Part shown: positions 1-64,000 of the stretch, piece after piece
How the letters are laid out: each line of letters opens with the position of its first letter
Position numbering within the stretch: position 1 is the stretch's first letter
Assembly: GCA_002050355.1 (NCBI GenBank)
Contig: MWYY01000115.1
Span: 1 to 64,000 of the forward strand
From: Acidobacteria bacterium 28-9
Lineage (GTDB): Bacteria > Acidobacteriota > Blastocatellia > Pyrinomonadales > Pyrinomonadaceae
DNA: 64,000 nt
Direction of reading: 5' to 3'
Notes under the pieces: generated by a model
Told to the model about the DNA's origin: nothing
Database searches by the model: none
The model's input: only the letters and a program-made list of their open reading frames with translations
Position numbers and translations under genes: made by a program

Positions 1-1
1 G

Positions 2-76
2 CACTCACTTAAAAAGATTGCAGCGAAGAACGATTTGTTTTTCAAAGACCAAGAAAATGTTCGAAGCGGTGGTTAA
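2..76 (+). CDS. possible 3' end of an upstream gene (partial)
   Basis: Frame 2 is open from the window edge for 24 codons and ends with TAA at 74-76, giving a charged tail ending in VRSGG. No start or domain is visible, so the product is unknown. A second frame (3-125) is also open, so even the frame choice is uncertain. The following 220 bp up to the next gene are AT-rich with no gene I can support; they probably hold the promoter of the gene at 298. Confidence 0.25.
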   Translation, partial: HSLKKIAAKNDLFFKDQENVRSGG

Positions 77-297
77 ACTTTATATTCATCAGATGAATTC
101 CACCAGCATCTCTTTTGTTACATGACCGTAAAATAAAAGCATATCGCAAAAAAACATTGCCAAAATTATGCGGTTTGATTTAAAATTAAGTTTAACTCGA
201 AATCTTAATGACGTAAAGACAACTTAATTTCACACGAGTTTAAACGAGTAACATCCACTTCTGTAATTTAACGATTGAATTTTGGCTGAAAAATGTA

Positions 298-2268
298 ATG
301 AAAATAAAAAAGTTATTTCCAGCAATAATTTTGGTCTTATTTGTGTTGTGCTTTTGGCAGCGAAGCGCTTTTGCCAAAGACGAATGGCTGCAAGTGCGCT
401 CGAAGAATTTTAATCTAATCGGCAACGCTTCGGAAAAAGACATACGCCGCGTGGCGACAAAACTCGAACAATTCCGCGAAGTTTTGCGGCAGGTTTTAAA
501 CAAAGCAAATTTTAATTCGCCGATACCTACAACGGTCGTCGTTTTCAAAAACAACGCAGCCTACACGCCTTTTAAACCAATCAAAGCAAACGGCAAAACC
601 GATAAATATATTGCCGGTTATTTTCAGCCGGGCGATGACGTTAATTACATCACGCTTCCGTCTTCCGGAAACGATTTCGGAACGATTTTTCACGAATACA
701 CGCATTTTATAGTGGATAATAACTACGGACGCACAAACGTTCCACCCTGGTTTAACGAAGGATTGGCGGAGTATTACCAAACTTTCAAAATCGAAGAAGA
801 CCAGAAAGTTAAGCTCGGCTGGCTACAGGATGAACACATTTTGCTTTTGCGCCAGAATAACCTCATTCCGTTCGATACGTTTTTTAACATTGACAACTAC
901 TCGCTGCACGAGCAATCGGACGACGGCGTCGGCGTGTTTTATGCCCAGTCGTGGGCTTTGATGCATTATTTAATAAACGGCAACGGCGGCGCCAGACAAA
1001 AGCAGTTGTATAAATTTCTCGAACTCGTGATGAAAAACAAAACGTCGAAAGCGGCTTTCAGTGAGGCGTTTCAGACCGATTACGCGGCGATGGAAAAGGA
1101 ATTAAAAAATTACCTCGTCCTAAACACTTATAAAATTACGGGCATAACATTCAATGAGAAATTAACTTTTGATACCCAAATGCAAACTTTGCCGCTTTCA
1201 GAAGCGGAAGCCAAAGCTTATTTAGGCGATTTGCTTTATCACGGACATAGATTCGGCGAAGCTGAAACGCTTCTACAGCAAGCTTTAGCGCTCAATCCGA
1301 ATTCCGTACTAGCACAAACCACACTGGGAATGGTCAAAATGCGCCAAAAGAACTTTGCGGAAGCCAAAAAATACCTGGAAAAGGCTTTGCAGAACGATTC
1401 AAGAAATTATCTCGCCCAATATAATTACGCATACGTGCTGAGCCGCGAAGAAATGGACGAAGGCGGTTACGTTTTGAATTATTCGGACGAGACAATCGAA
1501 AAAATGCGCTCGGCTTTGTTAAAGGCAATCGACCTAAACCCGAAGTTTGCCGAATCCTACAGCCTTTACGCTTTTATCACCGTTGTGCAAAACAGGGAAC
1601 TTGACGAAGGCATCAATTATCTACGCAAAGCGCTGGCAATCGCGCCCGGTAATCAATGGTATTTAATCCGGCTTGCAGAAATTTATATGCGGAAAAAGGA
1701 TTTTCTTAACGCGAAAAATGTCGCGGGGAAAGTTTTCGACACGGCGGCTGATTCTACGCTGAAGAACTACGCACAAAACACGCTCAAATCAATTGATACA
1801 TACGAAAAACAACTCGAAGCATTCAAAAATTCTCAAAATGGCACATCGGCGGTCACAACTTTTCAAACTTACAATGAACAGACGGAAAAACCTCTAACCG
1901 AAGAAGAACTCGGTAAAATGCGCGAGAAATTAAAGCTCGAAGCGCTTAATGCGGTTTTGCGAAAACCAGGAGCGGGCGAAAAAAGAATTTTGGGTTTTTT
2001 GACGAAAATCGAATGTGGCGCAAAGGAAATTAGCTTTATTTTCAAATCCGACAATAAAGTTTTGACATTTACCTCAAAGAATTTTAGCTCTTTAACCTTG
2101 ATATCTTACGAAGAAAAAATGAGCGATAACCAATTCGGCTGCGGACAGTTGAAAAAGGAAAGTTTCGCGGTTGTATCTTATCGTCCGGGCGCAAACGCAA
2201 ATGCAAAAACGGCGGGCGAAATCATCGCCATCGAATTTATGCCGGCTGATTTTAAATTTTTGAATTAA
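298..2268 (+). CDS. secreted HExxH metallopeptidase-like protein with TPR repeats (DUF1570-like)
   Basis: 656 residues. An N-terminal signal peptide (KKLFPAIILVLFVLCFW, ending near AFAKD) directs export. Around residues 139-143 there is an HEYTH zinc-binding motif, followed about 20 residues later by FNEGLAEY, the glutamate-bearing helix typical of gluzincin/DUF1570 peptidases. From about residue 305 to 490 there are several TPR-like helical pairs (for example YLGDLLYHGHRFGEAETLL and LGMVKMRQKNFAEAKKYLE). The C-terminal ~100 residues form a separate domain I do not recognise. The role is probably periplasmic or surface proteolysis or complex assembly; the substrate is unknown. Its stop overlaps the stop of the convergent isochorismatase-like gene by 4 bp. 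Confident about the architecture, less about activity. Confidence 0.8.
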   Translation: MKIKKLFPAIILVLFVLCFWQRSAFAKDEWLQVRSKNFNLIGNASEKDIRRVATKLEQFREVLRQVLNKANFNSPIPTTVVVFKNNAAYTPFKPIKANGKTDKYIAGYFQPGDDVNYITLPSSGNDFGTIFHEYTHFIVDNNYGRTNVPPWFNEGLAEYYQTFKIEEDQKVKLGWLQDEHILLLRQNNLIPFDTFFNIDNYSLHEQSDDGVGVFYAQSWALMHYLINGNGGARQKQLYKFLELVMKNKTSKAAFSEAFQTDYAAMEKELKNYLVLNTYKITGITFNEKLTFDTQMQTLPLSEAEAKAYLGDLLYHGHRFGEAETLLQQALALNPNSVLAQTTLGMVKMRQKNFAEAKKYLEKALQNDSRNYLAQYNYAYVLSREEMDEGGYVLNYSDETIEKMRSALLKAIDLNPKFAESYSLYAFITVVQNRELDEGINYLRKALAIAPGNQWYLIRLAEIYMRKKDFLNAKNVAGKVFDTAADSTLKNYAQNTLKSIDTYEKQLEAFKNSQNGTSAVTTFQTYNEQTEKPLTEEELGKMREKLKLEALNAVLRKPGAGEKRILGFLTKIECGAKEISFIFKSDNKVLTFTSKNFSSLTLISYEEKMSDNQFGCGQLKKESFAVVSYRPGANANAKTAGEIIAIEFMPADFKFLN

Positions 2269-2867
2269 ACCGCTTTGGCTAGTTCGGCAAAATTGATTTC
2301 CGCAGACGGGCGCGTGTCGGCTTTCAGCACGCGCTCTAAAAATTTTAAGGTGTCTTGGCTTGCCTTTTTCTCGTTAGCTGCGACGCAGTCACTTGGCACG
2401 ACAATCTTATAATCGCGCAAATAAGCGTCGTTAGCCGTAAACAAAACACAAATATCGGTTGCCACACCGGTCAAGATCAAAGTCTTGCTTTGGAGATGTT
2501 TGAGCAAAATTTCCAGCGTAGTTGAATAAAAACCCGAATGTTTCGGCTTCAAAACAAAATAATCGTCTTCGTCCGGTGCAACCATTTCGACGATTTTTGA
2601 ACCGCGAACAGCTTCATCGAGCGAATGTGCGAGCAGTTTTTTAAAGTCCGATTGCCATTTACCAAAATTATCGTTGACATAAATTACCGGAATTTTTGCT
2701 TTTTTAGCTTTTTTCTTTAAGGCAGCCAAATTTTTCGCCATCGGCAAAGCGTTTTTGAAAAGTTTCTCGCCGTCTTCAAACTCAAAATCGCTGATAACGT
2801 CAATCAGGATCAGTACCACATCTGATTTGTCGGGAGCGTTTCCGTGTAGATTTTCGTTGTCAGACAT
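2265..2867 (-). CDS. isochorismatase-family cysteine hydrolase
   Basis: 200 residues, the usual length for the family. The Asp-Lys-Cys triad can be placed: D23 in LILIDV, the lysine in VLKPKHSGF (about residue 108) and the cysteine in GVATDICVLFTA (about residue 140), with the typical cis-peptide GVATD. Members hydrolyse isochorismate, nicotinamide, N-carbamoylsarcosine and similar amides; the sequence does not tell me which. No signal peptide, so cytoplasmic. It follows a 60-residue membrane-protein gene whose end overlaps its start by 8 bp, which suggests translational coupling. Confidence 0.85.
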   Translation of the reverse strand: MSDNENLHGNAPDKSDVVLILIDVISDFEFEDGEKLFKNALPMAKNLAALKKKAKKAKIPVIYVNDNFGKWQSDFKKLLAHSLDEAVRGSKIVEMVAPDEDDYFVLKPKHSGFYSTTLEILLKHLQSKTLILTGVATDICVLFTANDAYLRDYKIVVPSDCVAANEKKASQDTLKFLERVLKADTRPSAEINFAELAKAV

Positions 2868-3042
2868 TTTCTTTTGTCGAATTTTTCTTTTCTTTTAATT
2901 TTGTTTCTTTTAATTTTTTTGCTTCCGCTTTTTCCAGCTTCAATTGGCGAAAGAAAAAAAAACACGCAACCGTGCAAATGATTAAAATAACAATCATCAT
3001 TGCAGCGATAAAATAAGCTTCGGAAATCAAAAAATCAGGCAT
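2860..3042 (-). CDS. small single-pass membrane protein, unknown function
   Basis: 60 residues. Residues about 7-30 (ISEAYFIAAMMIVILIICTVACFFFF) form one hydrophobic helix, shortened here to its core IAAMMIVILIICTVACFFFF, followed by a strongly basic, lysine/glutamate-rich tail. The tail sequence overlaps the start of the isochorismatase-like gene by 8 bp, so the two are probably cotranscribed and translationally coupled. No domain is recognised. Low complexity leaves some chance it is not translated, but the TM-plus-charged-tail shape and coupling favour a real gene. Confidence 0.55.
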   Translation of the reverse strand: MPDFLISEAYFIAAMMIVILIICTVACFFFFRQLKLEKAEAKKLKETKLKEKKNSTKENV

Positions 3043-3152
3043 AAATAAAAGTTTAACCCAGCGAGATTACAAGGTAAAGAACGACCGGTTTTCTAAGCTG
3101 CGTTTTTACAGGCAAAACAAAAAGTTTAAATCGTTCGATAATTTTCGATAAT

Positions 3153-3605
3153 TCAACTCGGCGCTTGATCGTCAGGAAAGGAATTTTCTTCGGTTTCGAC
3201 TATTACCAGCAGTTTTTCTTTATAAGTTTCGGGCAGCGACCGTACTTTTTTGTTTTTGTCGGTTACAACGTGGAGTGTTTCGCCTTCTGCCAGCAGCGTT
3301 TGATTTGACGCGCGGTAAATTTCGTAAATAAAACGCAATGAACGGCTTCGGATGTCGGCAACATTTGTGCGGATGGTTACCAAATCTTCATAATACGCGG
3401 GTGATTTATAACGGCAATAAACTTCGGCGACAACCATCAGAGCATTTTCCTGCTCCTCCATTTCGAGATAGGAAAAACCACGTGCGCGGCAAAACTCGCT
3501 TCTGCCGAGTTCAAACCAGATTAGATAGTTTGAATGATGGACAATGCCCATTTTATCGGTTTCGGCATATCGAACCCGGATTTCTGTTTCGTGCCAGCCA
3601 TTCAT
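3153..3605 (-). CDS. acyl-CoA thioesterase, hotdog fold (4HBT / YbgC-like)
   Basis: About 150 residues from the ATG at 3605. The N-terminus carries the YbgC/FadM signature: VRYAETDKMGIVHHSNYLIW, with the catalytic Asp in the ETD segment, and then ELGRSEF. This is a single hotdog domain of normal length that hydrolyses acyl-CoA thioesters in the cytoplasm. The frame stays open for 21 more codons upstream to 3668, but those codons are just a translation of a heptamer-repeat hairpin (3613-3680), so I take the internal ATG. The gene stands alone between a convergent/divergent pair. Confidence 0.85.
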   Translation of the reverse strand: MNGWHETEIRVRYAETDKMGIVHHSNYLIWFELGRSEFCRARGFSYLEMEEQENALMVVAEVYCRYKSPAYYEDLVTIRTNVADIRSRSLRFIYEIYRASNQTLLAEGETLHVVTDKNKKVRSLPETYKEKLLVIVETEENSFPDDQAPS

Positions 3606-3612
3606 AATAGTT

Positions 3613-3680
3613 GTGAGTGATGAATGGTGAATGATGAATGTAAAAAACAATAATTCACCATTCACCATTCATCACTCACC
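3613..3680. repeat. inverted pair of tandem heptamer arrays (gtgaatg / attcacc type)
   Basis: Left arm 3613-3640 is four 7-bp units (gtgagtg, atgaatg, gtgaatg, atgaatg). Right arm 3653-3680 is four units of the complementary type (attcacc, attcacc, attcatc, actcacc). The arms are near-perfect inverted repeats separated by 12 bp of A-rich spacer, so about 28 bp of stem could form. It lies just upstream of the thioesterase start on the minus strand. Same family as the arrays near 11.6, 12.5, 35.6, 41.0, 42.3, 50.6, 52.5 and 55.0 kb. Confidence 0.85.
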
Positions 3681-3685
3681 AATAA

Positions 3686-4482
3686 TTTTGGCTGGGAGAC
3701 AGGGATTTAGTATGTTAAAATAAAGAATATGAAAATGTTAATTTCATTAGAAGAACTCTCGACTTACAAGTCGCGCCATCCTGTTCCGCTACGATGTGAA
3801 AACTGTAATATCACATTTTATAAACCAAAAAATGATATTCTAACATCATTAAAAGGAAACTCGCAATTTGCGCTGAGATTTTGTTCACTCAAATGTAGTT
3901 ATGAAAAGCGAACGAAAGAAAATCACATTGAGATCGCTTGTGAAAATTGCAATAAATTGGTAATTAAACAAAAGAGTTGGTTAAGGAAAAATAAGTATAA
4001 TTTTTGCAGTAGAAGTTGTAGCGCAACTTATCAAAACACTCATTCGACTCTAGGAAACATAAGGAAAAGCAAGGCTGAAACTTATTTGTCAGAGTTAATT
4101 CGCCGTGATTTTGAGCATTTAGAAGTCAGGGGAAATGTTCGAGATATATTACCGTCAGGGCTTGAGTTAGACCTTTATCTTCCATTGTTAAATCTAGCAA
4201 TTGAACTAAACGGACCTTTGCATTTTTTTCCTATTCACGGACAATCGAAACTAGATTCTATTCGTGATAAGGATATAAAAAAGCAAGTGGAAGCACAGAC
4301 AATTGGATGCAATTTAATTGTGTTAGATATTTCTCACTTCAAGTATTTGAAAGAGACAAAAACCTTTCTTGATTATGAATATAAAGAAAGACTTAAACCT
4401 ATATTAGAGATGATTGGAAAATGAATCTTTATCCCAGCCAAAAAGTTTGCTCGGAATAAATAGAATCTGGGAGACAGGGATT
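3686..4482 (+). mobile_element. candidate tRNA-Gln-associated mini-element with 16-bp direct repeats
   Basis: The 16-bp sequence ctgggagacagggatt occurs at 3692-3707 and again at 4467-4482, where it is the 3' end (acceptor and T arm) of tRNA-Gln. Between the copies lies a single AT-rich gene for a zinc-finger nuclease (3729-4424). A 12-bp inverted repeat is also present: ttttggctggga at 3686-3697 and its complement at 4432-4443, just after the gene's stop. The unit from one direct repeat to the next is 775 bp. Duplication of a tRNA 3' end is the hallmark of site-specific integration, but no integrase is present, so a homing-type mechanism is inferred. Confidence 0.6.
3729..4424 (+). CDS. zinc-finger protein with Vsr/EDxHD-like (PD-(D/E)XK) endonuclease domain
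   Basis: 231 residues. Two Cys4 fingers are visible: C23/C26/C52/C56 and C71/C74/C93/C97 (CxxC...CxxxC each). From residue 113 a nuclease-like domain follows: KSKAETYLSELI, then LELDLYLPLLNLAIELNGP (E146, D148, E159, N161) and RDKDIKKQ near residue 195, the order seen in Vsr-like phage and intron homing endonucleases. Cytoplasmic, probably site-specific DNA cleavage. The gene is clearly more AT-rich than its neighbours, uses A/T-ending codons, and sits alone between direct repeats of the tRNA-Gln 3' end, which points to recent transfer. Start could be the ATG at 3729 or the one at 3735. The family assignment is from motif recognition, not a search. Confidence 0.65.
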   Translation: MKMLISLEELSTYKSRHPVPLRCENCNITFYKPKNDILTSLKGNSQFALRFCSLKCSYEKRTKENHIEIACENCNKLVIKQKSWLRKNKYNFCSRSCSATYQNTHSTLGNIRKSKAETYLSELIRRDFEHLEVRGNVRDILPSGLELDLYLPLLNLAIELNGPLHFFPIHGQSKLDSIRDKDIKKQVEAQTIGCNLIVLDISHFKYLKETKTFLDYEYKERLKPILEMIGK

Positions 4483-4537
4483 CGAACCCCGATAGGCAGA
4501 TCCAGAGACTGCAGTCCTACCATTAGACGATCTCCCA
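4467..4537 (-). tRNA. trnQ: tRNA-Gln (anticodon CUG)
   Basis: Read on the minus strand from 4537, the acceptor TGGGAGA pairs with TCTCCCA ending at 4468 with discriminator G. The D arm is GTCT/GGAC, the anticodon loop is CTCTGGA (anticodon CTG, U33 conserved), and the T arm is CGGGG-TTCGAAT-CCCTG. The 71-nt gene does not encode CCA. There is one T-T mismatch at the base of the anticodon loop stem. Its last 16 bp are duplicated at 3692-3707. A good promoter lies immediately upstream. Confidence 0.95.
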
Positions 4538-4546
4538 ATAGCTAAT

Positions 4547-4575
4547 AATTTAAGTGCCTAAAATTCCATTGTCAA
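4547..4575 (-). promoter_or_regulatory. sigma70-type promoter of tRNA-Gln
   Basis: On the minus strand a perfect -35 TTGACA (4575-4570) is followed after exactly 17 bp by TAAATT (4552-4547). The -10 ends 9 nt before the mature tRNA 5' end at 4537, so transcription would begin almost at the tRNA. Its -35 overlaps the -35 of a possible promoter for smpB facing the other way. Confidence 0.6.
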
Positions 4576-4597
4576 ATGCTTTATCGCTTTATAAACT
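4569..4597 (+). promoter_or_regulatory. smpB: possible promoter of smpB
   Basis: TTGTCA at 4569-4574 and TAAACT at 4592-4597 with a 17-bp spacer, 36 bp before the smpB start. The -35 matches 5 of 6 and the -10 matches 4 of 6. The -35 box overlaps the one read by tRNA-Gln on the opposite strand. Confidence 0.35.
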
Positions 4598-4633
4598 TGC
4601 CTGAAAGAAAATTGACGGGCAAAATAAAAGCTA

Positions 4634-5095
4634 ATGTCGGCTGACGGAAAGGAAATCGTAAATAATCGGCACGCTTTTTTTGAGTATCACATCAATGATA
4701 AATATGAAGCGGGAATTGCGCTGCACGGCACGGAAGTCAAAAGTGTGATGGCTGGGCGAATTCAGTTAAAGGAATCTTATGTTACCGTCAAAGAAGGCGA
4801 AGTCTGGCTTTTTAACGCGCATATTTCGCCGTATTCACATGGAAACATAAATAATCACGAGCCTTTGCGGACGAGAAAACTTCTGCTGCATCGAAAGGAA
4901 ATCGGACGGCTGGAAAAAGAATTGACGCAGAAGGGAATGACGTTGGTCGTAACTCGTGTTTATTGGAAAAACAGGCGCATTAAATTTGAAATTGGTGTGG
5001 CAAAAGGAAAAAAACTTTACGACAAGCGCGAGACGGAAACAAAAAGAACGGTTGAACGTGAAACGCGCGCCGAGTTGAAGGAAAATCTCAGATAA
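4634..5095 (+). CDS. smpB: SsrA-binding protein SmpB
   Basis: 153 residues, normal length. The N-terminus NRHAFFEYHINDKYEAGIAL and then GTEVKSVMAGR and NINNHEPLRTRKLLLH are diagnostic for SmpB. SmpB binds tmRNA and, with it, rescues stalled ribosomes by trans-translation. The basic C-terminal tail (KGKKLYDKRET and the following Arg/Lys/Glu-rich stretch), which enters the mRNA channel, is present. The gene precedes pepA with a 58-bp gap and may be cotranscribed with it. No tmRNA gene was seen in this window. Confidence 0.96.
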   Translation: MSADGKEIVNNRHAFFEYHINDKYEAGIALHGTEVKSVMAGRIQLKESYVTVKEGEVWLFNAHISPYSHGNINNHEPLRTRKLLLHRKEIGRLEKELTQKGMTLVVTRVYWKNRRIKFEIGVAKGKKLYDKRETETKRTVERETRAELKENLR

Positions 5096-5153
5096 GTTAT
5101 AGATTATAAAAAGTTTTTACGGGAAAAATAAAACAACAAACAGAGGTAAATGA

Positions 5154-6656
5154 ATGAAATCTAAGGCGATAACGGATAATTTTCTGGATGCCGACGTTAA
5201 TGCGTTGGCAGTTGCGGTATTCAAAGACGAAAAACCGACGAACGGAGTTTTGAAAGAATTTGACACAATAACCGGCGGGCTTGTCGCTTCGACAATCAAA
5301 AGCGAAGAATTCAAAGGCGAAGCGGGCGAAACTTTGCTTTTGAGATTTATGCCGAAAGGAAAAAACAGAGCAGGCAGTGTTTTGCTAATCGGTATCGGCG
5401 AAAAATCGGATTACAAAGCGGCAAATGTGGCGAAAGTTGCGGGAACGGCGGCGCGCTTTTTGCGAAAATGCAAGGCGAAAAGTTTTGCATTGATACCGCG
5501 CTGCGAGGCGGCAGACGATGCGGAAGTCGCAGCCTGCGCGATGCAGGGCGTTATAACCAGCCAATTTGAACTCGACAAATACAAAACGCAGGAAAAAAAC
5601 GGCACATCAATTGACACTTTCGTTTTGTGTATTGAAGGCGCAAATTCAAAAGATTTGAAAAACGGATTGGAGCGCGGCGAAATCATCGGCGATTCGATGA
5701 ATTTTACGCGCGATTTGGCAAACGAACCGGCAAATATTCTGCCTCCGACGGAAATGGCGAACCGTGCGCAGAAAATGGCAAAGGAAGCGAATTTGAAATG
5801 CGAAATTCTCGACGAGAAGCAGATGGAAAAACTCGGAATGGGTTCGCTTCTGAGTGTTTCACTCGGTTCGGCACAACCTGCGAAATTGATTGTTCTGCGT
5901 TACGAGCCGAAAAAGTCCACCGGCAAAAAAGGCGAAATGCTCGCGCTCGTCGGCAAAGGCATCACGTTTGACACGGGCGGAATTTCGATAAAACCGTCAG
6001 AGAATATGGACGCAATGAAATACGATATGTCGGGCGGCGCGTCCGTGATAGGCACAATGCGCGCCATTGGTTTGTTAAAGCCAACAGTTCCGGTTTTGGG
6101 CATCATCGCGGCGGTAGAAAATATGCCGGACGGAAAAGCGACTCGCCCGGGCGATGTGGTAACCGCGATGAACGGCAAAACGATTGAAATCTTGAATACC
6201 GACGCCGAAGGACGCCTCGTTTTAGCCGACGCCGTAGCTTACGCCGAACAACAAGGCGCAACGCGAATCGTTGATATGGCAACTTTAACCGGCGCGGTCA
6301 TCATCGCGCTCGGCGATTCGCACACGGCAATTTTAGGCAACGATCAGCAATTGATTGACGAAGTGATCGAATGTGGTAAGGACGCGGGCGAAAATTTCTG
6401 GCAATTGCCGGTCGGCGCAGGTTACAGCAAAGGCATCAAATCCGACATCGCAGACATAAAAAATATCGGTCCGGCGCGTAAAGCGGGAACGATTATGGGC
6501 GCGGTATTTATTGAGGAATTTGTGGACAAAGCGAAATGGGCGCATCTCGACATCGCCGGAACTGCGTGGGCTGACGCGGAGAAACCGCATCACTCGAAAG
6601 GTCCGACGGCGGTTGCCGTTCGCACTCTACTCAAATTGGTGGAAAAATCTCAGTAA
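5154..6656 (+). CDS. pepA: leucyl aminopeptidase (cytosol aminopeptidase, M17)
   Basis: 500 residues, normal for PepA. The C-terminal catalytic domain shows VGKGITFDTGGISIKPS (metal-binding Lys and Asp near residues 268-273), the signature NTDAEGRLVLADA (about residue 347) and MATLTGA. The N-terminal macro-like domain is present. It removes N-terminal residues from peptides in the cytoplasm using two metal ions, and would finish the degradation of peptides supplied by the secreted peptidases found elsewhere in this window. No signal peptide. Followed by a hairpin terminator. Confidence 0.95.
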   Translation: MKSKAITDNFLDADVNALAVAVFKDEKPTNGVLKEFDTITGGLVASTIKSEEFKGEAGETLLLRFMPKGKNRAGSVLLIGIGEKSDYKAANVAKVAGTAARFLRKCKAKSFALIPRCEAADDAEVAACAMQGVITSQFELDKYKTQEKNGTSIDTFVLCIEGANSKDLKNGLERGEIIGDSMNFTRDLANEPANILPPTEMANRAQKMAKEANLKCEILDEKQMEKLGMGSLLSVSLGSAQPAKLIVLRYEPKKSTGKKGEMLALVGKGITFDTGGISIKPSENMDAMKYDMSGGASVIGTMRAIGLLKPTVPVLGIIAAVENMPDGKATRPGDVVTAMNGKTIEILNTDAEGRLVLADAVAYAEQQGATRIVDMATLTGAVIIALGDSHTAILGNDQQLIDEVIECGKDAGENFWQLPVGAGYSKGIKSDIADIKNIGPARKAGTIMGAVFIEEFVDKAKWAHLDIAGTAWADAEKPHHSKGPTAVAVRTLLKLVEKSQ

Positions 6657-6679
6657 AAAAATAAAAGTTTAATCACTCG

Positions 6680-6718
6680 AAAAGCAAAGATAGCCAATAT
6701 GACTGTCTTTGCTTTTTA
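6680..6718 (+). terminator. hairpin terminator after pepA
   Basis: Stem aaaagcaaaga (6680-6690) pairs with tctttgctttt (6706-6716), followed by T. An outer inverted repeat, aaaagtttaa (6663-6672) with ttaaactttt (6731-6740), could extend it. Confidence 0.7.
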
Positions 6719-6773
6719 TTTCGGGCAAAGTTAAACTTTTGATGTTTTCAGAAACCAAATTAGCAAAACATTT

Positions 6774-7943
6774 ATGAAAATTCACGAATATCAAGGAAAG
6801 GAAATTTTGAAACAATACGGCGTGCCTGTCCCGCACGGCATCGTTGCTCGAACGCCTGAAGAAGCCGAGCGAGCGGCGCGCGAATTGGGAACTGACATCG
6901 TTGTTGTTAAAGCGCAAATTCACGCGGGCGGACGCGGAAAAGGCGGCGGCGTCAAACTCGCCAAATCGCCGGAAGAAGCGCGCGCGATTGCCGAACAAAT
7001 GATTGGAATGACGCTCGTTACGCATCAAACCGGCGCGGAAGGACGCGAAGTCAAAACACTGCTTATCGAAGAAGGTTTGCCGATCGATAAGGAATTTTAT
7101 TTGGGAATCACCCTCGACCGCGTTACGGGCAGAAATGTTTTTATGGCTTCGCAAGCTGGCGGAATGGACATCGAAAAAGTCGCCGAGGAAACACCCGAAT
7201 TGATTTTGAAGGAAGCGATTGACCCGGCAGTCGGGTTTCGTCCGTTTCAAGCGCGCCAACTTGCATTCGGTTTAGGTTTGCCGTCGGAATTAATCAATCA
7301 AGCGGCGAATTTTATGACCAAATTATATGAGGCTTATGAGAAGAGCGACGCTTCATTGCTGGAAATCAATCCGTTTTTGCTTACCAAAGACAATCGCCTT
7401 ATAGCGCTCGATGCGAAAGTAAATTTCGACGACAACGCAAATTACCGCCACAAAGATTATGCCGAATTGAGAGACTTAAACGAAGAAGAACCACTGGAAA
7501 TTGAAGCCTCGAAGTTCGATTTAAATTATATCAAACTCGACGGCGACATCGGCTGTATGGTCAACGGCGCGGGTCTGGCGATGGCGACAATGGATATCAT
7601 AAAGCTCGCCGGCGGCGAACCGGCAAACTTTCTGGATGTCGGCGGCGGCGCGTCGCAGGAGCGCGTCGAACAGGCATTCAAAATTCTGCTTGCCGACGAT
7701 AACGTCAAAGCTGTTTTGATAAACATTTTCGGCGGCATCGTTCGCTGCGATATGGTCGCCAACGGCGTCGTCGCGGCGGCGAAAAATTTAGGCATTTCTG
7801 TTCCGATTGTCGCGCGTCTCGAAGGCACAAACGTCGAAGAAGGCAGATGGGTTTTGAAAAATTCCGGCATCAATATCCTGACTGCAGACGGTATGCGCGA
7901 TGCGGCTGAAAAAGTCGTTTCGGCGGCAAACGCTTCGTATTAA
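6774..7943 (+). CDS. sucC: succinyl-CoA ligase (ADP-forming), beta subunit
   Basis: 389 residues, normal. The N-terminal ATP-grasp domain starts [20 protein letters not shown] and has [16 protein letters not shown]; the CoA-ligase domain has [11 protein letters not shown] and [16 protein letters not shown]. It carries out substrate-level phosphorylation in the TCA cycle together with SucD. Unusually, sucD does not follow: the next gene is ETF-quinone oxidoreductase after a terminator. The alpha subunit must therefore be encoded elsewhere. Confidence 0.96.
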
Positions 7944-7979
7944 ATTTCGAAAATTTACAAAAACACGCTTTTTTTTTAA

Positions 7980-8018
7980 CAGGCGGAAACTCGATTCCCA
8001 AATCGGTTTCCGCCTTTG
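7980..8018 (+). terminator. hairpin terminator after sucC
   Basis: Stem aggcggaaac (7981-7990) pairs with gtttccgcct (8006-8015), then T-rich sequence. The loop contains a small secondary pairing (cgatt/aatcg). Confidence 0.7.
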
Positions 8019-8104
8019 ATTTATGCGTTTTCGATTAGAAGATTCGCCAACGCTTTGTTATATTTAAAGAAACTGAATAACCATTCATTACAAAAGAAAA
8101 ACAT

Positions 8105-9817
8105 ATGATTGAACGCGAACAATTGGAGATGGACATAGTTTTCGTCGGCGCGGGTCCGGCGAATTTAGCGGCGGCGCTTCACTTAAAAAATTTAATAAAA
8201 GTACACGATGATTTAATCGCCAAAGGCAGGAAAAAGGGAAAACCGCTCGGCGATTTGGAAATCGGAATTATCGAAAAAGGCTCAAACGTCGGCGCGCATA
8301 TTTTGTCGGGTGCAGTCGTTGACCCGATTGCACTGCGCGAATTGATGCCGGATTTTCTCGAACAAGGCTGTCCGGTTGACGCCGTTGTTACGGATGACGC
8401 TTTTTGGTATCTTACCGAAAACCGCGCTCTTGTTTCGCCGATAACGCCGCCGCCTTTGAAAAATCATGGCAAATATATTTTGTCTCTGAGCAAAATGTGC
8501 GAATGGTTAAGCGAGAAATGCGAGGAAGCCGGAGTTAATATTTTCCCCGAATTTCCCGGCGCGGAGATGCTTTACGACGAAAACGAGCGCGTCGTCGGTG
8601 TCAGAACGGGCGATAAAGGAACGGATAAAGAGGGAAAAACGAAAGACAATTTCGAGCCGGGCGTTGACCTTCTTGCAAAAGTTACGGTCTTGGGCGAAGG
8701 CTCACGCGGTTCGCTGGCAAAACAATTGACGCAGCGTCTCGGTTTGAACGAAGGCAAAGAGCCGCAGGTATTTTCGCTCGGCGTCAAAGAACTTTGGGAA
8801 GTTCCAGCCGGAAATTTTGATGAAGGGCGCGTCATACACACACTCGGTTTTCCGTCGGATACAAAAACTTACGGCGGCGGCTGGATTTACGGTATGAAAA
8901 ACAACGTCATCAGCATCGGCTATGTTACGGGCTTGGATTATATTGACCCGTTGCTCGATATGCACGCCGAGTTTCAAAAATTCAAAACTCACCCGGCGAT
9001 TGCCAAAATTTTAGCGGGCGGTAAGATGCTAAAATACGGCGCAAAAACTATAAACGCGGGCGGCTGGCACACGATGCCAAAACTTTACGCCGACGGAGTT
9101 TTGCTCGTCGGCGATTGCGCGTCTTTTCTAAACGGTCAGCGAATAAAAGGAATTCATACGGCGATGAAATCGGGAATACTCGCCGCTGAGACAATTTTAA
9201 GTGCTTTTGATAATGAAGATTTCACGTCGAAAACTCTGCGGCAATACGAAGAAAAGGTAAATCACAGTTGGATTTACAAGGAACTTTACGCTGTCAGAAA
9301 TTTTCACGCTTCTTTCCAAAAAGGTCGCTGGTCGGCGCTCGTCAACGGCGGTTTGCAGTTTATATCCGGGGGAATGGCTTGGGGTTTTATGCCGAAGGAA
9401 AATCACGTCGCCGGACACGAGCGAATGAAGACTTTAGTCGAATACGAATACAAAGACGAAGCGAACTCGCAGCGTTATTCGAATCTGAAATTCGACAAAC
9501 AACTGACTTTCGATAAAATAACGGACGTTTATCACGCGGCGGTTTCGCACGACGAAGACCAACCGTCGCATTTGCACATACTGGATACTGAAATCTGCGC
9601 AACACGCTGCGCGGAAGAATACGACAATCCGTGCCAGCGTTTCTGTCCGGCGGCGGTTTATGAAATGGAAGAAAATTCTAAAACCGGACGGCGCGAGATA
9701 AAAGTGAATTTTTCAAACTGCGTCCACTGCAAAACCTGCGACATCGCCGACCCGTATCAAATCATCAATTGGGTAACGCCCGAAGGGGGCGGCGGTCCGA
9801 ATTATAAAGGAATGTAA
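8105..9817 (+). CDS. electron-transfer flavoprotein:quinone oxidoreductase (ETF-QO)
   Basis: 570 residues, close to mitochondrial and bacterial ETF-QO. The FAD-binding motif VGAGPANLAAALHLK is near the N-terminus, with a second FAD motif LLVGDCASFLN near residue 335. The C-terminus has the 4Fe-4S ligands: CQRFCPAAVYE and then NCVHCKTCDI. It passes electrons from ETF, reduced by acyl-CoA and amino-acid dehydrogenases, to membrane quinone. The etfA/etfB genes are not in the window. It stands as a single transcription unit after the sucC terminator. Confidence 0.95.
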   Translation: MIEREQLEMDIVFVGAGPANLAAALHLKNLIKVHDDLIAKGRKKGKPLGDLEIGIIEKGSNVGAHILSGAVVDPIALRELMPDFLEQGCPVDAVVTDDAFWYLTENRALVSPITPPPLKNHGKYILSLSKMCEWLSEKCEEAGVNIFPEFPGAEMLYDENERVVGVRTGDKGTDKEGKTKDNFEPGVDLLAKVTVLGEGSRGSLAKQLTQRLGLNEGKEPQVFSLGVKELWEVPAGNFDEGRVIHTLGFPSDTKTYGGGWIYGMKNNVISIGYVTGLDYIDPLLDMHAEFQKFKTHPAIAKILAGGKMLKYGAKTINAGGWHTMPKLYADGVLLVGDCASFLNGQRIKGIHTAMKSGILAAETILSAFDNEDFTSKTLRQYEEKVNHSWIYKELYAVRNFHASFQKGRWSALVNGGLQFISGGMAWGFMPKENHVAGHERMKTLVEYEYKDEANSQRYSNLKFDKQLTFDKITDVYHAAVSHDEDQPSHLHILDTEICATRCAEEYDNPCQRFCPAAVYEMEENSKTGRREIKVNFSNCVHCKTCDIADPYQIINWVTPEGGGGPNYKGM

Positions 9818-9885
9818 TTTGCTTTTATTTTCATTTACGAACTTATTGTTCTAAAAAGATACAAATTGTCAAAAGGAGAAAATTA

Positions 9886-10122
9886 ATGTCAATACCGAAT
9901 AAAGATGAAGTCGAAGGAAAATTTGACCAGGCAAAAGGTTGGGTCAAGGATAAAACCGGCGAAGCGACCGGCGACAGAGATTTGGAAGCCGAAGGTGAAG
10001 CGGAAAACGCGGCAGGCAAAGGTCAGGAAACCTGGGGCAAAGTTAAACACGGCGTCGGCGACGCGGTTGATGCGGTCGGAGACGCGATAAGCGATGCCGG
10101 AAAAGATGTAAATAGGGCTTAG
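9886..10122 (+). CDS. CsbD-family stress protein
   Basis: 78 residues: NKDEVEGKFDQAKGWVKDKT, then GEATGD and repeated AxGxGQ-type segments, the typical CsbD layout of a small hydrophilic, largely helical, low-complexity protein. The family is induced by general stress in Bacillus and others; the molecular role is unknown. A strong ribosome binding site (aggaga) precedes the ATG. The gene ends just before a hairpin terminator, so it is probably monocistronic and well expressed. Confidence 0.9.
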   Translation: MSIPNKDEVEGKFDQAKGWVKDKTGEATGDRDLEAEGEAENAAGKGQETWGKVKHGVGDAVDAVGDAISDAGKDVNRA

Positions 10123-10124
10123 AA

Positions 10125-10178
10125 AAAAAGGCGGAAAACTAATTTATTGAAAAATAAAATTCAGTTTTCCGCCTTTTT
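10125..10178 (+). terminator. strong hairpin terminator after the CsbD gene
   Basis: Stem aaaaaggcggaaaact (10125-10140) pairs with agttttccgccttttt (10163-10178), a 16-bp perfect stem ending in a T run, with a 22-nt AT-rich loop. Confidence 0.85.
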
Positions 10179-10206
10179 GTGTCTAAAAGGATGTATATTT
10201 TTTTTG

Positions 10207-10674
10207 ATGAAATTAGCTGAAAGTTCCCGCCGAAAGTTTGAATTATTTTTTCGTAAACAGCTTAAAAATAAACAATTTCAACTGCCCGCAATTTATTTTT
10301 ATACCGGAAGATTCTCACAACTTATAACCACAATATTAAACATTCAGGGCATAACTATCGGGAGAAACGTTTTCGTCAAACCGAAATTTGTAACCCTTTT
10401 AGAAAATAAAAATTATAAAATTCACGTTGAACTTGCGGCGCACGAAATCGCGCATGTTTTGCAATTTGAACGCGAGGGTTTTTTTCGCTTTCTCTTTAAA
10501 TATTTAAAAAGTTTTGCAGTGAATTTAAAGCAAAAGGGAAATTTGAAATCGGTTTCGCGGCAGGAAGCATACTGGGAAATTCCTTTCGAGATTCAAGCGC
10601 GCGACATTGCCGCAAAATTCGTCAAATGGAATAAAGACACGCAATCAAAAAATCTGTTAAATTCAAACGAGTAA
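10207..10674 (+). CDS. small HExxH protein, DUF4157-like
   Basis: 155 residues from the ATG at 10207. A single HEIAHVLQ motif sits in AAHEIAHVLQFE, as in the DUF4157 putative metallopeptidases, preceded by a short beta-rich stretch (ITIGRNVFVKPKF). A later QARD segment could supply a third zinc ligand. No signal peptide, so probably cytoplasmic. The frame is open up to 10147, but that codon lies within the csbD terminator, so the start at 10207 is preferred. It abuts rpoZ end to end (convergent). Substrate unknown; DUF4157 domains elsewhere often accompany toxins or phage-like particles, but nothing like that is adjacent. Confidence 0.6.
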   Translation: MKLAESSRRKFELFFRKQLKNKQFQLPAIYFYTGRFSQLITTILNIQGITIGRNVFVKPKFVTLLENKNYKIHVELAAHEIAHVLQFEREGFFRFLFKYLKSFAVNLKQKGNLKSVSRQEAYWEIPFEIQARDIAAKFVKWNKDTQSKNLLNSNE

Positions 10675-10908
10675 CTACTTTTCACTCAAAACTTCATAAT
10701 CTATTTTTCCTTCGTCGAGTTCTTTCATTGCAATGCGGGTAGATTTGCTTTTACGCGGGTCCATATCGACTCGCGGATTTGCGCCGCGCTGAATTTGTTT
10801 GCTGCGCTGCGCGGCTAAGATAATTTTTCTGTATTTTGAGTCGTTCTGCGATGTCGCCCCACTTCTGTTGTTAGTTTCCTCGATTTGTTGTTCGTTTTTT
10901 TCGACCAT
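10675..10908 (-). CDS. rpoZ: RNA polymerase omega subunit
   Basis: 77 residues. The core SKYRKIILAAQRSKQIQRGA and then STRIAMKELDEGKIDY matches the omega family (the conserved R-x-x-IxAAxRAxQL helix and the A-x-x-E-x-x-x-GKI end). Omega helps assemble RNA polymerase and contributes to ppGpp response. It starts 8 bp after the gmk stop and ends the yicC-gmk-rpoZ operon, an arrangement common in bacteria. The N-terminal 20 residues are polar and poorly conserved. Confidence 0.88.
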   Translation of the reverse strand: MVEKNEQQIEETNNRSGATSQNDSKYRKIILAAQRSKQIQRGANPRVDMDPRKSKSTRIAMKELDEGKIDYEVLSEK

Positions 10909-10916
10909 AAATATTT

Positions 10917-11552
10917 CTAATCTCCTAAGACACTTTCAAGTGAAGCATCAAAACTATCTAAAATAACCCGAATCGCTTCGGTTTGTCTAATTCGCTTTTG
11001 TCTTTCGGCTAAAATTATCGTTTCTAAATTTTTTGCCGCTTCGGTAACTTCGTTATTTATAACAATATACTCGAACTGATTGAAATTCCGGACTTCGCCG
11101 AAAGAATTTTGCAGGCGAACGGACAAATCTTGTTGTTTCTCAGTTTTTCGCGTAATCAAACGCCTGCGCAAAACTTCAAACGATGGCGGCAAAATAAAAA
11201 CGGAAACGGCTTCAGGAATTTTCGCGCGCACATTTTTTGCGCCCTGAACATCGATTTCGAGTATTACGTCGTGTCCGATATTCGTTTTTGCCGCATTCTG
11301 TTTGAGCGATGTTCCATAAAAATTTCCGTGAACTTGGGCATATTCGAGAAATTCACCTTTTTCAATCAACTCATTAAACTCGGCAATGCCGACAAAAAAA
11401 TAATCGCGCCCGTTTATTTCACCATTGCGCATCGGGCGCGTCGTGTATGAAATCGAATAATCGATGTCCCGCACGTTTTTCAGAACTTCTTTTATCAAAG
11501 TCCCTTTTCCGCCGCCCGACGGAGAACTGATGATGATTAGATTACCGGTCAT
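10917..11552 (-). CDS. gmk: guanylate kinase
   Basis: 211 residues. P-loop SSPSGGGKGTLIKEV near the N-terminus, the GMP-binding segment SYTTRPMRNGEINGRDYFFV and the lid/core region LEIDVQGAKNVR are all present. It phosphorylates GMP to GDP in purine nucleotide synthesis. Upstream yicC is separated only by a heptamer-repeat hairpin; rpoZ follows by 8 bp. The P-loop has an extra glycine in place of the more usual alanine (GGGKG), still a functional-looking Walker A. Confidence 0.95.
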   Translation of the reverse strand: MTGNLIIISSPSGGGKGTLIKEVLKNVRDIDYSISYTTRPMRNGEINGRDYFFVGIAEFNELIEKGEFLEYAQVHGNFYGTSLKQNAAKTNIGHDVILEIDVQGAKNVRAKIPEAVSVFILPPSFEVLRRRLITRKTEKQQDLSVRLQNSFGEVRNFNQFEYIVINNEVTEAAKNLETIILAERQKRIRQTEAIRVILDSFDASLESVLGD

Positions 11553-11556
11553 AATA

Positions 11557-11637
11557 ATGGTGAATGGTGAATGGTGAATGGTGAATGGAAGAAATATTTT
11601 TAATTAACCATTCATCACTCACCATTCACTATTACTC
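11557..11637. repeat. inverted tandem heptamer arrays between yicC and gmk
   Basis: Left arm: four exact gtgaatg units at 11560-11587. Right arm: five related units at 11603-11637 (attaacc, attcatc, actcacc, attcact, attactc). The arms are inverted with a short AT-rich spacer, and the yicC stop codon (11632-11634, minus strand) lies inside the right arm. It sits within the operon, so a transcribed hairpin of up to about 28 bp would form between yicC and gmk. Confidence 0.85.
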
Positions 11638-12510
11638 TACGTTTTGAATCTGCTCGCGGATTTTCTCAATCTCTGCCTTGATTACTAAAGCAGATTCTTT
11701 TACAACCAAATTATTCGTTTTGGAAGAAATAGTGTTGGCTTCGCGGTTTAATTCCTGTGTCAGGAAATCAAGTTTTTTGCCGACCTCCGTTTCCTGACTC
11801 AATATGGTGCGAAATTGTTCGAGATGACTTTTCAGACGCGAGATTTCTTCGGAAATATCGCTTTTATCAGCCAAATACGCAACTTCCTGCGCGAGACGCG
11901 CCTGGTCCAATTCGATTTGCGTTTCACTTTTGCTCAATAAATTTTCGATACGCTTGTTTAAACGCTGGCGATATTCTTCAGCGACTGATTCGCTTTCAGT
12001 TTCGATTTTCGGAAGTTGAATCTCGATTGCCGAAAGGCGCGTTTCAAGTTCAGTTTGCAGCGTTTCGCCTTCTGTCTCGCGCATTTTTTCAAGCTCTTCC
12101 AAAGCATCCTGGCAGGCTTTTTCAATCGCTTCGGCAAGATTTTGGTTAATGTCGTCTTTTTTTGCCTGTAAAACGTTTGGCAACCGGGCAATTACGTTCA
12201 AATCCGGCTCGCCGGAAAGGGAAAAATCTGTCTGCATCTCGCGCAAAGCCGACAAGTAACCGGAAATCAAAGGGCGATTCAATTCATATGCAATGTCGCC
12301 GGTTTGCTCGACGTTGACATAAACGTCAATTCTGCCGCGCGAAAGACGGCTTGTAATAAGCCGCTTCAACTGTGTCTCGAGTGTTTGGAATTCGTTTGCA
12401 AGACGCAAACTAACATCCAGAAAACGATTGTTGACAGTTTTTATTTCGACTGCGACATTAAAATTTTCTCCCGCCGCCTGTCCATGTCCGAATCCGGTCA
12501 TTGATTTCAT
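11632..12510 (-). CDS. YicC/YloC-family endoribonuclease
   Basis: 292 residues, normal. Starts MKSMTGFGHGQA, then VEIKTVNNRFLDVSLRL, and ends with the conserved GKKLDFLTQELNREANTI followed by KSNN-like SKTNN and IKAEIEKIREQIQNVE. Members are metal-dependent endoribonucleases linked to small-RNA turnover in E. coli. First gene of the yicC-gmk-rpoZ operon, directly after an ABC exporter gene whose stop is 3 bp upstream, so the exporter may be part of the same transcript. Confidence 0.93.
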   Translation of the reverse strand: MKSMTGFGHGQAAGENFNVAVEIKTVNNRFLDVSLRLANEFQTLETQLKRLITSRLSRGRIDVYVNVEQTGDIAYELNRPLISGYLSALREMQTDFSLSGEPDLNVIARLPNVLQAKKDDINQNLAEAIEKACQDALEELEKMRETEGETLQTELETRLSAIEIQLPKIETESESVAEEYRQRLNKRIENLLSKSETQIELDQARLAQEVAYLADKSDISEEISRLKSHLEQFRTILSQETEVGKKLDFLTQELNREANTISSKTNNLVVKESALVIKAEIEKIREQIQNVE

Positions 12511-12513
12511 TTT

Positions 12514-14373
12514 TCAATTGTCGGCAGTCAGTTTCCGGTTATCGGTTTTATCAGATTTTTTCTGACTACTGACAACCGACAACTGACTACTGTTTTCGTC
12601 CTCCAAAAATTGCAATTCGTATAAACGTTTATAGATTCCGCCTTTTTCTAAAAGTTCATTGTGCGTTCCGGTTTCGACGATTCGTCCGCGTTCCATTACG
12701 ACGATTTTGTCGGCGCGGCGAACGGTTGAAAGCCTGTGTGCTATGACAATTGAAGTTTTATTTTGCATCAAATTTGCCAAAGCCTTTTGCACGAGACTTT
12801 CCGATTCGGTATCGAGCGCGCTGGTGGCTTCATCAAGAATTAAAACGGGCGCATTCACAAGAACGGCGCGCGCGATAGCAATTCGCTGACGCTGACCGCC
12901 CGAAAGGAAAATTCCGCGCTCGCCGACAAGCGTGTCAAAGCCTTTCGGCAATTCCTCAATAAAATCTAGAGCAAAAGCAATTCGCGCGGCTTTCCGGATT
13001 TCTGTTCGAGTTGCGTCGGGTCGTCCGTAAGAAATATTATAGCGAATCGTGTCGTTGAACAGAACCGTTTCCTGCGTAACGAGGGCGATTTGTTTTCTCA
13101 AACTCGAAACTCGTGCATCGCGCAAATCGGTTTCGTCCCAAAAAATCGCGCCGCTCGAAACATCGTAAAGCCTTTGAATCATTTTTATCAAACTGGATTT
13201 GCCGCCGCCGCTCTCGCCGACGAGAGCGACCATCGCGCCTTTCGGTATTTTCAAATTTATATTTTTGAGAATAGATTTTTCGTCCGTTTGATAATTGAAA
13301 GAAACATCTTTGAGTTCGATTTTATCCTGCAAAGGCTGGAGTTCGACGGCGTTTGGCTTTTCCGGCAAGGCTTCGGTTTGGTCTAAAATATCCCAAACGT
13401 CGCGCGCGGCTGCAAATGCTTTTGTAATTTCGTTGTGCTGTCGCGAAATTTTTCGCATCGGGTCATAACTTGAAAAAAGGAAAAACAGAAACGTGAAAAA
13501 CTGCGCGGCTTCCATTCTGCCTGTGTTTATCTCGCGCAGACCGAAAAATAAAAATACTACAACAGCGATAATGCCGATTAAAGTAATGATTGGCGGCGAA
13601 AGGGCGGCAATTTTTCCCGAACGAAGATTGGCGCGCGCGATAATTCTTGCTACATTTGCAAAACGCAATTTTTCGCGTTCTTCAGCGCGGTAAGCATTAA
13701 CGATTGTAAAATTGGCGATCGATTCCTGCGCCGTATCGGTTAAAAGTTTATTTCCTTCGAACGATTCTTCAGAAAGTTTTCTGAGCGATTTGCTGAATTT
13801 GGATGTCAAAATTCCAATAATCGGCGCGATAATCATTGCACCCAGCATCAAACGCCAATTGAAGTAAAAAGCGGCGCTCAAAAAGACAACAAGCATAACG
13901 GTTTCGCGGAAAACGTCGCGCAAATTCGATGAAACTGCCAATTCAATTGCCGCCGCGCTGGCGACAAGACGCGAGACGAGAAAGTTTGTTCTGTGTTTCT
14001 GAAAAAAACTCGCTGATTGATTCAAAAGATGCGCGTATAGTTCCTGCCTTAATTGCAAAACGGCTGATTGCCCGATTTTTGCCATCAAATACGAAGAGAA
14101 ATATTCGGAAATTCCACCTAAAATTCTAAAACTTATCAGTAAAACGGAGATCATCGCCCACGCCGCAAACCAATCGTTTTCGGGAATCAGTTTTTGCAAA
14201 CCGTAAAGCGTCTCGGCACTTTGTCCGGCGTTAAAAGTCTGCTTGAAAATCGGAACGAGGAGCGCAAGCGTCGCGCTCTCGAAAAGCGCGCCGAAAATCA
14301 TTGCGACGAACGCGAAAACGAACGTCGAAAGATGCGGGCGGAGATATTTTAAAAGTCGTTTGAAATCGTTCAT
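12514..14373 (-). CDS. ABC exporter, fused membrane and ATPase domains (MsbA-like)
   Basis: 619 residues. Six membrane helices over residues ~20-310, then an ATPase domain with Walker A GESGGGKSSLIKMI, signature [14 protein letters not shown], Walker B VLILDEATSALD and H-loop IVIAHRLSTV, all intact. Likely a homodimeric lipid or drug flippase in the inner membrane. The last ~25 residues (from SSQLSVVSSQKKSDKTD to the stop) are a translation of heptamer repeats (12518-12592) and are probably not part of the original protein; the domain ends near LYELQFLEDE. It is upstream of yicC by 3 bp and divergent from the OmpA-like gene. Confidence 0.92.
   Translation of the reverse strand: MNDFKRLLKYLRPHLSTFVFAFVAMIFGALFESATLALLVPIFKQTFNAGQSAETLYGLQKLIPENDWFAAWAMISVLLISFRILGGISEYFSSYLMAKIGQSAVLQLRQELYAHLLNQSASFFQKHRTNFLVSRLVASAAAIELAVSSNLRDVFRETVMLVVFLSAAFYFNWRLMLGAMIIAPIIGILTSKFSKSLRKLSEESFEGNKLLTDTAQESIANFTIVNAYRAEEREKLRFANVARIIARANLRSGKIAALSPPIITLIGIIAVVVFLFFGLREINTGRMEAAQFFTFLFFLFSSYDPMRKISRQHNEITKAFAAARDVWDILDQTEALPEKPNAVELQPLQDKIELKDVSFNYQTDEKSILKNINLKIPKGAMVALVGESGGGKSSLIKMIQRLYDVSSGAIFWDETDLRDARVSSLRKQIALVTQETVLFNDTIRYNISYGRPDATRTEIRKAARIAFALDFIEELPKGFDTLVGERGIFLSGGQRQRIAIARAVLVNAPVLILDEATSALDTESESLVQKALANLMQNKTSIVIAHRLSTVRRADKIVVMERGRIVETGTHNELLEKGGIYKRLYELQFLEDENSSQLSVVSSQKKSDKTDNRKLTADN
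12518..12592. repeat. tandem heptamer arrays inside the 3' end of the ABC exporter gene
   Basis: Right arm 12562-12592: ctgacta, ctgacaa, ccgacaa, ctgacta, ctg. Left arm 12518-12545: ttgtcgg, cagtcag, tttccgg, ttatcgg, the inverse type. All of it is read in frame as the C-terminal tail of the exporter. This is a different base motif from the gtgaatg arrays but the same 7-bp period and same inverted-arm layout. Confidence 0.75.
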
Positions 14374-14512
14374 TGCCGTGTAAATTATTGAATATACTTT
14401 ACTCGCGCCGCAAAGCCAAAACCGTTTCGTTACTTAAAAATATGGTAAGATTTGCAACGCCGATTGTTTTGACGGCATCTTTTTAATCGTTAAAACTTCT
14501 TCGGAGGCACAA

Positions 14513-16063
14513 ATGAAAATCCATAAAGCACACAGTTTACTCGCCTTATTATCTTTTTTATTTTTACTAACCATAACAAGTTTCGCTCAAGTTGACGTTG
14601 CGCGTCAGACGACGGCGATAACTTATCCGCAGGACGAATTGGTTTATGTACAGTTTCGCGGCACGACGCGCTTTCCGCGTATGAAAGGCGAAGCGAAACT
14701 CAAACGAACTTCAAAAAACGGAACCGAGATTGATTTGTCGGTTTCAAAAATGCCGCGTCCGTTTGAACTCGGCGCAGGTTACGCGACTTATGTTTTGTGG
14801 GCGATTTCGCCCGACGGACAGATTGATAATCTCGGCGAGATAAAACGTCGCGGTTTTTTCGATTTCGATTCAAAAATGTCTGTTACGACGCCCTTGCAAA
14901 CTTTCTCTTTGATTATCACGGCTGAACCGCATTTTCTCGTGCGGCGTCCGAGCCAGACGATTATGCTGGAAAATTTGAGTCCGTATGCGCCGAGCGGAAG
15001 AACGCCGGCGACTACGCGCGCGATACAGTATTTCGGAAATTCGAGCGATTATTTTCGCGATGCGAGAACGCCGGAAATTGCCGAAACCGATTATGCGAAA
15101 ACACCTTCGACGATTTTGCAGGCGAAACAAGCCGTTGCGCTGGCGAGGTTTGCCGGAGCGCAACGCGATGCCGTCGAAGAATTGCATCAAGCCGAAGCGC
15201 TTTTGCAAACCGCCGATGCCGCCTGGCGAGCCGGACGCGACGAAGAACAAGTTGATATTTCGGCGCGACAAGCAATCGGCGTGGCAGTTAAAGCCGAAAC
15301 GACCGCAGCAGCGCGTCGTGAAGCACGCGAAAAACGCAATGAAAAAACTCGCTCGGACGCGGAAATTCGCCAATCGGAAGTGAGATATACAGACGCGCAA
15401 AACGAAGTCGCCGCTTTGAAATCAGAACTCGCGCGCGAGACGAGAAACCGTGAACTTGCCGAACGCGATGCTTTGAATTATTCCAACCAAATAAAAGATT
15501 TACAAGCCGAATTAGGCAAAGCGCGCGAAGAACTCGGGCGAACAAAAACCGAAGTCGAAAGCGCCAACCAAAAACTGGCAAACATCGAAAGTCAAAATAA
15601 AGCGCTCGAACAGCAGCGAGAAAAAGAACAGAGGTTGAGCCAAATTCAAGCGAATACTGCGGTTTTGATGCAGTCGCTCAAACGCTTCGGCGAGGTCAAA
15701 AGAGACGAGCGCGGAATTATTTTAACATTACCGGAAAATTATTTTACGGGAACGCGGACGAGCAGCTTTGCTCCAAAAGGCGAAACGAATTTAAGTTCAC
15801 TCAGCGAAGTTCTGGCAAGCAACACCGATTATAAAATTTCGGTCGAATCGCACACTGACGACAAAGGAACGCCGGAAGAATTACAGGCTTTAACCGAACA
15901 GCGCGCGCAATCGGTCGCCGATAAAATCATATCGCTCGGCGTTGCGCAAAATCGTCTGGAAGCAAAAGGCTTGGGCGCGAGTTTGCCGATTGCGCCGAAT
16001 ACGACAAATATTAATCGTGCAAAAAACCGTCGTGTTCAGATTGTTTTAACACCGATTGAATAA
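14513..16063 (+). CDS. OmpA-family protein with central coiled coil (peptidoglycan-binding)
   Basis: 516 residues. Signal peptide to about residue 25 (LLSFLFLLTITSFAQ). Residues ~30-170 form a beta-rich domain; ~195-265 an alanine-rich helical segment resembling DUF4398; ~265-390 a long coiled coil (REAREKRNEKTR onward). The C-terminal OmpA domain (~395-516) has SVESHTDDKGTPEELQ and INRAKNRRVQIVL, the peptidoglycan-contacting motif. It probably tethers the envelope to peptidoglycan in the periplasm. A good Shine-Dalgarno (ggagg) precedes the ATG. Transcribed divergently from the ABC exporter. Confidence 0.9.
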   Translation: MKIHKAHSLLALLSFLFLLTITSFAQVDVARQTTAITYPQDELVYVQFRGTTRFPRMKGEAKLKRTSKNGTEIDLSVSKMPRPFELGAGYATYVLWAISPDGQIDNLGEIKRRGFFDFDSKMSVTTPLQTFSLIITAEPHFLVRRPSQTIMLENLSPYAPSGRTPATTRAIQYFGNSSDYFRDARTPEIAETDYAKTPSTILQAKQAVALARFAGAQRDAVEELHQAEALLQTADAAWRAGRDEEQVDISARQAIGVAVKAETTAAARREAREKRNEKTRSDAEIRQSEVRYTDAQNEVAALKSELARETRNRELAERDALNYSNQIKDLQAELGKAREELGRTKTEVESANQKLANIESQNKALEQQREKEQRLSQIQANTAVLMQSLKRFGEVKRDERGIILTLPENYFTGTRTSSFAPKGETNLSSLSEVLASNTDYKISVESHTDDKGTPEELQALTEQRAQSVADKIISLGVAQNRLEAKGLGASLPIAPNTTNINRAKNRRVQIVLTPIE

Positions 16064-16203
16064 TTTGCCGAAAGTTACCTTGGAATTAAGTTGAAGAATT
16101 AAGGATTTGAATAGTGTTAAATCATTACTAAGAGTCAGTATTAACATAGCCGGTGAAGAAGCGTTGAAATCGGCTTGCGGAGGAATAAGGAAGGTGTAAA
16201 GGA

Positions 16204-16672
16204 ATGAAGCGAATGCCAGCAAATACCATTGAGTGGATTAAGACAATGAAAAGGACAGGCTGGATGTTAACCATGCTATTTTCCGTCTTTGGAATCGAGG
16301 TGTTTTCCAAAGATTGAAATGGAATTGTCCCATGTATAACAACTCGCTTTGATGTGGACAAAATTTTGGGAAAAGGCAGCTTTCAAGCTCCAGATACATT
16401 CGGAAGTTACAGATATAAAACATTCCGTATAAGTGTTTATTACGACAGAATAAGATAAAAACAATCCGAATAAGAATATTGTTGAAAAGATAAATGTATC
16501 CCCTGACAAATCGATACCTTTGACTAATTACATAAAGAAGATCCCGAATTTTCAAAGGAATTTTCGGAAAACAGAATTGGATGACAAAATCACGCACGTT
16601 TATGGACTGGCTGTTTATCGCAACTGGGCTGAAGGTTTCGAGATATGGGTTCAGAAGAATGAAGACGATTAG
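16204..16672 (+). pseudogene. decayed gene of unknown function
   Basis: From the ATG at 16204 the frame reads MKRMPANTIEWIKTMKRTGW and a hydrophobic helix, then hits TGA at 16315-16317, continues in the same frame (ITTRFDVDKILGKGSFQAP) to TAA at 16456, and after a +1 shift near 16455-16462 runs open for about 69 codons (including HVYGLAVYRNWAEGFEIWV) to TAG at 16670. The coherent protein-like content across a stop and a frameshift suggests a degraded gene of about 155 codons. No family is recognised. The flanks 16064-16203 and 16673-16794 show only short open stretches (one ends IAGEEALKSACGGIRKV before TAA at 16188) and no supportable gene. Confidence 0.4.
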
Positions 16673-16794
16673 GAAGTAATAAGTAGATTTGGATATTTTG
16701 CACCTAATTTGCATTTGCGTTCTAAGTCGTCATCATCTTGGTGTGGTTAAGAAAATCAATTTATACAATCAACAAACGATAAGAGACAAATTAG

Positions 16795-17160
16795 AAATAC
16801 GATGCCGACGGCAGACAAATAAAAGCGGGAACATTATAGACTTTCCACAATGCAACGGGTAGAAGTTACAAAACGACCAGTCCAATAACAGTCGGCGGAG
16901 TGCAGCGCACCTTGACGATTGAACAGGGCTTTGACGGCGACGGTCAAAGAGTCAAACAATACCAAAACAACAGCTCTGTTACGACCAACAAATACTTTGT
17001 CAAATCTACTCTGCTCGGTGTTGTTTATGAAGTAACTAATCCGAGCGGCAACTGGATAAAAAGCCCTGGATTTGTATATCTGAACGGTGCAATAATAGCG
17101 TATCAAACTCAAAATTCTACGGGAACAAAACAGTATCTTACAATTACCAGAATCCAATAA
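16795..17160 (+). pseudogene. RHS/YD-repeat protein remnant
   Basis: In one frame the sequence reads YDADGRQIKAGT, a stop (TAG 16837-16839), then TVGGVQRTLTIEQGFDGDGQ RVKQYQNN and YVYLNG-like VYLNGAIIAY to TAA at 17160 (the run is broken here for length). YDxDGR and DGDGQRVK are typical YD/RHS repeat units, which wrap toxins in RHS shells. Only a few repeats remain, without N-terminal or toxin parts, and the frame is interrupted, so this is a fragment. Together with 16204-16672 it marks a 1.1-kb graveyard, probably a former polymorphic-toxin or insertion site. Confidence 0.55.
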
Positions 17161-17211
17161 CAAAAAGTCAGAGAGGCGTTAATGCTTAACGTCGATCGAA
17201 TAATGGTTTGA

Positions 17212-18186
17212 TTAATCTTTTAAAATTTGAATTCGGTCGGGCGGAAGTCCGACCATACATTCGTCGCCGATATTCAAACCGACGAGGCGCAAAACCAAAG
17301 AATTTAATGTTAAGCCATCGGCATCGAGTTCGATAAGAGTCGTTGCGCCCAGGTATTTTACGCCGGAAATTTTGGCTTTGAGCAGATTGTCTTCGGGAAA
17401 AGACGCGCCGAAGGAAATCGAAATGTGTTCGGGGCGAATGGCGAGCGTAACAATTTGGTCGATTGCGTCGAGCGCATTTTTTTCGATTTGGTCTGTGAAA
17501 ATTCGGTGTTCGCCTTTGACGGTTTGAAATTCAGGCGTTTCCGTTTTACTTGAACTTAAACGTTTGGCTTCGATTAAATTATTTCGTCCGGTAACGCGCG
17601 CCACCGTCGCCGAATTGGGATTTTCATAGACTTCCCGCGGCGTTCCCGTCTGTTTTATCTCGCCGTCGTGAAGCACGGCGACGCGGTCGCAAATTAAAAA
17701 AATTTCGTTAAAATCATTTGTCGCAAAAACGACGGCGAGATTTTTCTCCTTTACGTTTTGCCGGAGCTTTTCGCAATTTTCCTCGCGCGTTTCCCGGTCC
17801 ATAAAGCAGAATTGATTGTCGAGCAGAAGCACGCCTTCGGCTGTATGCAAAGCATTTTCAAGAGCCAAAACCTGACCGATACCATCGGACAATTCGGAGG
17901 GAACTTCGGCTTTGAACATTGTTTTCCAAAAAGATTCGTTTGATAATTTTGGGAAATGAAAACGGCGCTCTGTGCAATTCAAGTCGGTTACGTCATCGGC
18001 GTCGAAGAAAACCGTGCCGCCGTTGTGTTCAATATCACCTGCAATAGCGCGGATTAGAGTTGATTTGCCGACGCCGACAACGCCGAATATGCCGAGTATT
18101 TCGCCCTTTTCGACTTGGAGCGAAACGTCTTTGATAACCCAATTTTCACCGTGTCTTTTGAAAAGATTGTTGATGATAAGCGACAT
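17212..18186 (-). CDS. ABC transporter ATPase-like protein with TOBE domain, catalytic motifs degenerate
   Basis: About 324 residues from the ATG at 18186 (an upstream in-frame start at 18231 adds 15 poorly placed residues). Layout is that of MalK/CysA-type importers: an ATPase domain with intact Walker A GVVGVGKSTLIRA, then a TOBE-like end (TVARVTGRNNLIEAKRL, LAIRPEHISISFG). The catalytic set is altered: the signature reads LSDGIGQ instead of LSGGQ, Walker B VLLLDNQ has Asn where the catalytic Glu belongs, and the H-loop reads FATND with Asn for His. ATP may bind but hydrolysis should be weak or absent. No permease or binding protein is adjacent. Could be a regulatory or partner ATPase. Confidence 0.8.
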   Translation of the reverse strand: MSLIINNLFKRHGENWVIKDVSLQVEKGEILGIFGVVGVGKSTLIRAIAGDIEHNGGTVFFDADDVTDLNCTERRFHFPKLSNESFWKTMFKAEVPSELSDGIGQVLALENALHTAEGVLLLDNQFCFMDRETREENCEKLRQNVKEKNLAVVFATNDFNEIFLICDRVAVLHDGEIKQTGTPREVYENPNSATVARVTGRNNLIEAKRLSSSKTETPEFQTVKGEHRIFTDQIEKNALDAIDQIVTLAIRPEHISISFGASFPEDNLLKAKISGVKYLGATTLIELDADGLTLNSLVLRLVGLNIGDECMVGLPPDRIQILKD

Positions 18187-18246
18187 AATCTTAACGGATA
18201 TTTGAAACTTTAAGGGAAAATCTGCGTGCAAAGTAAAAGTATGCTT

Positions 18247-18273
18247 TTGTCATCCGAATAAGGCAAGTATAAT
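18247..18273 (+). promoter_or_regulatory. possible sigma70 promoter of the 18295 gene group
   Basis: TATAAT at 18268-18273 is a perfect -10. TTGTCA at 18247-18252 is a fair -35 with a 15-bp spacer, a little short. It lies between the divergent ABC ATPase gene and the small gene at 18295. Confidence 0.4.
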
Positions 18274-18294
18274 AAAAACCGTTTGAGGAAAATT

Positions 18295-18564
18295 ATGGCA
18301 AATGAGAATCCAAATTTGAAGAGAAAAATTGTCCACGCCGGCGGTTGGACGCTTGCCAGGCGCGTCGCAAAATCAATTCCATACGTCGGAACCGCAATGG
18401 CAATCGGTTTGGTCGGTTATGACATCAAACGAAAAGGCGTCGTCAAAGGCGTTTTAAATGCCGGAATTGACGCGATTCCTTTTGTAGGGGCAGGCAAAAA
18501 CATTGTCGAATTTTTTACCGGCGATTTGCTTCCCGACAAAGATTTACCGAATCAGAAAACATAA
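18295..18564 (+). CDS. small glycine-rich protein with hydrophobic helices, unknown function
   Basis: 89 residues from the ATG at 18295, preceded by a gagga ribosome site; a TTG at 18283 is possible but would overlap that site. The sequence has two similar hydrophobic segments, IPYVGTAMAIGLVGYDIKRK and VLNAGIDAIPFVGAGKNIVE, both with IPxVG and Gly spacing, resembling small membrane-associated helical hairpins. No known family recognised. It is followed after 4 bp by the coiled-coil gene at 18569, so the two are likely cotranscribed. Confidence 0.6.
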   Translation: MANENPNLKRKIVHAGGWTLARRVAKSIPYVGTAMAIGLVGYDIKRKGVVKGVLNAGIDAIPFVGAGKNIVEFFTGDLLPDKDLPNQKT

Positions 18565-18568
18565 AATT

Positions 18569-19306
18569 ATGAAAACCATAATCCGAAAGTCGAAAGGGAT
18601 TTTTGCATCCACATTGACATTTTTGTTTTGTCTGTGTGTTTTGTTTTCAGTTGCGGAGGCGCAAACCGCAAAGCGCAAAACAAGGAGAACGGCGCGCCCG
18701 GTTGCCGTTTTAACTTCTTTGTCCGTGCCGCAGCAGACCGAGCCGGAAATCATCAGCCGCGCCGAAGACAATCAAAACGAAAATCAAATCGTCATTCCGC
18801 AAAATCAATTGACCGAACCGGAAAGTCTGGAAAATAAAATTGATAAAGTCGGCGACGGGATAAAAGATTTAAAAACGCGCGTCAAGTCGCTCGAATCCAG
18901 CAAAACCAACACTTACGACGAAAAGCAAAAACGTCTGTTATTGAATCTGGATATTTTAACACGAGCCGAAACGCGCTCGGAATCTTTGCGAAAACAGCTT
19001 TTCGATATGATCGAAAAGGAAAGCACCGTAAGAACCCGACTCGAGCAGATTGAAAACGAATCGCGTTCGGAAATGATTGACCGCTCGGTTGCCTTTGTCG
19101 GTTCGCTCCGCCCGGAAGAGTTGCGTGATACGCGCCGCAAAAATATGCAAAGCGAAAAGCAAAATCTGCAAAACCTTTTGACGGAAATCCAGAGCAGCCG
19201 CACCAGCCTGGAAACGAATCTTCAAAAATCCGATTCTTTGGTTGAAAAATTGCGTTTCAAATTGGAAAAAGATATTGACGACGCTCTAACCGACGAGCCC
19301 AAATAA
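18569..19306 (+). CDS. secreted coiled-coil protein, unknown function
   Basis: 245 residues from the ATG at 18569; an upstream in-frame codon at 18503 lies inside the previous gene and is rejected. Signal peptide FASTLTFLFCLCVLFSVAEA, then a polar linker, then two long heptad-rich helical segments (about residues 90-240: KVGDGIKDLKTRVKSLES, then RAETRSESLRKQLFDMIEKE and the rest). Likely periplasmic, perhaps oligomeric. It lies between the small 18295 gene and the VIT/VWA gene, suggesting one envelope-related operon. No family recognised. Confidence 0.7.
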   Translation: MKTIIRKSKGIFASTLTFLFCLCVLFSVAEAQTAKRKTRRTARPVAVLTSLSVPQQTEPEIISRAEDNQNENQIVIPQNQLTEPESLENKIDKVGDGIKDLKTRVKSLESSKTNTYDEKQKRLLLNLDILTRAETRSESLRKQLFDMIEKESTVRTRLEQIENESRSEMIDRSVAFVGSLRPEELRDTRRKNMQSEKQNLQNLLTEIQSSRTSLETNLQKSDSLVEKLRFKLEKDIDDALTDEPK

Positions 19307-19412
19307 ATAAAATTTGCAAGAAATAAAAATTTGCCGCGTTCTTAAATTTATCCGAACTAAAAGCGTAAGTTGAAAACCAGCGCTGATAAAACCTGAAAGA
19401 GGGAGATAAATT

Positions 19413-21719
19413 ATGAGATTTAATAATGCGGCAAATTTTTTTTGTTTGTTGTTCATTGCTTTTTTAAGCGCGGTTGAAGCAAGCGCGCAAGGCGTAATCG
19501 TTCCGATTATTTGCGAGATTCGCCCGTGTCGTCCGATTCCTCCGCGCCCCCGCCCCGCTCCGCTTCCCAACGCACTTCCGGTTAAATCAATCGAGCTTGA
19601 TACGCGCATTAACGGGCAAGTTGCGACTACGCACATCGAGCAGGTTTTTCGCAACGACACGCCTTACACTTTGGAAGGAACATACTTTTTTCCGATTCCC
19701 GAAACGGCTTCGATTGTAGAGTTTGCGATTTGGGAAAATGGCAAAAAGCTGGTCGGCGAAGTCAGAAGTCGGGAAGAGGCAAGACGAATTTATGATGAAA
19801 TCGTCAGACGGCAGCGCGACCCCGGCTTGCTTGAATACGCCGGAAAAGACTTGTTTCAGGCTTCGATTTTTCCTATTCCGCCAAACTCGGATAAGAAACT
19901 TGAAATCACGTATTCGCAAGTTTTGAAAGCCGAATCGGGAACTGTCGCTTATCGTTATCCGTTAGGCACGGGCAGAAACCTCTGGAATAATTCGCGACCG
20001 AATCCACTTTCGTCGGAAAATTCTTTTCGAAATAATAATTCGAGAAATCCGCAAAAATTCGGTACGGTTTCCGGTAAAATCGCAATTGAAGGACGTGAAG
20101 CCTTGCGAAACGTTTATTCGCCTTCGCATAAAATCGAAGTTGTGCGCAAAGGCGAAAATGCGGCTACGGTTTCGTTTGAAACAAACGGCGACGACAACGA
20201 TTTGCAGCTTTTTTACGGAATATCGAACAACGATTTCGGTTTGTCGCTTCTGACTTATCGTGAAGCTGGCAAAGACGGTTATTTTCTGCTGCAGCTTTCC
20301 CCGAAAGACAACCTGACGGAACACGAATTGGTTGATAAAGATATTGTTTTCGTGCTTGATACGTCGGGTTCGATGGCAGAGGAAGGCAAAATGGAAAAGG
20401 TGCGCGCCGCCTTGCTCTTCGGAGTTATAAACCTGCGCGACGGAGATAGGTTTAACATCATAAATTTTGCCGGCGAAGAACATTTGATGGAAAGCAGTTT
20501 GATTGCGGCAAATGCGCAGGGCAAAAAACGCGGTGAAGAATTCGTCAAAAAACTTACACCGACCGGCGGAACTAATATCAACGACGCTTTAAGAGCGTCA
20601 CTCCGACAATTTGATTCTTCAGACAGACCAAAAATGCTGGTGTTTATGACGGACGGTTTGCCGACGGTGGGCGAATCCAACGTAGAAAAAATTGTTGAAA
20701 ATGCCAGGCAAATAAAAGTCGAAGATTTGCGACTTTTCACATTCGGTGTCGGTTATGATGTCAATACGAGACTGCTTGATAAACTTGCCTCTGAAAATTC
20801 AGGCGTTGCCGATTATATCGAACCAAAAGAAGATTTGGAAGTAAAAGTTTCGAACTTTTTTACGCGTGTAAATTCGCCAGTTTTGACCGATTTGGAAATG
20901 GATTTCGGCAGCATCGAAACCGATTTACTTTATCCGCGAACGTTAAATGATGTTTTCAAAGGCACACAGTTGACGTTAATAGGGCGTTACAAAAACACGG
21001 GCGATTTGGAAAATGTAACAATTCTTTTGAAAGGAAAAACCGTAAGGGAAACGAGAGCTTTTGAATATAAAAACCTCGATTTTCCGCTTCGCACCGAAGA
21101 CAACAGCTTTTTGCCAAGACTTTGGGCGACACGACGCGTCGGCTGGCTGGTCGAACAAATCCGCTCAAACGGTGAAAGCAAAGAGTTGCGCGATGAAATC
21201 GTCGATTTAGGTACTCGTTACGGAATCGTTACGCCTTATACTTCGTATCTGGCAACCGACGGCAGTGAGCGGGAAAACAGAACTGCGTTCGAAAATATGC
21301 GGCAAAGCAATTCTTCAAACACGGTCTCAGCCGATTTGCCGATTAACGGCAGAAGTGTTGCAAGGAAATCTCCTGCAAAACCTTTACCCGCCGGAGCAAC
21401 AACCGGTCAAGGAGCAGTCCGAGCCAGCAAAGAGGCAAAAAAACAGCAGGGGCAGACAACGATTAATTCCGAGGACGATGAAACGATTATAACCGGAAGC
21501 GTCAAAAAAATTGGCGCGAAAACTTTTTATTTTGAAGCGGGCGTTTGGATTGATTCCGAATTCAAGGAAGAAGCCCGTTTGCCGGAGAGGAGATTGAAGT
21601 TTGCAAGCAACGAGTTTTTTGAGCTAATTTCTAAGGAAAAAGATTTAGCGCGGTATTTCTCACTCGGTGAACAAGTCGTCGTCGTTTGGAAAGGAAAGGT
21701 TTACAAAATTGTTAAATAA
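19413..21719 (+). CDS. secreted VIT/VWA-domain protein (inter-alpha-trypsin-inhibitor heavy-chain-like)
   Basis: 768 residues with a signal peptide to ~residue 26. A proline-rich linker leads to a VIT domain (about residues 45-175: ATTHIEQVFRNDTPYTLEGT, FPIPETA, GEVRSREEARRIYD). A VWA domain follows (about 305-480) with an intact MIDAS motif DTSGSM near residue 316 and TDGLPTVG. The C-terminus (TINSEDDETIITGS onward) is a small extra domain. Such proteins bind ligands or peptides via a metal at the MIDAS site; role in bacteria is mostly unknown. Preceded by the coiled-coil gene by 106 bp. Confidence 0.9.
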   Translation: MRFNNAANFFCLLFIAFLSAVEASAQGVIVPIICEIRPCRPIPPRPRPAPLPNALPVKSIELDTRINGQVATTHIEQVFRNDTPYTLEGTYFFPIPETASIVEFAIWENGKKLVGEVRSREEARRIYDEIVRRQRDPGLLEYAGKDLFQASIFPIPPNSDKKLEITYSQVLKAESGTVAYRYPLGTGRNLWNNSRPNPLSSENSFRNNNSRNPQKFGTVSGKIAIEGREALRNVYSPSHKIEVVRKGENAATVSFETNGDDNDLQLFYGISNNDFGLSLLTYREAGKDGYFLLQLSPKDNLTEHELVDKDIVFVLDTSGSMAEEGKMEKVRAALLFGVINLRDGDRFNIINFAGEEHLMESSLIAANAQGKKRGEEFVKKLTPTGGTNINDALRASLRQFDSSDRPKMLVFMTDGLPTVGESNVEKIVENARQIKVEDLRLFTFGVGYDVNTRLLDKLASENSGVADYIEPKEDLEVKVSNFFTRVNSPVLTDLEMDFGSIETDLLYPRTLNDVFKGTQLTLIGRYKNTGDLENVTILLKGKTVRETRAFEYKNLDFPLRTEDNSFLPRLWATRRVGWLVEQIRSNGESKELRDEIVDLGTRYGIVTPYTSYLATDGSERENRTAFENMRQSNSSNTVSADLPINGRSVARKSPAKPLPAGATTGQGAVRASKEAKKQQGQTTINSEDDETIITGSVKKIGAKTFYFEAGVWIDSEFKEEARLPERRLKFASNEFFELISKEKDLARYFSLGEQVVVVWKGKVYKIVK

Positions 21720-21827
21720 GTTTTGAACTGATTTTTCGATTCAATGAAATATATTTTTAAAGGGTGACATTCGGCGCGATAAAGGTTATTTTACTCGTCG
21801 AAGAGTCGCCTTTTTTTTACTAAAATT

Positions 21828-22814
21828 ATGAACAAAGCGAAAACGACGGGTTTAAAAAGAGTTTTATTAATTGCGTGTGCCATGTTGTTGTCGGTTCAAA
21901 TTTACCCCGCGCAAACCGGCTGGTCTGTCAATCGCACTAAAGCGGCAGGCGATTTGGTAGCAGTTCATTTTACATCTTCGGAGAACGGCTTTGTTGCAGG
22001 AGACAAAGGTTATCTTGCTTTTACAAAAGACGGCGGTAGAAATTGGACCCAGCACGATTTGCAAACGGACGAAAACATCAATGAAATTTATTTTCGCAAC
22101 GACAGCAACGGTTATCTGGTCGCCGGAAAAAAAATGTTTATTACTAGAGACGGCGGGCGCAGTTGGCAGGAAACGAAAATATATAAAACAAGTGATTTTA
22201 AAGGCTTAACACCGGAGTTTTTGAGTATTCGTTTTCCCGATAAAAAACTCGGTTTCGTCGTCGGTTCGCTGCTTAATAAAGCCGACGAGGTTGTTGACTC
22301 GCTCGTTATGCGGACAAACGACGGCGGCGAAACCTGGTCGAGAGTTGCGGTTGCCGCAAAAGCGGAATTATACCATCTGGACTTTGTGAACGGCTCGGAC
22401 GGCTGGATTGTCGGCGACAAAGGAATAATTCTGACAACCATTGACGGTGGTTTTACGTGGATAAAACAAAAATCCGGCTCCGACAAACCCTTGTATAATG
22501 TAGATTTTCGGGACAAATCAGAAGGGTATGCGGTCGGCGGAAAAGGTACGGTTTTGCGTACCGAAGACGGCGGTGAACTTTGGGAAACGGTTAAAACAAA
22601 TTTTCCGGCGACATTTTTGCGCGTCGATTTTGCCGACGACAAAAACGGCTGGATTGTCGGTTATAGCGGCACGATTTTGCGGTCCTCGGACAAAGGAAAA
22701 TCCTGGGTAAAACAAGCCAGCTATACAAAAGAAAATCTTTACGGTTTGTTTATAACAAAAAAATTCGGCTGGGCAGTCGGCGCAAGCGGTGCGGTTCTTA
22801 AATACCAAAAATAA
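21828..22814 (+). CDS. secreted YCF48-like beta-propeller protein
   Basis: 328 residues with a signal peptide (RVLLIACAMLLSVQIYPAQ). At least six copies of a repeat such as NDGGETWSRV, DGWIVGDKGIILTTIDGGFT and NGWIVGYSGTILRSSDKGKS are visible, the YCF48/BNR-like propeller blade (GWxVGxxGxxxxTxDGGxxW). In phototrophs YCF48 assists photosystem II assembly; in non-phototrophs these proteins are common and of unknown role. Nothing photosynthetic is nearby. Single gene between the VIT/VWA gene and the TonB receptor. Confidence 0.88.
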   Translation: MNKAKTTGLKRVLLIACAMLLSVQIYPAQTGWSVNRTKAAGDLVAVHFTSSENGFVAGDKGYLAFTKDGGRNWTQHDLQTDENINEIYFRNDSNGYLVAGKKMFITRDGGRSWQETKIYKTSDFKGLTPEFLSIRFPDKKLGFVVGSLLNKADEVVDSLVMRTNDGGETWSRVAVAAKAELYHLDFVNGSDGWIVGDKGIILTTIDGGFTWIKQKSGSDKPLYNVDFRDKSEGYAVGGKGTVLRTEDGGELWETVKTNFPATFLRVDFADDKNGWIVGYSGTILRSSDKGKSWVKQASYTKENLYGLFITKKFGWAVGASGAVLKYQK

Positions 22815-23099
22815 ATTTGCATTGATTCTAGAAGCATTAATATTCAAACTTAAAATTTCTCACCAAAACTTCATTTCCAACTTTGTAATAACTTACAGCA
22901 AAAAATAGTAAGTTTTTGATTCCTTCGATTTCAAAACAGTTTTTTTAAAATTTTATTTGTTTCAAAAAAATTAAATTTCTATTAAATTTCGCTTAACTAA
23001 TTTAGATTTGTATGTTATTTTGCATTAATAATTCTTATCTTATTTCCATAAACACATAAGGCTATTGTTATAAATTAAAATTCGTTGGAGGTCTCAAGG

Positions 23100-26000
23100 A
23101 TGAGCAAAAAACCATTTGGACTTTTGTTGTCTGTTTTTATTCTGTCTCTTTTATGGACGACTGCTGCTTTCGCACAGGGAACAACGTCGCGTCTGACAGG
23201 AACTGTTACGGACAGTTCCGGCGCTGCTGTTTCAGGCGCGTCCGTAACTTTAACAAACGAGGGGACGGGAATTTCCCTTACCACTGAAACCGCTGACAGC
23301 GGAACTTACACATTCGATTTGATACAAGCGGGAAGTTATCAGGTTACGGTTGAAAAACAGGGATTTAAAAAAACCGTAGCCGGCAAAAATACGGTTTTTA
23401 TTAATCAACCGGCGACCGTTAATATATCGCTCGATGTCGGCGGAGTGGCTGAAACAGTTACAGTGGAGGGAACTGCGGAAGCCGTTCAAACCGGCAGTTC
23501 GGGAAACTTGGGAAGTACGGTTGACCAGAGAACTCTCGAAAGTTTACCGATTGTCGGCAATCGCGGACGCAATCCGCTCGATTTACTCAACTTTCAACCG
23601 GGCGTTATAAACACTTTCGATGCAACGGCCGGCGGCGGCGTTCACGTTCACGGCTCGCGCGACCGCGCTTTTAACTTTACGCTCGACGGTATAGACATAA
23701 ATGAATCGAGCGCGGGCGGCTCAAATTTTACGCCGCTTCGCCCGAATCCCGATTCTATTCAGGAATTTCAGGTCGTAACCAGCAATTTTACGGCGGAACT
23801 CGGGCGTAGCAGCGGCGCGCAGGTAACTTTCATTACACGCTCCGGCACAAATCGTTTAACCGGGAGCGCTTTTGAATTTTACAGAACGCCGGAATTTAAC
23901 GCCAATGAATATGGAAATAATCTGAACGGCGTGCGGCGACCGCAATTTATACAACATATTTTCGGCGGCAGCGTCGGCGGTCCGATAATTAAAGATAAAT
24001 TTTTCTTTTTTACTAACCTGCAAATGCTACGTGCAAACGACACGCTTCCAATCACCAGAACTGTTTATACACAAGCCGCCAGAAATGGAATTTTCCGTTT
24101 TGTGCGCGGCGGGCAAAACTCTCCGACCGGAACAACCAACCCGTCAGTTGATGCTGCCGGAAATCCGCTAATTCAACCGTGCAGTACAACCTTAACCACT
24201 AATTGTTTGGCGACCTATAACATAAATGCGAATTCTGCTGCGGGAGCCGGAAATCCAACTGCCGTTGGTTTAGACCCGGCAATTTTGGCGGTTATCAATA
24301 CAACACCGTTGCCGAATAATTTTTCCGCCGGTGATGGATTAAATACAGCCGGATTTAGCTTTAACACTCCGGGCATTGAAAAACAATACGACTTTGTTAC
24401 AAAGTTTGATTATAAATTCGCCGACGATAAATTGCTTTATGTTCGTTATGCGCAAGGAGCGCAGAATACATTCGGTGACGGCGGCGCAAATGCTGGACGA
24501 CCGGTATTTCCAGGAACTCCAAATATTGTTGATACGTTTCGAAGCCCGAAAAACCTGGCAGTTAATTTCCGCTGGTCGCCGACTGCCAGTATAACTAACG
24601 AAGCTCTTTTCGGATTCAGTAGATTCGCCTTTAGTTTTAATACTCCCGAACCGGATGCGGCGATACCATTCTCATTTAACAACGTGAACGTGACTAACAT
24701 CAATTTTGGTTATAACGCCCGAAGTGTAGATACTTATCAGGTTGCCGACAATTTGACGTGGGTTAAAGGAAATCACATTGTCAAAGGCGGTATAAATTTT
24801 CGTTACGGTATCGCGAAGGATGATAGATCCGGTGTTACTTGTTCAACTTGTCAAATTGAGCCGCAAGTTTTCTTTAGTGCAGGGACAAGCACTTTTAATG
24901 CGTTCGGCTTGCCGACAACCGGAATAAACACCAATGATTTAACCAGGCTTCGCGGAACGATAAATGACCTTCTCGGCAGAATAGGCAGCTACCGGCAAGC
25001 CTTTGTCTCAGATCCAGCCGATCCCGGGCAATTCGCTCCTGCCGGAACACGGTATTTGTTCCAGGCAACTTATCCTGAATATGATTTTTATGCCCAGGAT
25101 ACGTGGAAATTCAGACCCAATTTAACATTTGATATAGGATTGCGATGGGAGTTTAAGTTAACTCCGAAATCCGATGGCAGACCGATTCTTGCGCCGGATA
25201 AACCGGTTGTCGTCGGAGCGGCTCCGGCAAATGACATAAGATTTGTGGAAAAAAAATTGTTTGATAATGACTTAAACAATCTTTCGCCATCCATCGGCTT
25301 TGCCTGGGATCCGCTAAAAGACGGTAAAACTTCGATTCGCGCCAATTACAGACTTGCCTATGACAGATTTCCCACATTTTTGTTTTCTTCAAGCATCTTT
25401 CAAAATGCGCCCGGAAATACATTTTTGAGTAACAATCCGACATTTGACCAAGGGGCAAATTTATTAAGAAACGGCTTGCCTTCGTTAGCTCCGACTCAAA
25501 CCCCGGAAAGTTTGCGGCAACGGGCGGCTTTTGGTACGGAAAGCGTAACGGTCATTGATCCTGATTTAAAGTTTCCTGAAATTCACCAGTTTGCGTTAAG
25601 TTTCCAGCGCGAAGTTTTTAAAAATACCGTGATAGAAGTTAATTACATCGGCAAGCGCGGAAATCATCTTTTGGGCGGTTACGATTCTAATCAAGTAGAT
25701 ATTAATGCGACTGATGCGCGCTGTCCGGGCGAGACTTTTTTGAGCGCGTTTCGAGCCGTTCAGAATTCGGCTAACACAAGCGTTTGTCTGGCAGGTTTAT
25801 TAACTGGCGGAGCGAACACTGCCGCTAATACGGCGGCTTTCCGAAACCAATTCTCGACACAACTTGCTCAGAATTCTGTTGCCGCTGCCGCCGCCACGCT
25901 TTCATCAAGAGCCGGAGCTGCCGGAACCAGTACTGCTTCATTGACTGCAAACGGCTTTACTCCGTTCTTTTTTCAAAGATTCCCTCAATTTTTGGGCGCG

Positions 26001-26798
26001 TTAAATGTAATAGACAGCAACGATATTTCTCGTTACAACGGACTTGAATTTATTTTGAAGCGGCGTTTTAACAAAGGCGTCGGTTTCCAAGTCGGTTATA
26101 CTTTCAGCAAATCGGAAGACACGCGCTCGTTTGACCCGACTTTTACCACTGTTCAGCGCGGTTCGTTCCAATCTGCCGGAGGCACGCCTTTTGACATCAA
26201 CGATCGCAGCTTGAACTATGCGCCGTCGGATTTCGACAATCGGCACGTTCTGCAAGCGACCTACGTTTATGAATTACCGTTTGGCAGAGGCAGAATGTTT
26301 GGTTCGGGAATGCCAAAGGTTCTTGATTATATAATCGGCGGTTGGCAATTGGCAGGAAATGTTTTATGGTCGTCCGGCAGACCGTTCACGGTTTATTCGG
26401 GTGCCAATACTTTCAGTAACGTCAACCAATCAACAGTTAATTGTAACGGTTGCACTGCGTATATGGGGCGTTTGATTCAGGAAAACGGAACCAATTATTG
26501 GTTTAGCGCCGAACAACGTGCGATGTTTTCAATTCCAGATGCAGGCGAAAACGGTAATACGGGAAGAAACTTCTTTAGAACACCGCGCTATTTCGCAACC
26601 GATGCAGCGATTTCCAAGAAATTTAGGATAACGGAAAGATTTAATTTCGATTTGCGTCTTGATGCCAAAAACCTGACCAATAACCCGTCATTCGATAATC
26701 CGACAGCAAGGTTTACAGACACAACTTTCGGACGAATACGTGACAGCGTAACAAGCAGGTCAAGGAAAATGCAGGTTTCGATAAAACTGAATTTCTAA
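23100..26798 (+). CDS. TonB-dependent receptor, carboxypeptidase-regulatory-like N-terminus (Oar-type)
   Basis: 1,232 residues from the ATG at 23100, chosen because ggaggt lies 7 bp before it; an upstream ATG at 23085 overlaps that site. Signal peptide to ~residue 25. Residues ~28-115 form a CarboxypepD_reg-like domain (RLTGTVTDSSGAAVSGASVT, GSYQVTVEKQGFKK). The plug follows (LNFQPGVINTF, SRDRAFNFTLDGIDINES) and then a long beta-barrel ending NFDLRLDAKNLTNNP and the C-terminal KMQVSIKLNF strand. It would import large substrates or peptides through the outer membrane. Such receptors are a hallmark of Acidobacteriota. Cysteine pairs in extracellular loops (VTCSTC, VNCNGC) are notable. A 285-bp AT-rich leader precedes it; a strong terminator follows. 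Confidence 0.93.
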   Translation: MSKKPFGLLLSVFILSLLWTTAAFAQGTTSRLTGTVTDSSGAAVSGASVTLTNEGTGISLTTETADSGTYTFDLIQAGSYQVTVEKQGFKKTVAGKNTVFINQPATVNISLDVGGVAETVTVEGTAEAVQTGSSGNLGSTVDQRTLESLPIVGNRGRNPLDLLNFQPGVINTFDATAGGGVHVHGSRDRAFNFTLDGIDINESSAGGSNFTPLRPNPDSIQEFQVVTSNFTAELGRSSGAQVTFITRSGTNRLTGSAFEFYRTPEFNANEYGNNLNGVRRPQFIQHIFGGSVGGPIIKDKFFFFTNLQMLRANDTLPITRTVYTQAARNGIFRFVRGGQNSPTGTTNPSVDAAGNPLIQPCSTTLTTNCLATYNINANSAAGAGNPTAVGLDPAILAVINTTPLPNNFSAGDGLNTAGFSFNTPGIEKQYDFVTKFDYKFADDKLLYVRYAQGAQNTFGDGGANAGRPVFPGTPNIVDTFRSPKNLAVNFRWSPTASITNEALFGFSRFAFSFNTPEPDAAIPFSFNNVNVTNINFGYNARSVDTYQVADNLTWVKGNHIVKGGINFRYGIAKDDRSGVTCSTCQIEPQVFFSAGTSTFNAFGLPTTGINTNDLTRLRGTINDLLGRIGSYRQAFVSDPADPGQFAPAGTRYLFQATYPEYDFYAQDTWKFRPNLTFDIGLRWEFKLTPKSDGRPILAPDKPVVVGAAPANDIRFVEKKLFDNDLNNLSPSIGFAWDPLKDGKTSIRANYRLAYDRFPTFLFSSSIFQNAPGNTFLSNNPTFDQGANLLRNGLPSLAPTQTPESLRQRAAFGTESVTVIDPDLKFPEIHQFALSFQREVFKNTVIEVNYIGKRGNHLLGGYDSNQVDINATDARCPGETFLSAFRAVQNSANTSVCLAGLLTGGANTAANTAAFRNQFSTQLAQNSVAAAAATLSSRAGAAGTSTASLTANGFTPFFFQRFPQFLGALNVIDSNDISRYNGLEFILKRRFNKGVGFQVGYTFSKSEDTRSFDPTFTTVQRGSFQSAGGTPFDINDRSLNYAPSDFDNRHVLQATYVYELPFGRGRMFGSGMPKVLDYIIGGWQLAGNVLWSSGRPFTVYSGANTFSNVNQSTVNCNGCTAYMGRLIQENGTNYWFSAEQRAMFSIPDAGENGNTGRNFFRTPRYFATDAAISKKFRITERFNFDLRLDAKNLTNNPSFDNPTARFTDTTFGRIRDSVTSRSRKMQVSIKLNF

Positions 26799-26818
26799 TT
26801 TGTAAAATCGTCGAAAGG

Positions 26819-26864
26819 AAAATCACCGCAAAATATGAATGTATTTTGCGGTGATTTTCTTTTA
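26819..26864 (+). terminator. strong terminator of the TonB receptor gene
   Basis: A perfect 17-bp stem: aaaatcaccgcaaaata (26819-26835) with tattttgcggtgatttt (26842-26858), loop of 6 nt, T-rich tail. Confidence 0.9.
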
Positions 26865-27008
26865 AAAAAAAACTATAAATATTTTTTGGTCAAAGCAACT
26901 TAACAAAAATAAGCCGCATCACTATTATTGGCTAAGAGTCGTTTTTTGATTTTCAAAACTGTTAAAATAGCGACAAAAAGTCTTTCTGATTCCTCCTGTT
27001 TCTTAAGT

Positions 27009-27037
27009 CCGTCAAGTTAACTTGACGGGCTTTTTTT
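27009..27037 (+). terminator. orphan hairpin terminator
   Basis: Palindrome ccgtcaagttaacttgacgg (27009-27028) followed by gctttttt. It lies about 145 bp downstream of the receptor terminator with no recognised gene between, so it may be a backup terminator or end an unannotated small RNA. Confidence 0.7.
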
Positions 27038-27355
27038 GTTTCTACTCAATCCGTTTTGTTGCAAACTCCGATTGTCGAGCGAGCGAAACGATAACTTATA
27101 AAATTTATTTAATTATTTTTGCAGCAAAAATAAAGTTTTTTCTTTTTTGAAAGTTAAAAATTAATGCGCAAATCTTAAATTTTCGTTAACTGCTTTCAAA
27201 GAGAAAAATATGATGGACTTATTTTGCCAATTCTGGTACAAAATAAAATTGTTGTTTATCTTCCATATTCATTCACAATTATATAAAGCCATTTTTTTCT
27301 GCCCAACAAGCGGAACTTTAAAGATTTGTAATAAATTTACAGGAGAGAACTAAGA

Positions 27356-28251
27356 ATGAATAAATTTTTTGTCCAAAGTGTTTTGTTTGTTTTTGCACTG
27401 TTTCTAGGCGCTTCTTTTGCATCGCTGGCTAATGCCGCCGTTGTAATCAACGAAATTTAGGGCGCTGGCGGAGCATCGGGCGCGACATTCAACTGGGATT
27501 TCGTTGAGCTTTATAACAATGGCACAACGCCTGTGAATATAAGTGGTTACTCGCTTCAGTATGCAACTTCGACGGGAACGAGTTTTACTCGTTGTAATAT
27601 TATCGCAGCCAACACAATAATCGAACCTGGAAAATATTTTTTAATTCAACTCGGAACAACCAATTCGACGGTCGGCGGTGCAATACCGACTCCCGACGCG
27701 ACGCCGACTTGTAATGTCAATATCGCGGCTTCGGTCGGGAAGTTGGCGTTGGTGAGCAATACTACAACTTTGGACGGCACGACTTGCCCGCCAACTGGAG
27801 CGACAATCGTCGATTTTGTCGGATACGGAACAGGAACCGACTGCTCAGAAGGAAATGCACCCGCACCCGCGCCCGCAAATAACCAATCTTCAATCCAGAG
27901 AATTCCGGGGGAACAAACGATTCAAACAATAATGCAGCTGATTTTAGTTCAATTAGTCCTCCGACGCCGAGGAATTCGAACTCGCCAACTGCCGCGGCAG
28001 TTAATGTCGGCGGGCGTGTGATGAATTCCGGCGGTCGCAAAATCGTCGGAGCGTCGGTCAAATTGACTGATGGCGAAGGCAGCGTTCGCGTCGTTTATAC
28101 GAACACTTTCGGTTATTATCGTTTTGAAGATGTTCCCGTAGGACAAACCATTATCTTCGATGTGCGCGCCAAACGCTACAGCTTTACGCAGCCGACGCAG
28201 GTTGTTTCTCTTTCGGAAGAAACGATTAACGTTAATTTTACAGCTTATTAA
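27356..28251 (+). pseudogene. broken gene for a secreted lamin-tail-domain protein with carboxypeptidase-regulatory-like C-terminus
   Basis: An aggaga site precedes ATG 27356. The frame gives a signal peptide (FVFALFLGASFASLANA) and then VVINEI, where TAG at 27458-27460 replaces the Tyr codon expected in the lamin-tail motif (VINEIYGGGG). The frame continues with WDFVELYNN and SGYSLQY. A single G is missing from the run 27907-27911; restoring it joins IQRIPGGTND to AADFSSISPPTPRNSNS and then a regulatory-like domain GGRVMNSGGRKIVGASVKLT ending TINVNFTAY at 28251. Two independent lesions make a pseudogene likely, though a homopolymer sequencing error could explain one. Intact versions are secreted repeat or adhesion-type proteins. 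Confidence 0.75.
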
Positions 28252-28326
28252 AAATAGCGGTCAGCGGTGTGTAGGAAATTCTTTCTTACATCGAATAAGA
28301 GTTTTCATTTTTCTCCGTTGATAAAT

Positions 28327-28366
28327 AAAAAGGCGAGTTTAGAAAGTATCTAAACTCGCCTTTTTT
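28327..28366 (+). terminator. strong terminator after the lamin-tail gene
   Basis: Stem aaaaaggcgagtttaga (28327-28343) pairs with tctaaactcgccttttt (28349-28365), 5-nt loop, T run. It could work in both directions. Confidence 0.9.
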
Positions 28367-28396
28367 ATAATTATTTATCATTCAATATTATTATCT

Positions 28397-28431
28397 GCAA
28401 CTCACCGTTCAGCACTCGCAATTTACAACTA
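28397..28431. repeat. possible degenerate heptamer array upstream of the M16 gene pair
   Basis: Five degenerate 7-bp units: gcaactc, accgttc, agcactc, gcaattt, acaacta. The period fits the heptamer family but the match between units is weak. Confidence 0.35.
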
Positions 28432-28508
28432 ATTGCGAAACCTTTTGCTATTTGTCGCGTAAAACTATTAACATACTCATTACAAACAAAAAAATTACAA
28501 GGAAATAA

Positions 28509-29924
28509 ATGAATAAGAAAATAATTTACGTGATGACAAGCGTCTTGTCGCTGGCTGTTTTGGCGACAGGTATTTTTGCCCAGACAAAAACTACAAACAC
28601 TAAATCTACGGGAGAAAAAATGTCAGGAAACTTTAAAGTGCAGCCGTTAAAGCTCGAACAGTTTACGCTCGACAACGGCTTGCGCGTGATTTTGAATCAG
28701 GAAAATACCGCTCCGGTCGTGGCGGTTGCGGTTTATTACGATGTCGGCTCGCGCAATGAGCGTCAAGGGCGCACCGGATTTGCACATCTGTTTGAGCATA
28801 TGATGTTTCAAGGCTCGGAAAACGTCAAAAAAGCCGAACATTTTCAATATGTTTTTAACGCGGGCGGCACGATGAACGGTACGACCAGCACCGAACGGAC
28901 AAATTATTTTGAGGGATTGCCCGCCAATCAACTGCCGCTCGGTCTGTGGCTCGAATCCGACCGCATGCGCTCGCTTGCCATCACGGAAGAAAATTTGACT
29001 AACCAGCGTAACGCCGTGCAGGAAGAAAAGCGGCTTGGCGAAAATCAACCGTTCGGACAGGTTTTCGACCAGCTTAATTCAATGGTTTATAAAAACTTTG
29101 CCAATTCGCATTCGGTCATCGGCTCAATGGAAGATTTGAATGCGGCGACCGTCAAAGACGTGCAAGATTTTTTCCGCATCAACTATGCGCCGAACAATGC
29201 CGTGCTGGTTATCTCCGGCGCGTTTGAAACGAATCAGGCGAAAGAACTCATCAAAAAATATTTCGCCACGATTCCGAAACAGCCAAAGCCGCCCGCGATT
29301 GATGTTAGCGAACCGAAAGAAGTAGCACAAACTTACAAAAAGTTTGAAGACAAACTCGCTCCGTTTCCGGCGTTTATACTCGCCTGGAAAATTCCGCAGC
29401 GTCGAACGCCCGAATACACGGCGCTTGAACTGGCGAGCAAATTAATAAACGACGGCGAAAGCTCGCGGCTTTATCAAAAACTTGTCAAAGGCGAAGAGTC
29501 TGTTTTGCAGATTCAAGGCGGCGCTGATGAACGTCGTGGTCCGTCGAGCTTTATTATCTTTACGATACCGAAGCCGGGCAAAGATTTGAGCAAAATCCGC
29601 GAAACGATTATGAACGAAATCAAGGATATGGCGACAAATGGTCCAACCGCCGAAGAGATGCAAAAACTCCACAATCAGCTTTTCAACGACACAGTTCGCT
29701 CTCGCCAATCGGCTTTGGCACGCGCTCAGCGCATCGCCGAGTTTGCACTTTATGACAACGACCCGACGCTGGTCAATTCTGACCTTGACGAACAGTTGAA
29801 AATTACGCCCGCGCAAATAAAAGACGCAGTTAATAAATATCTGAATACCGAAAACCGCGCATTGCTCGATATTGTTCCCGCCGCCAAAGGAAGCGGCGCG
29901 AATACGAAACCTATGGAAAATTAA
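28509..29924 (+). CDS. M16-family zinc peptidase (active subunit)
   Basis: 471 residues with a signal peptide (VLSLAVLATGIFAQ). The inverted zinc motif HLFEH is at about residue 93-97 (FAHLFEHMMFQGSE), with the downstream glutamate in NAVQEEKRLGEN about 75 residues later, as in pitrilysin-type M16 enzymes. Two M16 domains are visible (DYYDVGSRNERQ... first, and the AWKIPQRRTPEYTALE second). Likely periplasmic degradation of short peptides. The next gene, 111 bp downstream, encodes its inactive partner. Confidence 0.93.
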   Translation: MNKKIIYVMTSVLSLAVLATGIFAQTKTTNTKSTGEKMSGNFKVQPLKLEQFTLDNGLRVILNQENTAPVVAVAVYYDVGSRNERQGRTGFAHLFEHMMFQGSENVKKAEHFQYVFNAGGTMNGTTSTERTNYFEGLPANQLPLGLWLESDRMRSLAITEENLTNQRNAVQEEKRLGENQPFGQVFDQLNSMVYKNFANSHSVIGSMEDLNAATVKDVQDFFRINYAPNNAVLVISGAFETNQAKELIKKYFATIPKQPKPPAIDVSEPKEVAQTYKKFEDKLAPFPAFILAWKIPQRRTPEYTALELASKLINDGESSRLYQKLVKGEESVLQIQGGADERRGPSSFIIFTIPKPGKDLSKIRETIMNEIKDMATNGPTAEEMQKLHNQLFNDTVRSRQSALARAQRIAEFALYDNDPTLVNSDLDEQLKITPAQIKDAVNKYLNTENRALLDIVPAAKGSGANTKPMEN

Positions 29925-30035
29925 CCAAACGCAGGGAATTTGCTAGAGTTGACAGAGTATATAAAACAAAATTTTTTAACTGAATTGCGTAATAATATTT
30001 ACTCCGAAAGCTCTGGAAACTCACAAAGGAGAATA

Positions 30036-31862
30036 ATGAAAAAAACAATTAATATAATAATTTTCGTCTTTGCAGTAACGGCGTTTGGCGTCAATGCATT
30101 TGCTCAAAAAACTATGAATGAAGATTTTCGTAAAACCGCGCCCGCGCCGCTGGCGCCGAAACCGTTTGAAATACCGAAACCATTCGAAACCGTTTTGCCG
30201 AACGGCTTAAAAGTAGTCGTGTTTGAAGACAAGCGCCTTCCGCTCGTCAGTTATCGGTTGGCTTTTAAGACCGGCGATATAAATGACCCGACAGATTCGA
30301 CCGGTTTAACATCGGCTTTGACCGCAATGCTCAACGAAGGCACAAAAACGCGCACCAGTCGCCAGCTTGCCGAAGAAATCGAAAGACTCGGTGCAAGCAT
30401 TTCGGCAAACGCAGGCGATGACAATACAATTATTTCCGCTTCGGCATTGTCCTTATATAGCTCCGACGTATTTCGACTAATGACGGATATGGTTTTGAAT
30501 CCCACGTTTCCAGAAAGCGAACTCGCATTGTACAAGAAAAATGCTGTTGAAAATTTGAAGTATCAACGTTCACAGCCAGCATTTTTAGCAAACGAACAAG
30601 TATCGAAAATTCTCTATGGTACGCACCCGTACAGCGTTGTTTCGCCGACCGCCGCCGATGTCGAAAAAATTTCGAGAGAAAAGTTAATGGCGTTCCGCGA
30701 TAAAATGCTAGTTCCGAATAACGCGACTTTGATTGTTGTCGGCGATGTAAATCGTGAAACTCTTTTGAAGGAAATTAACGAAAATTTCGGCGGTTGGAAA
30801 AAGGGAACGATAGAAAGCATGAAGTTTCCTGCTCTGCCCGCTCGCACGGCTGCGACAATTACTGTGGTTGATCGCCCCGGCTCGATTCAATCGAATATCG
30901 TGCTGGGAAATTTGGCGATTGAACGCAACAACCCTGATTATTTTCCCGTCCTGGTTATGAACCAGATAATCGGCGCCGGACCTTCGTCGCGTTTGTTTAT
31001 GAATCTGCGCGAAAAGAACGGCTATACTTATGGCGCCTATTCAAGTTTCGACACGCGTCGCCTTGCCGGTAATTTTCAATCGACGGCTGAGGTTCGCACG
31101 CCGGTAACGGGCGCGTCGCTCAAAGAGTTTTTCTATGAGCTAAATCGGGTTCGCAACGAAAAAGCTACCGAAAAAGAACTTCGAGACGCGAAAAGTTTTC
31201 TGACCGGAGTTTTTCCGCTTCGCGCTGAAACGCAGGAAGGCTTGACGAATCTGCTCGTCTCGCAGCAGCTGTATGATTTGCCAGCCGATTATCTTCAAAC
31301 TTACCGCGACAAAATCAACGCCGTTACGCTCGATGAAGTCGAGCGTGTAGCGAAGAAATATATTTCGCCGGATAAAATTGCGATTGTGATTGTCGGTGAT
31401 GCCGAAGAAATTTTGCCGCAGGTAAAAACTTACTCGCAGAAAATCGAAGTCTTTGACGCCGAAGGCAAAACGCTGAACGTCGCTGATTTTGGCAAACCTG
31501 CCAGCAGCGGCGGCGCCATGGCAAATGCAAACGGCGTGTGGAATTTGACGGTTGATGCGCAGGGACAAAAACTGCCCGTAACTCTGACGCTCAAACAAGA
31601 CGGCGCAAAAGTTTCCGGTTCGCTCGATTCGATGCTCGGTAAAGGCACAATTGCCGATGCGAAAGTCAGCGGCAATAAATTCGTCGGAAATGCCAAAACC
31701 GAAATACAAGGTCAGGCGGTAGAATTAAACATCAATGGCACTATTAACGGTGATATGATGAAAGGCGTTATCACCGCGTCAATGCCGGGCTTGCCGCCGC
31801 TTCCGTTTGAAGGCAAACGAGCCGCGGCGGGCGAAAGCAAACCGATGACACAGCCGAAATAA
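30036..31862 (+). CDS. M16-family protein lacking the zinc motif (inactive partner), with extra C-terminal domain
   Basis: 608 residues from the ATG at 30036, which follows aaaggag; the open frame begins earlier (29940) without a ribosome site. Signal peptide to ~residue 24. The position of HxxEH holds LTSALTAML instead, so no zinc site; the second half keeps the Arg/Tyr region (FMNLREKNGYTYGAYSSFD) that shapes the substrate chamber in M16B partners. The last ~110 residues (GVWNLTVDAQGQKLPVTLT onward) are a separate beta-rich domain. Forms a likely heterodimer with the upstream M16 enzyme. Ends at a bidirectional terminator. Confidence 0.9.
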   Translation: MKKTINIIIFVFAVTAFGVNAFAQKTMNEDFRKTAPAPLAPKPFEIPKPFETVLPNGLKVVVFEDKRLPLVSYRLAFKTGDINDPTDSTGLTSALTAMLNEGTKTRTSRQLAEEIERLGASISANAGDDNTIISASALSLYSSDVFRLMTDMVLNPTFPESELALYKKNAVENLKYQRSQPAFLANEQVSKILYGTHPYSVVSPTAADVEKISREKLMAFRDKMLVPNNATLIVVGDVNRETLLKEINENFGGWKKGTIESMKFPALPARTAATITVVDRPGSIQSNIVLGNLAIERNNPDYFPVLVMNQIIGAGPSSRLFMNLREKNGYTYGAYSSFDTRRLAGNFQSTAEVRTPVTGASLKEFFYELNRVRNEKATEKELRDAKSFLTGVFPLRAETQEGLTNLLVSQQLYDLPADYLQTYRDKINAVTLDEVERVAKKYISPDKIAIVIVGDAEEILPQVKTYSQKIEVFDAEGKTLNVADFGKPASSGGAMANANGVWNLTVDAQGQKLPVTLTLKQDGAKVSGSLDSMLGKGTIADAKVSGNKFVGNAKTEIQGQAVELNINGTINGDMMKGVITASMPGLPPLPFEGKRAAAGESKPMTQPK

Positions 31863-31887
31863 CGTTTTGATAAAGATTGTCGAAACA

Positions 31888-31928
31888 AAAAAGAAGTATT
31901 GGATTTTTAAAATCCAATACTTCTTTTT
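31888..31928. terminator. bidirectional terminator between convergent genes
   Basis: A 20-bp perfect stem: aaaaagaagtattggatttt (31888-31907) with its complement at 31909-31928, A run on one side and T run on the other. It serves the M16 pair (+) and the S9 peptidase (-). Confidence 0.9.
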
Positions 31929-31943
31929 ATTTGAAAACAGTTG

Positions 31944-33992
31944 TTACGGGTTCAGATATTTACCCAGCCAATCAAGCACCTGACCATACCAAAATTGCGA
32001 ATTTTGCGGCTTCAAAATCCAGTGTCCTTCGTCGGGAAAGACGACCAGTTTTGAATCAACGCCTTTTAGCTGCAAGGCGGTGAAAAGCTGTAAACTCTGG
32101 TCAATCGGTACTCTGTAATCAATTTCGCCTGCCGTAACGAGCGTCGGAGTGTTGAAATTGTTGACAAATTTATGCGGAGACCATCTCTGGTAATTGACTG
32201 GATTTTCCCAGGGCATTCCCTTAAATTCGTAATTGACGAACCAAAGCTCCTCGGTTACGGTCGCCATACTTTCGAGGTTGTAAACACCGGCGTGGGACAC
32301 GAGTGTTTTGAATTTGAAGCGCGGGTCGTTGTTGTGTCCTAAAATCCAATCGACCATATAACCGCCATAACTTGCGCCCGCCGCGCCGATGCGGTTTTTG
32401 TCGATATAGGGATTTTTTATAACGTTTGCCACGCCGCTCATAATGTCCACGTAAGCCTTGCCGCCCCAATCAGCCGAAACTTCGTTCGTCAATTTTTGCC
32501 CGTAACCGGTCGAACCGCGTGGATTGGGTGAAAAGACGACGTAACCGGCATTTGCAAAAATCTGCGGATTCCAGCGATAACCCCAATTATTGTTGCTCGC
32601 GCCCTGGGGTCCGCCGTGTATGATAACCAGGAGCGGATATTTTTTCGACGGGTTAAAATTTGCGGGTTTTAACAAAAATCCGTGAATTTTCGTATTCATC
32701 GCGCCTGTCCATTCAACATCTTCCGGTTTTTGTAAATTAAAATCAGTGTTTGCGCGGCTTAGATTTATCGCCTGCGGCGAATCAACAAATGCACGAAAAA
32801 TTTCGCCCGGCGCAGCGTTTGAGCTTGAAAGAAACACTAAAGTTTTACCGTCGCGTGCGATATTTACATTTGAATTGAAGCCGCCGGAAATGATTTTCTT
32901 AACCGATGTTGCGCTTTTCATCTGTCGAGCCGGTTCGACCGCAACGGAATAAATTGGCGCCAGCCCGCGCTCGTTCGCTGTAAAATAAATTGTTTTGCCG
33001 TCAGGAGAGAGTACAAAATCATCAGCCTGCAAATCGAAACCACCGGTCAACTCTTCGCTTGCGCCTGTCTGACGGTTATAACGCATAATGCGCCAACGGT
33101 CGGATTCAAAACCCTGAGTCGCCTGCGAACGGTAAATAACATATTTACCGTCGGGCGTGTAAACGGGCGAAGCGTCGTAACCTTTATTGTTGGCAGTTAT
33201 ATTTCGAGCCGTGCCACCGTCGATTGAAACAATATAAACGTCGCTGTTGGTCGAAATGGCTTCGACTTTATCGGGATTTCTCAAAAAAGCGATTTCCCGC
33301 GAATCCGGCGAAAATGCGTAATCAAAACCGGTCGAAGCGGCATACGGCGGAGAGTCAAAATCGCCCGGCGTCAAATCTTTTGCCACGCTGCCATTGCCGT
33401 CGCTTGAAACCACAAGAACGTGCGTTCGTTTGCGGTCGCGCCATTCAGCCCAATGTCTGTAAAGAAGCCGTTCGGTAACGTGCGCCTGAACTTTATTTGC
33501 TTCCTGCGCTTCATCTTTTTGCCGGTTGCATTCATCAAAAGCGCAATCGGGGTAAACTTCCGAATTGAAAGCAATCCATTTTCCGTTCGGCGACCAGACC
33601 GGATTTCCGGCGCCGGTCGAAATTTTTGTAATCTGTTTTCTGTCACCACCGTCGTCGGCGTCCATCGTCCAGATTTGTCCGCCGGTTGTAAAAGCGATTC
33701 GTTTGCCGTCAGGCGACCAGCGCGGGCTGGAGTTGGATTTATCGCCTTTTGTGATTTGTCTGATTTCGCCGCCCGCGGACGGAACAATGTAAATTTGTGA
33801 GACGACTTTGTTTGCCGCCATATCGACATTTCCGATTGTGTATGCGACAAAGCGTCCGTCGGGCGATATTTGCGGGTCACCGACGCGACGAACCTTCATC
33901 AATTCGTTAAAATTAAAAGCTGAAGTTTGTTGAGCGTAAGAGTTTGCGAAAGCAAACGCAAACAGAAAAAGAAGAAAGAAAATACGTTTCAT
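31944..33992 (-). CDS. secreted S9 prolyl oligopeptidase / acylaminoacyl-peptidase-like enzyme
   Basis: 682 residues with a signal peptide (FFLLFLFAFAFANSYAQ). The N-terminal propeller is built of TolB/WD40-like blades (PQISPDGRFVAYTI, PRWSPDGKRIAFTT, PVWSPNGKWIAFNS). The C-terminal alpha/beta hydrolase has the nucleophile in GASYGGYMVDW (Ser near residue 543), Asp in GEIDYRVP (~625) and His in DEGHWIL (~657). It cleaves short peptides in the periplasm. Convergent with the M16 pair and divergent from the M28 gene, in a block rich in peptidases. Confidence 0.93.
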   Translation of the reverse strand: MKRIFFLLFLFAFAFANSYAQQTSAFNFNELMKVRRVGDPQISPDGRFVAYTIGNVDMAANKVVSQIYIVPSAGGEIRQITKGDKSNSSPRWSPDGKRIAFTTGGQIWTMDADDGGDRKQITKISTGAGNPVWSPNGKWIAFNSEVYPDCAFDECNRQKDEAQEANKVQAHVTERLLYRHWAEWRDRKRTHVLVVSSDGNGSVAKDLTPGDFDSPPYAASTGFDYAFSPDSREIAFLRNPDKVEAISTNSDVYIVSIDGGTARNITANNKGYDASPVYTPDGKYVIYRSQATQGFESDRWRIMRYNRQTGASEELTGGFDLQADDFVLSPDGKTIYFTANERGLAPIYSVAVEPARQMKSATSVKKIISGGFNSNVNIARDGKTLVFLSSSNAAPGEIFRAFVDSPQAINLSRANTDFNLQKPEDVEWTGAMNTKIHGFLLKPANFNPSKKYPLLVIIHGGPQGASNNNWGYRWNPQIFANAGYVVFSPNPRGSTGYGQKLTNEVSADWGGKAYVDIMSGVANVIKNPYIDKNRIGAAGASYGGYMVDWILGHNNDPRFKFKTLVSHAGVYNLESMATVTEELWFVNYEFKGMPWENPVNYQRWSPHKFVNNFNTPTLVTAGEIDYRVPIDQSLQLFTALQLKGVDSKLVVFPDEGHWILKPQNSQFWYGQVLDWLGKYLNP

Positions 33993-34091
33993 ATTTTTGT
34001 TTCCGAAAAATTTAATTTAGAAAATCAATGCTATTATTGCACAAAATTGTGGTAACTTAGAACGCAAATTCTCCCGAAAAATAAAATTTTT

Positions 34092-35546
34092 ATGTACAGC
34101 AAAATCAAACAAATTTTTGTGATATTTCTCGGTCTATTTCTGCTCGGCGCGACGGTGGAAATTTTCGCCCAGCAACCGACCGCTTCGCCGACGCCTGTTT
34201 TGTATACGGAAAAAACGCTCGCTCAAATGAAACAAATTCAGCAAGCCGCTTTACAAAGCGATTTTGCCCTGCGGCAGACGGCTTATCTTTCTTATAACAT
34301 CGGTGCGCGTCTGACCGGTTCGCCGCAGGCGCAGCGCGCTGTTGAATACGTCGCGGGCGAAATGCGAAAACTCGGTCTCGATGTACGTCTCCAAAAATTA
34401 ACCGTTCCGCACTGGGTTCGCGGCGAAGAGCGCGGCGAACTTGTCGAATACGATGGAATGGCGCGCGGAACGAAGCAAAAAATTGTGTTGACTGCGCTTG
34501 GCGGAAGTATTGCGACTGCGCCAAACGGTTTGGTTGCCGACGTCGTTGTTGTCAATAATTTTGACGAACTCACACAAATCGGACGTAAAAATATTGAGGG
34601 GAAAATTGTTCTTTTTAATAACAAATTCGACCGCGAAATGGCGGCAATCGGTTTTGGCGGACAGGCATACCGTCATGCCGCAGGTTATCGCGGCGGCGGC
34701 GCCATAGCAGCGGCACGCTTCGGCGCAATCGGTGTTTTAGTTCGCTCTGCGGGCGGCTCTCAAAATCGTCTGGCGCATACGGGCGCGATGCGCTATGCCG
34801 AAGGCGTAAAAAAAATTCCGGCGGCAGCAGTTTCTTTTGAAGATGCAGAGATGATTGATTATCTGGCAAAAATGGGCAAAGTAAAAATTAAACTACTTCT
34901 CACGCCCCAGACTTTGCCCGACACGACCAGTTACAATGTGATTGCTGATTTGAAGGGAAGTGAAAAGCCGGATGAAATCGTGATTGTTTCAGGTCATCTG
35001 GACTCCTGGGATTTGGGGCAAGGCGCAATTGACGACGCGGCGGGCGTTGCAGTTTCGATGCAAGTCGCTTACCTTTTAAGACAATTAAAAATCAGACCAA
35101 AGCGTACGATTCGCTTTGTTGCCTGGATGAACGAAGAAAACGGGGTTGTCGGCGGCAGAACTTACGCTCAGGAAGAAGCCGCAAATATTTCAAAGCACTT
35201 TGCCGCAATCGAAAGCGATTTGGGTGCAAATCATCCGGTTGGTTTTCATTTTGCCGGCAAGCCCGAAGCACTCCCTTTTTTGGCGCCGATTTCAAAGATT
35301 CTAAAAGAACAGGGCGCGGGACTCATCAACTTAACAGAAGAAGCCGGTACGGACATTGACCCGTTGACGAGTAAAGGCGTTCCGTCATTTGCGCAGTGGT
35401 TCGACACCAGAACTTATTTTAATTATCATCACACCGCCGCCGACACTTTCGACAAAATCGTGCCGCGCGAATTAGCCGAAAACGGCGCGGTCATTGCGGT
35501 TTTGGCTTACGGACTGGCAAATTTAGAACAACCTCTGCCACGATAA
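34092..35546 (+). CDS. secreted M28 aminopeptidase with PA domain (carboxypeptidase Q-like)
   Basis: 484 residues with a signal peptide (FVIFLGLFLLGATVEIFAQ). A PA domain lies at about residues 130-250. The M28 domain has its two-zinc ligands in VSGHLDSWDLGQGAIDDAAG (His ~302, Asp ~315), the catalytic glutamate pair in MNEENGVVGGRTYA (~347) and the distal His in FNYHHTAADT. It removes amino-terminal residues or dipeptides outside the cytoplasm. Divergently placed from the S9 peptidase with a 99-bp gap, so the two may share control. Confidence 0.92.
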   Translation: MYSKIKQIFVIFLGLFLLGATVEIFAQQPTASPTPVLYTEKTLAQMKQIQQAALQSDFALRQTAYLSYNIGARLTGSPQAQRAVEYVAGEMRKLGLDVRLQKLTVPHWVRGEERGELVEYDGMARGTKQKIVLTALGGSIATAPNGLVADVVVVNNFDELTQIGRKNIEGKIVLFNNKFDREMAAIGFGGQAYRHAAGYRGGGAIAAARFGAIGVLVRSAGGSQNRLAHTGAMRYAEGVKKIPAAAVSFEDAEMIDYLAKMGKVKIKLLLTPQTLPDTTSYNVIADLKGSEKPDEIVIVSGHLDSWDLGQGAIDDAAGVAVSMQVAYLLRQLKIRPKRTIRFVAWMNEENGVVGGRTYAQEEAANISKHFAAIESDLGANHPVGFHFAGKPEALPFLAPISKILKEQGAGLINLTEEAGTDIDPLTSKGVPSFAQWFDTRTYFNYHHTAADTFDKIVPRELAENGAVIAVLAYGLANLEQPLPR

Positions 35547-35629
35547 GTTTCATTTTAACACTTAAAATTTATCGTTTGTTGAGTATTGGCTTTAATTCTT
35601 TATAACTTGTTTCGCAGATTGCTTTGGTA

Positions 35630-35657
35630 AATGATAAATGATAAATGTTAAATGTTA
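35630..35657. repeat. tandem heptamer array abutting a start codon (aatgata / aatgtta)
   Basis: Four units at 35630-35657: aatgata, aatgata, aatgtta, aatgtta; the last base is the A of the ATG of the next small gene. The array supplies the sequence where a ribosome site would normally be. Confidence 0.8.
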
Positions 35658-35830
35658 TGGACAAGAGACCACCGCCATATTTTCCGCAAAGCCAATTGTC
35701 GCCGCCGGATGCGAATCGTTATAAAAAATTTAAGCTCTATATTGCTCTGGCAATTTTAGGCGGTTTACTGCTTTTGACAGTCGCCGGTTATGCCGTTTTT
35801 TATATGGCGAAATGGTTGTTAAACGGATAA
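35657..35830 (+). CDS. small single-pass membrane protein, unknown function
   Basis: 57 residues from the ATG at 35657; the ATG at 35645 is inside a heptamer repeat and is rejected. Proline-rich N-terminus (DKRPPPYFPQSQLSPPDANR), a basic KKFK stretch, then one membrane helix (LYIALAILGGLLLLTVAGYA). It has no recognised domain. There is no clear Shine-Dalgarno, because the upstream sequence is a repeat, so expression level is uncertain. Closed by a strong terminator. Confidence 0.6.
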   Translation: MDKRPPPYFPQSQLSPPDANRYKKFKLYIALAILGGLLLLTVAGYAVFYMAKWLLNG

Positions 35831-35861
35831 AGCCAGAAATATTAAAATTGTTTCAAGAGAA

Positions 35862-35900
35862 AAAGGATGAGAAATTTACAAATTTCTCATCCTTAATTTT
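35862..35900. terminator. bidirectional terminator
   Basis: Stem aaggatgagaaattt (35863-35877) pairs with aaatttctcatcctt (35880-35894), 2-nt loop, T run after it on + and A run before it. It serves the small gene (+) and the S41 peptidase (-). Confidence 0.88.
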
Positions 35901-35915
35901 TTATCTAAAGTAATT

Positions 35916-37637
35916 TTACCGATTTACATCGGCTTGCGCTTTTCTGGCATTCGCCTTGGCGCCTTCGATGGCAAGTTGTCTAGCTTCAGGCAAAAGCTCG
36001 ATGGCGCGTTTTAATTGATTGTCGAAATCGTTATAAATCTGTAGCGATGTATTGAAAATTTGTAACGATGTTGTCGAACCGTAAGCCGCCGTAATAAGTT
36101 CATTGCGCAGCGAGCGCATTATAAGTTCGCGTTCTCTATCAATCTGCGCGGAGGAAAGTTTGTATTTATTCACCGCAAAGGTTTTGAATTTTTGATAAAG
36201 ATTTTCGTTTACGAAAAAATCCTGCGCTTTCAAATCGTAATTAAAAGCAATCGGACGGTCGACTTTTAAGTTTTCAAAACCGGCAATTTTTCCGTAAGCC
36301 AAATCCATTGCGAAGGCAAAAATCGGGTCGTTGAGTTTTTGCTGTGCGCGAAACTTTTCAACCGTTAAAGTTTGACCTTTAACGACCACATCAGGATTGA
36401 TTCCGTTACCGCCGAAAACTGTTCTGCCCGTATCGGTTTTGCTTTCCGTGCCTTTTGGCTTTTGGGGAGCGGCGTCTTCACGATTGTAATACTTATAAAG
36501 ACTTCCGTCGGAATAATCGTGCTGAATCAAGCGTCCTGAAGGGGTTTCATATTTGGCAATGGTCAAAAGCAGCATCGAGCCGTAATCCAAAGGGAATGGA
36601 TTTTGAACCAGTCCTTTACCGAAAGTGTCTTCGCCGACTATCAGAGCGCGGTCGTGGTCTTGGAGCGCGCCCGCCAGAATTTCCGAAGCCGAAGCCGAAC
36701 TGCCGTTTACTAAAACTATCAAGGGAGTGTCATCGGGCGCGGGATTATTGGCGCGATATGTATTGCCCGTACCGTCGATGCGACCTTTTTGCGTAAAAAT
36801 CGCCTGCCCGCGTGCGAGAAATGTGTTGGCGACATTTGTTGCCTGGCTTACCAACCCGCCCGAGTTGTTGCGTAAATCGAGAATAAGTTGTTTCATTCCC
36901 TGTGCTTTTAATTCGCTCATTGCCCGGACAAATTCTTCATAAGTCGTGTAATGAAACCCGCCGGTCATTGCTATGTAACCAATTCCGGGTCGTATCATAT
37001 AGGCTTGAGGAATTGACGGTTGTGAAACGGCGTCGCGGATAATACCGACTTCTTCGCGTTTGCCTGTTCCGTATCTTTCAACCGTAATTTTTGCCGGTGT
37101 TCCGCGCGCACCAATGAGAAAAGTCCGCACTTCCTGCAAATTTTTGCCGAGCATCGAAGTGCCGCCGACCGCTAAAATTTTATCGCCGTAGCGAAGTCCG
37201 GCGCGATTTGCCGGCGAGCCTTGAAAAGTCGCTCTGATGTAAGTGGCGATAACTTTACCGTTTTCGTCTCTAAGATCGCCGAGCAGCGCGCCGATGCCGA
37301 AATATTGTGAAGTTTGTTGAGCGCGAAATTGTTCGGCTTCTTTGGCGTCGAAATAATTCGAGTGCGGGTCGAGCGTTTGCAGCATACTATCGTTGACTGA
37401 TTTGAAAAGGTCGTTATAATCAATCTTTTTGCCGCTGACGTGCTTGTCTTCAACCAAAGTCAAAGCCTCGGCTAAGTCCTGTTCTATGGCTTCGGTGGTT
37501 ACGATTTTGTTTGATTTCGCCGCCGGTTCAGGAGTTCTCGGATTTATTTTAGAAACCGTCGCGGTCTGAGAAAAAAGATTTGTAACAAGAAAAACGGTTA
37601 TGAGCAAACCGCCGGAAAGAGTGGAACGTAATTTCAC
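35916..37637 (-). CDS. S41 carboxy-terminal processing peptidase (CtpA-like) with PDZ domain
   Basis: 573 residues with a signal peptide (GGLLITVFLVTNLFSQ). PDZ domain around residues 115-200 (QYFGIGALLGDL, GSPANRAGLRYGDKILAVGG). The S41 core has LILDLRNNSGGLVSQA, the nucleophile in VNGSSASASEILAGAL (Ser near 310) and the catalytic Lys in EDTFGKGLVQN (near 340). It degrades or trims proteins in the periplasm. The C-terminal ~130 residues are helical (NEQLIMRSLRNEL-type, ending in an Ala/Arg-rich tail). Convergent with the 35657 gene. Confidence 0.92.
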   Translation of the reverse strand: MKLRSTLSGGLLITVFLVTNLFSQTATVSKINPRTPEPAAKSNKIVTTEAIEQDLAEALTLVEDKHVSGKKIDYNDLFKSVNDSMLQTLDPHSNYFDAKEAEQFRAQQTSQYFGIGALLGDLRDENGKVIATYIRATFQGSPANRAGLRYGDKILAVGGTSMLGKNLQEVRTFLIGARGTPAKITVERYGTGKREEVGIIRDAVSQPSIPQAYMIRPGIGYIAMTGGFHYTTYEEFVRAMSELKAQGMKQLILDLRNNSGGLVSQATNVANTFLARGQAIFTQKGRIDGTGNTYRANNPAPDDTPLIVLVNGSSASASEILAGALQDHDRALIVGEDTFGKGLVQNPFPLDYGSMLLLTIAKYETPSGRLIQHDYSDGSLYKYYNREDAAPQKPKGTESKTDTGRTVFGGNGINPDVVVKGQTLTVEKFRAQQKLNDPIFAFAMDLAYGKIAGFENLKVDRPIAFNYDLKAQDFFVNENLYQKFKTFAVNKYKLSSAQIDRERELIMRSLRNELITAAYGSTTSLQIFNTSLQIYNDFDNQLKRAIELLPEARQLAIEGAKANARKAQADVNR

Positions 37638-37823
37638 TGCCGATTAATCTCCTTGAATTTATTACTGACGAAAATACGGATTTTCGGTTAAAATGATAAC
37701 ATTCGTTTGAAGGAAAAGCGATGAATTTAGTTGCACGCGGCTTGCTAACCAGGACAAATTTTTATTGTAAATAGACAATGAAAAACAATAACGAAGAATC
37801 AAATTTTGTTTTCAAAATTACAA

Positions 37824-38846
37824 ATGTCTCACTTACTTGAAGTTGAAAATCTGCAAACTCATTTTCCAACGCGCAGCGGCACGGTCAAAGCAGTTGATGA
37901 CGTAAGCTTTTTTGTTGACGAAGGCGAACTTGTCGGACTGGTCGGCGAGTCGGGCAGCGGAAAATCAATCACGGCGCTGTCGGTAATGCGTCTGATTGCG
38001 GCGCCGGGGAAAATTGTCGGCGGTTCGATAAAATTTAAAGGCGAAGAATTAACGACCGCTCCAGACAATCGCATGCGCGAGATACGCGGCGATGATATTT
38101 CGATGATTTTTCAAGACCCGATGACATCCTTAAATCCGGTTTATACAGTCGGAGAGCAGATTGCCGAAGCGCTGCGTCTGCATAGAAATCTCAATAAAAA
38201 CGACGCCTGGAACCAGGCAATCAAAGCGATGGAAGAAGTGTCGATTCCTGATCCGGCGCGTCGCATCAAAGATTACCCGCACCAGCTTTCGGGCGGAATG
38301 AGGCAGCGTGTAATGATTGCGATGGCACTGGCGTGCAATCCCGAATTGTTAATTGCCGACGAGCCGACGACCGCTCTGGACGTAACGATTCAGGCGCAAA
38401 TTCTCGAACTGCTTGACGAATTGAGAAAGACGCGCAAACTTGCGATTTTACTCATTACGCACGATTTGGGTGTTGTCGCCGAAGTCGCCGACAGAGTTTG
38501 TGTAATGTACACGGGAAGAATCGTCGAAAAATCCGGTGTCGGAGAGATTTTTGAAAAGCCGAAACATCCATACACGCAGGGTTTGCTGCGTTCGGTTCCG
38601 AAATTAAGCCTGGTCGGTCAAGCGAAAGAAACGCGCCTGCAAACAATTGAAGGAACAGTTCCGAGTCCGACAAATCTACCCGAAGGATGTCATTTCGCTC
38701 CGCGCTGTCCGTACCGTTTCGAGCGCTGCATTCACGACCCGATGCCGCTTTTCGATTTGGAAAACAATGTAAAAGTCAGGTGCGTTTTGTATGAAAGAAA
38801 AGAATCTGAAAGTGAAAAAAGTTTTTTTGCGGTATCCGACGACTGA
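37824..38846 (+). CDS. dppD: dipeptide/oligopeptide ABC transporter ATPase, DppD-like
   Basis: 340 residues from the ATG at 37824. Walker [13 protein letters not shown], signature [15 protein letters not shown], Walker [21 protein letters not shown] and the oligopeptide C-terminal extension with [16 protein letters not shown], whose cysteines are typical of the Opp/Dpp family. It powers import of peptides through the inner membrane with DppF and permeases DppB/DppC. The partner dppF follows by 122 bp, but no permease or binding protein is in the window. Confidence 0.92.
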
Positions 38847-38968
38847 AGATTTCACGGAATTTGCGGCATCGAGCAAGGCAAGCCGAAAATTTCATCGCGG
38901 TTTGGTGTCATTGCCCGTCGAGTGAAAAACTTTTGACGAGTATTTACGGAAAAACAATAAAATCGAAA

Positions 38969-39973
38969 ATGAACGGAGCAGCAACACAAACAGACAAAAA
39001 AGAAATAATTAAAGTTCGCAATCTGGTCAAGTATTTTCCGATCGAAAACAGCGACGATGTTGTGCGCGCCGTTGACGATATTTCGTTTGATATTGTTGCG
39101 GGCGAAACGCTCGGGTTGGTCGGTGAATCCGGCTGCGGAAAATCGACGGTCGGGCGTTGTCTGTTAAGGCTTCACGAGCCGACGAGCGGCGAAGTTTGGT
39201 TTGAAGGACAAAATATCGTCGGCTTGGGAAATAGAGAAATGCAGAAACTGCGCCGCGAGATGCAGATAATTTTTCAAGACCCGTATGCCAGCTTAAATCC
39301 GCGCCTGACTGTTTTTTCAATCGTTTCCGAACCGTTGAAAATTCACGGAATCGGTGATAAAACCGAACAAAAAGAGCGAGTCGCCGATTTGTTGAAAAAA
39401 GTTGGTCTCGAAAGCGATTATATGTTTCGCTACCCGCACGAATTCTCGGGCGGGCAACGCCAGCGAATCGGAATCGCCCGCGCTCTAGCACTTAATCCGA
39501 AATTGATTATTGCCGACGAGCCGGTTTCGGCGCTCGACGTTTCTGTTCAGGCGCAGGTGGTTAATCTTTTGCAGGATTTGCAATCGGAATTCGGTTTGAC
39601 ATATCTTTTTATCTCGCACGGCTTGGCTGTCGTCGAGCATATTTCGCAACGAGTAGCGGTTATGTACTTGGGAAAAATCGTCGAAATTGCCGAATCAAAA
39701 GCGCTCTACGAAAATCCGTTGATGCCATACACAAAAGCGTTATTGTCGGCAATACCCATTCCCGACCCGAAAATAAAACGTGAAAGAATTGTCTTAAAGG
39801 GCGATGTCCCGACGCCGATAAATCCGCCTTCCGGCTGTCGTTTCAGAACTCGTTGTCCGTGGGCGATTGAGGACTGCGCGCGAGTTGTTCCCGAATTGCG
39901 TGAAATCGAGCCGAATCATTTCGCCGCCTGCATTCGCATCGAAGGATATGACAGCGCGCCGCCGTTAAGTTAA
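38969..39973 (+). CDS. dppF: dipeptide/oligopeptide ABC transporter ATPase, DppF-like
   Basis: 334 residues from the ATG at 38969; an open frame reaches 38861 but those codons have no similarity to the family. Walker [16 protein letters not shown], signature [15 protein letters not shown], Walker [21 protein letters not shown] and C-terminal [17 protein letters not shown]. It pairs with the DppD-like ATPase upstream. Both ATPases without permeases means the membrane part is elsewhere in the genome, or these two serve several permeases. Confidence 0.92.
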
Positions 39974-40119
39974 ATTTAATCGAATCGAAATGAAACTTGA
40001 CAGCGTGATTGCGCGTAAAGACTGACGATTACACAAAAAAGTTTGCGTCTTTTGGTTGGTTTTTTGTTTTAGAGCAAAAGCGCGGACTCGAAAACCAATT
40101 CGTAAGAGAGGAAATTTTT

Positions 40120-40947
40120 ATGAATCAGGAAAATTCGGATTTTACAGACCAAAACACAAACGAATGGCAAGCGCCGCCTTTGCCCGAACAACTCGTGCAA
40201 ACGGAAGACCAAACGCCGCGAATGTCCGAAGCCGCAACGCTCGGCAATATATTTTTCTCGCCGTCGGAAACCTTTGAAGATTTGCGCCGCAAACCGCGAT
40301 TCGTTTTGGCTTTACTGCTAATGCTTGCCGCATTAACCGCATATCAGTTTTTGTTTATGCAAAAAATGGGTGAAGACCGTATGCGGAGTTCTATCGCCGA
40401 ACAAATGGATAAAAGCAGCTGGATGCAATCGATGACGCCTGAACAAAAACAACAGGCAATTGAAAGCAGCGTCAATACGTCAGCCTATACGCGCTATCTG
40501 CTCCCGCTAATGTTTCTAATTGTTTTTGCAATCGGCGGACTTATTTATTGGCTGGCGGGCAAAGTTATGGGAGGTGAAGGAAATTACAGGCATGGTATAT
40601 CCGCCTGGGTCTATTCAAGCTTTCCGCCCACGATAGTGGCAACGCTCGCCAATATTTTAATTTTGTTTTTGAAATCAGCCGACGATATTGATATGGCAAC
40701 TAGCCAGAGCGGTTTAATTCACGGCAATCCGAGTTTTTTTCTCGACGGAAAAACGATGCCTGTTTTAGCGACCTTAATTGGAACATTAGACCTTTTTCAA
40801 ATTTGGGGCTGGGTTTTAGCCGCTATCGGTTTGCAAAAATTGTTGAAATTGTCAAAAGCATTTGCCTGGTCAATCGTGCTGATTTTGGCTTTAGCCAGTC
40901 TGGCTTTCAGAATTATAGGAGCGTTTTTCTCGGGAAACCCAATGTAA
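40120..40947 (+). CDS. YIP1-family membrane protein
   Basis: 275 residues from the ATG at 40120 (an upstream open stretch from 40009 lacks a ribosome site; gaggaa precedes 40120). Hydrophilic N-terminus of ~45 residues (MNQENSDFTDQNTNEWQAPP), a short amphipathic segment GNIFFSPSETFEDLRRKP typical of bacterial YIP1 proteins, then about five membrane helices. Function in bacteria unknown; eukaryotic relatives act in vesicle traffic. Convergent with the efflux operon, separated by a heptamer hairpin. Confidence 0.85.
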   Translation: MNQENSDFTDQNTNEWQAPPLPEQLVQTEDQTPRMSEAATLGNIFFSPSETFEDLRRKPRFVLALLLMLAALTAYQFLFMQKMGEDRMRSSIAEQMDKSSWMQSMTPEQKQQAIESSVNTSAYTRYLLPLMFLIVFAIGGLIYWLAGKVMGGEGNYRHGISAWVYSSFPPTIVATLANILILFLKSADDIDMATSQSGLIHGNPSFFLDGKTMPVLATLIGTLDLFQIWGWVLAAIGLQKLLKLSKAFAWSIVLILALASLAFRIIGAFFSGNPM

Positions 40948-40953
40948 ATAATG

Positions 40954-41025
40954 GTGGATGGTGAACGATGAATGGTGAATTGAAGAAAATGTTTTACATT
41001 CATCATTTATCATTCACCATTCACC
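40954..41025. repeat. inverted tandem heptamer arrays between convergent genes
   Basis: Left arm 40954-40981: gtggatg, gtgaacg, atgaatg, gtgaatt. Right arm 40998-41025: attcatc, atttatc, attcacc, attcacc. The arms are inverted over a 16-bp spacer, and the whole lies between the YIP1 gene (+) and the permease gene (-), where it could act as a bidirectional terminator. Confidence 0.85.
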
Positions 41026-41032
41026 ATTTCTT

Positions 41033-42286
41033 TTACTCGTATCGCAGTGCTTCGATCGGATCGAGGCGCGCGGCTTTCCATGCCGGAAACATTCCGAAAA
41101 CAATGCCGATCCCGACGCTGGCGAAAAATCCGAGCACCGGCGCCCACCACGGAACATATGACGGCATAACGAGTTTTACCAGCAAAGTCATAAGCCAGCC
41201 GATGAGCAGACCCACAACTCCGCCAAAACCGGTAAGCGTCGCTGCTTCGACGAGAAATTGAAGCAGAATGTCCGATTTTTTCGCTCCCAATGCTTTGCGG
41301 ATTCCGATTTCTCTCGTTCGTTCGGTAACCGAGACGAGCATAATATTCATCACGCCGATGCCGCCGATCATCAAGCCGATTGAGGATATAAAAATCATTG
41401 CAAGCGCGACATACTGCGTGATTGAGCGGAAATTTTCGATGATGCTTTCGGCGGTTTCCATACTGAAATTATCCGGCTCGCCGTATGGAACCTGGCGGCG
41501 CACGCGCAACAAATCCTGCACTTGGTCTTTGGCTTCATTGAGTCGCCCGTTTTTGGCGATGGCGAGCAGAAACAAATCTTCCGAATTCGGTTTTATCCGC
41601 AGCGCCGAACCCATCGGCATGTAAATCGTGTTGCTCTGGTCGTTATTCCCCCCGCCACCGCCGCCAAACTGTTCTTTTTTCTGCAAAACGCCAATTACGC
41701 GAAACTGACGCCCGCTGATTTCCAGGGTTTTGCCGAGCGGATTTTCAAACGGAAAATAAGAATCAACCACGCTCGTACCGATAACCGCTACATCATCATT
41801 GGCATCACTTTCCGATTGCGTGAACCATCGTCCTTCGATAAGTATTTCACGCGTCGATTTTTCAACATTGGGAAAAGTTCCACTCAAATTAACAGATGAA
41901 GAAGTTTTTCCGTTGCTGCCGGTAACCAGAATTTTCTGACCAAAACGGTTGCTCGAAACATTAAAAAAAGGAATTGCCGCTTCAATCGTCGGTAGATTAT
42001 TCAAGGCTTCGGCGTCGGCGATGGTCAACGGTTTCCGCATACGTTCTTCGCGGGAGCGTTTGCCGGTGTGAAAGCCGATTTTAAATTTATAGAGAAAAAT
42101 GGAATTTGTGCCGAACGACTCGACTTGTTTTGTAACGGCGGTGTCAATGCCGCTGATAATGGAGGAAATCAGCATTACGGTGATAACGCCGATAACGACC
42201 CCAATAATCGTCAAAAAAGAACGCAGCTTATTCGAGCGCAAAGTGGCGAAAGCCATCTTAAAATTTTCCCAAAAAGTGTTTCCCAT
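41033..42286 (-). CDS. ABC transporter permease, MacB/FtsX type
   Basis: 417 residues. N-terminal membrane helix (SFLTIIGVVIGVITVMLISS), a large periplasmic MacB-PCD-like domain (about residues 45-270), and three C-terminal helices with the conserved EIGIRKALGAKKSDI cytoplasmic loop, ending PAWKAARLDPIEALRYE. This is the permease class that works with a periplasmic adaptor and ATPase to pump macrolides, peptides or lipoproteins by a mechanotransmission mechanism. It is the fifth gene of the 46749-41033 operon and a paralog of the fourth. Confidence 0.92.
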   Translation of the reverse strand: MGNTFWENFKMAFATLRSNKLRSFLTIIGVVIGVITVMLISSIISGIDTAVTKQVESFGTNSIFLYKFKIGFHTGKRSREERMRKPLTIADAEALNNLPTIEAAIPFFNVSSNRFGQKILVTGSNGKTSSSVNLSGTFPNVEKSTREILIEGRWFTQSESDANDDVAVIGTSVVDSYFPFENPLGKTLEISGRQFRVIGVLQKKEQFGGGGGGNNDQSNTIYMPMGSALRIKPNSEDLFLLAIAKNGRLNEAKDQVQDLLRVRRQVPYGEPDNFSMETAESIIENFRSITQYVALAMIFISSIGLMIGGIGVMNIMLVSVTERTREIGIRKALGAKKSDILLQFLVEAATLTGFGGVVGLLIGWLMTLLVKLVMPSYVPWWAPVLGFFASVGIGIVFGMFPAWKAARLDPIEALRYE

Positions 42287-42358
42287 AAATCATTTAACAT
42301 TTAACATTTATCATTTATCAAATTCTGTTTAATGTTAAATGATAAATGTTAAATGTTT
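42285..42358. repeat. inverted tandem heptamer arrays between the two permease genes
   Basis: Left arm 42285-42319: ataaatc, atttaac, atttaac, atttatc, atttatc. Right arm 42331-42358: aatgtta, aatgata, aatgtta, aatgttt. The start codon of one permease (42286) and stop of the other (42358-42360) both touch the arrays. Confidence 0.85.
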
Positions 42359-43593
42359 TAATCTGCCCGCAGTGCCTCAATTGGATCAAGGCGCGCCGCT
42401 TTCCACGCGGGGAAAAGTCCGGCGAGAATTCCGACGACCGCCGAAACGCCGATGGCAACGAAAATTGCCCATACCGGAATTATCGTTTGAAAAACAAATT
42501 TTGAAATCAGAATCCCTAAAAGCTCGGCGAGGACCAAGCCGACAATTCCGCCGATTGCAGAAAGCGTCGCAGCTTCGAGCAGAAACTGTTTCAGAATATC
42601 CGATTGCCGCGCCCCCAGACTTTTTCTGATGCCGATTTCTTTTGTGCGCTCGGTGACGGCGACGAGCATAATATTCATAATCACAATCGCACCGACAAGC
42701 AGCGCGATGCCCGGGACGGCAATGATGACGATAAACGTCGGACCCAAAATGCTGTCGCGCAAATTAGTTATTGCGTCAGGCGTGATGATTCCGAAGTTAT
42801 CTTTTTCATCGGTCGTCAGGCGTCGTTTGATACGCATCAAGGTTTTCGTTTCGTCAATCGCATCTTTGAAAGTTTCGTCCGATGTGGAAGTCGCTTCAAA
42901 ATAAAGATAACGATTGCGCGTGAAACCGCCGAAATTCGAGCCGTAAGTTTTTAGCGGCAATTGAACGAAAACGTCCTGCGGCTGACCGAAAATGCTGCCT
43001 TTTGCGGTTTGAACGCCGATGATTTTATACGGAATGCCGCGAATGTTGATTTCTTCGCCGAGGGCTGATCCGTAGGGGAAAAGTTTTGTCGCTATGTCAG
43101 CGCCGACAAAGGCGACGCGCACTGAATTGTTATTTTCCGATTCGGTAAAATATCTGCCATCGCTAATGTCGAGCTTTTCGATGTCGCCGATTACGGGTTC
43201 TGCGCCGCCGACAATTACGTCCTGCAGCGTTTCACTGCCGCGCTTTATATCCACGTTCGTGCCGCCAGCCTTGGCGCCGATTTTATCAATAGCCTGTGCG
43301 CGTTCCCGGATAAAAATCATTTCGTCGAAGGTCAGTTCCTTATTACGTCGCTGGGCGGCGTTTAATGTGTCACTGTCCTTGAAATCTTCGATGCTGAATC
43401 GCTGAACAGTAATCTGATTCGAGCCGATTCCCGCAATTTTATCGTCTATATAAACATTAAAACCCTGCAGCAGCGACAGCACGACCATAAACGCTGTGAC
43501 ACCAATAATCATACCGAGCAAGGTTAAAAATGAGCGAAGTTTGTGCGCCCAAATAGCTGCGAATGCAAGTTTTAATGTTTCGGTGAAATTCAT
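42358..43593 (-). CDS. ABC transporter permease, MacB/FtsX type
   Basis: 411 residues, similar in layout to the permease at 41033: an N-terminal helix (SFLTLLGMIIGVTAFMVVLS), periplasmic domain, three C-terminal helices, the loop EIGIRKSLGARQSDI and end PAWKAARLDPIEALRAD. Two distinct permeases in the operon could form a heterodimer with one ATPase. It follows the small membrane protein gene by 13 bp. Confidence 0.92.
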   Translation of the reverse strand: MNFTETLKLAFAAIWAHKLRSFLTLLGMIIGVTAFMVVLSLLQGFNVYIDDKIAGIGSNQITVQRFSIEDFKDSDTLNAAQRRNKELTFDEMIFIRERAQAIDKIGAKAGGTNVDIKRGSETLQDVIVGGAEPVIGDIEKLDISDGRYFTESENNNSVRVAFVGADIATKLFPYGSALGEEINIRGIPYKIIGVQTAKGSIFGQPQDVFVQLPLKTYGSNFGGFTRNRYLYFEATSTSDETFKDAIDETKTLMRIKRRLTTDEKDNFGIITPDAITNLRDSILGPTFIVIIAVPGIALLVGAIVIMNIMLVAVTERTKEIGIRKSLGARQSDILKQFLLEAATLSAIGGIVGLVLAELLGILISKFVFQTIIPVWAIFVAIGVSAVVGILAGLFPAWKAARLDPIEALRAD

Positions 43594-43606
43594 TTTTTCT
43601 TAAATG

Positions 43607-44335
43607 TTAATACGTAGAAAACGGTTGAAAAGTTTTTTTACTATCTTTTGAAAATAACCGCCAAATACTTGCCAGGTGACAAAATAAAACTATTGGTACA
43701 ACGACCGACGGAAGCCAGACGAACGGGAAATAAAGCACGGCGCGGTTCGGCTGTTCAAAAGCGAATTGTTGAAAGGGAAACGGGAACGAGAAAAACGCAT
43801 TCACGACAATATTTACTAAAAGTCCGAGCGCGAGAAAGTTCCAGAGAACCAAAAGCGAGCGATTTGTTTGACCTCTGCGAAAAGCCAACCAAAAAACTAT
43901 GGGCGCCGTCAATCCTGATAACACATCAAAATTTCTACCTTCGAAGGTCATCAATTGCGGCACTTGTTTGGCTTGAAATAGCCAGAGCAAAACCATTTCG
44001 ACAGGAATGCGAATGACGTGAATAATAGTTAAGATTTTTAGGGAAAGTTGCGATATGAAATTTTTTCGAGCGAAAGCAAAAAGCGCAATTATTAGGAGCA
44101 GCGCGGGGAGAACGGCGAAAAAGGGAAGACGCGGCGGAATCGAATCAGTCTTTGAATAAAAACCGCTGATTGATAAAACGGCTTGAAACAAAAGCCAAAA
44201 AGGAAGCAGAAAAAGCAAAATCTTCGCCGCCGCCGAATCAAAAGCACCGCGTTTGATTGCGTAAAGAAAAATGCCAACCGTGAGAAATGTTGTCAGTATA
44301 AAAACAATCGAAACATACGCGGGCACATTTTCCAT
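43607..44335 (-). CDS. polytopic membrane protein of unknown function in the efflux operon
   Basis: 242 residues with about seven hydrophobic helices (for example YVSIVFILTTFLTVGIFLY, LLFLLPFWLLFQAVLSI, FAVLPALLLIIALFAFA). I recognise no family. The start overlaps the ATPase stop by one base (TAATG), which strongly suggests translational coupling, so it is probably a real part of the pump operon rather than an insertion. Position between the ATPase and two permeases is unusual for MacAB-type systems. Confidence 0.7.
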   Translation of the reverse strand: MENVPAYVSIVFILTTFLTVGIFLYAIKRGAFDSAAAKILLFLLPFWLLFQAVLSISGFYSKTDSIPPRLPFFAVLPALLLIIALFAFARKNFISQLSLKILTIIHVIRIPVEMVLLWLFQAKQVPQLMTFEGRNFDVLSGLTAPIVFWLAFRRGQTNRSLLVLWNFLALGLLVNIVVNAFFSFPFPFQQFAFEQPNRAVLYFPFVWLPSVVVPIVLFCHLASIWRLFSKDSKKTFQPFSTY

Positions 44336-45075
44336 TATTTTATTCGTTCATCTTTTTCGATTTCCCCATCTCGAATTGTGATGATGCGATGAGCGCGTTC
44401 CGCGATGTCGTGTTCGTGCGTTACGAGAATAATCGTATTGCCTTCGGCGTGAAGTTTTTCAAACAGAAGCATAATTTCAAAACTCGTTTTTGTGTCGAGC
44501 GCTCCAGTAGGCTCGTCCGCAAGAAGAATCGAAGGATGATTTACGAGCGCACGCGCGATTGCCACGCGCTGCCGCTGACCGCCGGAAAGCTCGTTGGGGC
44601 GATGCGTTACACGGTCGCCGAGTTCGACTGATTCAAGCGTCGCCTGCGCTCTTTCGTGGCGTTCTGCCGAGCGCATTCCGGCGTAAATCAAAGGAAGCTC
44701 AACGTTGTGTAAAGCTGTCGCGCGCGCTAATAAATTAAAAGTTTGGAAGACGAAACCGATTTCTTTGTTGCGAATTGAGGCAAGTTCGTCATCGGTCATC
44801 GCCGAAACGAGGTTTCCGTTTATCCAGTATTGTCCTTTCGACGGCGAATCCAGACAACCGATTAAATTCATCAAGGTTGATTTACCCGAACCCGAAGGTC
44901 CGATAATAGCAAGATACTCACCCTTTTGAACTTCAAAGGAAACGCCGCGCAGAGCGTGAAGCTCTTCGACGCCCATCTGGTATGTTTTCCAAATGTTGCG
45001 CATCGAAATTAAGGCTTCGGGCGCGCCGCTTGTCCGGCTCGGATTTATTTCCACGGTTTGTTCGGTTGTCGGCAT
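44335..45075 (-). CDS. ABC transporter ATPase, MacB/LolD type
   Basis: 246 residues, ATPase domain only. Walker [17 protein letters not shown]-loop [10 protein letters not shown], signature [15 protein letters not shown], Walker [13 protein letters not shown] and H-loop VTHEHDIA are intact. It energises the two downstream permeases, which lack their own ATPase. The adaptor gene precedes it by 39 bp and the small membrane protein overlaps its stop. Confidence 0.95.
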
Positions 45076-45114
45076 AAATTAGAAATCCGATTTTTATGAT
45101 TTTATTCAGGCTTG

Positions 45115-46749
45115 CTATGATTTTATTTCCGCGCCTTCTTTTTTGATTTGTCTTTTAACGATTGCGCCTTCTTTTAATGTATTCAAAATGCGGCTCGGAC
45201 CCGTTATAACTTCCTGTCCTTCGGAAAGTCCGCTGGTTATTTGAATGTCAGACTCGCCCGTGATGCCGGTTTGGACTTCGACAAATTTCGCTTCGTTGCC
45301 GTCTAAAACAAAAACGCCTTTGATTGTTTTCGGTTTGTCGGCGCTGACAGTAACGGTTGCAGATGAATCGCCGGAAACTGTCGGAGAAACTGAAGCGTCG
45401 GGTTTTTTCTCGATTACGGCTTGAATCGGGACGGAGACGACGTTTTCAGCCGTTTTTGTAGTGATAACCGCCGTCGCGCTCATTCCCGGGCGGAGACTGT
45501 CGCGGATTTCGCCGTCTAAATCCATCAATTCGATTACGACGCGAAATTCTTTGGCTTCCTGCACGTTGATATTGGTTGAAAGCCCGCCGGTAGTTTGCGA
45601 TTTGCCAACTGCAAGCGGTGTTTTTTGTCTGACTTCGCCGGTCAATTCTTTTTCGCCGAGAGCATCAACTTTGACTTTTACCGGTTGTCCCACAGCAACT
45701 TTGTCAATCTCTGTTTCATCGATTTTTACTTCGACATTAACCGCTGACATATCGGCAATCGTTAAAAGCGGTGTCGTCGAAAGACCGGCGACGGCGAAAG
45801 TTCCGACCTTGGAAGGAATATCGGCAATTACGCCGCTAATCGGGGCGACCTGCAAAGTTTTGTCGCGCTGGTTTTTTTGACCGCTCAAAACCGCCGCTTG
45901 TTGTTCGGAGCGTTTCGCGCTGGCGTTTGAACTGTAATTCGCCGTATCTACGCCGCGCCGCGCGTCTTTAACGGCAACTTGTTGCTGCGCGACTCTGGCG
46001 CGAGCTTCATTGACGCGCGCCTGTGCATCGCCGACTTGAATTTGCGCGCTTTTGACGGCACTTTCCTGAGACTGCGAACGCGATTTGGCGTTTCGCAGTG
46101 CGACTTGAGCATTTGCCACGCGGTCTTTCGCCTGGTCGTATTCAAGCCGCGAAACTACGCCGCTCTCGACCAAATCAGCCGTTCGCTTCAATTCACGGTT
46201 TGCTGCGCTTACTTCGACTTGCGCGCGGTCAACATCGGTTTGCGCGGCGACAATTTCCTGCCGCGCGCGGTTGACGCTTTCGCGCGCCGATGCGACCGCT
46301 TGCTGTGCGGTTGTAACACCAGCATCTGTCGCATTTAAACCTTGCTGCGCCTGCGCGAGCTGATTTTGCGCGGCAAGAATCTGCGAGCGTGTAACCTGAA
46401 GTTCGTTTTGCGAGGCTTGATAAGCGGCAAGCTGGGCATCAGTATTTGATTGCAATTGCGTCGGGTCGAGTTTGACGAGCGGCTGACCGCTGGTAACTTT
46501 GTCCCCTTCTTTGACGTAAATGTCTTCGATACGACCCTGAACTTCGCTCGTTAGATTAATAAACTGAATCGGTCGAACTTCGCCCGAAGACGTAACGGTC
46601 GAACGCAGTTCGGGTTTTGTTTCAATTTTTACGACCGTAACTTCCGGTGTATCTTTGCGTGTAGCAAAAACGCTGGCAATAATAATAATGGTTAATAAAA
46701 CGGCGGTTGTCGCTCCGATGATGATTTTTCCTTTACGGCTGATTGCCAT
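45115..46749 (-). CDS. periplasmic adaptor of efflux pump (HlyD/MacA family)
   Basis: 544 residues from the ATG at 46749, with agagga upstream; a TTG start seven codons earlier would overlap this site. Single N-terminal membrane anchor (IIIGATTAVLLTIIIIASVF), biotinyl-lipoyl segment (IEDIYVKEGDKVTSGQPLVK), then a very long, Gln/Ala/Arg-rich alpha-hairpin (about residues 90-290), second lipoyl half with VAPISGVIADIPSK, and beta-barrel/MP domains. The hairpin is longer than in E. coli MacA, which may match a long outer-membrane channel. First gene of the operon. Confidence 0.92.
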   Translation of the reverse strand: MAISRKGKIIIGATTAVLLTIIIIASVFATRKDTPEVTVVKIETKPELRSTVTSSGEVRPIQFINLTSEVQGRIEDIYVKEGDKVTSGQPLVKLDPTQLQSNTDAQLAAYQASQNELQVTRSQILAAQNQLAQAQQGLNATDAGVTTAQQAVASARESVNRARQEIVAAQTDVDRAQVEVSAANRELKRTADLVESGVVSRLEYDQAKDRVANAQVALRNAKSRSQSQESAVKSAQIQVGDAQARVNEARARVAQQQVAVKDARRGVDTANYSSNASAKRSEQQAAVLSGQKNQRDKTLQVAPISGVIADIPSKVGTFAVAGLSTTPLLTIADMSAVNVEVKIDETEIDKVAVGQPVKVKVDALGEKELTGEVRQKTPLAVGKSQTTGGLSTNINVQEAKEFRVVIELMDLDGEIRDSLRPGMSATAVITTKTAENVVSVPIQAVIEKKPDASVSPTVSGDSSATVTVSADKPKTIKGVFVLDGNEAKFVEVQTGITGESDIQITSGLSEGQEVITGPSRILNTLKEGAIVKRQIKKEGAEIKS

Positions 46750-47026
46750 GCTGCTGTATCCTCTCAAACTTGGAATTTTGTTAAAGATTTGTTGGTTTTA
46801 TGCAAAACGATGTCAATGTTTTACTACGTTCGAGTATTCGGTAGAGTTTCAAAAAAGAAATTTGAATGTAAAAATTCACCGTCGGGTTTTCAGAGAATTT
46901 AATATTTCGTTGGTTTGACAGTTTCAGGGCAAAACTCCGCGCTTTATAATTTACGAACGAACGTTTACGGGTTAAAATGAGTTTGCCTTTAATCCACGGA
47001 ATCAAAATTGTAAGATATTTGCGAAA

Positions 47027-47608
47027 ATGAAAAGATGTAGAACGTGCGGCACGGAAAATCCAGACAATTCTCAGTATTGCGATGAATGCGGAGCGATACA
47101 GAATAGTCGAGCGGAAAACGAACAAAGGGTTGAAGCCTTAAGTTTCAATCCGAAGATGTCCGAACAGCCGATTTTTCAATCTTCAAAAGTTACATCAATG
47201 GGCATTCAGCCAGCTGCGATTGGATCTAAAACAGAAGAAAAATCCTTTGCCGGAGATAAAGAAAAATCAAAAGGCGCTCACGCCAGCTTGATAATCGAAC
47301 GCGGCGATTCAAGCGGAACTGAATTTCCATTGATTTCCGATGAATCAAATATCGGGCGTTGGGACGCCGACAACGGCATTTTCCCGGACGTTGATTTGGA
47401 CAGGCACGACCCGGAAGCAAAAATTTCCCGCCGCCACGCGCGAATCATAAGGGAGAACGGCAGTTATATGATTGAAGATTTAGGCTCCACCAATGGAACT
47501 TTCGTCAATCGCGGGCGGCGTCTTCTGCCGGGAAATAAAAATGTGTTGAAAGACGGCGACGAGGTTATTGTCGGAAAAACATTTTTGAGATTTAATGTAA
47601 GCCAATAA
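47027..47608 (+). CDS. zinc-ribbon and FHA-domain protein
   Basis: 193 residues. The N-terminal ribbon is CRTCGTENPDNSQYCDECGA (CxxC...CxxC). After a ~60-residue polar linker comes an FHA domain (about residues 95-190): SNIGRWDAD, then the phosphothreonine-binding core KISRRHARIIRENG and DLGSTNGTFVNRG. FHA domains bind phosphothreonine peptides, so it is a likely reader of the kinase encoded next (77 bp downstream). Its FHA domain closely resembles the one at the kinase's C-terminus (GRRDPMSNIFPEVDL, KISRRHARIRREGD), suggesting duplication. Confidence 0.92.
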   Translation: MKRCRTCGTENPDNSQYCDECGAIQNSRAENEQRVEALSFNPKMSEQPIFQSSKVTSMGIQPAAIGSKTEEKSFAGDKEKSKGAHASLIIERGDSSGTEFPLISDESNIGRWDADNGIFPDVDLDRHDPEAKISRRHARIIRENGSYMIEDLGSTNGTFVNRGRRLLPGNKNVLKDGDEVIVGKTFLRFNVSQ

Positions 47609-47685
47609 AATAGATTGATTTGAAACGTTTGTATTTTTGGAAAATCTCTTATATAGACCACAAATCAAACAGGAAGATTTTAACG

Positions 47686-50049
47686 ATGGCATATTGTTAC
47701 CAATGCGGTTCAGAAGTTAAAAAGAGTGACTTTTTTTGTCCGTACTGCGGAATCTCATTCCAGAGTGCCGTGTTGCCGGAGGAAAAGAACGATAAAACTC
47801 AGGAAGTAATTTTAATGCCTGACCAAAAAGATGTAATTCGAGATGAAACTTTAAGTTTGGAGTTTGATTCACAAATTCCGGTGCGAAGAATCTCTGTGTT
47901 GGAAAACAAATTGATTGAAGAAAACGAACAGAAACTTGAAAACGGCTTTACGACGGAGAAAAACAATGTACAGTTTACAGAATCAAACGCGGATAATGAA
48001 TTTCAAAATCCTGATTTGCCCGAATTAACGGAGCGAAAATCGGTTGACGCCGATGCTCTGGGAAACCCTTTGGTTTCGCAGGAGGATTTACCCGAATCCG
48101 TCGTTTCTCCGGACGATAATGAAAAATTAATAGAAAAGGACAATCAAACCGAATCGTCTTTGATGAATTATGAAGAAGTGGAAGTTAAAGAAGGTTTGGA
48201 TGTCGAAGAATTAAATGACGAAAATTTGAATTCGCCTTCGAACGGCGTTGCAGAGGATAATGAATCGGAAAATACTGTCAAACCGATTCCTTATATTCCG
48301 CCGGCAGGCGAGAAAATCGAAAGTTCGGAAGAAGACTATGTTTCGCAAAATATAAATGAGAAGAACGAGTCTTTATCTTTGAAAGATGAAACTTTGAGCG
48401 CAGCCGAACAACCGATAATCAAGCCAGAAACAGAGTTGGAAAATCCCGAAAATCAAACGCTTCAGCCGCGATTTGATTCGGTTCGGATAATGGAGCCGCA
48501 GGAAAGGGACGGAAAAAATTACTCGGAAAATTCGCCCGAAAACGAGAGGCTTATTTCGGATTCGGGTAAAACAAACCTGGAAAAACCTGTTTCCGACGAT
48601 TCTCAAAATCAAAAAAACGGGCATCCCTTTACTACACCAAATATCGGTATTTCGACTGATGGGAAAAAATCCGCCAAATTAAAACCGCTCGAAGAAGGCG
48701 CGGTTTTGAACGGGCGTTATGAAATCGTCAGAAAAATCGGCGGCGGCGGAATGGGCGCGGTTTATCTGGCTTCGGACAAAAATCTCGGCGGCGTTCTGCG
48801 CGCCGTCAAAGAAATGGTTCAATCGTATATCGAAGACGAGCAGCAAGAGAAAGCCGTCAACGATTTCAAGCGCGAGTCGATGCTTTTAACTTCACTCGAA
48901 CACCAATCAATTCCGACGATTTTCGATTATTTCTTTGACGAAAAGGAAGCCAGATTTTATCTCGTGATGAAATATATTTCGGGCGGGGATTTGGCTTTGC
49001 GTCTGCGTGCCGCGCCCGAAGGCAGGATTGACGAGCGAAGCGTTACCGAATGGGGAATTCAGATTGCCGACGTTCTGGATTATCTGCACAACCGCCAGCC
49101 GCCGATTGTTTATAGAGATTTAAAGCCAGCCAACATTATGGTTGACGGAAATTTGGGACGCGCTATGCTGATTGATTTCGGTATTGCGCGCTGGATAAAT
49201 AAAGAGGAAAAAGGCGTTACGGCTGTCGGCACGATGGGCTACGCGCCGCCCGAACTTTTCTCGGGAAACGTCGAGCCGCGCTCGGATATTTACAGTTTGG
49301 GGTCGACGATGTTTCATCTGTTGACCGGCGCCGACCCGCAAAGCAATCCGCTTCTGATTTTCGATTTCCAAAAACACCCGCGCCCGCGCCAGATAAATCC
49401 GCAGCTTTCCGACCAAATCGAAAAGATTTTGATGCGCGCCGTCGAGTATAATGCTGACAAACGTTTTTCCTCTGCTTTGGAAATGCGGCAGGCATTGGAA
49501 AAAAATCTGGAAAATCTAAAATCCGGCAAAGCTACATTTGGCGTCAGAGAAGTTCCTGCACCGGTTTCTCTTTCACAGCAACAGGTTTTTTGCGGCTTTT
49601 GCGGGCAGAAAATTGTCGCAACCGATATGTTTTGTGCCTTTTGCGGGGCGAAACAGCCAATGGCGCGGCAAGGCGTTCATTCGGAAAATTACGTATCCAG
49701 AAATGTTACGGCGCAGCTTCTAATCGTCGGCACAAATGAACTGGAAACGCCGGTATTTACTATCGAAAAGGACGAAAATCTGCTCGGCAGACGCGACCCT
49801 ATGTCGAATATCTTTCCCGAAGTTGATTTGTCGAAATTTGACCCGCAGACAAAAATTTCGCGTCGCCATGCGCGCATAAGGCGCGAAGGCGATTGTTTTT
49901 TGGTCGAAGATTTAGGTTCTTCAAACGGAACGATTGTGATGTCGCCGGTCAAGGAAACAGTTCGGCTGCAACCGCGCCAACCGTATACTTTAACCAACGG
50001 AGACAAGTTAAAATTAGGCGATACTACATTACATTTTATAATCGGTTGA
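47686..50049 (+). CDS. Ser/Thr protein kinase with N- and C-terminal zinc ribbons and FHA domain
   Basis: 787 residues from the ATG at 47686 (MAYCYQCGSEVKKS). N-terminal zinc ribbon CYQCG...CPYCG; residues ~30-335 are a very acidic, Glu/Asn/Ser-rich, presumably disordered linker. The kinase domain (~345-615) has the Gly loop IGGGGMGAVYLAS, Lys in RAVKEM, catalytic loop IVYRDLKPANIMVD (YRD in place of HRD), DFG in LIDFGIARW and GTMGYAPPE. A second zinc ribbon (CGFCGQ...CAFCGA) and an FHA domain (KISRRHARIRRE, LGSSNGTIV) end it. No membrane helix, so cytoplasmic. It probably autophosphorylates its Thr residues and is read by FHA domains here. Confidence 0.92.
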   Translation: MAYCYQCGSEVKKSDFFCPYCGISFQSAVLPEEKNDKTQEVILMPDQKDVIRDETLSLEFDSQIPVRRISVLENKLIEENEQKLENGFTTEKNNVQFTESNADNEFQNPDLPELTERKSVDADALGNPLVSQEDLPESVVSPDDNEKLIEKDNQTESSLMNYEEVEVKEGLDVEELNDENLNSPSNGVAEDNESENTVKPIPYIPPAGEKIESSEEDYVSQNINEKNESLSLKDETLSAAEQPIIKPETELENPENQTLQPRFDSVRIMEPQERDGKNYSENSPENERLISDSGKTNLEKPVSDDSQNQKNGHPFTTPNIGISTDGKKSAKLKPLEEGAVLNGRYEIVRKIGGGGMGAVYLASDKNLGGVLRAVKEMVQSYIEDEQQEKAVNDFKRESMLLTSLEHQSIPTIFDYFFDEKEARFYLVMKYISGGDLALRLRAAPEGRIDERSVTEWGIQIADVLDYLHNRQPPIVYRDLKPANIMVDGNLGRAMLIDFGIARWINKEEKGVTAVGTMGYAPPELFSGNVEPRSDIYSLGSTMFHLLTGADPQSNPLLIFDFQKHPRPRQINPQLSDQIEKILMRAVEYNADKRFSSALEMRQALEKNLENLKSGKATFGVREVPAPVSLSQQQVFCGFCGQKIVATDMFCAFCGAKQPMARQGVHSENYVSRNVTAQLLIVGTNELETPVFTIEKDENLLGRRDPMSNIFPEVDLSKFDPQTKISRRHARIRREGDCFLVEDLGSSNGTIVMSPVKETVRLQPRQPYTLTNGDKLKLGDTTLHFIIG

Positions 50050-50085
50050 TTATATTTTTTGACAAGTTTTTTATAGAAATTTTTT

Positions 50086-50595
50086 ATGAGTGCAAGAATT
50101 GAAGGAACCGCATCCGCCAATAATTTCAGAGCGCGGCAGATTGTTGTAAATTTCGACGCGGAACGATTGAAAGCCCCATTTGCGCTGCGTTGGGGAGCGA
50201 TTTTAATTGATTATATTTTGCTCGTTACAATTCCCGTCGCCGCCCTTCTACTCGGCAGGTTTTTCAATTACGACGGCACAAGACTTCTCAACAGCGAGGT
50301 GAGCAACGCAGGCTGGTTAATTACAATTTTATTGGCTCTAACGAATTTTATTATTTTTCCGCTTTTCAGCGGGCAGAGTATCGGCAAAATGCTTACGGGT
50401 TTGAAAATTGTCAAGACTGACGGAAGCGAGCTGTCGTTATCGGCGCTTCTCTTACGACATTTGCTCGGTTACCCGTTAATTTTTTTGACACTCGGATTAG
50501 GATTTTTTATATCTATGTTTAATCAAAAAGGTCGCGCGCTACACGATTTTCTTGCCGGAACGGTCGTCATTTACGGACAACGAAAGCAAAAATAA
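50086..50595 (+). CDS. RDD-family membrane protein
   Basis: 169 residues. Starts with a polar segment, then FALRWGAILIDYILLVTIPV (the R and D that name the family), helices around residues 75-100 and 120-150, and KGRALHDFLAGTVVI at the end. Function uncertain; some members transport ions or take part in envelope homeostasis. It lies 37 bp after the kinase gene and before the phosphatase gene, so may be a kinase substrate or effector. Confidence 0.88.
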   Translation: MSARIEGTASANNFRARQIVVNFDAERLKAPFALRWGAILIDYILLVTIPVAALLLGRFFNYDGTRLLNSEVSNAGWLITILLALTNFIIFPLFSGQSIGKMLTGLKIVKTDGSELSLSALLLRHLLGYPLIFLTLGLGFFISMFNQKGRALHDFLAGTVVIYGQRKQK

Positions 50596-50613
50596 TTACG
50601 GATTTCATATTAC

Positions 50614-50660
50614 GCATAAAAAAGTTTACGGTAATTTGAAACTCGTAAATCGCAATTGAA
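50614..50660. repeat. possible degenerate heptamer arrays before the FHA-GAF-phosphatase gene
   Basis: Left units attacgg, atttcat, attacgc; right units of inverse type ggtaatt, tgaaact, cgtaaat, cgcaatt. The 7-bp period and inverted layout fit the family, though the units are degenerate. Confidence 0.5.
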
Positions 50661-50664
50661 TATT

Positions 50665-52326
50665 ATGCCGCAGTTAATTATAAAGACACCTGACAATAAG
50701 ACTGATACTTTCAATTTAGCGCGCCTTCGGACGACCATCGGGCGTTCCTCACGCAGTGATATTTGTATTCCGGATGCTTTTGCTTCGCGCTTGCACGCTG
50801 AAGTTAGAGAGGAAGGCGACGGCTTCTGGCTTCAAGATTTAGGCTCTGCTAACGGCACAAAATATAATGGCTCGGCAGTTTCATTGCCTATTCCGCTTGT
50901 TTCGGGCGGCGAAATTCAAATCGGCGAAACCGTAATTACATTTGAAGACGAGCGCATTCAATCGAATAAAAACGCCACTTTAATCACTGATAACACGGAA
51001 GCCTTAAATCCGGCGATGACGATTTCTCTGATACGCAAGCCAAGCTCGACGGCTGACATGCTCAGGTCTCCGTCTTCGAGCCGCAATGATTTGCTCGCCT
51101 TGATAAGCAAAGTTGGAGTTGCGCTGCTTTCTTCGAGCGGTTTGGACGAAACTTTAGACCAGGTTGCCTCGCTCGTGTTTGAAGCCGTTCCAGCCGAACG
51201 CTGTGTAATTATGCTGCGAGACGACGCGGCTGAAGGTGGAATGAAAATCAGCGTCGCTCGCGTGCGCGGCAAAAACGAACGAATCGAAGAAGTTCGCATC
51301 AGCCGCACGGTGATGGACGAAGTGATGAAAAACGGCAAATCGGTCTTGACTGCCGACGCGCAGCACGACCCGAAATTCGCCAGTCAAACGATGTCTCTGC
51401 TCGGTATTCGCTCGGTTCTTGCCGTTCCACTCAGCGTTGACGAGAGAAATATTTTCGGAATTATTTACGCCGATTCGCCGACACATGAAACTACCTTTAC
51501 CGAGGAACATCTTAATATCTTAACGACGCTCGCTTCGGTCGCTTCGATTCGAGTAGAAAACGCTAAACTTCTCGAAGAGCGCTTAGAGCGCGAGCGAATG
51601 GAATATGAACTTGAACTTGCCACTGAAATCCAGCAGCGTTTTCAACCATCTGCGCCGCCTGTGATGGACGATTATGAATTTCAAGGAATTTCCTTTTCGT
51701 GCTACGAAATCGGCGGCGACTATTATGATTTCATCGAACAGCACGAAGGTAAAATGCTTTTTGCGCTCGGCGACGTTTCCGGCAAGGGAACGGCTGCCGC
51801 ACTTTTAATGTCGAGTCTTCACGCTTCGATACACGCTCAGGTAGCTGCAAAAACATCGCTTCACGAAACCATCAAAGCCGTCAATGAGTACCTTTCCGAA
51901 AATACGCCTGCAAACCGTTTTATTACTCTGTTTATTGCTGAACTCGACCCGAAAACAGGAATCATCAAATACATCAACGCCGGACACAATCCGCCGCTCA
52001 TCGGACACGCCGGCGGCACGGTGGAACAACTGGCTGCGGGCGGTTTTCCGCTCGGAATTATGCCGATGGCTGAGTATGAAGTCGGAGAAACTCATCTCGA
52101 ACCGGGCGAAGCGCTCGTCATTTATTCAGACGGCGTTTCCGAAGCAAATAATCTGGCGGGTGATGAATTTGGTATGGAAAGGCTGACAGAAGTAGTCAGC
52201 AAAAATTTCCAGGCGTCGGCTTCCGGTATGCGCGATAAAGTTGAGTCCGCCCTTTCGGCTTTTACACAAACCGCGCCTGCAAACGATGACATTACATTGG
52301 TTATTGTCAAAAGAAAAGATTCGTAA
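50665..52326 (+). CDS. FHA-GAF-SpoIIE-type protein phosphatase
   Basis: 553 residues from the ATG at 50665. FHA domain residues 1-90 (RTTIGRSSRSDICIPD, DLGSANGTKYNG); a GAF domain about 155-305 (RCVIMLRDDAAEGG, FGIIYADSP); a short helical linker; and a PP2C/SpoIIE phosphatase (about 315-550) with metal-binding aspartates in YEIGGDYYDF, FALGDVSGKGTAAALLMSSL, YSDGVSEANN and NDDITLVIVKR. It removes phosphate from Ser/Thr proteins, with input from a ligand at GAF and phosphothreonine at FHA. It forms the reversal arm of the kinase in the same block. Ended by a strong terminator. Confidence 0.93.
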   Translation: MPQLIIKTPDNKTDTFNLARLRTTIGRSSRSDICIPDAFASRLHAEVREEGDGFWLQDLGSANGTKYNGSAVSLPIPLVSGGEIQIGETVITFEDERIQSNKNATLITDNTEALNPAMTISLIRKPSSTADMLRSPSSSRNDLLALISKVGVALLSSSGLDETLDQVASLVFEAVPAERCVIMLRDDAAEGGMKISVARVRGKNERIEEVRISRTVMDEVMKNGKSVLTADAQHDPKFASQTMSLLGIRSVLAVPLSVDERNIFGIIYADSPTHETTFTEEHLNILTTLASVASIRVENAKLLEERLERERMEYELELATEIQQRFQPSAPPVMDDYEFQGISFSCYEIGGDYYDFIEQHEGKMLFALGDVSGKGTAAALLMSSLHASIHAQVAAKTSLHETIKAVNEYLSENTPANRFITLFIAELDPKTGIIKYINAGHNPPLIGHAGGTVEQLAAGGFPLGIMPMAEYEVGETHLEPGEALVIYSDGVSEANNLAGDEFGMERLTEVVSKNFQASASGMRDKVESALSAFTQTAPANDDITLVIVKRKDS

Positions 52327-52440
52327 AATAAATAAAGAAAGTTTGATTTTGTTTGCCATCAAATAAAATTTCTACTAACCGCATAAATTCACATCACGAT
52401 TTTGAATAATTAAAATAGATTTACAAGACATTTTTATTTT

Positions 52441-52477
52441 GAAACGCACGTTTGCCCAAGCGTGCGTTTCTTTTTTA
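52441..52477 (+). terminator. strong terminator after the phosphatase gene
   Basis: Stem gaaacgcacg (52441-52450) pairs exactly with cgtgcgtttc (52461-52470), followed by seven T. A frame read from 52452 starts inside it and is not a gene start. Confidence 0.9.
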
Positions 52478-52545
52478 TAATCAAAGTTTTAGTATTTCCG
52501 GCAAAAGGAGTTTTGTAAAAGTTTTGGCGCTGAATTTTGGAAATC

Positions 52546-52580
52546 AAATCCAAAATCTTAAAACCAAAACTCAAAATCCA
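52546..52580. repeat. tandem heptamer array directly upstream of ftsY (aaatcca type)
   Basis: Five units: aaatcca, aaatctt, aaaacca, aaactca, aaatcca, ending four bases before the ftsY ATG at 52584. It occupies the place of the normal ribosome site, which is absent here. The same unit type is at the start of ksgA. Confidence 0.8.
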
Positions 52581-52583
52581 AAT

Positions 52584-53621
52584 ATGGCATTTTTTTGGAG
52601 AAGAAATAAAGACCAAGACAAATTTTCGACATCGGTTTTGGGTCTCGACAAATCCATCGAAGAACTACAGGCGCAGGAAGCGGCGGTCGAAAGGGAAATT
52701 GGCGTTCGCTTTAATAAAGCAATAGAAAAAACGCGCCATTCGATAAATAATCGTCTCGACAGTGTTTTTGAAAACCGTAAAAAGATTGACGAAGCGTTTC
52801 TGGACGAACTCGAAGAGCTTTTAATATCAACAGACATCGGCGTTGCAACTACAATGCAAATTCTCGAAGCGGTCCGCCGAGGCGTTTCGCGTCAGGAAAT
52901 CAACGATTTGGATGCTTTGAAAAAAGCGATGAAAAACGAATTGCTCGGTATTCTTCACACATCCGAGAATAAAGGCGTGGCGAGCGAGACGGAAGTTTCT
53001 GATGCGATAAAACCATATGTTTTGATGGTTGTCGGCGTCAACGGAGTCGGCAAAACCACGACTATCGGCAAACTTGCGCAAAGAATAAAAACTGAAGGCA
53101 ACGACGTTTTAATCTGCGCCGCTGATACGTTTCGCGCCGCCGCTTCCGACCAGCTTGAGATTTGGGCAGACCGCGCCGGAGTTCCGATTGTCCAACAAAA
53201 ACAGGGAACAGACCCGGCAGCAGTTTTGTTCGATGCGCTAAAATCGGCAAAAGCCCGCAACGCCGACGTTTTGATTGTTGACACTGCCGGACGCCTGCAC
53301 AACAAAGCAAATTTGATGGCGGAGTTAGAAAAAATGAAACGTATCGCCGGACGCGAAGTCGAAGGCGCGCCGCACGAAACGCTGCTCGTCATTGACGCCG
53401 TAACCGGACAAAATGGTTTGGAACAAGCCCGCCAATTTCTAAAAACGGCAAACGTTACCGGTATCGTTTTAACCAAACTCGACGGCACAGCAAAAGGTGG
53501 AATCGCGGTCGCCATTTCAAAAGAATTGAATCTGCCGATTCGGTATATCGGAGTCGGCGAACAGGTCAATGATTTAATGGTTTTTGACGCTGAACAATAT
53601 GTCAATGGATTATTTAATTAA
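52584..53621 (+). CDS. ftsY: signal recognition particle receptor FtsY
   Basis: 345 residues from the ATG at 52584. Short acidic A region is lacking; N domain helices (about 40-130: [20 protein letters not shown]), then the G domain with G1 [16 protein letters not shown]3 [12 protein letters not shown] and G4 [10 protein letters not shown]. It recruits ribosome-SRP complexes to the membrane. An open frame reaches 52452 but the codons before 52584 are terminator and heptamer repeats, so the internal ATG is preferred. No SRP RNA seen here. Confidence 0.95.
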
Positions 53622-53630
53622 GAGGAGTGT

Positions 53631-53935
53631 ATGTCTACTAATTGGACTAGAAGCGATATTGAGAGAATACAAAAAGAAATTGAAAACCTTCAAAAACAAA
53701 TTGCTGACGAAAATAGAAAGGAATCAAGCAATACTGAAAGAATTTTGCGAGTGAAAGGTAGTATAAATTCAAGCACAACTGCATCATCCTTAAAAAGTAA
53801 ATATAGTGAGATTGAACGATACGAAAAAGATATTCTTTCGTCCCAAAAAAGACGTGCGGATTTGAACAAAAAAATTCTGACAAAACAGGGCAACTTCACA
53901 AGCTAGAACAAAAATTATCAGAAGTTTTAAAATAA
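53631..53935 (+). pseudogene. frameshifted small coiled-coil gene, possible remnant of a longer protein
   Basis: The frame from ATG 53631 reads TNWTRSDIERIQKEIENLQK and KSKYSEIERYEKDILSSQKR, a coiled coil, and ends at 53904-53906. The frame one base over continues LHKLEQKLSEVLK to TAA at 53933-53935, so a single missing A near 53892 breaks an original end at 53935, two bases before ribD. The protein resembles the N-terminal coiled coil I recall preceding TIR or other effector domains in defence-type proteins; the effector is absent here. So it may be a functional short protein, a frameshifted one, or a remnant. Confidence 0.5.
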
Positions 53936-53936
53936 A

Positions 53937-55043
53937 TTGAAAAAAGAATTTTCAGAATTCGACATTGAAATGACACGCCGAGCTTTGGATTTGGCAGATT
54001 GCGGACTCGGACAAGTTTCGCCGAGTCCGCTCGTCGGCTGTGTTATTGTTGCAGACGGCGGCGAAATTGTCGGTGAAGGTTGTTATATCTACGAAAATCT
54101 TTTACACGCCGAAACGATTGCGCTTGCACAAGCCGGGGAACGTGCAAAAGGCGCGACGGCTTATGTTTCACTCGAACCGCACAATCATCAGGGACGCACG
54201 CCGCCTTGCACCGAAGCATTGATAAAAGTCAGAATTAATCGCGTTGTTTGCCCGATTGAAGACCCGAATCCTCTGGTCGCCGGTAAAGGTTTTGAGCATT
54301 TGCGACACAACGGAATCGAAGTTGTAACCGGAATCTTAAAAGAAGAAGCCGAAAAGCAAAACGAAAAATATATTCACTGGCACAAAACCGGCAGAGCGTT
54401 TGTGCATTTGAAAATGGCGATTTCTTTAGACGGACGAATTGCCACGCGCACTGGTGATTCGCGCTGGATTACGGGCGATGAATCTCTGAAAAAATCTCAC
54501 GAGCTGCGCCGCGAATACGACGCAATTTTAGTCGGAGCAAACACTGTCGTCGTTGATAATCCAAGCCTGACCGACAGAAGCGAAAAAACTCGCCGCCGCA
54601 AACTCGTCCGTGTTGTTTTGGACAATTCGCTGCGTATTTCTTTAAATTCGCAACTTGTTTTAACGGCGAAGGAATTTCCTACAATCGTATTTACTGATTC
54701 CGAAGATATGGGAAAAATCAAAGATTTGTGCAATGAAGGCGTTGAAGTCATGCAAATTGCCGAAGGCGGAAGAAATCTGCAAGGCGTTTTGCGTGAACTC
54801 GGACGACGCGATTTGCAAAGCGTTATCGTCGAAGGCGGAACCACAGTTGCAGGCGCGTTTTACGACGCAAAACTGATTGACAAAGTTTCGTTTTTTATCG
54901 CGCCTATAATCATTGGCGGATTAAATGCTCCGCCTGCAATTGGCGGGCAGGGCGCGACCCTTTTAGCAAATGCAATGCGTTTACAAGATGTTGAAATAAA
55001 ACCTCATGGCGCGGATGTGGAAATTACGGGCTACCCGAGATGA
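53937..55043 (+). CDS. ribD: bifunctional riboflavin deaminase/reductase RibD
   Basis: 368 residues, normal. Starts at TTG 53937, with a possible start at ATG 53970. The deaminase domain (1-150) has HAETIAL and [19 protein letters not shown]; the reductase domain (150-368) has [20 protein letters not shown] and [12 protein letters not shown]. It performs the second and third steps of riboflavin synthesis. The zinc site is odd: the first Cys of the usual LEPCxHxGRTPPC is His here (PHNH), so zinc would be held by two His and one Cys. Stop overlaps ksgA start. Confidence 0.93.
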
Positions 55044-55918
55044 ATAAATCCAAAATCGGCAATCCAAAACCCGCAATTCAAAAGCCTTTTGCGAAAAAGT
55101 CTTTCGGACAGAATTTTCTAGTTGACCAAAATTATATCGAAAAAATTGTTGCCGCGCTCAATCCGCGAAAGGATGAAACAATAATAGAAATTGGCGCTGG
55201 TCGCGGCGCACTTACGGAAAAGTTAATTGAAAGCGGCGCAAAAATTATCGCAATCGAACTCGACCGCGATTTGATTCCGCTTCTTCGTGGAAATTTCGGC
55301 GAATACGAAAATTTTCGATTAATTGAACAAGACGCTCTGAAAGTTGATTTTGCAGAATTATTAAACAATCCAAAATCGGATTTCCCAAATCCGAAAAAGG
55401 CAAAACTCGTCGCAAATCTTCCTTACTATATTTCAACCGCCATTTTGCAAAAACTCATCCGGCAACGCGGCATTTTCTCCTGGATGATTTTGATGTTTCA
55501 ACGCGAAGTTGTCGATCGAATTACTGCAAAACCCGGAAACAGTGAGCGCGGATTTTTAACCCTTTTAGTCGAAGCATATTTGAATACGGAAAAACTTTTC
55601 GATGTTCCGCCCAATGCATTTCAGCCTTCGCCAAAAGTGCAAAGCGCCGTTATGCGTCTGATAACCAAAGAGGTGTGTAAAATTGATGTTGAAAAAGAAG
55701 ATTTATTTCGTGAATTGTTGAGCGCGGGATTTACCCAAAAGAGAAAAACTATTTTGAATAATTTGAGAAATGCTCAGCCAAATTTAAAAGAAAAAATAGG
55801 CAATATTGAAAACCTTTTGGAAAATTGCCGGATTGATTCAAAACGCCGTGCCGAAACCTTAACCTTGAATGAATGGATAAATTTAATCGAGAAACTTCAT
55901 AATTGCGGCGATAACTGA
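55040..55918 (+). CDS. ksgA: 16S rRNA dimethyladenosine transferase KsgA (RsmA)
   Basis: 292 residues. [16 protein letters not shown] near the start, SAM motif [15 protein letters not shown], and [10 protein letters not shown] (the catalytic NLPY). It dimethylates A1518/A1519 (E. coli numbering) of 16S rRNA. It starts 4 bp before the ribD stop, so is cotranscribed. Two parts are heptamer-repeat translations: residues 3-13 ([11 protein letters not shown]) and a loop near residues 110-120 ([11 protein letters not shown]) right before the conserved KLVANLPYY. The loop is at a position where other KsgA proteins have shorter turns. Confidence 0.95.
55046..55080. repeat. ksgA: in-frame tandem heptamer array at the 5' end of ksgA
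   Basis: Five units at 55046-55080: aaatcca, aaatcgg, caatcca, aaacccg, caattca. It encodes part of the KsgA N-terminus, seven bases meaning the reading frame cycles through three phases. Confidence 0.8.
55366..55400. repeat. ksgA: in-frame tandem heptamer array inside ksgA
   Basis: Five units at 55366-55400: caatcca, aaatcgg, atttccc, aaatccg, aaaaagg. It encodes the segment [11 protein letters not shown] in a loop just before the SAM-domain strand of the catalytic NLPYY. The same unit type as the array at 55046. Confidence 0.7.
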
Positions 55919-55982
55919 AATTCTGTTACAATAAAAAATTTCGCAAAAAGATTAAATAAATTATCGAAGGAACTATAAATTA

Positions 55983-57644
55983 GTGAGTAAATTAGAAATC
56001 ATTCCGCTCGGCGGTATCGGCGAATTTGGAATGAATTGTATGGGCATTCGCTGCGGCGACGAGATGATTATAGTAGATGCGGGAATGGGTTTTCCCGAAG
56101 AAGCACCTTACGGAGTCGATATTTCGATTCCAAATTTTGACTTTTTTGAAGATTATCGCGGCGATTTGACGGCTTTAATTTTGACTCACGGACACGAAGA
56201 CCACATCGGTGCGCTGCCGTATTTTTTGAAAAAATTCAACATACCGATTTATGGCTCGCGTTTTACGTTGGCGCTGGCGGAAAAACGACTTGACGAGCAT
56301 AATTTGCTCGACGAAGTTCTGCTGCACCGAGTTCGAGCAAATGACGTTATAGAAATCGGAAATTTCAAAATAGAATTTATACACGCGACGCATTCTCTTG
56401 TCGAATGTTTTTCGCTGGCGATAACAACACCGGTTGGAACTTTGATTCACACGGGCGATTATAAGATTGATGACACGCCTGTTATCGGTAAGCCGTATGA
56501 TTTGAAAACGCTTGCCAAGTACGGAGACGCGGGCGTTTTGGCGCTGCTTTCGGATTCGACCAACGCAACTGTCGCAGGCAGAACGCCTTCGGAAAAAGAC
56601 GTGATTCCGGCTTTTGAAGAAATTTTCTCCCAAGCGCCGGGCAGAATTATTGTCGGCTCGTTTTCTTCGTCGCTGCACCGCCTTCAGGTTGTTTTCGATG
56701 TGGCGCACGCTTTTGACAGAAAAGTTTGCGTTCTCGGTCGTTCGATGCTAAAAAACGTAGAGCTTGCTACCGAACAAGGTCTTCTCGATATTCCTCATAA
56801 TACATTAATTGGTTTGGGCGAATCACGCTCTCTCGATGACGACCAAATCGTCTATCTCGTAACCGGTTCGCAAGGTGAAACGCGCGCGGTTCTGGCAAAT
56901 ATGGCGGGTGGTAGCTACAAAGGAATGCAGATCGAAAAAGGCGATACGGTTTTACTTTCAGCCAGAATTATTCCCGGAAACGAAAAGGGAATCTCGCGTA
57001 TGATCGGGCATATCTACAAACGCGGCGCAAATATTATCGAGGAAAAACGTCGTCTGATTCACGTTTCAGGACACGCTTCGCAGGAAGATATTCGCATTAT
57101 GACCGAAACGGCACGCCCGAAATTCGTCATTCCGATTCACGGTGAATATCGTATGCTTTTCCGTCAAAAGGAGTTTATCAAAAATCACATTGAAGGTTAC
57201 ACGGACGAGAACATTATCCTGATTGAAAACGGCGACATTTTGGAACTCGATGAAAATCGAGCAGGCATCATCGCACACAACGAACTGGAAAAAACGTTTA
57301 TTGACGAAGAAGGTTCGGGAGAAATTGAATACGATATCATCCGCGAGCGTAAAAAACTGGCTTACGGCGGCATAGTTTCCCTGGTTGTAACGATTGACAA
57401 AGAAACGAAAAAATTAAAAAACGAGCCGCAAGTTACTGTCCAAGGCGTTGCCGGAATTGGCCCGCTCAACGGCGATTTGCAAAATTTACGCGAAGCGATT
57501 GCCGATGTTGTAAACGGTATGAAGCGCGAAGAATTCGTCGATAAAAATTTTGCCAAAGAAAATCTGCGTATCCAGCTAAAAAAAATTTTACAAAAAGAAA
57601 CTGGCACCAAACCCGTTATTTTTCCGACAATTGTTGAAGCTTAA
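55983..57644 (+). CDS. rnj: ribonuclease J
   Basis: 553 residues with a GTG start at 55983. Metallo-beta-lactamase motif LTHGHEDHIGALPYFL, later HTGDYKIDDTPV and SDSTNATVAGRT; the beta-CASP part has GSFSSSLHRLQV, SGHASQEDIRIM and IPIHGEYRML, all characteristic of RNase J. It degrades and processes RNA with 5'-to-3' exo- and endonuclease activity in the cytoplasm. The ACT-domain gene follows without a gap. Confidence 0.95.
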   Translation: MSKLEIIPLGGIGEFGMNCMGIRCGDEMIIVDAGMGFPEEAPYGVDISIPNFDFFEDYRGDLTALILTHGHEDHIGALPYFLKKFNIPIYGSRFTLALAEKRLDEHNLLDEVLLHRVRANDVIEIGNFKIEFIHATHSLVECFSLAITTPVGTLIHTGDYKIDDTPVIGKPYDLKTLAKYGDAGVLALLSDSTNATVAGRTPSEKDVIPAFEEIFSQAPGRIIVGSFSSSLHRLQVVFDVAHAFDRKVCVLGRSMLKNVELATEQGLLDIPHNTLIGLGESRSLDDDQIVYLVTGSQGETRAVLANMAGGSYKGMQIEKGDTVLLSARIIPGNEKGISRMIGHIYKRGANIIEEKRRLIHVSGHASQEDIRIMTETARPKFVIPIHGEYRMLFRQKEFIKNHIEGYTDENIILIENGDILELDENRAGIIAHNELEKTFIDEEGSGEIEYDIIRERKKLAYGGIVSLVVTIDKETKKLKNEPQVTVQGVAGIGPLNGDLQNLREAIADVVNGMKREEFVDKNFAKENLRIQLKKILQKETGTKPVIFPTIVEA

Positions 57645-58079
57645 ATGAATGTTCTTGAAACTCTAAGAAAGACACGGGTCGAAGTCGCGCCGGAAACGTT
57701 TTTTCTTCTTTCTTTACGGCGTACAGATTGGCTGAAACTTCTCGAAAATCCCGAACTTTCACCACGGATGAGCGCACCCTTTATGATTTTGTCTGACAGA
57801 TGGGAAGTTACGCTCCTGCTCGACGAAGTTGATTACGAAACGATTAGGCACACCGTCCGAGACGCAAAAACACAGGGAAATTTTCGATTTTTGTCATTTG
57901 ATATTGAACTTGATTGGAACAGTGTCGGTTTCTTCGCTGAAATTTCACGTATCTTAGCCGAAGCTGAAATTTCCATCGGCGCGATTTCCGCATTTTCGCG
58001 CGACCACATTTTGGTAAGGCAGGAAAATTTGGCAAAAGCATTAAAAGTTTTGGGTGAATACATTGAAGAAGTTTGTTAG
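57645..58079 (+). CDS. ACT-domain-like protein
   Basis: 144 residues, starting at ATG 57645 directly after the rnj stop. The C-terminal half (LSFDIELDWNSVGFFAEISR, ILAEAEISIGAISAFSRDHI) resembles the CASTOR/ACT fold in which beta-alpha-beta units bind amino acids; the N-terminal half is a related second copy. Cytoplasmic. Probably an amino-acid-binding regulator, partner unknown; coupled to RNase J by operon position. Confidence 0.75.
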   Translation: MNVLETLRKTRVEVAPETFFLLSLRRTDWLKLLENPELSPRMSAPFMILSDRWEVTLLLDEVDYETIRHTVRDAKTQGNFRFLSFDIELDWNSVGFFAEISRILAEAEISIGAISAFSRDHILVRQENLAKALKVLGEYIEEVC

Positions 58080-58125
58080 AAGTAAATAAATTTTAGTTTT
58101 TGTTTATCGATAATTGGCAAGAAAA

Positions 58126-58896
58126 ATGTTTTGGAAAGATAAAGTTGTTTTTCTGACGGGCGCGTCGAGCGGCATCGGCACAGCATTAGCCTTAGAAATT
58201 GCAAAGCGCGGCGCGACTCTGGGATTGCTGGCGCGACGTGCAGAACTGCTTCAAGGAATATCCGTTAAAATCGAACAAAACGGCGGATTGGCAAGAAGCT
58301 TCACGGTTGATATTACAGACGCTAAAGCGGTTACCGAAGCTGCGCAAAGTTTGAGAAATGAATTCGGCAAAATAGATGTTTTGATTGCAAACGCGGGAAT
58401 TGGCGGCAACAACAAAGAAACAAGAAATCTCGATGCTGAAGCCGTTACAAAAGTTATCAACACAAATTTAATCGGCGCGGTAAATACGGTTGCGGCGATT
58501 TTGCCGCAAATGCTCGAACGGGAAAGCGGTCAACTGGTTGCAATTTCAAGTCTTGCGGGCTTTCGCGGCTTACCGAAATCCGCCGCCTATTGCGCATCGA
58601 AAGCCGGAATGACAGCGTTTTTTGAAAGTGTCCGGCTTGACGTTCAACATAAAGGCGTTTCAGTTACAATTATACAGCCCGGTTTTATCAAAACACCTTT
58701 GACTTCAGGACGCGAAGCTCAAATGCCTTTTTTGATGGAGCTTGAAGACTCAATCCCGCATTTTCTCAACGCAATCGAAAAGCGTAAGAAGTTCGCTGCC
58801 TTTCCCTGGCAACTCGCAGCAGTTGTTCGCGCCGGAAAGTTTTTCCCCGCTTCGCTTTACGACAAAATCGCCGGAGGCGCGCGGTTTAGAGAATAA
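58126..58896 (+). CDS. short-chain dehydrogenase/reductase
   Basis: 256 residues from ATG 58126 (a TTG at 58114 is possible). Cofactor motif TGASSGIGTALALEI, NAG motif IANAGIGGNN, Ser in AISSLAGFRG and YxxxK in YCASKAGM. Classical SDR, NAD(P)-dependent oxidoreductase of unknown substrate. The end (RKKFAAFPWQLAAVVRAGKF) is like DltE/YqjQ-type members. It follows the ACT gene by 46 bp. Confidence 0.92.
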   Translation: MFWKDKVVFLTGASSGIGTALALEIAKRGATLGLLARRAELLQGISVKIEQNGGLARSFTVDITDAKAVTEAAQSLRNEFGKIDVLIANAGIGGNNKETRNLDAEAVTKVINTNLIGAVNTVAAILPQMLERESGQLVAISSLAGFRGLPKSAAYCASKAGMTAFFESVRLDVQHKGVSVTIIQPGFIKTPLTSGREAQMPFLMELEDSIPHFLNAIEKRKKFAAFPWQLAAVVRAGKFFPASLYDKIAGGARFRE

Positions 58897-59053
58897 ATCG
58901 GTAGCCTTTTCACGGTAAAGCCTGTAAAATCCAAAAGTTGTTATTCTAAATTAATCCCAAACATAAATTGGTTAGCAGCTTATAATGCGGAAAATATGTC
59001 GTGTTTCAAGGTTTCTGCATTTTATCAAAGCGTTGACCTCCGACCGATAACAA

Positions 59054-59944
59054 ATGAATCTTTTACAAGCGATTATACTTGGCATCGTTCAAGGATTAAG
59101 TGAATTTATACCGATTAGCTCGACCGCGCATCTTGTTATCGCCAGCCGTCTTACCCATCTTTATGAAGGACAACCGGAACAGCTTACAGCGACAATTGCC
59201 GTTTTGCAGCTTGGCACTTTACTGGCAGTTTTTGTTTATTTTGCAGCCGATATTTTTAATATCTCGGCTGCTTTTGTTCGTGACCACTGGGCTTTTTTAA
59301 CCAGAAAACGCAGAAATTTTTCCGGCACTCATGGCATTCGTCCGATGTGGCTCTCCGAAGAAGCGTGGCTCGGTTGGCTGGTCATTATAGGCTCAATACC
59401 GATTGGAGTCATTGGTCTTGTGTTCAAAAAAGTCATCGAAGGCGAGGCGACAAAAAATCTCTGGTTAATCGGAGCAATGCTTATTTTAATAGCAGTTTTG
59501 CTTGCTATTGCCGAAATAGTCGGGTCAAAGCGCAGGGAAATCAGAGATTTCGGAATAGTTGATGCGGTCGTTGTTGGTTTAGCGCAGGTTTTAGCATTGA
59601 TTCCGGGCGCCAGTCGTTCGGGTTCGACAATTATGGGCGGACTCCTTGTAGGACAAAAACGCGAAGCTGCCGCAAGATTTTCGTTTCTGCTCTCGATTCC
59701 CGCAATCACTGCAAGCGGTTTACTGGAACTCAAACAAGCTCTGGAAGGCGGAATTCCGCCCGAAAGTTTTATGCCTTTGTTTGTCGGCACAATCGTCGCT
59801 GCCATCGCCGGGTATCTCTCGATCTGGTTCCTACTCGCTTTTTTAAGAAAAAACTCGACCGCCGTTTTTATAGTCTATCGTCTGATTTTGGGCGCAACTA
59901 TTTTAATTCTTCTCTGGCAGGGAATTATCAGCCCGCAAATTTAA
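59054..59944 (+). CDS. uppP: undecaprenyl-diphosphatase UppP (BacA)
   Basis: 296 residues with about eight membrane helices. Motifs GLSEFIPISSTAHLVIASRL and ALIPGASRSGSTIMGGLL are the family signatures, containing the catalytic Glu/Ser/Arg residues. It recycles the lipid carrier undecaprenyl diphosphate for peptidoglycan synthesis and confers bacitracin resistance. Compared with the usual FLPVSSTGHL the residue after SST is Ala instead of Gly, a small variant. Followed by the MFS gene by 13 bp. Confidence 0.95.
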   Translation: MNLLQAIILGIVQGLSEFIPISSTAHLVIASRLTHLYEGQPEQLTATIAVLQLGTLLAVFVYFAADIFNISAAFVRDHWAFLTRKRRNFSGTHGIRPMWLSEEAWLGWLVIIGSIPIGVIGLVFKKVIEGEATKNLWLIGAMLILIAVLLAIAEIVGSKRREIRDFGIVDAVVVGLAQVLALIPGASRSGSTIMGGLLVGQKREAAARFSFLLSIPAITASGLLELKQALEGGIPPESFMPLFVGTIVAAIAGYLSIWFLLAFLRKNSTAVFIVYRLILGATILILLWQGIISPQI

Positions 59945-59957
59945 GCGCGCAAATAAA

Positions 59958-61328
59958 ATGGAAAAATCGAAATCGCAAAAAAATGATCGTCGGGAAATTT
60001 TCGGTTGGCTCGCGTATGATTGGGCAAATTCCGTTTTTTTTACGACTATCGTCGGCGTTCTTATCGGACAATATTTGACCGCTTTGGCGCAGCAATCCGT
60101 CGGGGACAACGGTGTTGTTTTTAGTTTGGGTTTTTTTGAAGTAACCGCAAAATCGCTTTTTCCGTATTCGGTCGGGTTTTCTGTTTTTATACAAATTTTC
60201 TTTTTGCCTGTTTTGGGTGCGATTGCCGATTATACGAATTTGAAAAAAACCTTTATGGCGGTTTTCTGCTATCTAGGGGTTTTGGCAAGCTGTCTGTTGT
60301 TTTTTGTCGAAGGGAATTTGTATCTGCTCGGTTGCGCTCTTTTTATCGTAGCTAATTTAGGCGCGGGCGCATCGATGGTTTTTTACAATTCTTTTTTGCC
60401 CGATATTACAACGAAAGATAAGCGCGATAAAATTTCAAGTTGGGGATTTGCCGCCGGTTATACCAGCGGAAGTTTGGTGTTATTCGCCAATTTGCTTTTG
60501 TTGAAATATGCCGAAACGTTAGGATTATCAACCGGTCTCGCCGTCCGAATTTGTCTTCTGACAGCCGGAATCTGGTGGGGCGGATTTGCATTGATAACTT
60601 TCGCCTTATTAAAAAAACGTCAGCCTTTGCGCGCCGTTTCCGCCGGAAAAAACCACATTGCGATGGGTTTGCGCGAACTCGGCGACACTTTCCGAGAGCT
60701 TTTCAAACTCAAACAAACACTCTTGTTTTTAATCGCCTATCTTTTATATAACGACGGTATTCAAACGGTGATAACAAGTTCTTCGATTTTTATTTCGCAG
60801 GAACTTTTTCGCGCAAAAAATCTGGAGACAGATAATTCAGTTCTCATTATCGCTTTTCTGATTGCGCAGATTGTCGGACTGTTCGGTGCGTTGGCGTTCG
60901 AGCGTATCGCCCATTTTACCAATACCAAAATTGCAATTATCATTTCTTTATTGATTTGGTCGGCGGTTGTGGTTTACGCTTACGGTTTTCTGCAAACTTT
61001 AACCCAAGCCTATTTTATGAGCGGCGTTATCGGTTTTGTGTTGGGCGGTTCACAGGCTCTGTCGCGTTCATTATTTTCGAAGATGATTCCGGCGGGGCGA
61101 GAGTCAGCATATTTTGGTATTTATGAAATCTCGGAGCGCGGAACGTCCTGGATCGGTCCGGTAGTTTTCGGTCTAGTAGCTCAATTGACCAATTCGTATC
61201 GTCCGGCTATTTTAGCTTTAATTGTTTTTTTTGTCGCCGGAATGATTATTCTGTTTTTTACGAACACCGATCGTGCCATTCTTGAGGCTGGTAATTTATC
61301 TGCCAAAAACGGTATAAACGAAGCATAA
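59958..61328 (+). CDS. MFS transporter, UMF1/Atg22-like
   Basis: 456 residues with about twelve membrane helices. N-terminus REIFGWLAYDWANSVFFTT is the UMF1 signature (YDWANSAF), and later EISERGTSWIGPVVFGL is the characteristic motif late in the protein. Members are putative permeases, related to the vacuolar effluxer Atg22 that exports amino acids; substrate unknown. It follows uppP by 13 bp and likely shares its transcript. Confidence 0.9.
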   Translation: MEKSKSQKNDRREIFGWLAYDWANSVFFTTIVGVLIGQYLTALAQQSVGDNGVVFSLGFFEVTAKSLFPYSVGFSVFIQIFFLPVLGAIADYTNLKKTFMAVFCYLGVLASCLLFFVEGNLYLLGCALFIVANLGAGASMVFYNSFLPDITTKDKRDKISSWGFAAGYTSGSLVLFANLLLLKYAETLGLSTGLAVRICLLTAGIWWGGFALITFALLKKRQPLRAVSAGKNHIAMGLRELGDTFRELFKLKQTLLFLIAYLLYNDGIQTVITSSSIFISQELFRAKNLETDNSVLIIAFLIAQIVGLFGALAFERIAHFTNTKIAIIISLLIWSAVVVYAYGFLQTLTQAYFMSGVIGFVLGGSQALSRSLFSKMIPAGRESAYFGIYEISERGTSWIGPVVFGLVAQLTNSYRPAILALIVFFVAGMIILFFTNTDRAILEAGNLSAKNGINEA

Positions 61329-61404
61329 GCATTTTGTTTTGAAAAAACGTCGGATTATAATGCAAAAACAAGACTTTTTATAAACTCTGAACCATAGAAA
61401 AAAC

Positions 61405-61959
61405 GTGATTGAAACAACACAAGATAAATTCGTTACAATTTTCGGAGGCTCGCGCTGCGGTAAAGACTCGGCGGAATACAAACAGGCAAAAGAAGTCGGA
61501 GCGCGGCTTGCCGATTCCGGTTTCACAATTTGCACCGGCGGTTATCTCGGCGTGATGGAAGCCGCATCACTGGGAGCGCACGAAAAAGGCGGAAGAGTTT
61601 TCGGAATTGTGATGAATCAATTTAAATCCGAACCGAATCGCTATTTGACGGACAAGGTGGCGACCAATCATTTTTATGAACGTCTGCAAAATTTAATTGT
61701 GCGTTCCGTAGGTTTTATCGCCCTTCGCGGCGGAATGGGGACTGTTACGGAAATTTCGCTTGTCTGGAACAAACTGGTAACAGGCGTTATAGAAAAGCGT
61801 CCGCTTGTTCTTTTGGGCGATTGTTGGAAACCTGTCGTCGAATGTTGGCAGGAAAATCTGGTTGTCAGCGATGATGACGTTTCATTTCTAAATTTTACCG
61901 AAACAGCCGAAGAAGCCTGCCAAATTATAATCGAAAAATCTAAAGGAATCGTTTTATGA
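61405..61959 (+). CDS. LOG-family (lysine-decarboxylase-like) nucleotide-binding protein
   Basis: 184 residues with GTG start. Motifs GGSRCGKDSAEYKQAKEVG, TGGYLGVMEAASLGAHEKGG and LRGGMGTVTEISL, corresponding to the PGGxGTxxE of LOG phosphoribohydrolases. The lead Pro is Arg here. LOG enzymes release free cytokinin base or hydrolyse purine nucleotides; this divergent bacterial branch may bind nucleotides instead. The stop overlaps the next start (ATGA). Confidence 0.85.
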   Translation: MIETTQDKFVTIFGGSRCGKDSAEYKQAKEVGARLADSGFTICTGGYLGVMEAASLGAHEKGGRVFGIVMNQFKSEPNRYLTDKVATNHFYERLQNLIVRSVGFIALRGGMGTVTEISLVWNKLVTGVIEKRPLVLLGDCWKPVVECWQENLVVSDDDVSFLNFTETAEEACQIIIEKSKGIVL

Positions 61960-62888
61960 ATTGTCCGAAATGCAACTCGGATCTTTTGCCCGATGCAAGA
62001 TTTTGCGGCTCGTGCGGTTTTCAATTGCAGAACTCATCACCACACTTCATCCAACAGCCGCAATCGTTTGGTCAGCAATCGAATCAGCAGCAGGGTCAAC
62101 AAATAAAACACCAAAATCAACAATCGCAAAATCTCGGTGGAGCATTTCGGTTTGACGATGACGGGCGCGGGCAAGGGCGCGGCTATTCGTGGGAAATCCA
62201 GCACGAAGGCTCATTCGCTTTAGCAGTGGTAAATTTACAGGCTGAACAATCGATTTCCGCCGAAGCCGGCGCAATGGTTTCAATGTCTGCCAACGTTGAT
62301 TTACACTCTGAATTAAAAGGCGGAGTTTTCGGCGCGTTTAAGCGTGCAGTCGGCGGTGAATCGGCTTTCGTTTCGACATTTACGTCACGAGGCGGCGCAG
62401 GCGAAGTTACGCTTGCGCCGGGGGCGCCTGGTGATGTTGCCGGAATTGAGATGAATAACCAGACATTTATGGTGCAGTCGAGTTCGTATTTGGCAGGGGA
62501 CACCAACTTGCAGGTTGAAACTAGATTCGGCGGCGCAAAATCCTGGCTCGGCGGCGAAGGCTTATTTCTTTTGCAGGTAAACGGAAGCGGTCTGCTGCTT
62601 GTCTCTTCCTTCGGTGCGATTCATCGGAAAACTCTGCGCGCCGGCGAGCGATATGTTGTTGATACGGGACATCTAGTCGCTTGGGAAGGACAAATGCCCT
62701 ATGAGTTGCGAAAGGCAGCAAAAAGTGGATTTTTCCGAAGTTTTTTAAGCGGCGAAGGATTGGTTGCAGAATTTTCAGGTCCCGGCGAACTTCTTATTCA
62801 AACCCGTAATCTACGCGCTTTTGCCGGTCTTTTGAAACCGTTTTTCCCATCGCAAAGCGGCAGCAGCGGTTTTAAAATAGACATGTGA
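61956..62888 (+). CDS. TIGR00266/AIM24-like protein with zinc ribbon
   Basis: 310 residues. N-terminal zinc ribbon CPKCNSDLLPDARFCGSCG, a Gln-rich disordered linker (about residues 30-65), then the AIM24-like beta-trefoil domain (GAMVSMSANVDLHSEL, ALxPGAPGD-like LAPGAPGDVAGIEM, RYVVDTGHLVAWE, SGEGLVAEFSGPG and LIQTRNLRAFAGLL). Cytosolic; function unknown in bacteria. It overlaps the LOG-family gene by 4 bp, so is translationally coupled. Confidence 0.9.
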   Translation: MNCPKCNSDLLPDARFCGSCGFQLQNSSPHFIQQPQSFGQQSNQQQGQQIKHQNQQSQNLGGAFRFDDDGRGQGRGYSWEIQHEGSFALAVVNLQAEQSISAEAGAMVSMSANVDLHSELKGGVFGAFKRAVGGESAFVSTFTSRGGAGEVTLAPGAPGDVAGIEMNNQTFMVQSSSYLAGDTNLQVETRFGGAKSWLGGEGLFLLQVNGSGLLLVSSFGAIHRKTLRAGERYVVDTGHLVAWEGQMPYELRKAAKSGFFRSFLSGEGLVAEFSGPGELLIQTRNLRAFAGLLKPFFPSQSGSSGFKIDM

Positions 62889-62937
62889 AGATTTTATTTT
62901 TTTTGAGAATAATTATCAGTTTAATTTTTCCCGCGTT

Positions 62938-64000
62938 ATGACGAAAATGAATGTTTATGATGAAACAACCCGCCAAGATTCGCCACTAAAAAGAAAAAAT
63001 GTTGAAACGGAACTTTTTGGTCAAGCGGTTTCAAGGGGAGTTGCAATCGGAAAGGTTGCCTGGTTGTACGGACAGAAGAGACAATATTATTGTATTGATT
63101 TAATGGAAAACCAAATTGAGGGCGAATTGCAGCGATTTCGTATCGCCGTTAGTCTGGCAAAACGACAAATTAAAAAAATTGCATCGCAAACAACCGAAAG
63201 CACCCGAACAAATAAAACAAGTATCCTCGACGCGCACCTTTTAATACTTGATGACAAATCTCTATCAAAAAAGATCGCAGACAAAATTCGGCTGAGAAAA
63301 GTTAATGCCGAATGGGCTGTGAAAGTCGTAACCGAAACTTACATCGCTGATTATAAATCCATTACAAGCACACATCTACGCGAGCGTTATATTGATTTGG
63401 AAGACGTTTCAGATCGCTTATTAAAGGTTCTCGGCGGCGAAAAACCTGATTTTCTGCTTCATAAAAATGCAGTTATCGTGGCAAAAGACATAAAACCTTC
63501 GTCCCTGATCGAATTATCCGAAAGCAGCCCAAAAGCGATTATTACCGAAAGAGGCGGCTGGACTTCGCATACATTTATTCTGGCGCGAGAAATGAATTTG
63601 CCTGCGGTTACCGGCATAGACGGCGTTTTGCAGCAAATCGAAACCGGTGATGAAGTTATCGTCGACGGATACAACGGAAAAATAATTTTGTATCCAACGG
63701 AAATGAATCTGCGCGAATATAAAATTGCCGCCAAAAAATTTAAGAGCGTTAAAGTAGAAAGTTTAAAAACCACCGGTGGAAAACTAAAAACTCTTGACGG
63801 ACGGGAAATAATTATCCGCGCCAATGTTGATTCGCCCCAAAATTTCTTAAAAGCAGAACGTGTGGGCGCGCGCGGCATCGGCTTGTATCGCTCTGAATTT
63901 TTGTTTAATCAATACAAAGATTTTCCTTCCGAAAAGGAGCAAATAAATGCTTATCAAAAGATTGCACGCCTTGTCGCAGAAGAAGCGGTTCAAATTCGGA
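62938..64000 (+). CDS. ptsI: phosphoenolpyruvate-protein phosphotransferase (PTS enzyme I), 3' end outside window
   Basis: At least 354 residues visible from ATG 62938, truncated at the window end. N-terminal HPr-binding helical part (VSRGVAIGKVAWLYGQ, ILDAHLLILDDKSLSKKI), the swivelling phosphohistidine domain with the active-site His in ERGGWTSHTFILAREMNLPA, and the start of the PEP-binding barrel (RANVDSPQNF, GARGIGLYRSEFLFNQ). It transfers phosphate from PEP to HPr. HPr and other PTS genes are not visible, so sugar-PTS or regulatory PTS cannot be decided. The N-terminal ~35 residues are an extra polar extension; the ATG at 62947 is also possible. Confidence 0.88.
   Translation, partial: MTKMNVYDETTRQDSPLKRKNVETELFGQAVSRGVAIGKVAWLYGQKRQYYCIDLMENQIEGELQRFRIAVSLAKRQIKKIASQTTESTRTNKTSILDAHLLILDDKSLSKKIADKIRLRKVNAEWAVKVVTETYIADYKSITSTHLRERYIDLEDVSDRLLKVLGGEKPDFLLHKNAVIVAKDIKPSSLIELSESSPKAIITERGGWTSHTFILAREMNLPAVTGIDGVLQQIETGDEVIVDGYNGKIILYPTEMNLREYKIAAKKFKSVKVESLKTTGGKLKTLDGREIIIRANVDSPQNFLKAERVGARGIGLYRSEFLFNQYKDFPSEKEQINAYQKIARLVAEEAVQIR

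Follow-up and report, generated by a model that had tools for sequence, protein, structure and literature searches.

A single-gene nuclease unit inserted at the 3′ end of a tRNA-Gln gene in an Acidobacteriota bacterium, and its mostly viral relatives

The Interrupted tRNA-Gln Locus

The window (the whole stretch of 64,000 nucleotides analyzed here, from contig MWYY01000115.1 of Acidobacteria bacterium 28-9) harbors a tRNA-Gln(CTG) gene on the minus strand (about 4466–4538 by the tRNA call; 4467–4537 in Rfam, 54.6 bits) whose 3′ end is present twice. The 16-bp repeat CTGGGAGACAGGGATT was located by repeat search at 3692–3707 (plus strand) and, together with the tRNA call, at 4467–4482 (minus strand); the two copies are identical, with a spacing of 775 bp, as a preliminary description made from the sequence had stated, and there is no third occurrence on either strand of the 64-kb window. 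The left copy is truncated, extending from the end of the tRNA as far as the T-loop, and is read as a remnant of the interrupted tRNA-Gln gene. The right copy completes the restored tRNA-Gln(CTG) at its 3′ end, and this tRNA gene lies intact behind the unit as that description had proposed. The inserted body (3708–4466, plus strand; 759 bp, or 775 bp including one repeat copy) is the part missing from congeners and has a GC content of 32% compared to 45% for the window. Its sole open reading frame of at least 60 aa in the ORF list is a nuclease gene of 231 aa (3729–4424, plus strand), in keeping with the one AT-rich gene noted earlier, and no integrase gene is present between the repeats. A profile search of the 117 contigs of the genome found a single copy of the nuclease gene.

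The gene is flanked by an inverted repeat found by repeat search, whose left arm (3686–3702, plus strand) combines left flank and tRNA end and whose right arm (4427–4443, minus strand) lies directly 3′ of the stop codon; the arms are 17 nt long and 88% complementary, and the 12-bp inverted repeat described before at the gene edges is their exact 12-nt core. An inverted repeat of this length was absent in the 10 viral relatives tested, where the corresponding places showed only 5–8 nt. A REP-like palindrome with 32-nt arms (3608–3684) adjoins the insertion; this sequence has 60 matches in the genome including the query, many places being counted on both strands, and it may extend the predicted start of the ORF at 3153–3668.

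Uninterrupted Sites in Congeners

Eight genomes of the same genus (completeness 71–95%) were compared, and the tRNA/smpB side of the locus was matched in six. Five of these (L012, L013, L014, L016, and L017) contain one uninterrupted tRNA-Gln 3′ end each, L012 differing from the window repeat in 1 of 16 bases, and in L015, the sixth, the tRNA-Gln sequence is different. The bases preceding the tRNA end match the left junction of the window in L012, L016, and L017 (GG; TTTTGG in L012), and therefore the gap is clean; they differ from it in L013 and L014, and a search of L013 gave no left-flank match. The nuclease had no match in any of the eight genomes. Measured against L012 and L016, a clean 775-bp unit was gained in the window together with the adjoining REP-like hairpin. 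Because the congener sites are uninterrupted, the arrangement stems from an insertion rather than from chance repetition. The clean 775-bp gap in related genomes, on which the preliminary description had staked its reading, is thus borne out: five congener loci are uninterrupted, and the gap is clean in the three that share the left-junction bases. This comparison shows the element inserted in the T-loop region of tRNA-Gln, preceded by a truncated copy of the tRNA 3′ end and followed by an intact tRNA.

A Finger-Bearing Nuclease with a Predicted Vsr-Like Fold

The protein comprises two four-cysteine, zinc-finger-like sets (C23, C26, C52, C56 and C71, C74, C93, C97) followed by a Vsr-like domain at about residues 114–205. 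Among 50 aligned proteins, E117, E146, D148, N161, D182, and K185 are invariant, H165 is nearly so, and the eight cysteines are invariant or nearly invariant. AlphaFold2 modeling with this 50-sequence alignment gave a mean pLDDT of 92.3. A Foldseek search with the model returned Vsr (1cw0 and 1vsr, both with probability 1.00) and I-Bth0305I (3r3p, probability 0.98) with E-values of 0.004–0.04; the top match was a Toxoplasma mitoribosomal protein, followed by Vsr and AbaSI, with the I-Bth0305I domain at rank 9. Since no Foldseek match reached an E-value of 0.001 or lower, the support for a Vsr/I-Bth0305I-like fold of the catalytic domain is moderate. The earlier reading of a two-zinc-finger protein with a Vsr-like domain, and the structural comparison it had called for, came out in its favor to this extent. 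Vsr and I-Bth0305I are EDxHD-type nucleases, the former acting in repair and the latter in intron homing; the window protein is predicted to be like both in its catalytic-domain fold and unlike them in its two cysteine-rich fingers, and a sequence search of the PDB up to an E-value of 10 gave no match. Matches were obtained to PHROG models for HNH and homing endonucleases (best 8.7e-10), and among the best matches the only Pfam family was the zinc finger zf-FCS, below its curated cut-off.

Scattered Occurrence in Bacteria

With a two-sequence profile, full-length-like matches covering most of the protein were found in 3 of 162 genomes of the class (the own genome, G041, and G448), and three further ones (G014, G206, and G497) gave weak and partial matches, making six in all; a single-sequence query matched 2 of 396 genomes of the phylum, the own genome and G041. 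The G448 genome belongs to the same family as the window genome, and its protein is also present in record JALHNX010000053.1. All three class copies are convergent at tRNA 3′ ends (Gln, Pro, and Leu): in G041, 10 bp lie between the gene end and the tRNA-Pro(GGG) 3′ end, and the G448 gene runs antisense into the 3′ end of a tRNA-Leu(CAA). No upstream partial tRNA copy was found in G041 or G448. The tRNA of the G041 site is present without the gene in a genome of the same family and another genus (L042), and the same holds for the G448 site in two genomes of its genus (L177 and L179). Conservation by vertical descent, named beforehand as an outcome that would speak against mobility, is not what this distribution of full-length matches (3 of 162, own genome included) indicates.

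Close relatives were also sought by a peptide-pattern search, which confirmed none in the genome or viral contig collections, and by a search with alignment A1, which gave one viral match restricted to residues 23–100. Against phages, tblastn gave no match at 1e-5 and, at E-values up to 1, 14 weak partial records; a viral family member used as query gave six partial records. Plasmids gave three weak partial records at E-values up to 1, and none with the viral member.

A Mostly Viral Family at tRNA 3′ Ends

IMG/VR was scanned with a DNA pattern encoding solely the protein motif NGxxH(F/Y)xPxxGxxKLxxIQ, which returned 107 stretches commonly adjoining tRNA 3′ ends. A slightly wider pattern returned six stretches from the cellular collection, namely five cyanobacterial records, four of which lie within tRNA arrays, and the G448 record. 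The cyanobacterial arrays (L169, L171, L173, and L174) hold 17–27 tRNAs per 8-kb stretch and one family nuclease gene each, on the strand opposite to the array.

After short and repeated ORFs had been dropped, 77 viral genes had any tRNA on their stretch; the nearest one was on the opposite strand and downstream in 53 (44 within 100 bp), opposite and upstream in 20, and on the same strand in four. A stricter rule applied to 84 distinct genes called a convergent tRNA 3′ end at most 140 bp from the stop codon in 45, left it uncalled in 34, and met the end of the sequence in five. When T-arms were scanned for directly, one faced the stop codon in 48 of 79 loci; the opposite strand had one in 2 of these 79, and random windows from the same loci in 35 of 395. 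On this comparison, about half of the members or more are linked to tRNA 3′ ends, and the unit of the window is one of a mostly viral family, part of which has the same layout at many tRNA genes. The family adjoins many tRNA types and is not restricted to tRNA-Gln, the target named in the preliminary description. A minority (L070, L073, L121, and L158) lies on the same strand as the neighboring downstream tRNA.

Members of the family also change tRNA type, as shown by comparison of related copies. On a nuclease tree of 45 of 83 proteins, those with a called convergent tRNA, the type of tRNA changes 33 times, compared to a mean of 33.5 after shuffling and a possible minimum of 16; good support was obtained for only 12 of the 42 inner branches. 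Three related copies in L105 lie at Cys, Thr, and Glu tRNAs, and L071 and L164, which come from one contig and are sisters on the tree (100/99), lie at different tRNAs and each show the repeat of their own target. Among unit pairs with at least 70% DNA identity over at least 450 bp, some, for example L114/L166 and L063/L084, lie at different tRNAs and share about 70% identity over nearly the whole unit.

An occupied and an empty version of one viral site were also found. In L154 and L155 the unit lies within a tRNA-Leu-like gene, and contig L185 has the same place empty, matching L154 by BLASTN over 1205 bp of left flank (98.3% identity) and 326 bp of right flank (93.3% identity). The L154 unit is 717 bp long, with 17 bp of the target used twice as a duplication, and the first 120 bp rightwards from the repeat are identical in L154 and L185. 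The three bases beside the repeat at the tRNA end are TGA in occupied L154 and TAG in empty L185, and therefore the very end of the tRNA either comes from the element or was altered. Left-flank queries thus recovered an empty site for L154; those from L164 and L086 returned occupied contigs only. The empty sites that the preliminary description had asked for exist both in congeners and in viral L185, and the presence/absence polymorphism at otherwise equal sites that characterizes homing elements is seen in both.

The Truncated tRNA Copy before the Gene

The 20 nt of the tRNA 3′ end were compared with the DNA around the gene start in the 45 loci with a called convergent tRNA. Identity was 19 or 20 of 20 in nine loci, 16 in one, and 14 or less in 35, with a maximum of 17 of 20 among 675 swapped controls. 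Clear copies were also found in L125 and L154, where the convergent tRNA is uncalled, so that 11 of the 84 distinct viral genes have a near-identical upstream tRNA copy that stops in the T-loop. The units of these 11 loci measure 696–815 bp, and in ten of them the stop point of the copy is (C or T)GAA; the copy stops earlier in the window (by four letters) and in L125 (by about three), before CGAA or its equivalent. A separate scoring gave 16 or more in 15 of 84 loci compared to 1 of 417 swapped controls, and four of those 15 (L156, L070, L113, and L121) were left out of the support because their copies are not of the T-loop kind. Repeats in homologous loci, anticipated in the preliminary description, are thus borne out up to the T-loop for the 11 viral genes and fail to appear in the two relatives from the phylum.

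In several weaker-scoring loci (L064, L080, L102, and L108) the left copy, judged by eye, is T-loop-like at its end and resembles another tRNA, which suggests a history of more than one simple insertion; such copies may be left over from a different allele or from a previous resident. The left end of the element in L063, L084, and L114 resembles TTCGAAAATnnATTTTCGA, a short palindrome starting with T-loop sequence.

An HDV-Like Structure at the Rebuilt tRNA End

A conserved stretch separates the stop codon from the tRNA in many viral units and overlaps the ORF in some. Read on the tRNA strand, it consists of P1, P2, a P3 hairpin, P1′, a short helix with the P3 loop, P4, CTAAG, and P2′, with P1 beginning at or beside the tRNA end. 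The helix order from P1 to P2′ and the CTAAG-like junction are those of HDV ribozymes, and the double pseudoknot P1-P2-P3-P1′ with a short P1.1 and with P1 at the tRNA 3′ end, as in theta/HDV-like ribozymes, was recognized in 20 viral loci. A reading of this stretch as a guide-RNA scaffold with the tRNA end as guide was dropped because the helices lie on the tRNA strand in HDV order with a CTAAG-like junction.

Covariation was assessed in 20 of 23 sequences (alignment A5; L072, L076, and L161 left out) over 19 pairs, excluding P4, which was seen by eye and differs in register between subtypes. Of all cells, 97.9% are paired, compared to at most 51.5% in slid-partner controls, and 17 of the 19 pairs show two-sided changes; one of five covariation measures, further pair types, was no higher than shuffling (288 of 500 shuffles as high). 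Some of the ribozyme loci are near-copies by appearance (L062, L097, L101, and L162; L084 and L124). The model built from the 20 sequences matches 27 of 96 viral loci, those 20 included, and has no match in the window, L010, L058, the empty site L185, or six cellular loci; Rfam at gathering scores found tRNA and one tmRNA only in the 12 loci searched. As shown by comparison, part of the family thus has a covarying HDV-like structure at the 3′ end of the rebuilt tRNA, and we infer from these sequences that it may act as a ribozyme in viral relatives. A second HDV-like match in L072 (9085–9164) lies next to a T-arm-like sequence; an intact nuclease ORF was not seen adjacent to it, and it is perhaps a remnant.

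Theta ribozymes, described as HDV-like, adjoining phage tRNAs, and self-cleaving in vitro (PMC10879173), have in common with these structures the HDV-like helix order at tRNA 3′ ends on viral contigs, likened here by their description. The structures reported here differ in lying inside a nuclease unit and partly overlapping its ORF in antisense; the words ‘endonuclease’, ‘homing’, and ‘transpos’ do not occur in the main text of PMC10879173.

Origin and Movement of the Unit

The unit is probably a minimal mobile element consisting of one nuclease gene. Of the self-spreading nuclease unit proposed at the outset, the clean 775-bp gain stands and the restriction to tRNA-Gln falls, with nuclease-driven insertion as the presumed route. 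The nuclease would cut the conserved T-arm GGATTCGAACC of a tRNA gene, and repair of the break would copy the element in, with duplication of the interrupted tRNA 3′ end (16–21 bp); the second end could be made from the target (by a long staggered cut or by repair) or be brought by the donor. As the 3′ end is duplicated, the tRNA gene would survive and the cost to the host would be small. Several findings count against this explanation: 35 of 45 loci score 14 or less of 20, the two phylum relatives have no copy, some left copies resemble a different tRNA, the tRNA end in L154 departs from the empty site (TGA for TAG), 34 of 84 genes are without a called convergent tRNA, the nearest tRNA is upstream in 20 of 77, the Foldseek E-values all exceed 0.001 with a mitoribosomal protein on top, one covariation measure is no higher than shuffling, and the intact tRNA left behind retains a T-arm that could be cut again. 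A possible precedent for T-arm preference is SegB, whose motif RAWTSGAAC, present at 23 of the 83 cut sites that were mapped (PMC13096335), fits the T-arm consensus in a comparison made here; SegB as reported in the same source also cut motif-free substrates, which counts against.

A remnant of a larger integrative element, in which a tyrosine integrase since lost or acting in trans used the tRNA-Gln 3′ end, the 16-bp repeats represent attL and attR, and the nuclease remains as cargo, would agree with tRNA 3′ ends being classic attachment sites and with the 22 phage-integrase family matches of the genome, some of them broken. We consider it improbable, as the units of 11 viral relatives measure only 696–815 bp and have a repeat that stops in the T-loop, the L154 unit (717 bp) fits little besides a 219-aa ORF and the ribozyme, and tRNA type changes on the tree as often as in shuffled data. 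Somewhat less unlikely is a free-standing homing endonuclease that converts only equal tRNA alleles with flank co-conversion in the manner of SegB, supplying a tRNA 3′ end of its own; the nuclease-driven core is common to this alternative and the preferred explanation, and therefore the odds of the two overlap. SegB adjoins tRNA genes and makes its cuts inside them (PMC13096335), mobile ORFs of fungal mitochondria carry a gene end of foreign origin (PMC3630166), and some left copies are unlike the rebuilt tRNA, as they should be if the right copy had come from elsewhere, but tRNA type is kept on the tree no better than in shuffled data, related copies on one contig lie at different tRNAs (L071 and L164 each with the repeat of their own target), and 9 of 45 repeats are 19–20 of 20 identical. 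Least plausible, and very much so, is a nuclease serving tRNA biology or phage warfare, with its tRNA-side position selected for that role and not for spreading: the 107 viral stretches compared to six cellular ones under the slightly wider pattern, four of these six in tRNA arrays, would suit it, but the truncated copy with its stop in the T-loop, the viral pair of empty and occupied sites, and a single-gene insertion in a bacterial chromosome are left unaccounted for.

Relation to Known Systems and Implications

The mobile nuclease unit belongs to a known kind, that of selfish nuclease genes carrying or duplicating part of their target. SegB of T4/T6 is similar in adjoining phage tRNA genes and cutting inside them and different in its GIY-YIG class; the portion of PMC13096335 used here makes no mention of a truncated tRNA copy or a ribozyme. 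The fungal mitochondrial mobile ORFs likewise pair a nuclease ORF inside a gene with a duplicated, restoring gene end, but they occupy protein-coding genes, encode LAGLIDADG or GIY-YIG enzymes, and bring an end that is clearly foreign according to the sections of PMC3630166 consulted, whereas the present units lie in tRNA genes with two ends of 19–20 of 20 identity in 9 of 45 loci. HNH endonuclease genes in phage and mycobacterial tRNA arrays are also nuclease genes among tRNAs (PMC6409571; PMC12803027), proposed to spread tRNA genes (PMC6409571); the passages drawn on report their presence and not insertion in a tRNA or a restored 3′ end. Integrative elements that target tRNAs share the 3′-end target and its restoration by a repeat, unlike the present unit in that it is without an integrase. 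In the literature searched, mainly open-access, partly covered, and with bioRxiv outside it, no description of the combination of nuclease unit, duplicated tRNA end, and HDV-like ribozyme was found.

The broader reading, which we hold to be slightly favored over its negation, is a widespread and undescribed class of tRNA-gene parasites in which a finger-bearing, Vsr-like nuclease recognizes the T-arm, jumps to any tRNA type, and duplicates the 3′ end, often with a ribozyme finishing the tRNA in viruses; the T-arm is nearly universal, and therefore such an element could jump between any tRNA types. The nuclease may recognize the best conserved stretch of tRNA genes. If the broader reading is true, at least some theta ribozymes would be maturation devices of selfish elements and not phage inventions for tRNA supply. 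Besides introns and inteins, it would add another way for a selfish nuclease to reside inside an essential gene, by 3′-end duplication, in part of the family with a ribozyme, and it offers an origin for the HDV-like ribozymes adjoining phage tRNAs and would explain why nuclease genes occur in tRNA arrays.

A tmRNA was also noted on a viral contig stretch that carries a nuclease unit (L090:3194–3565).
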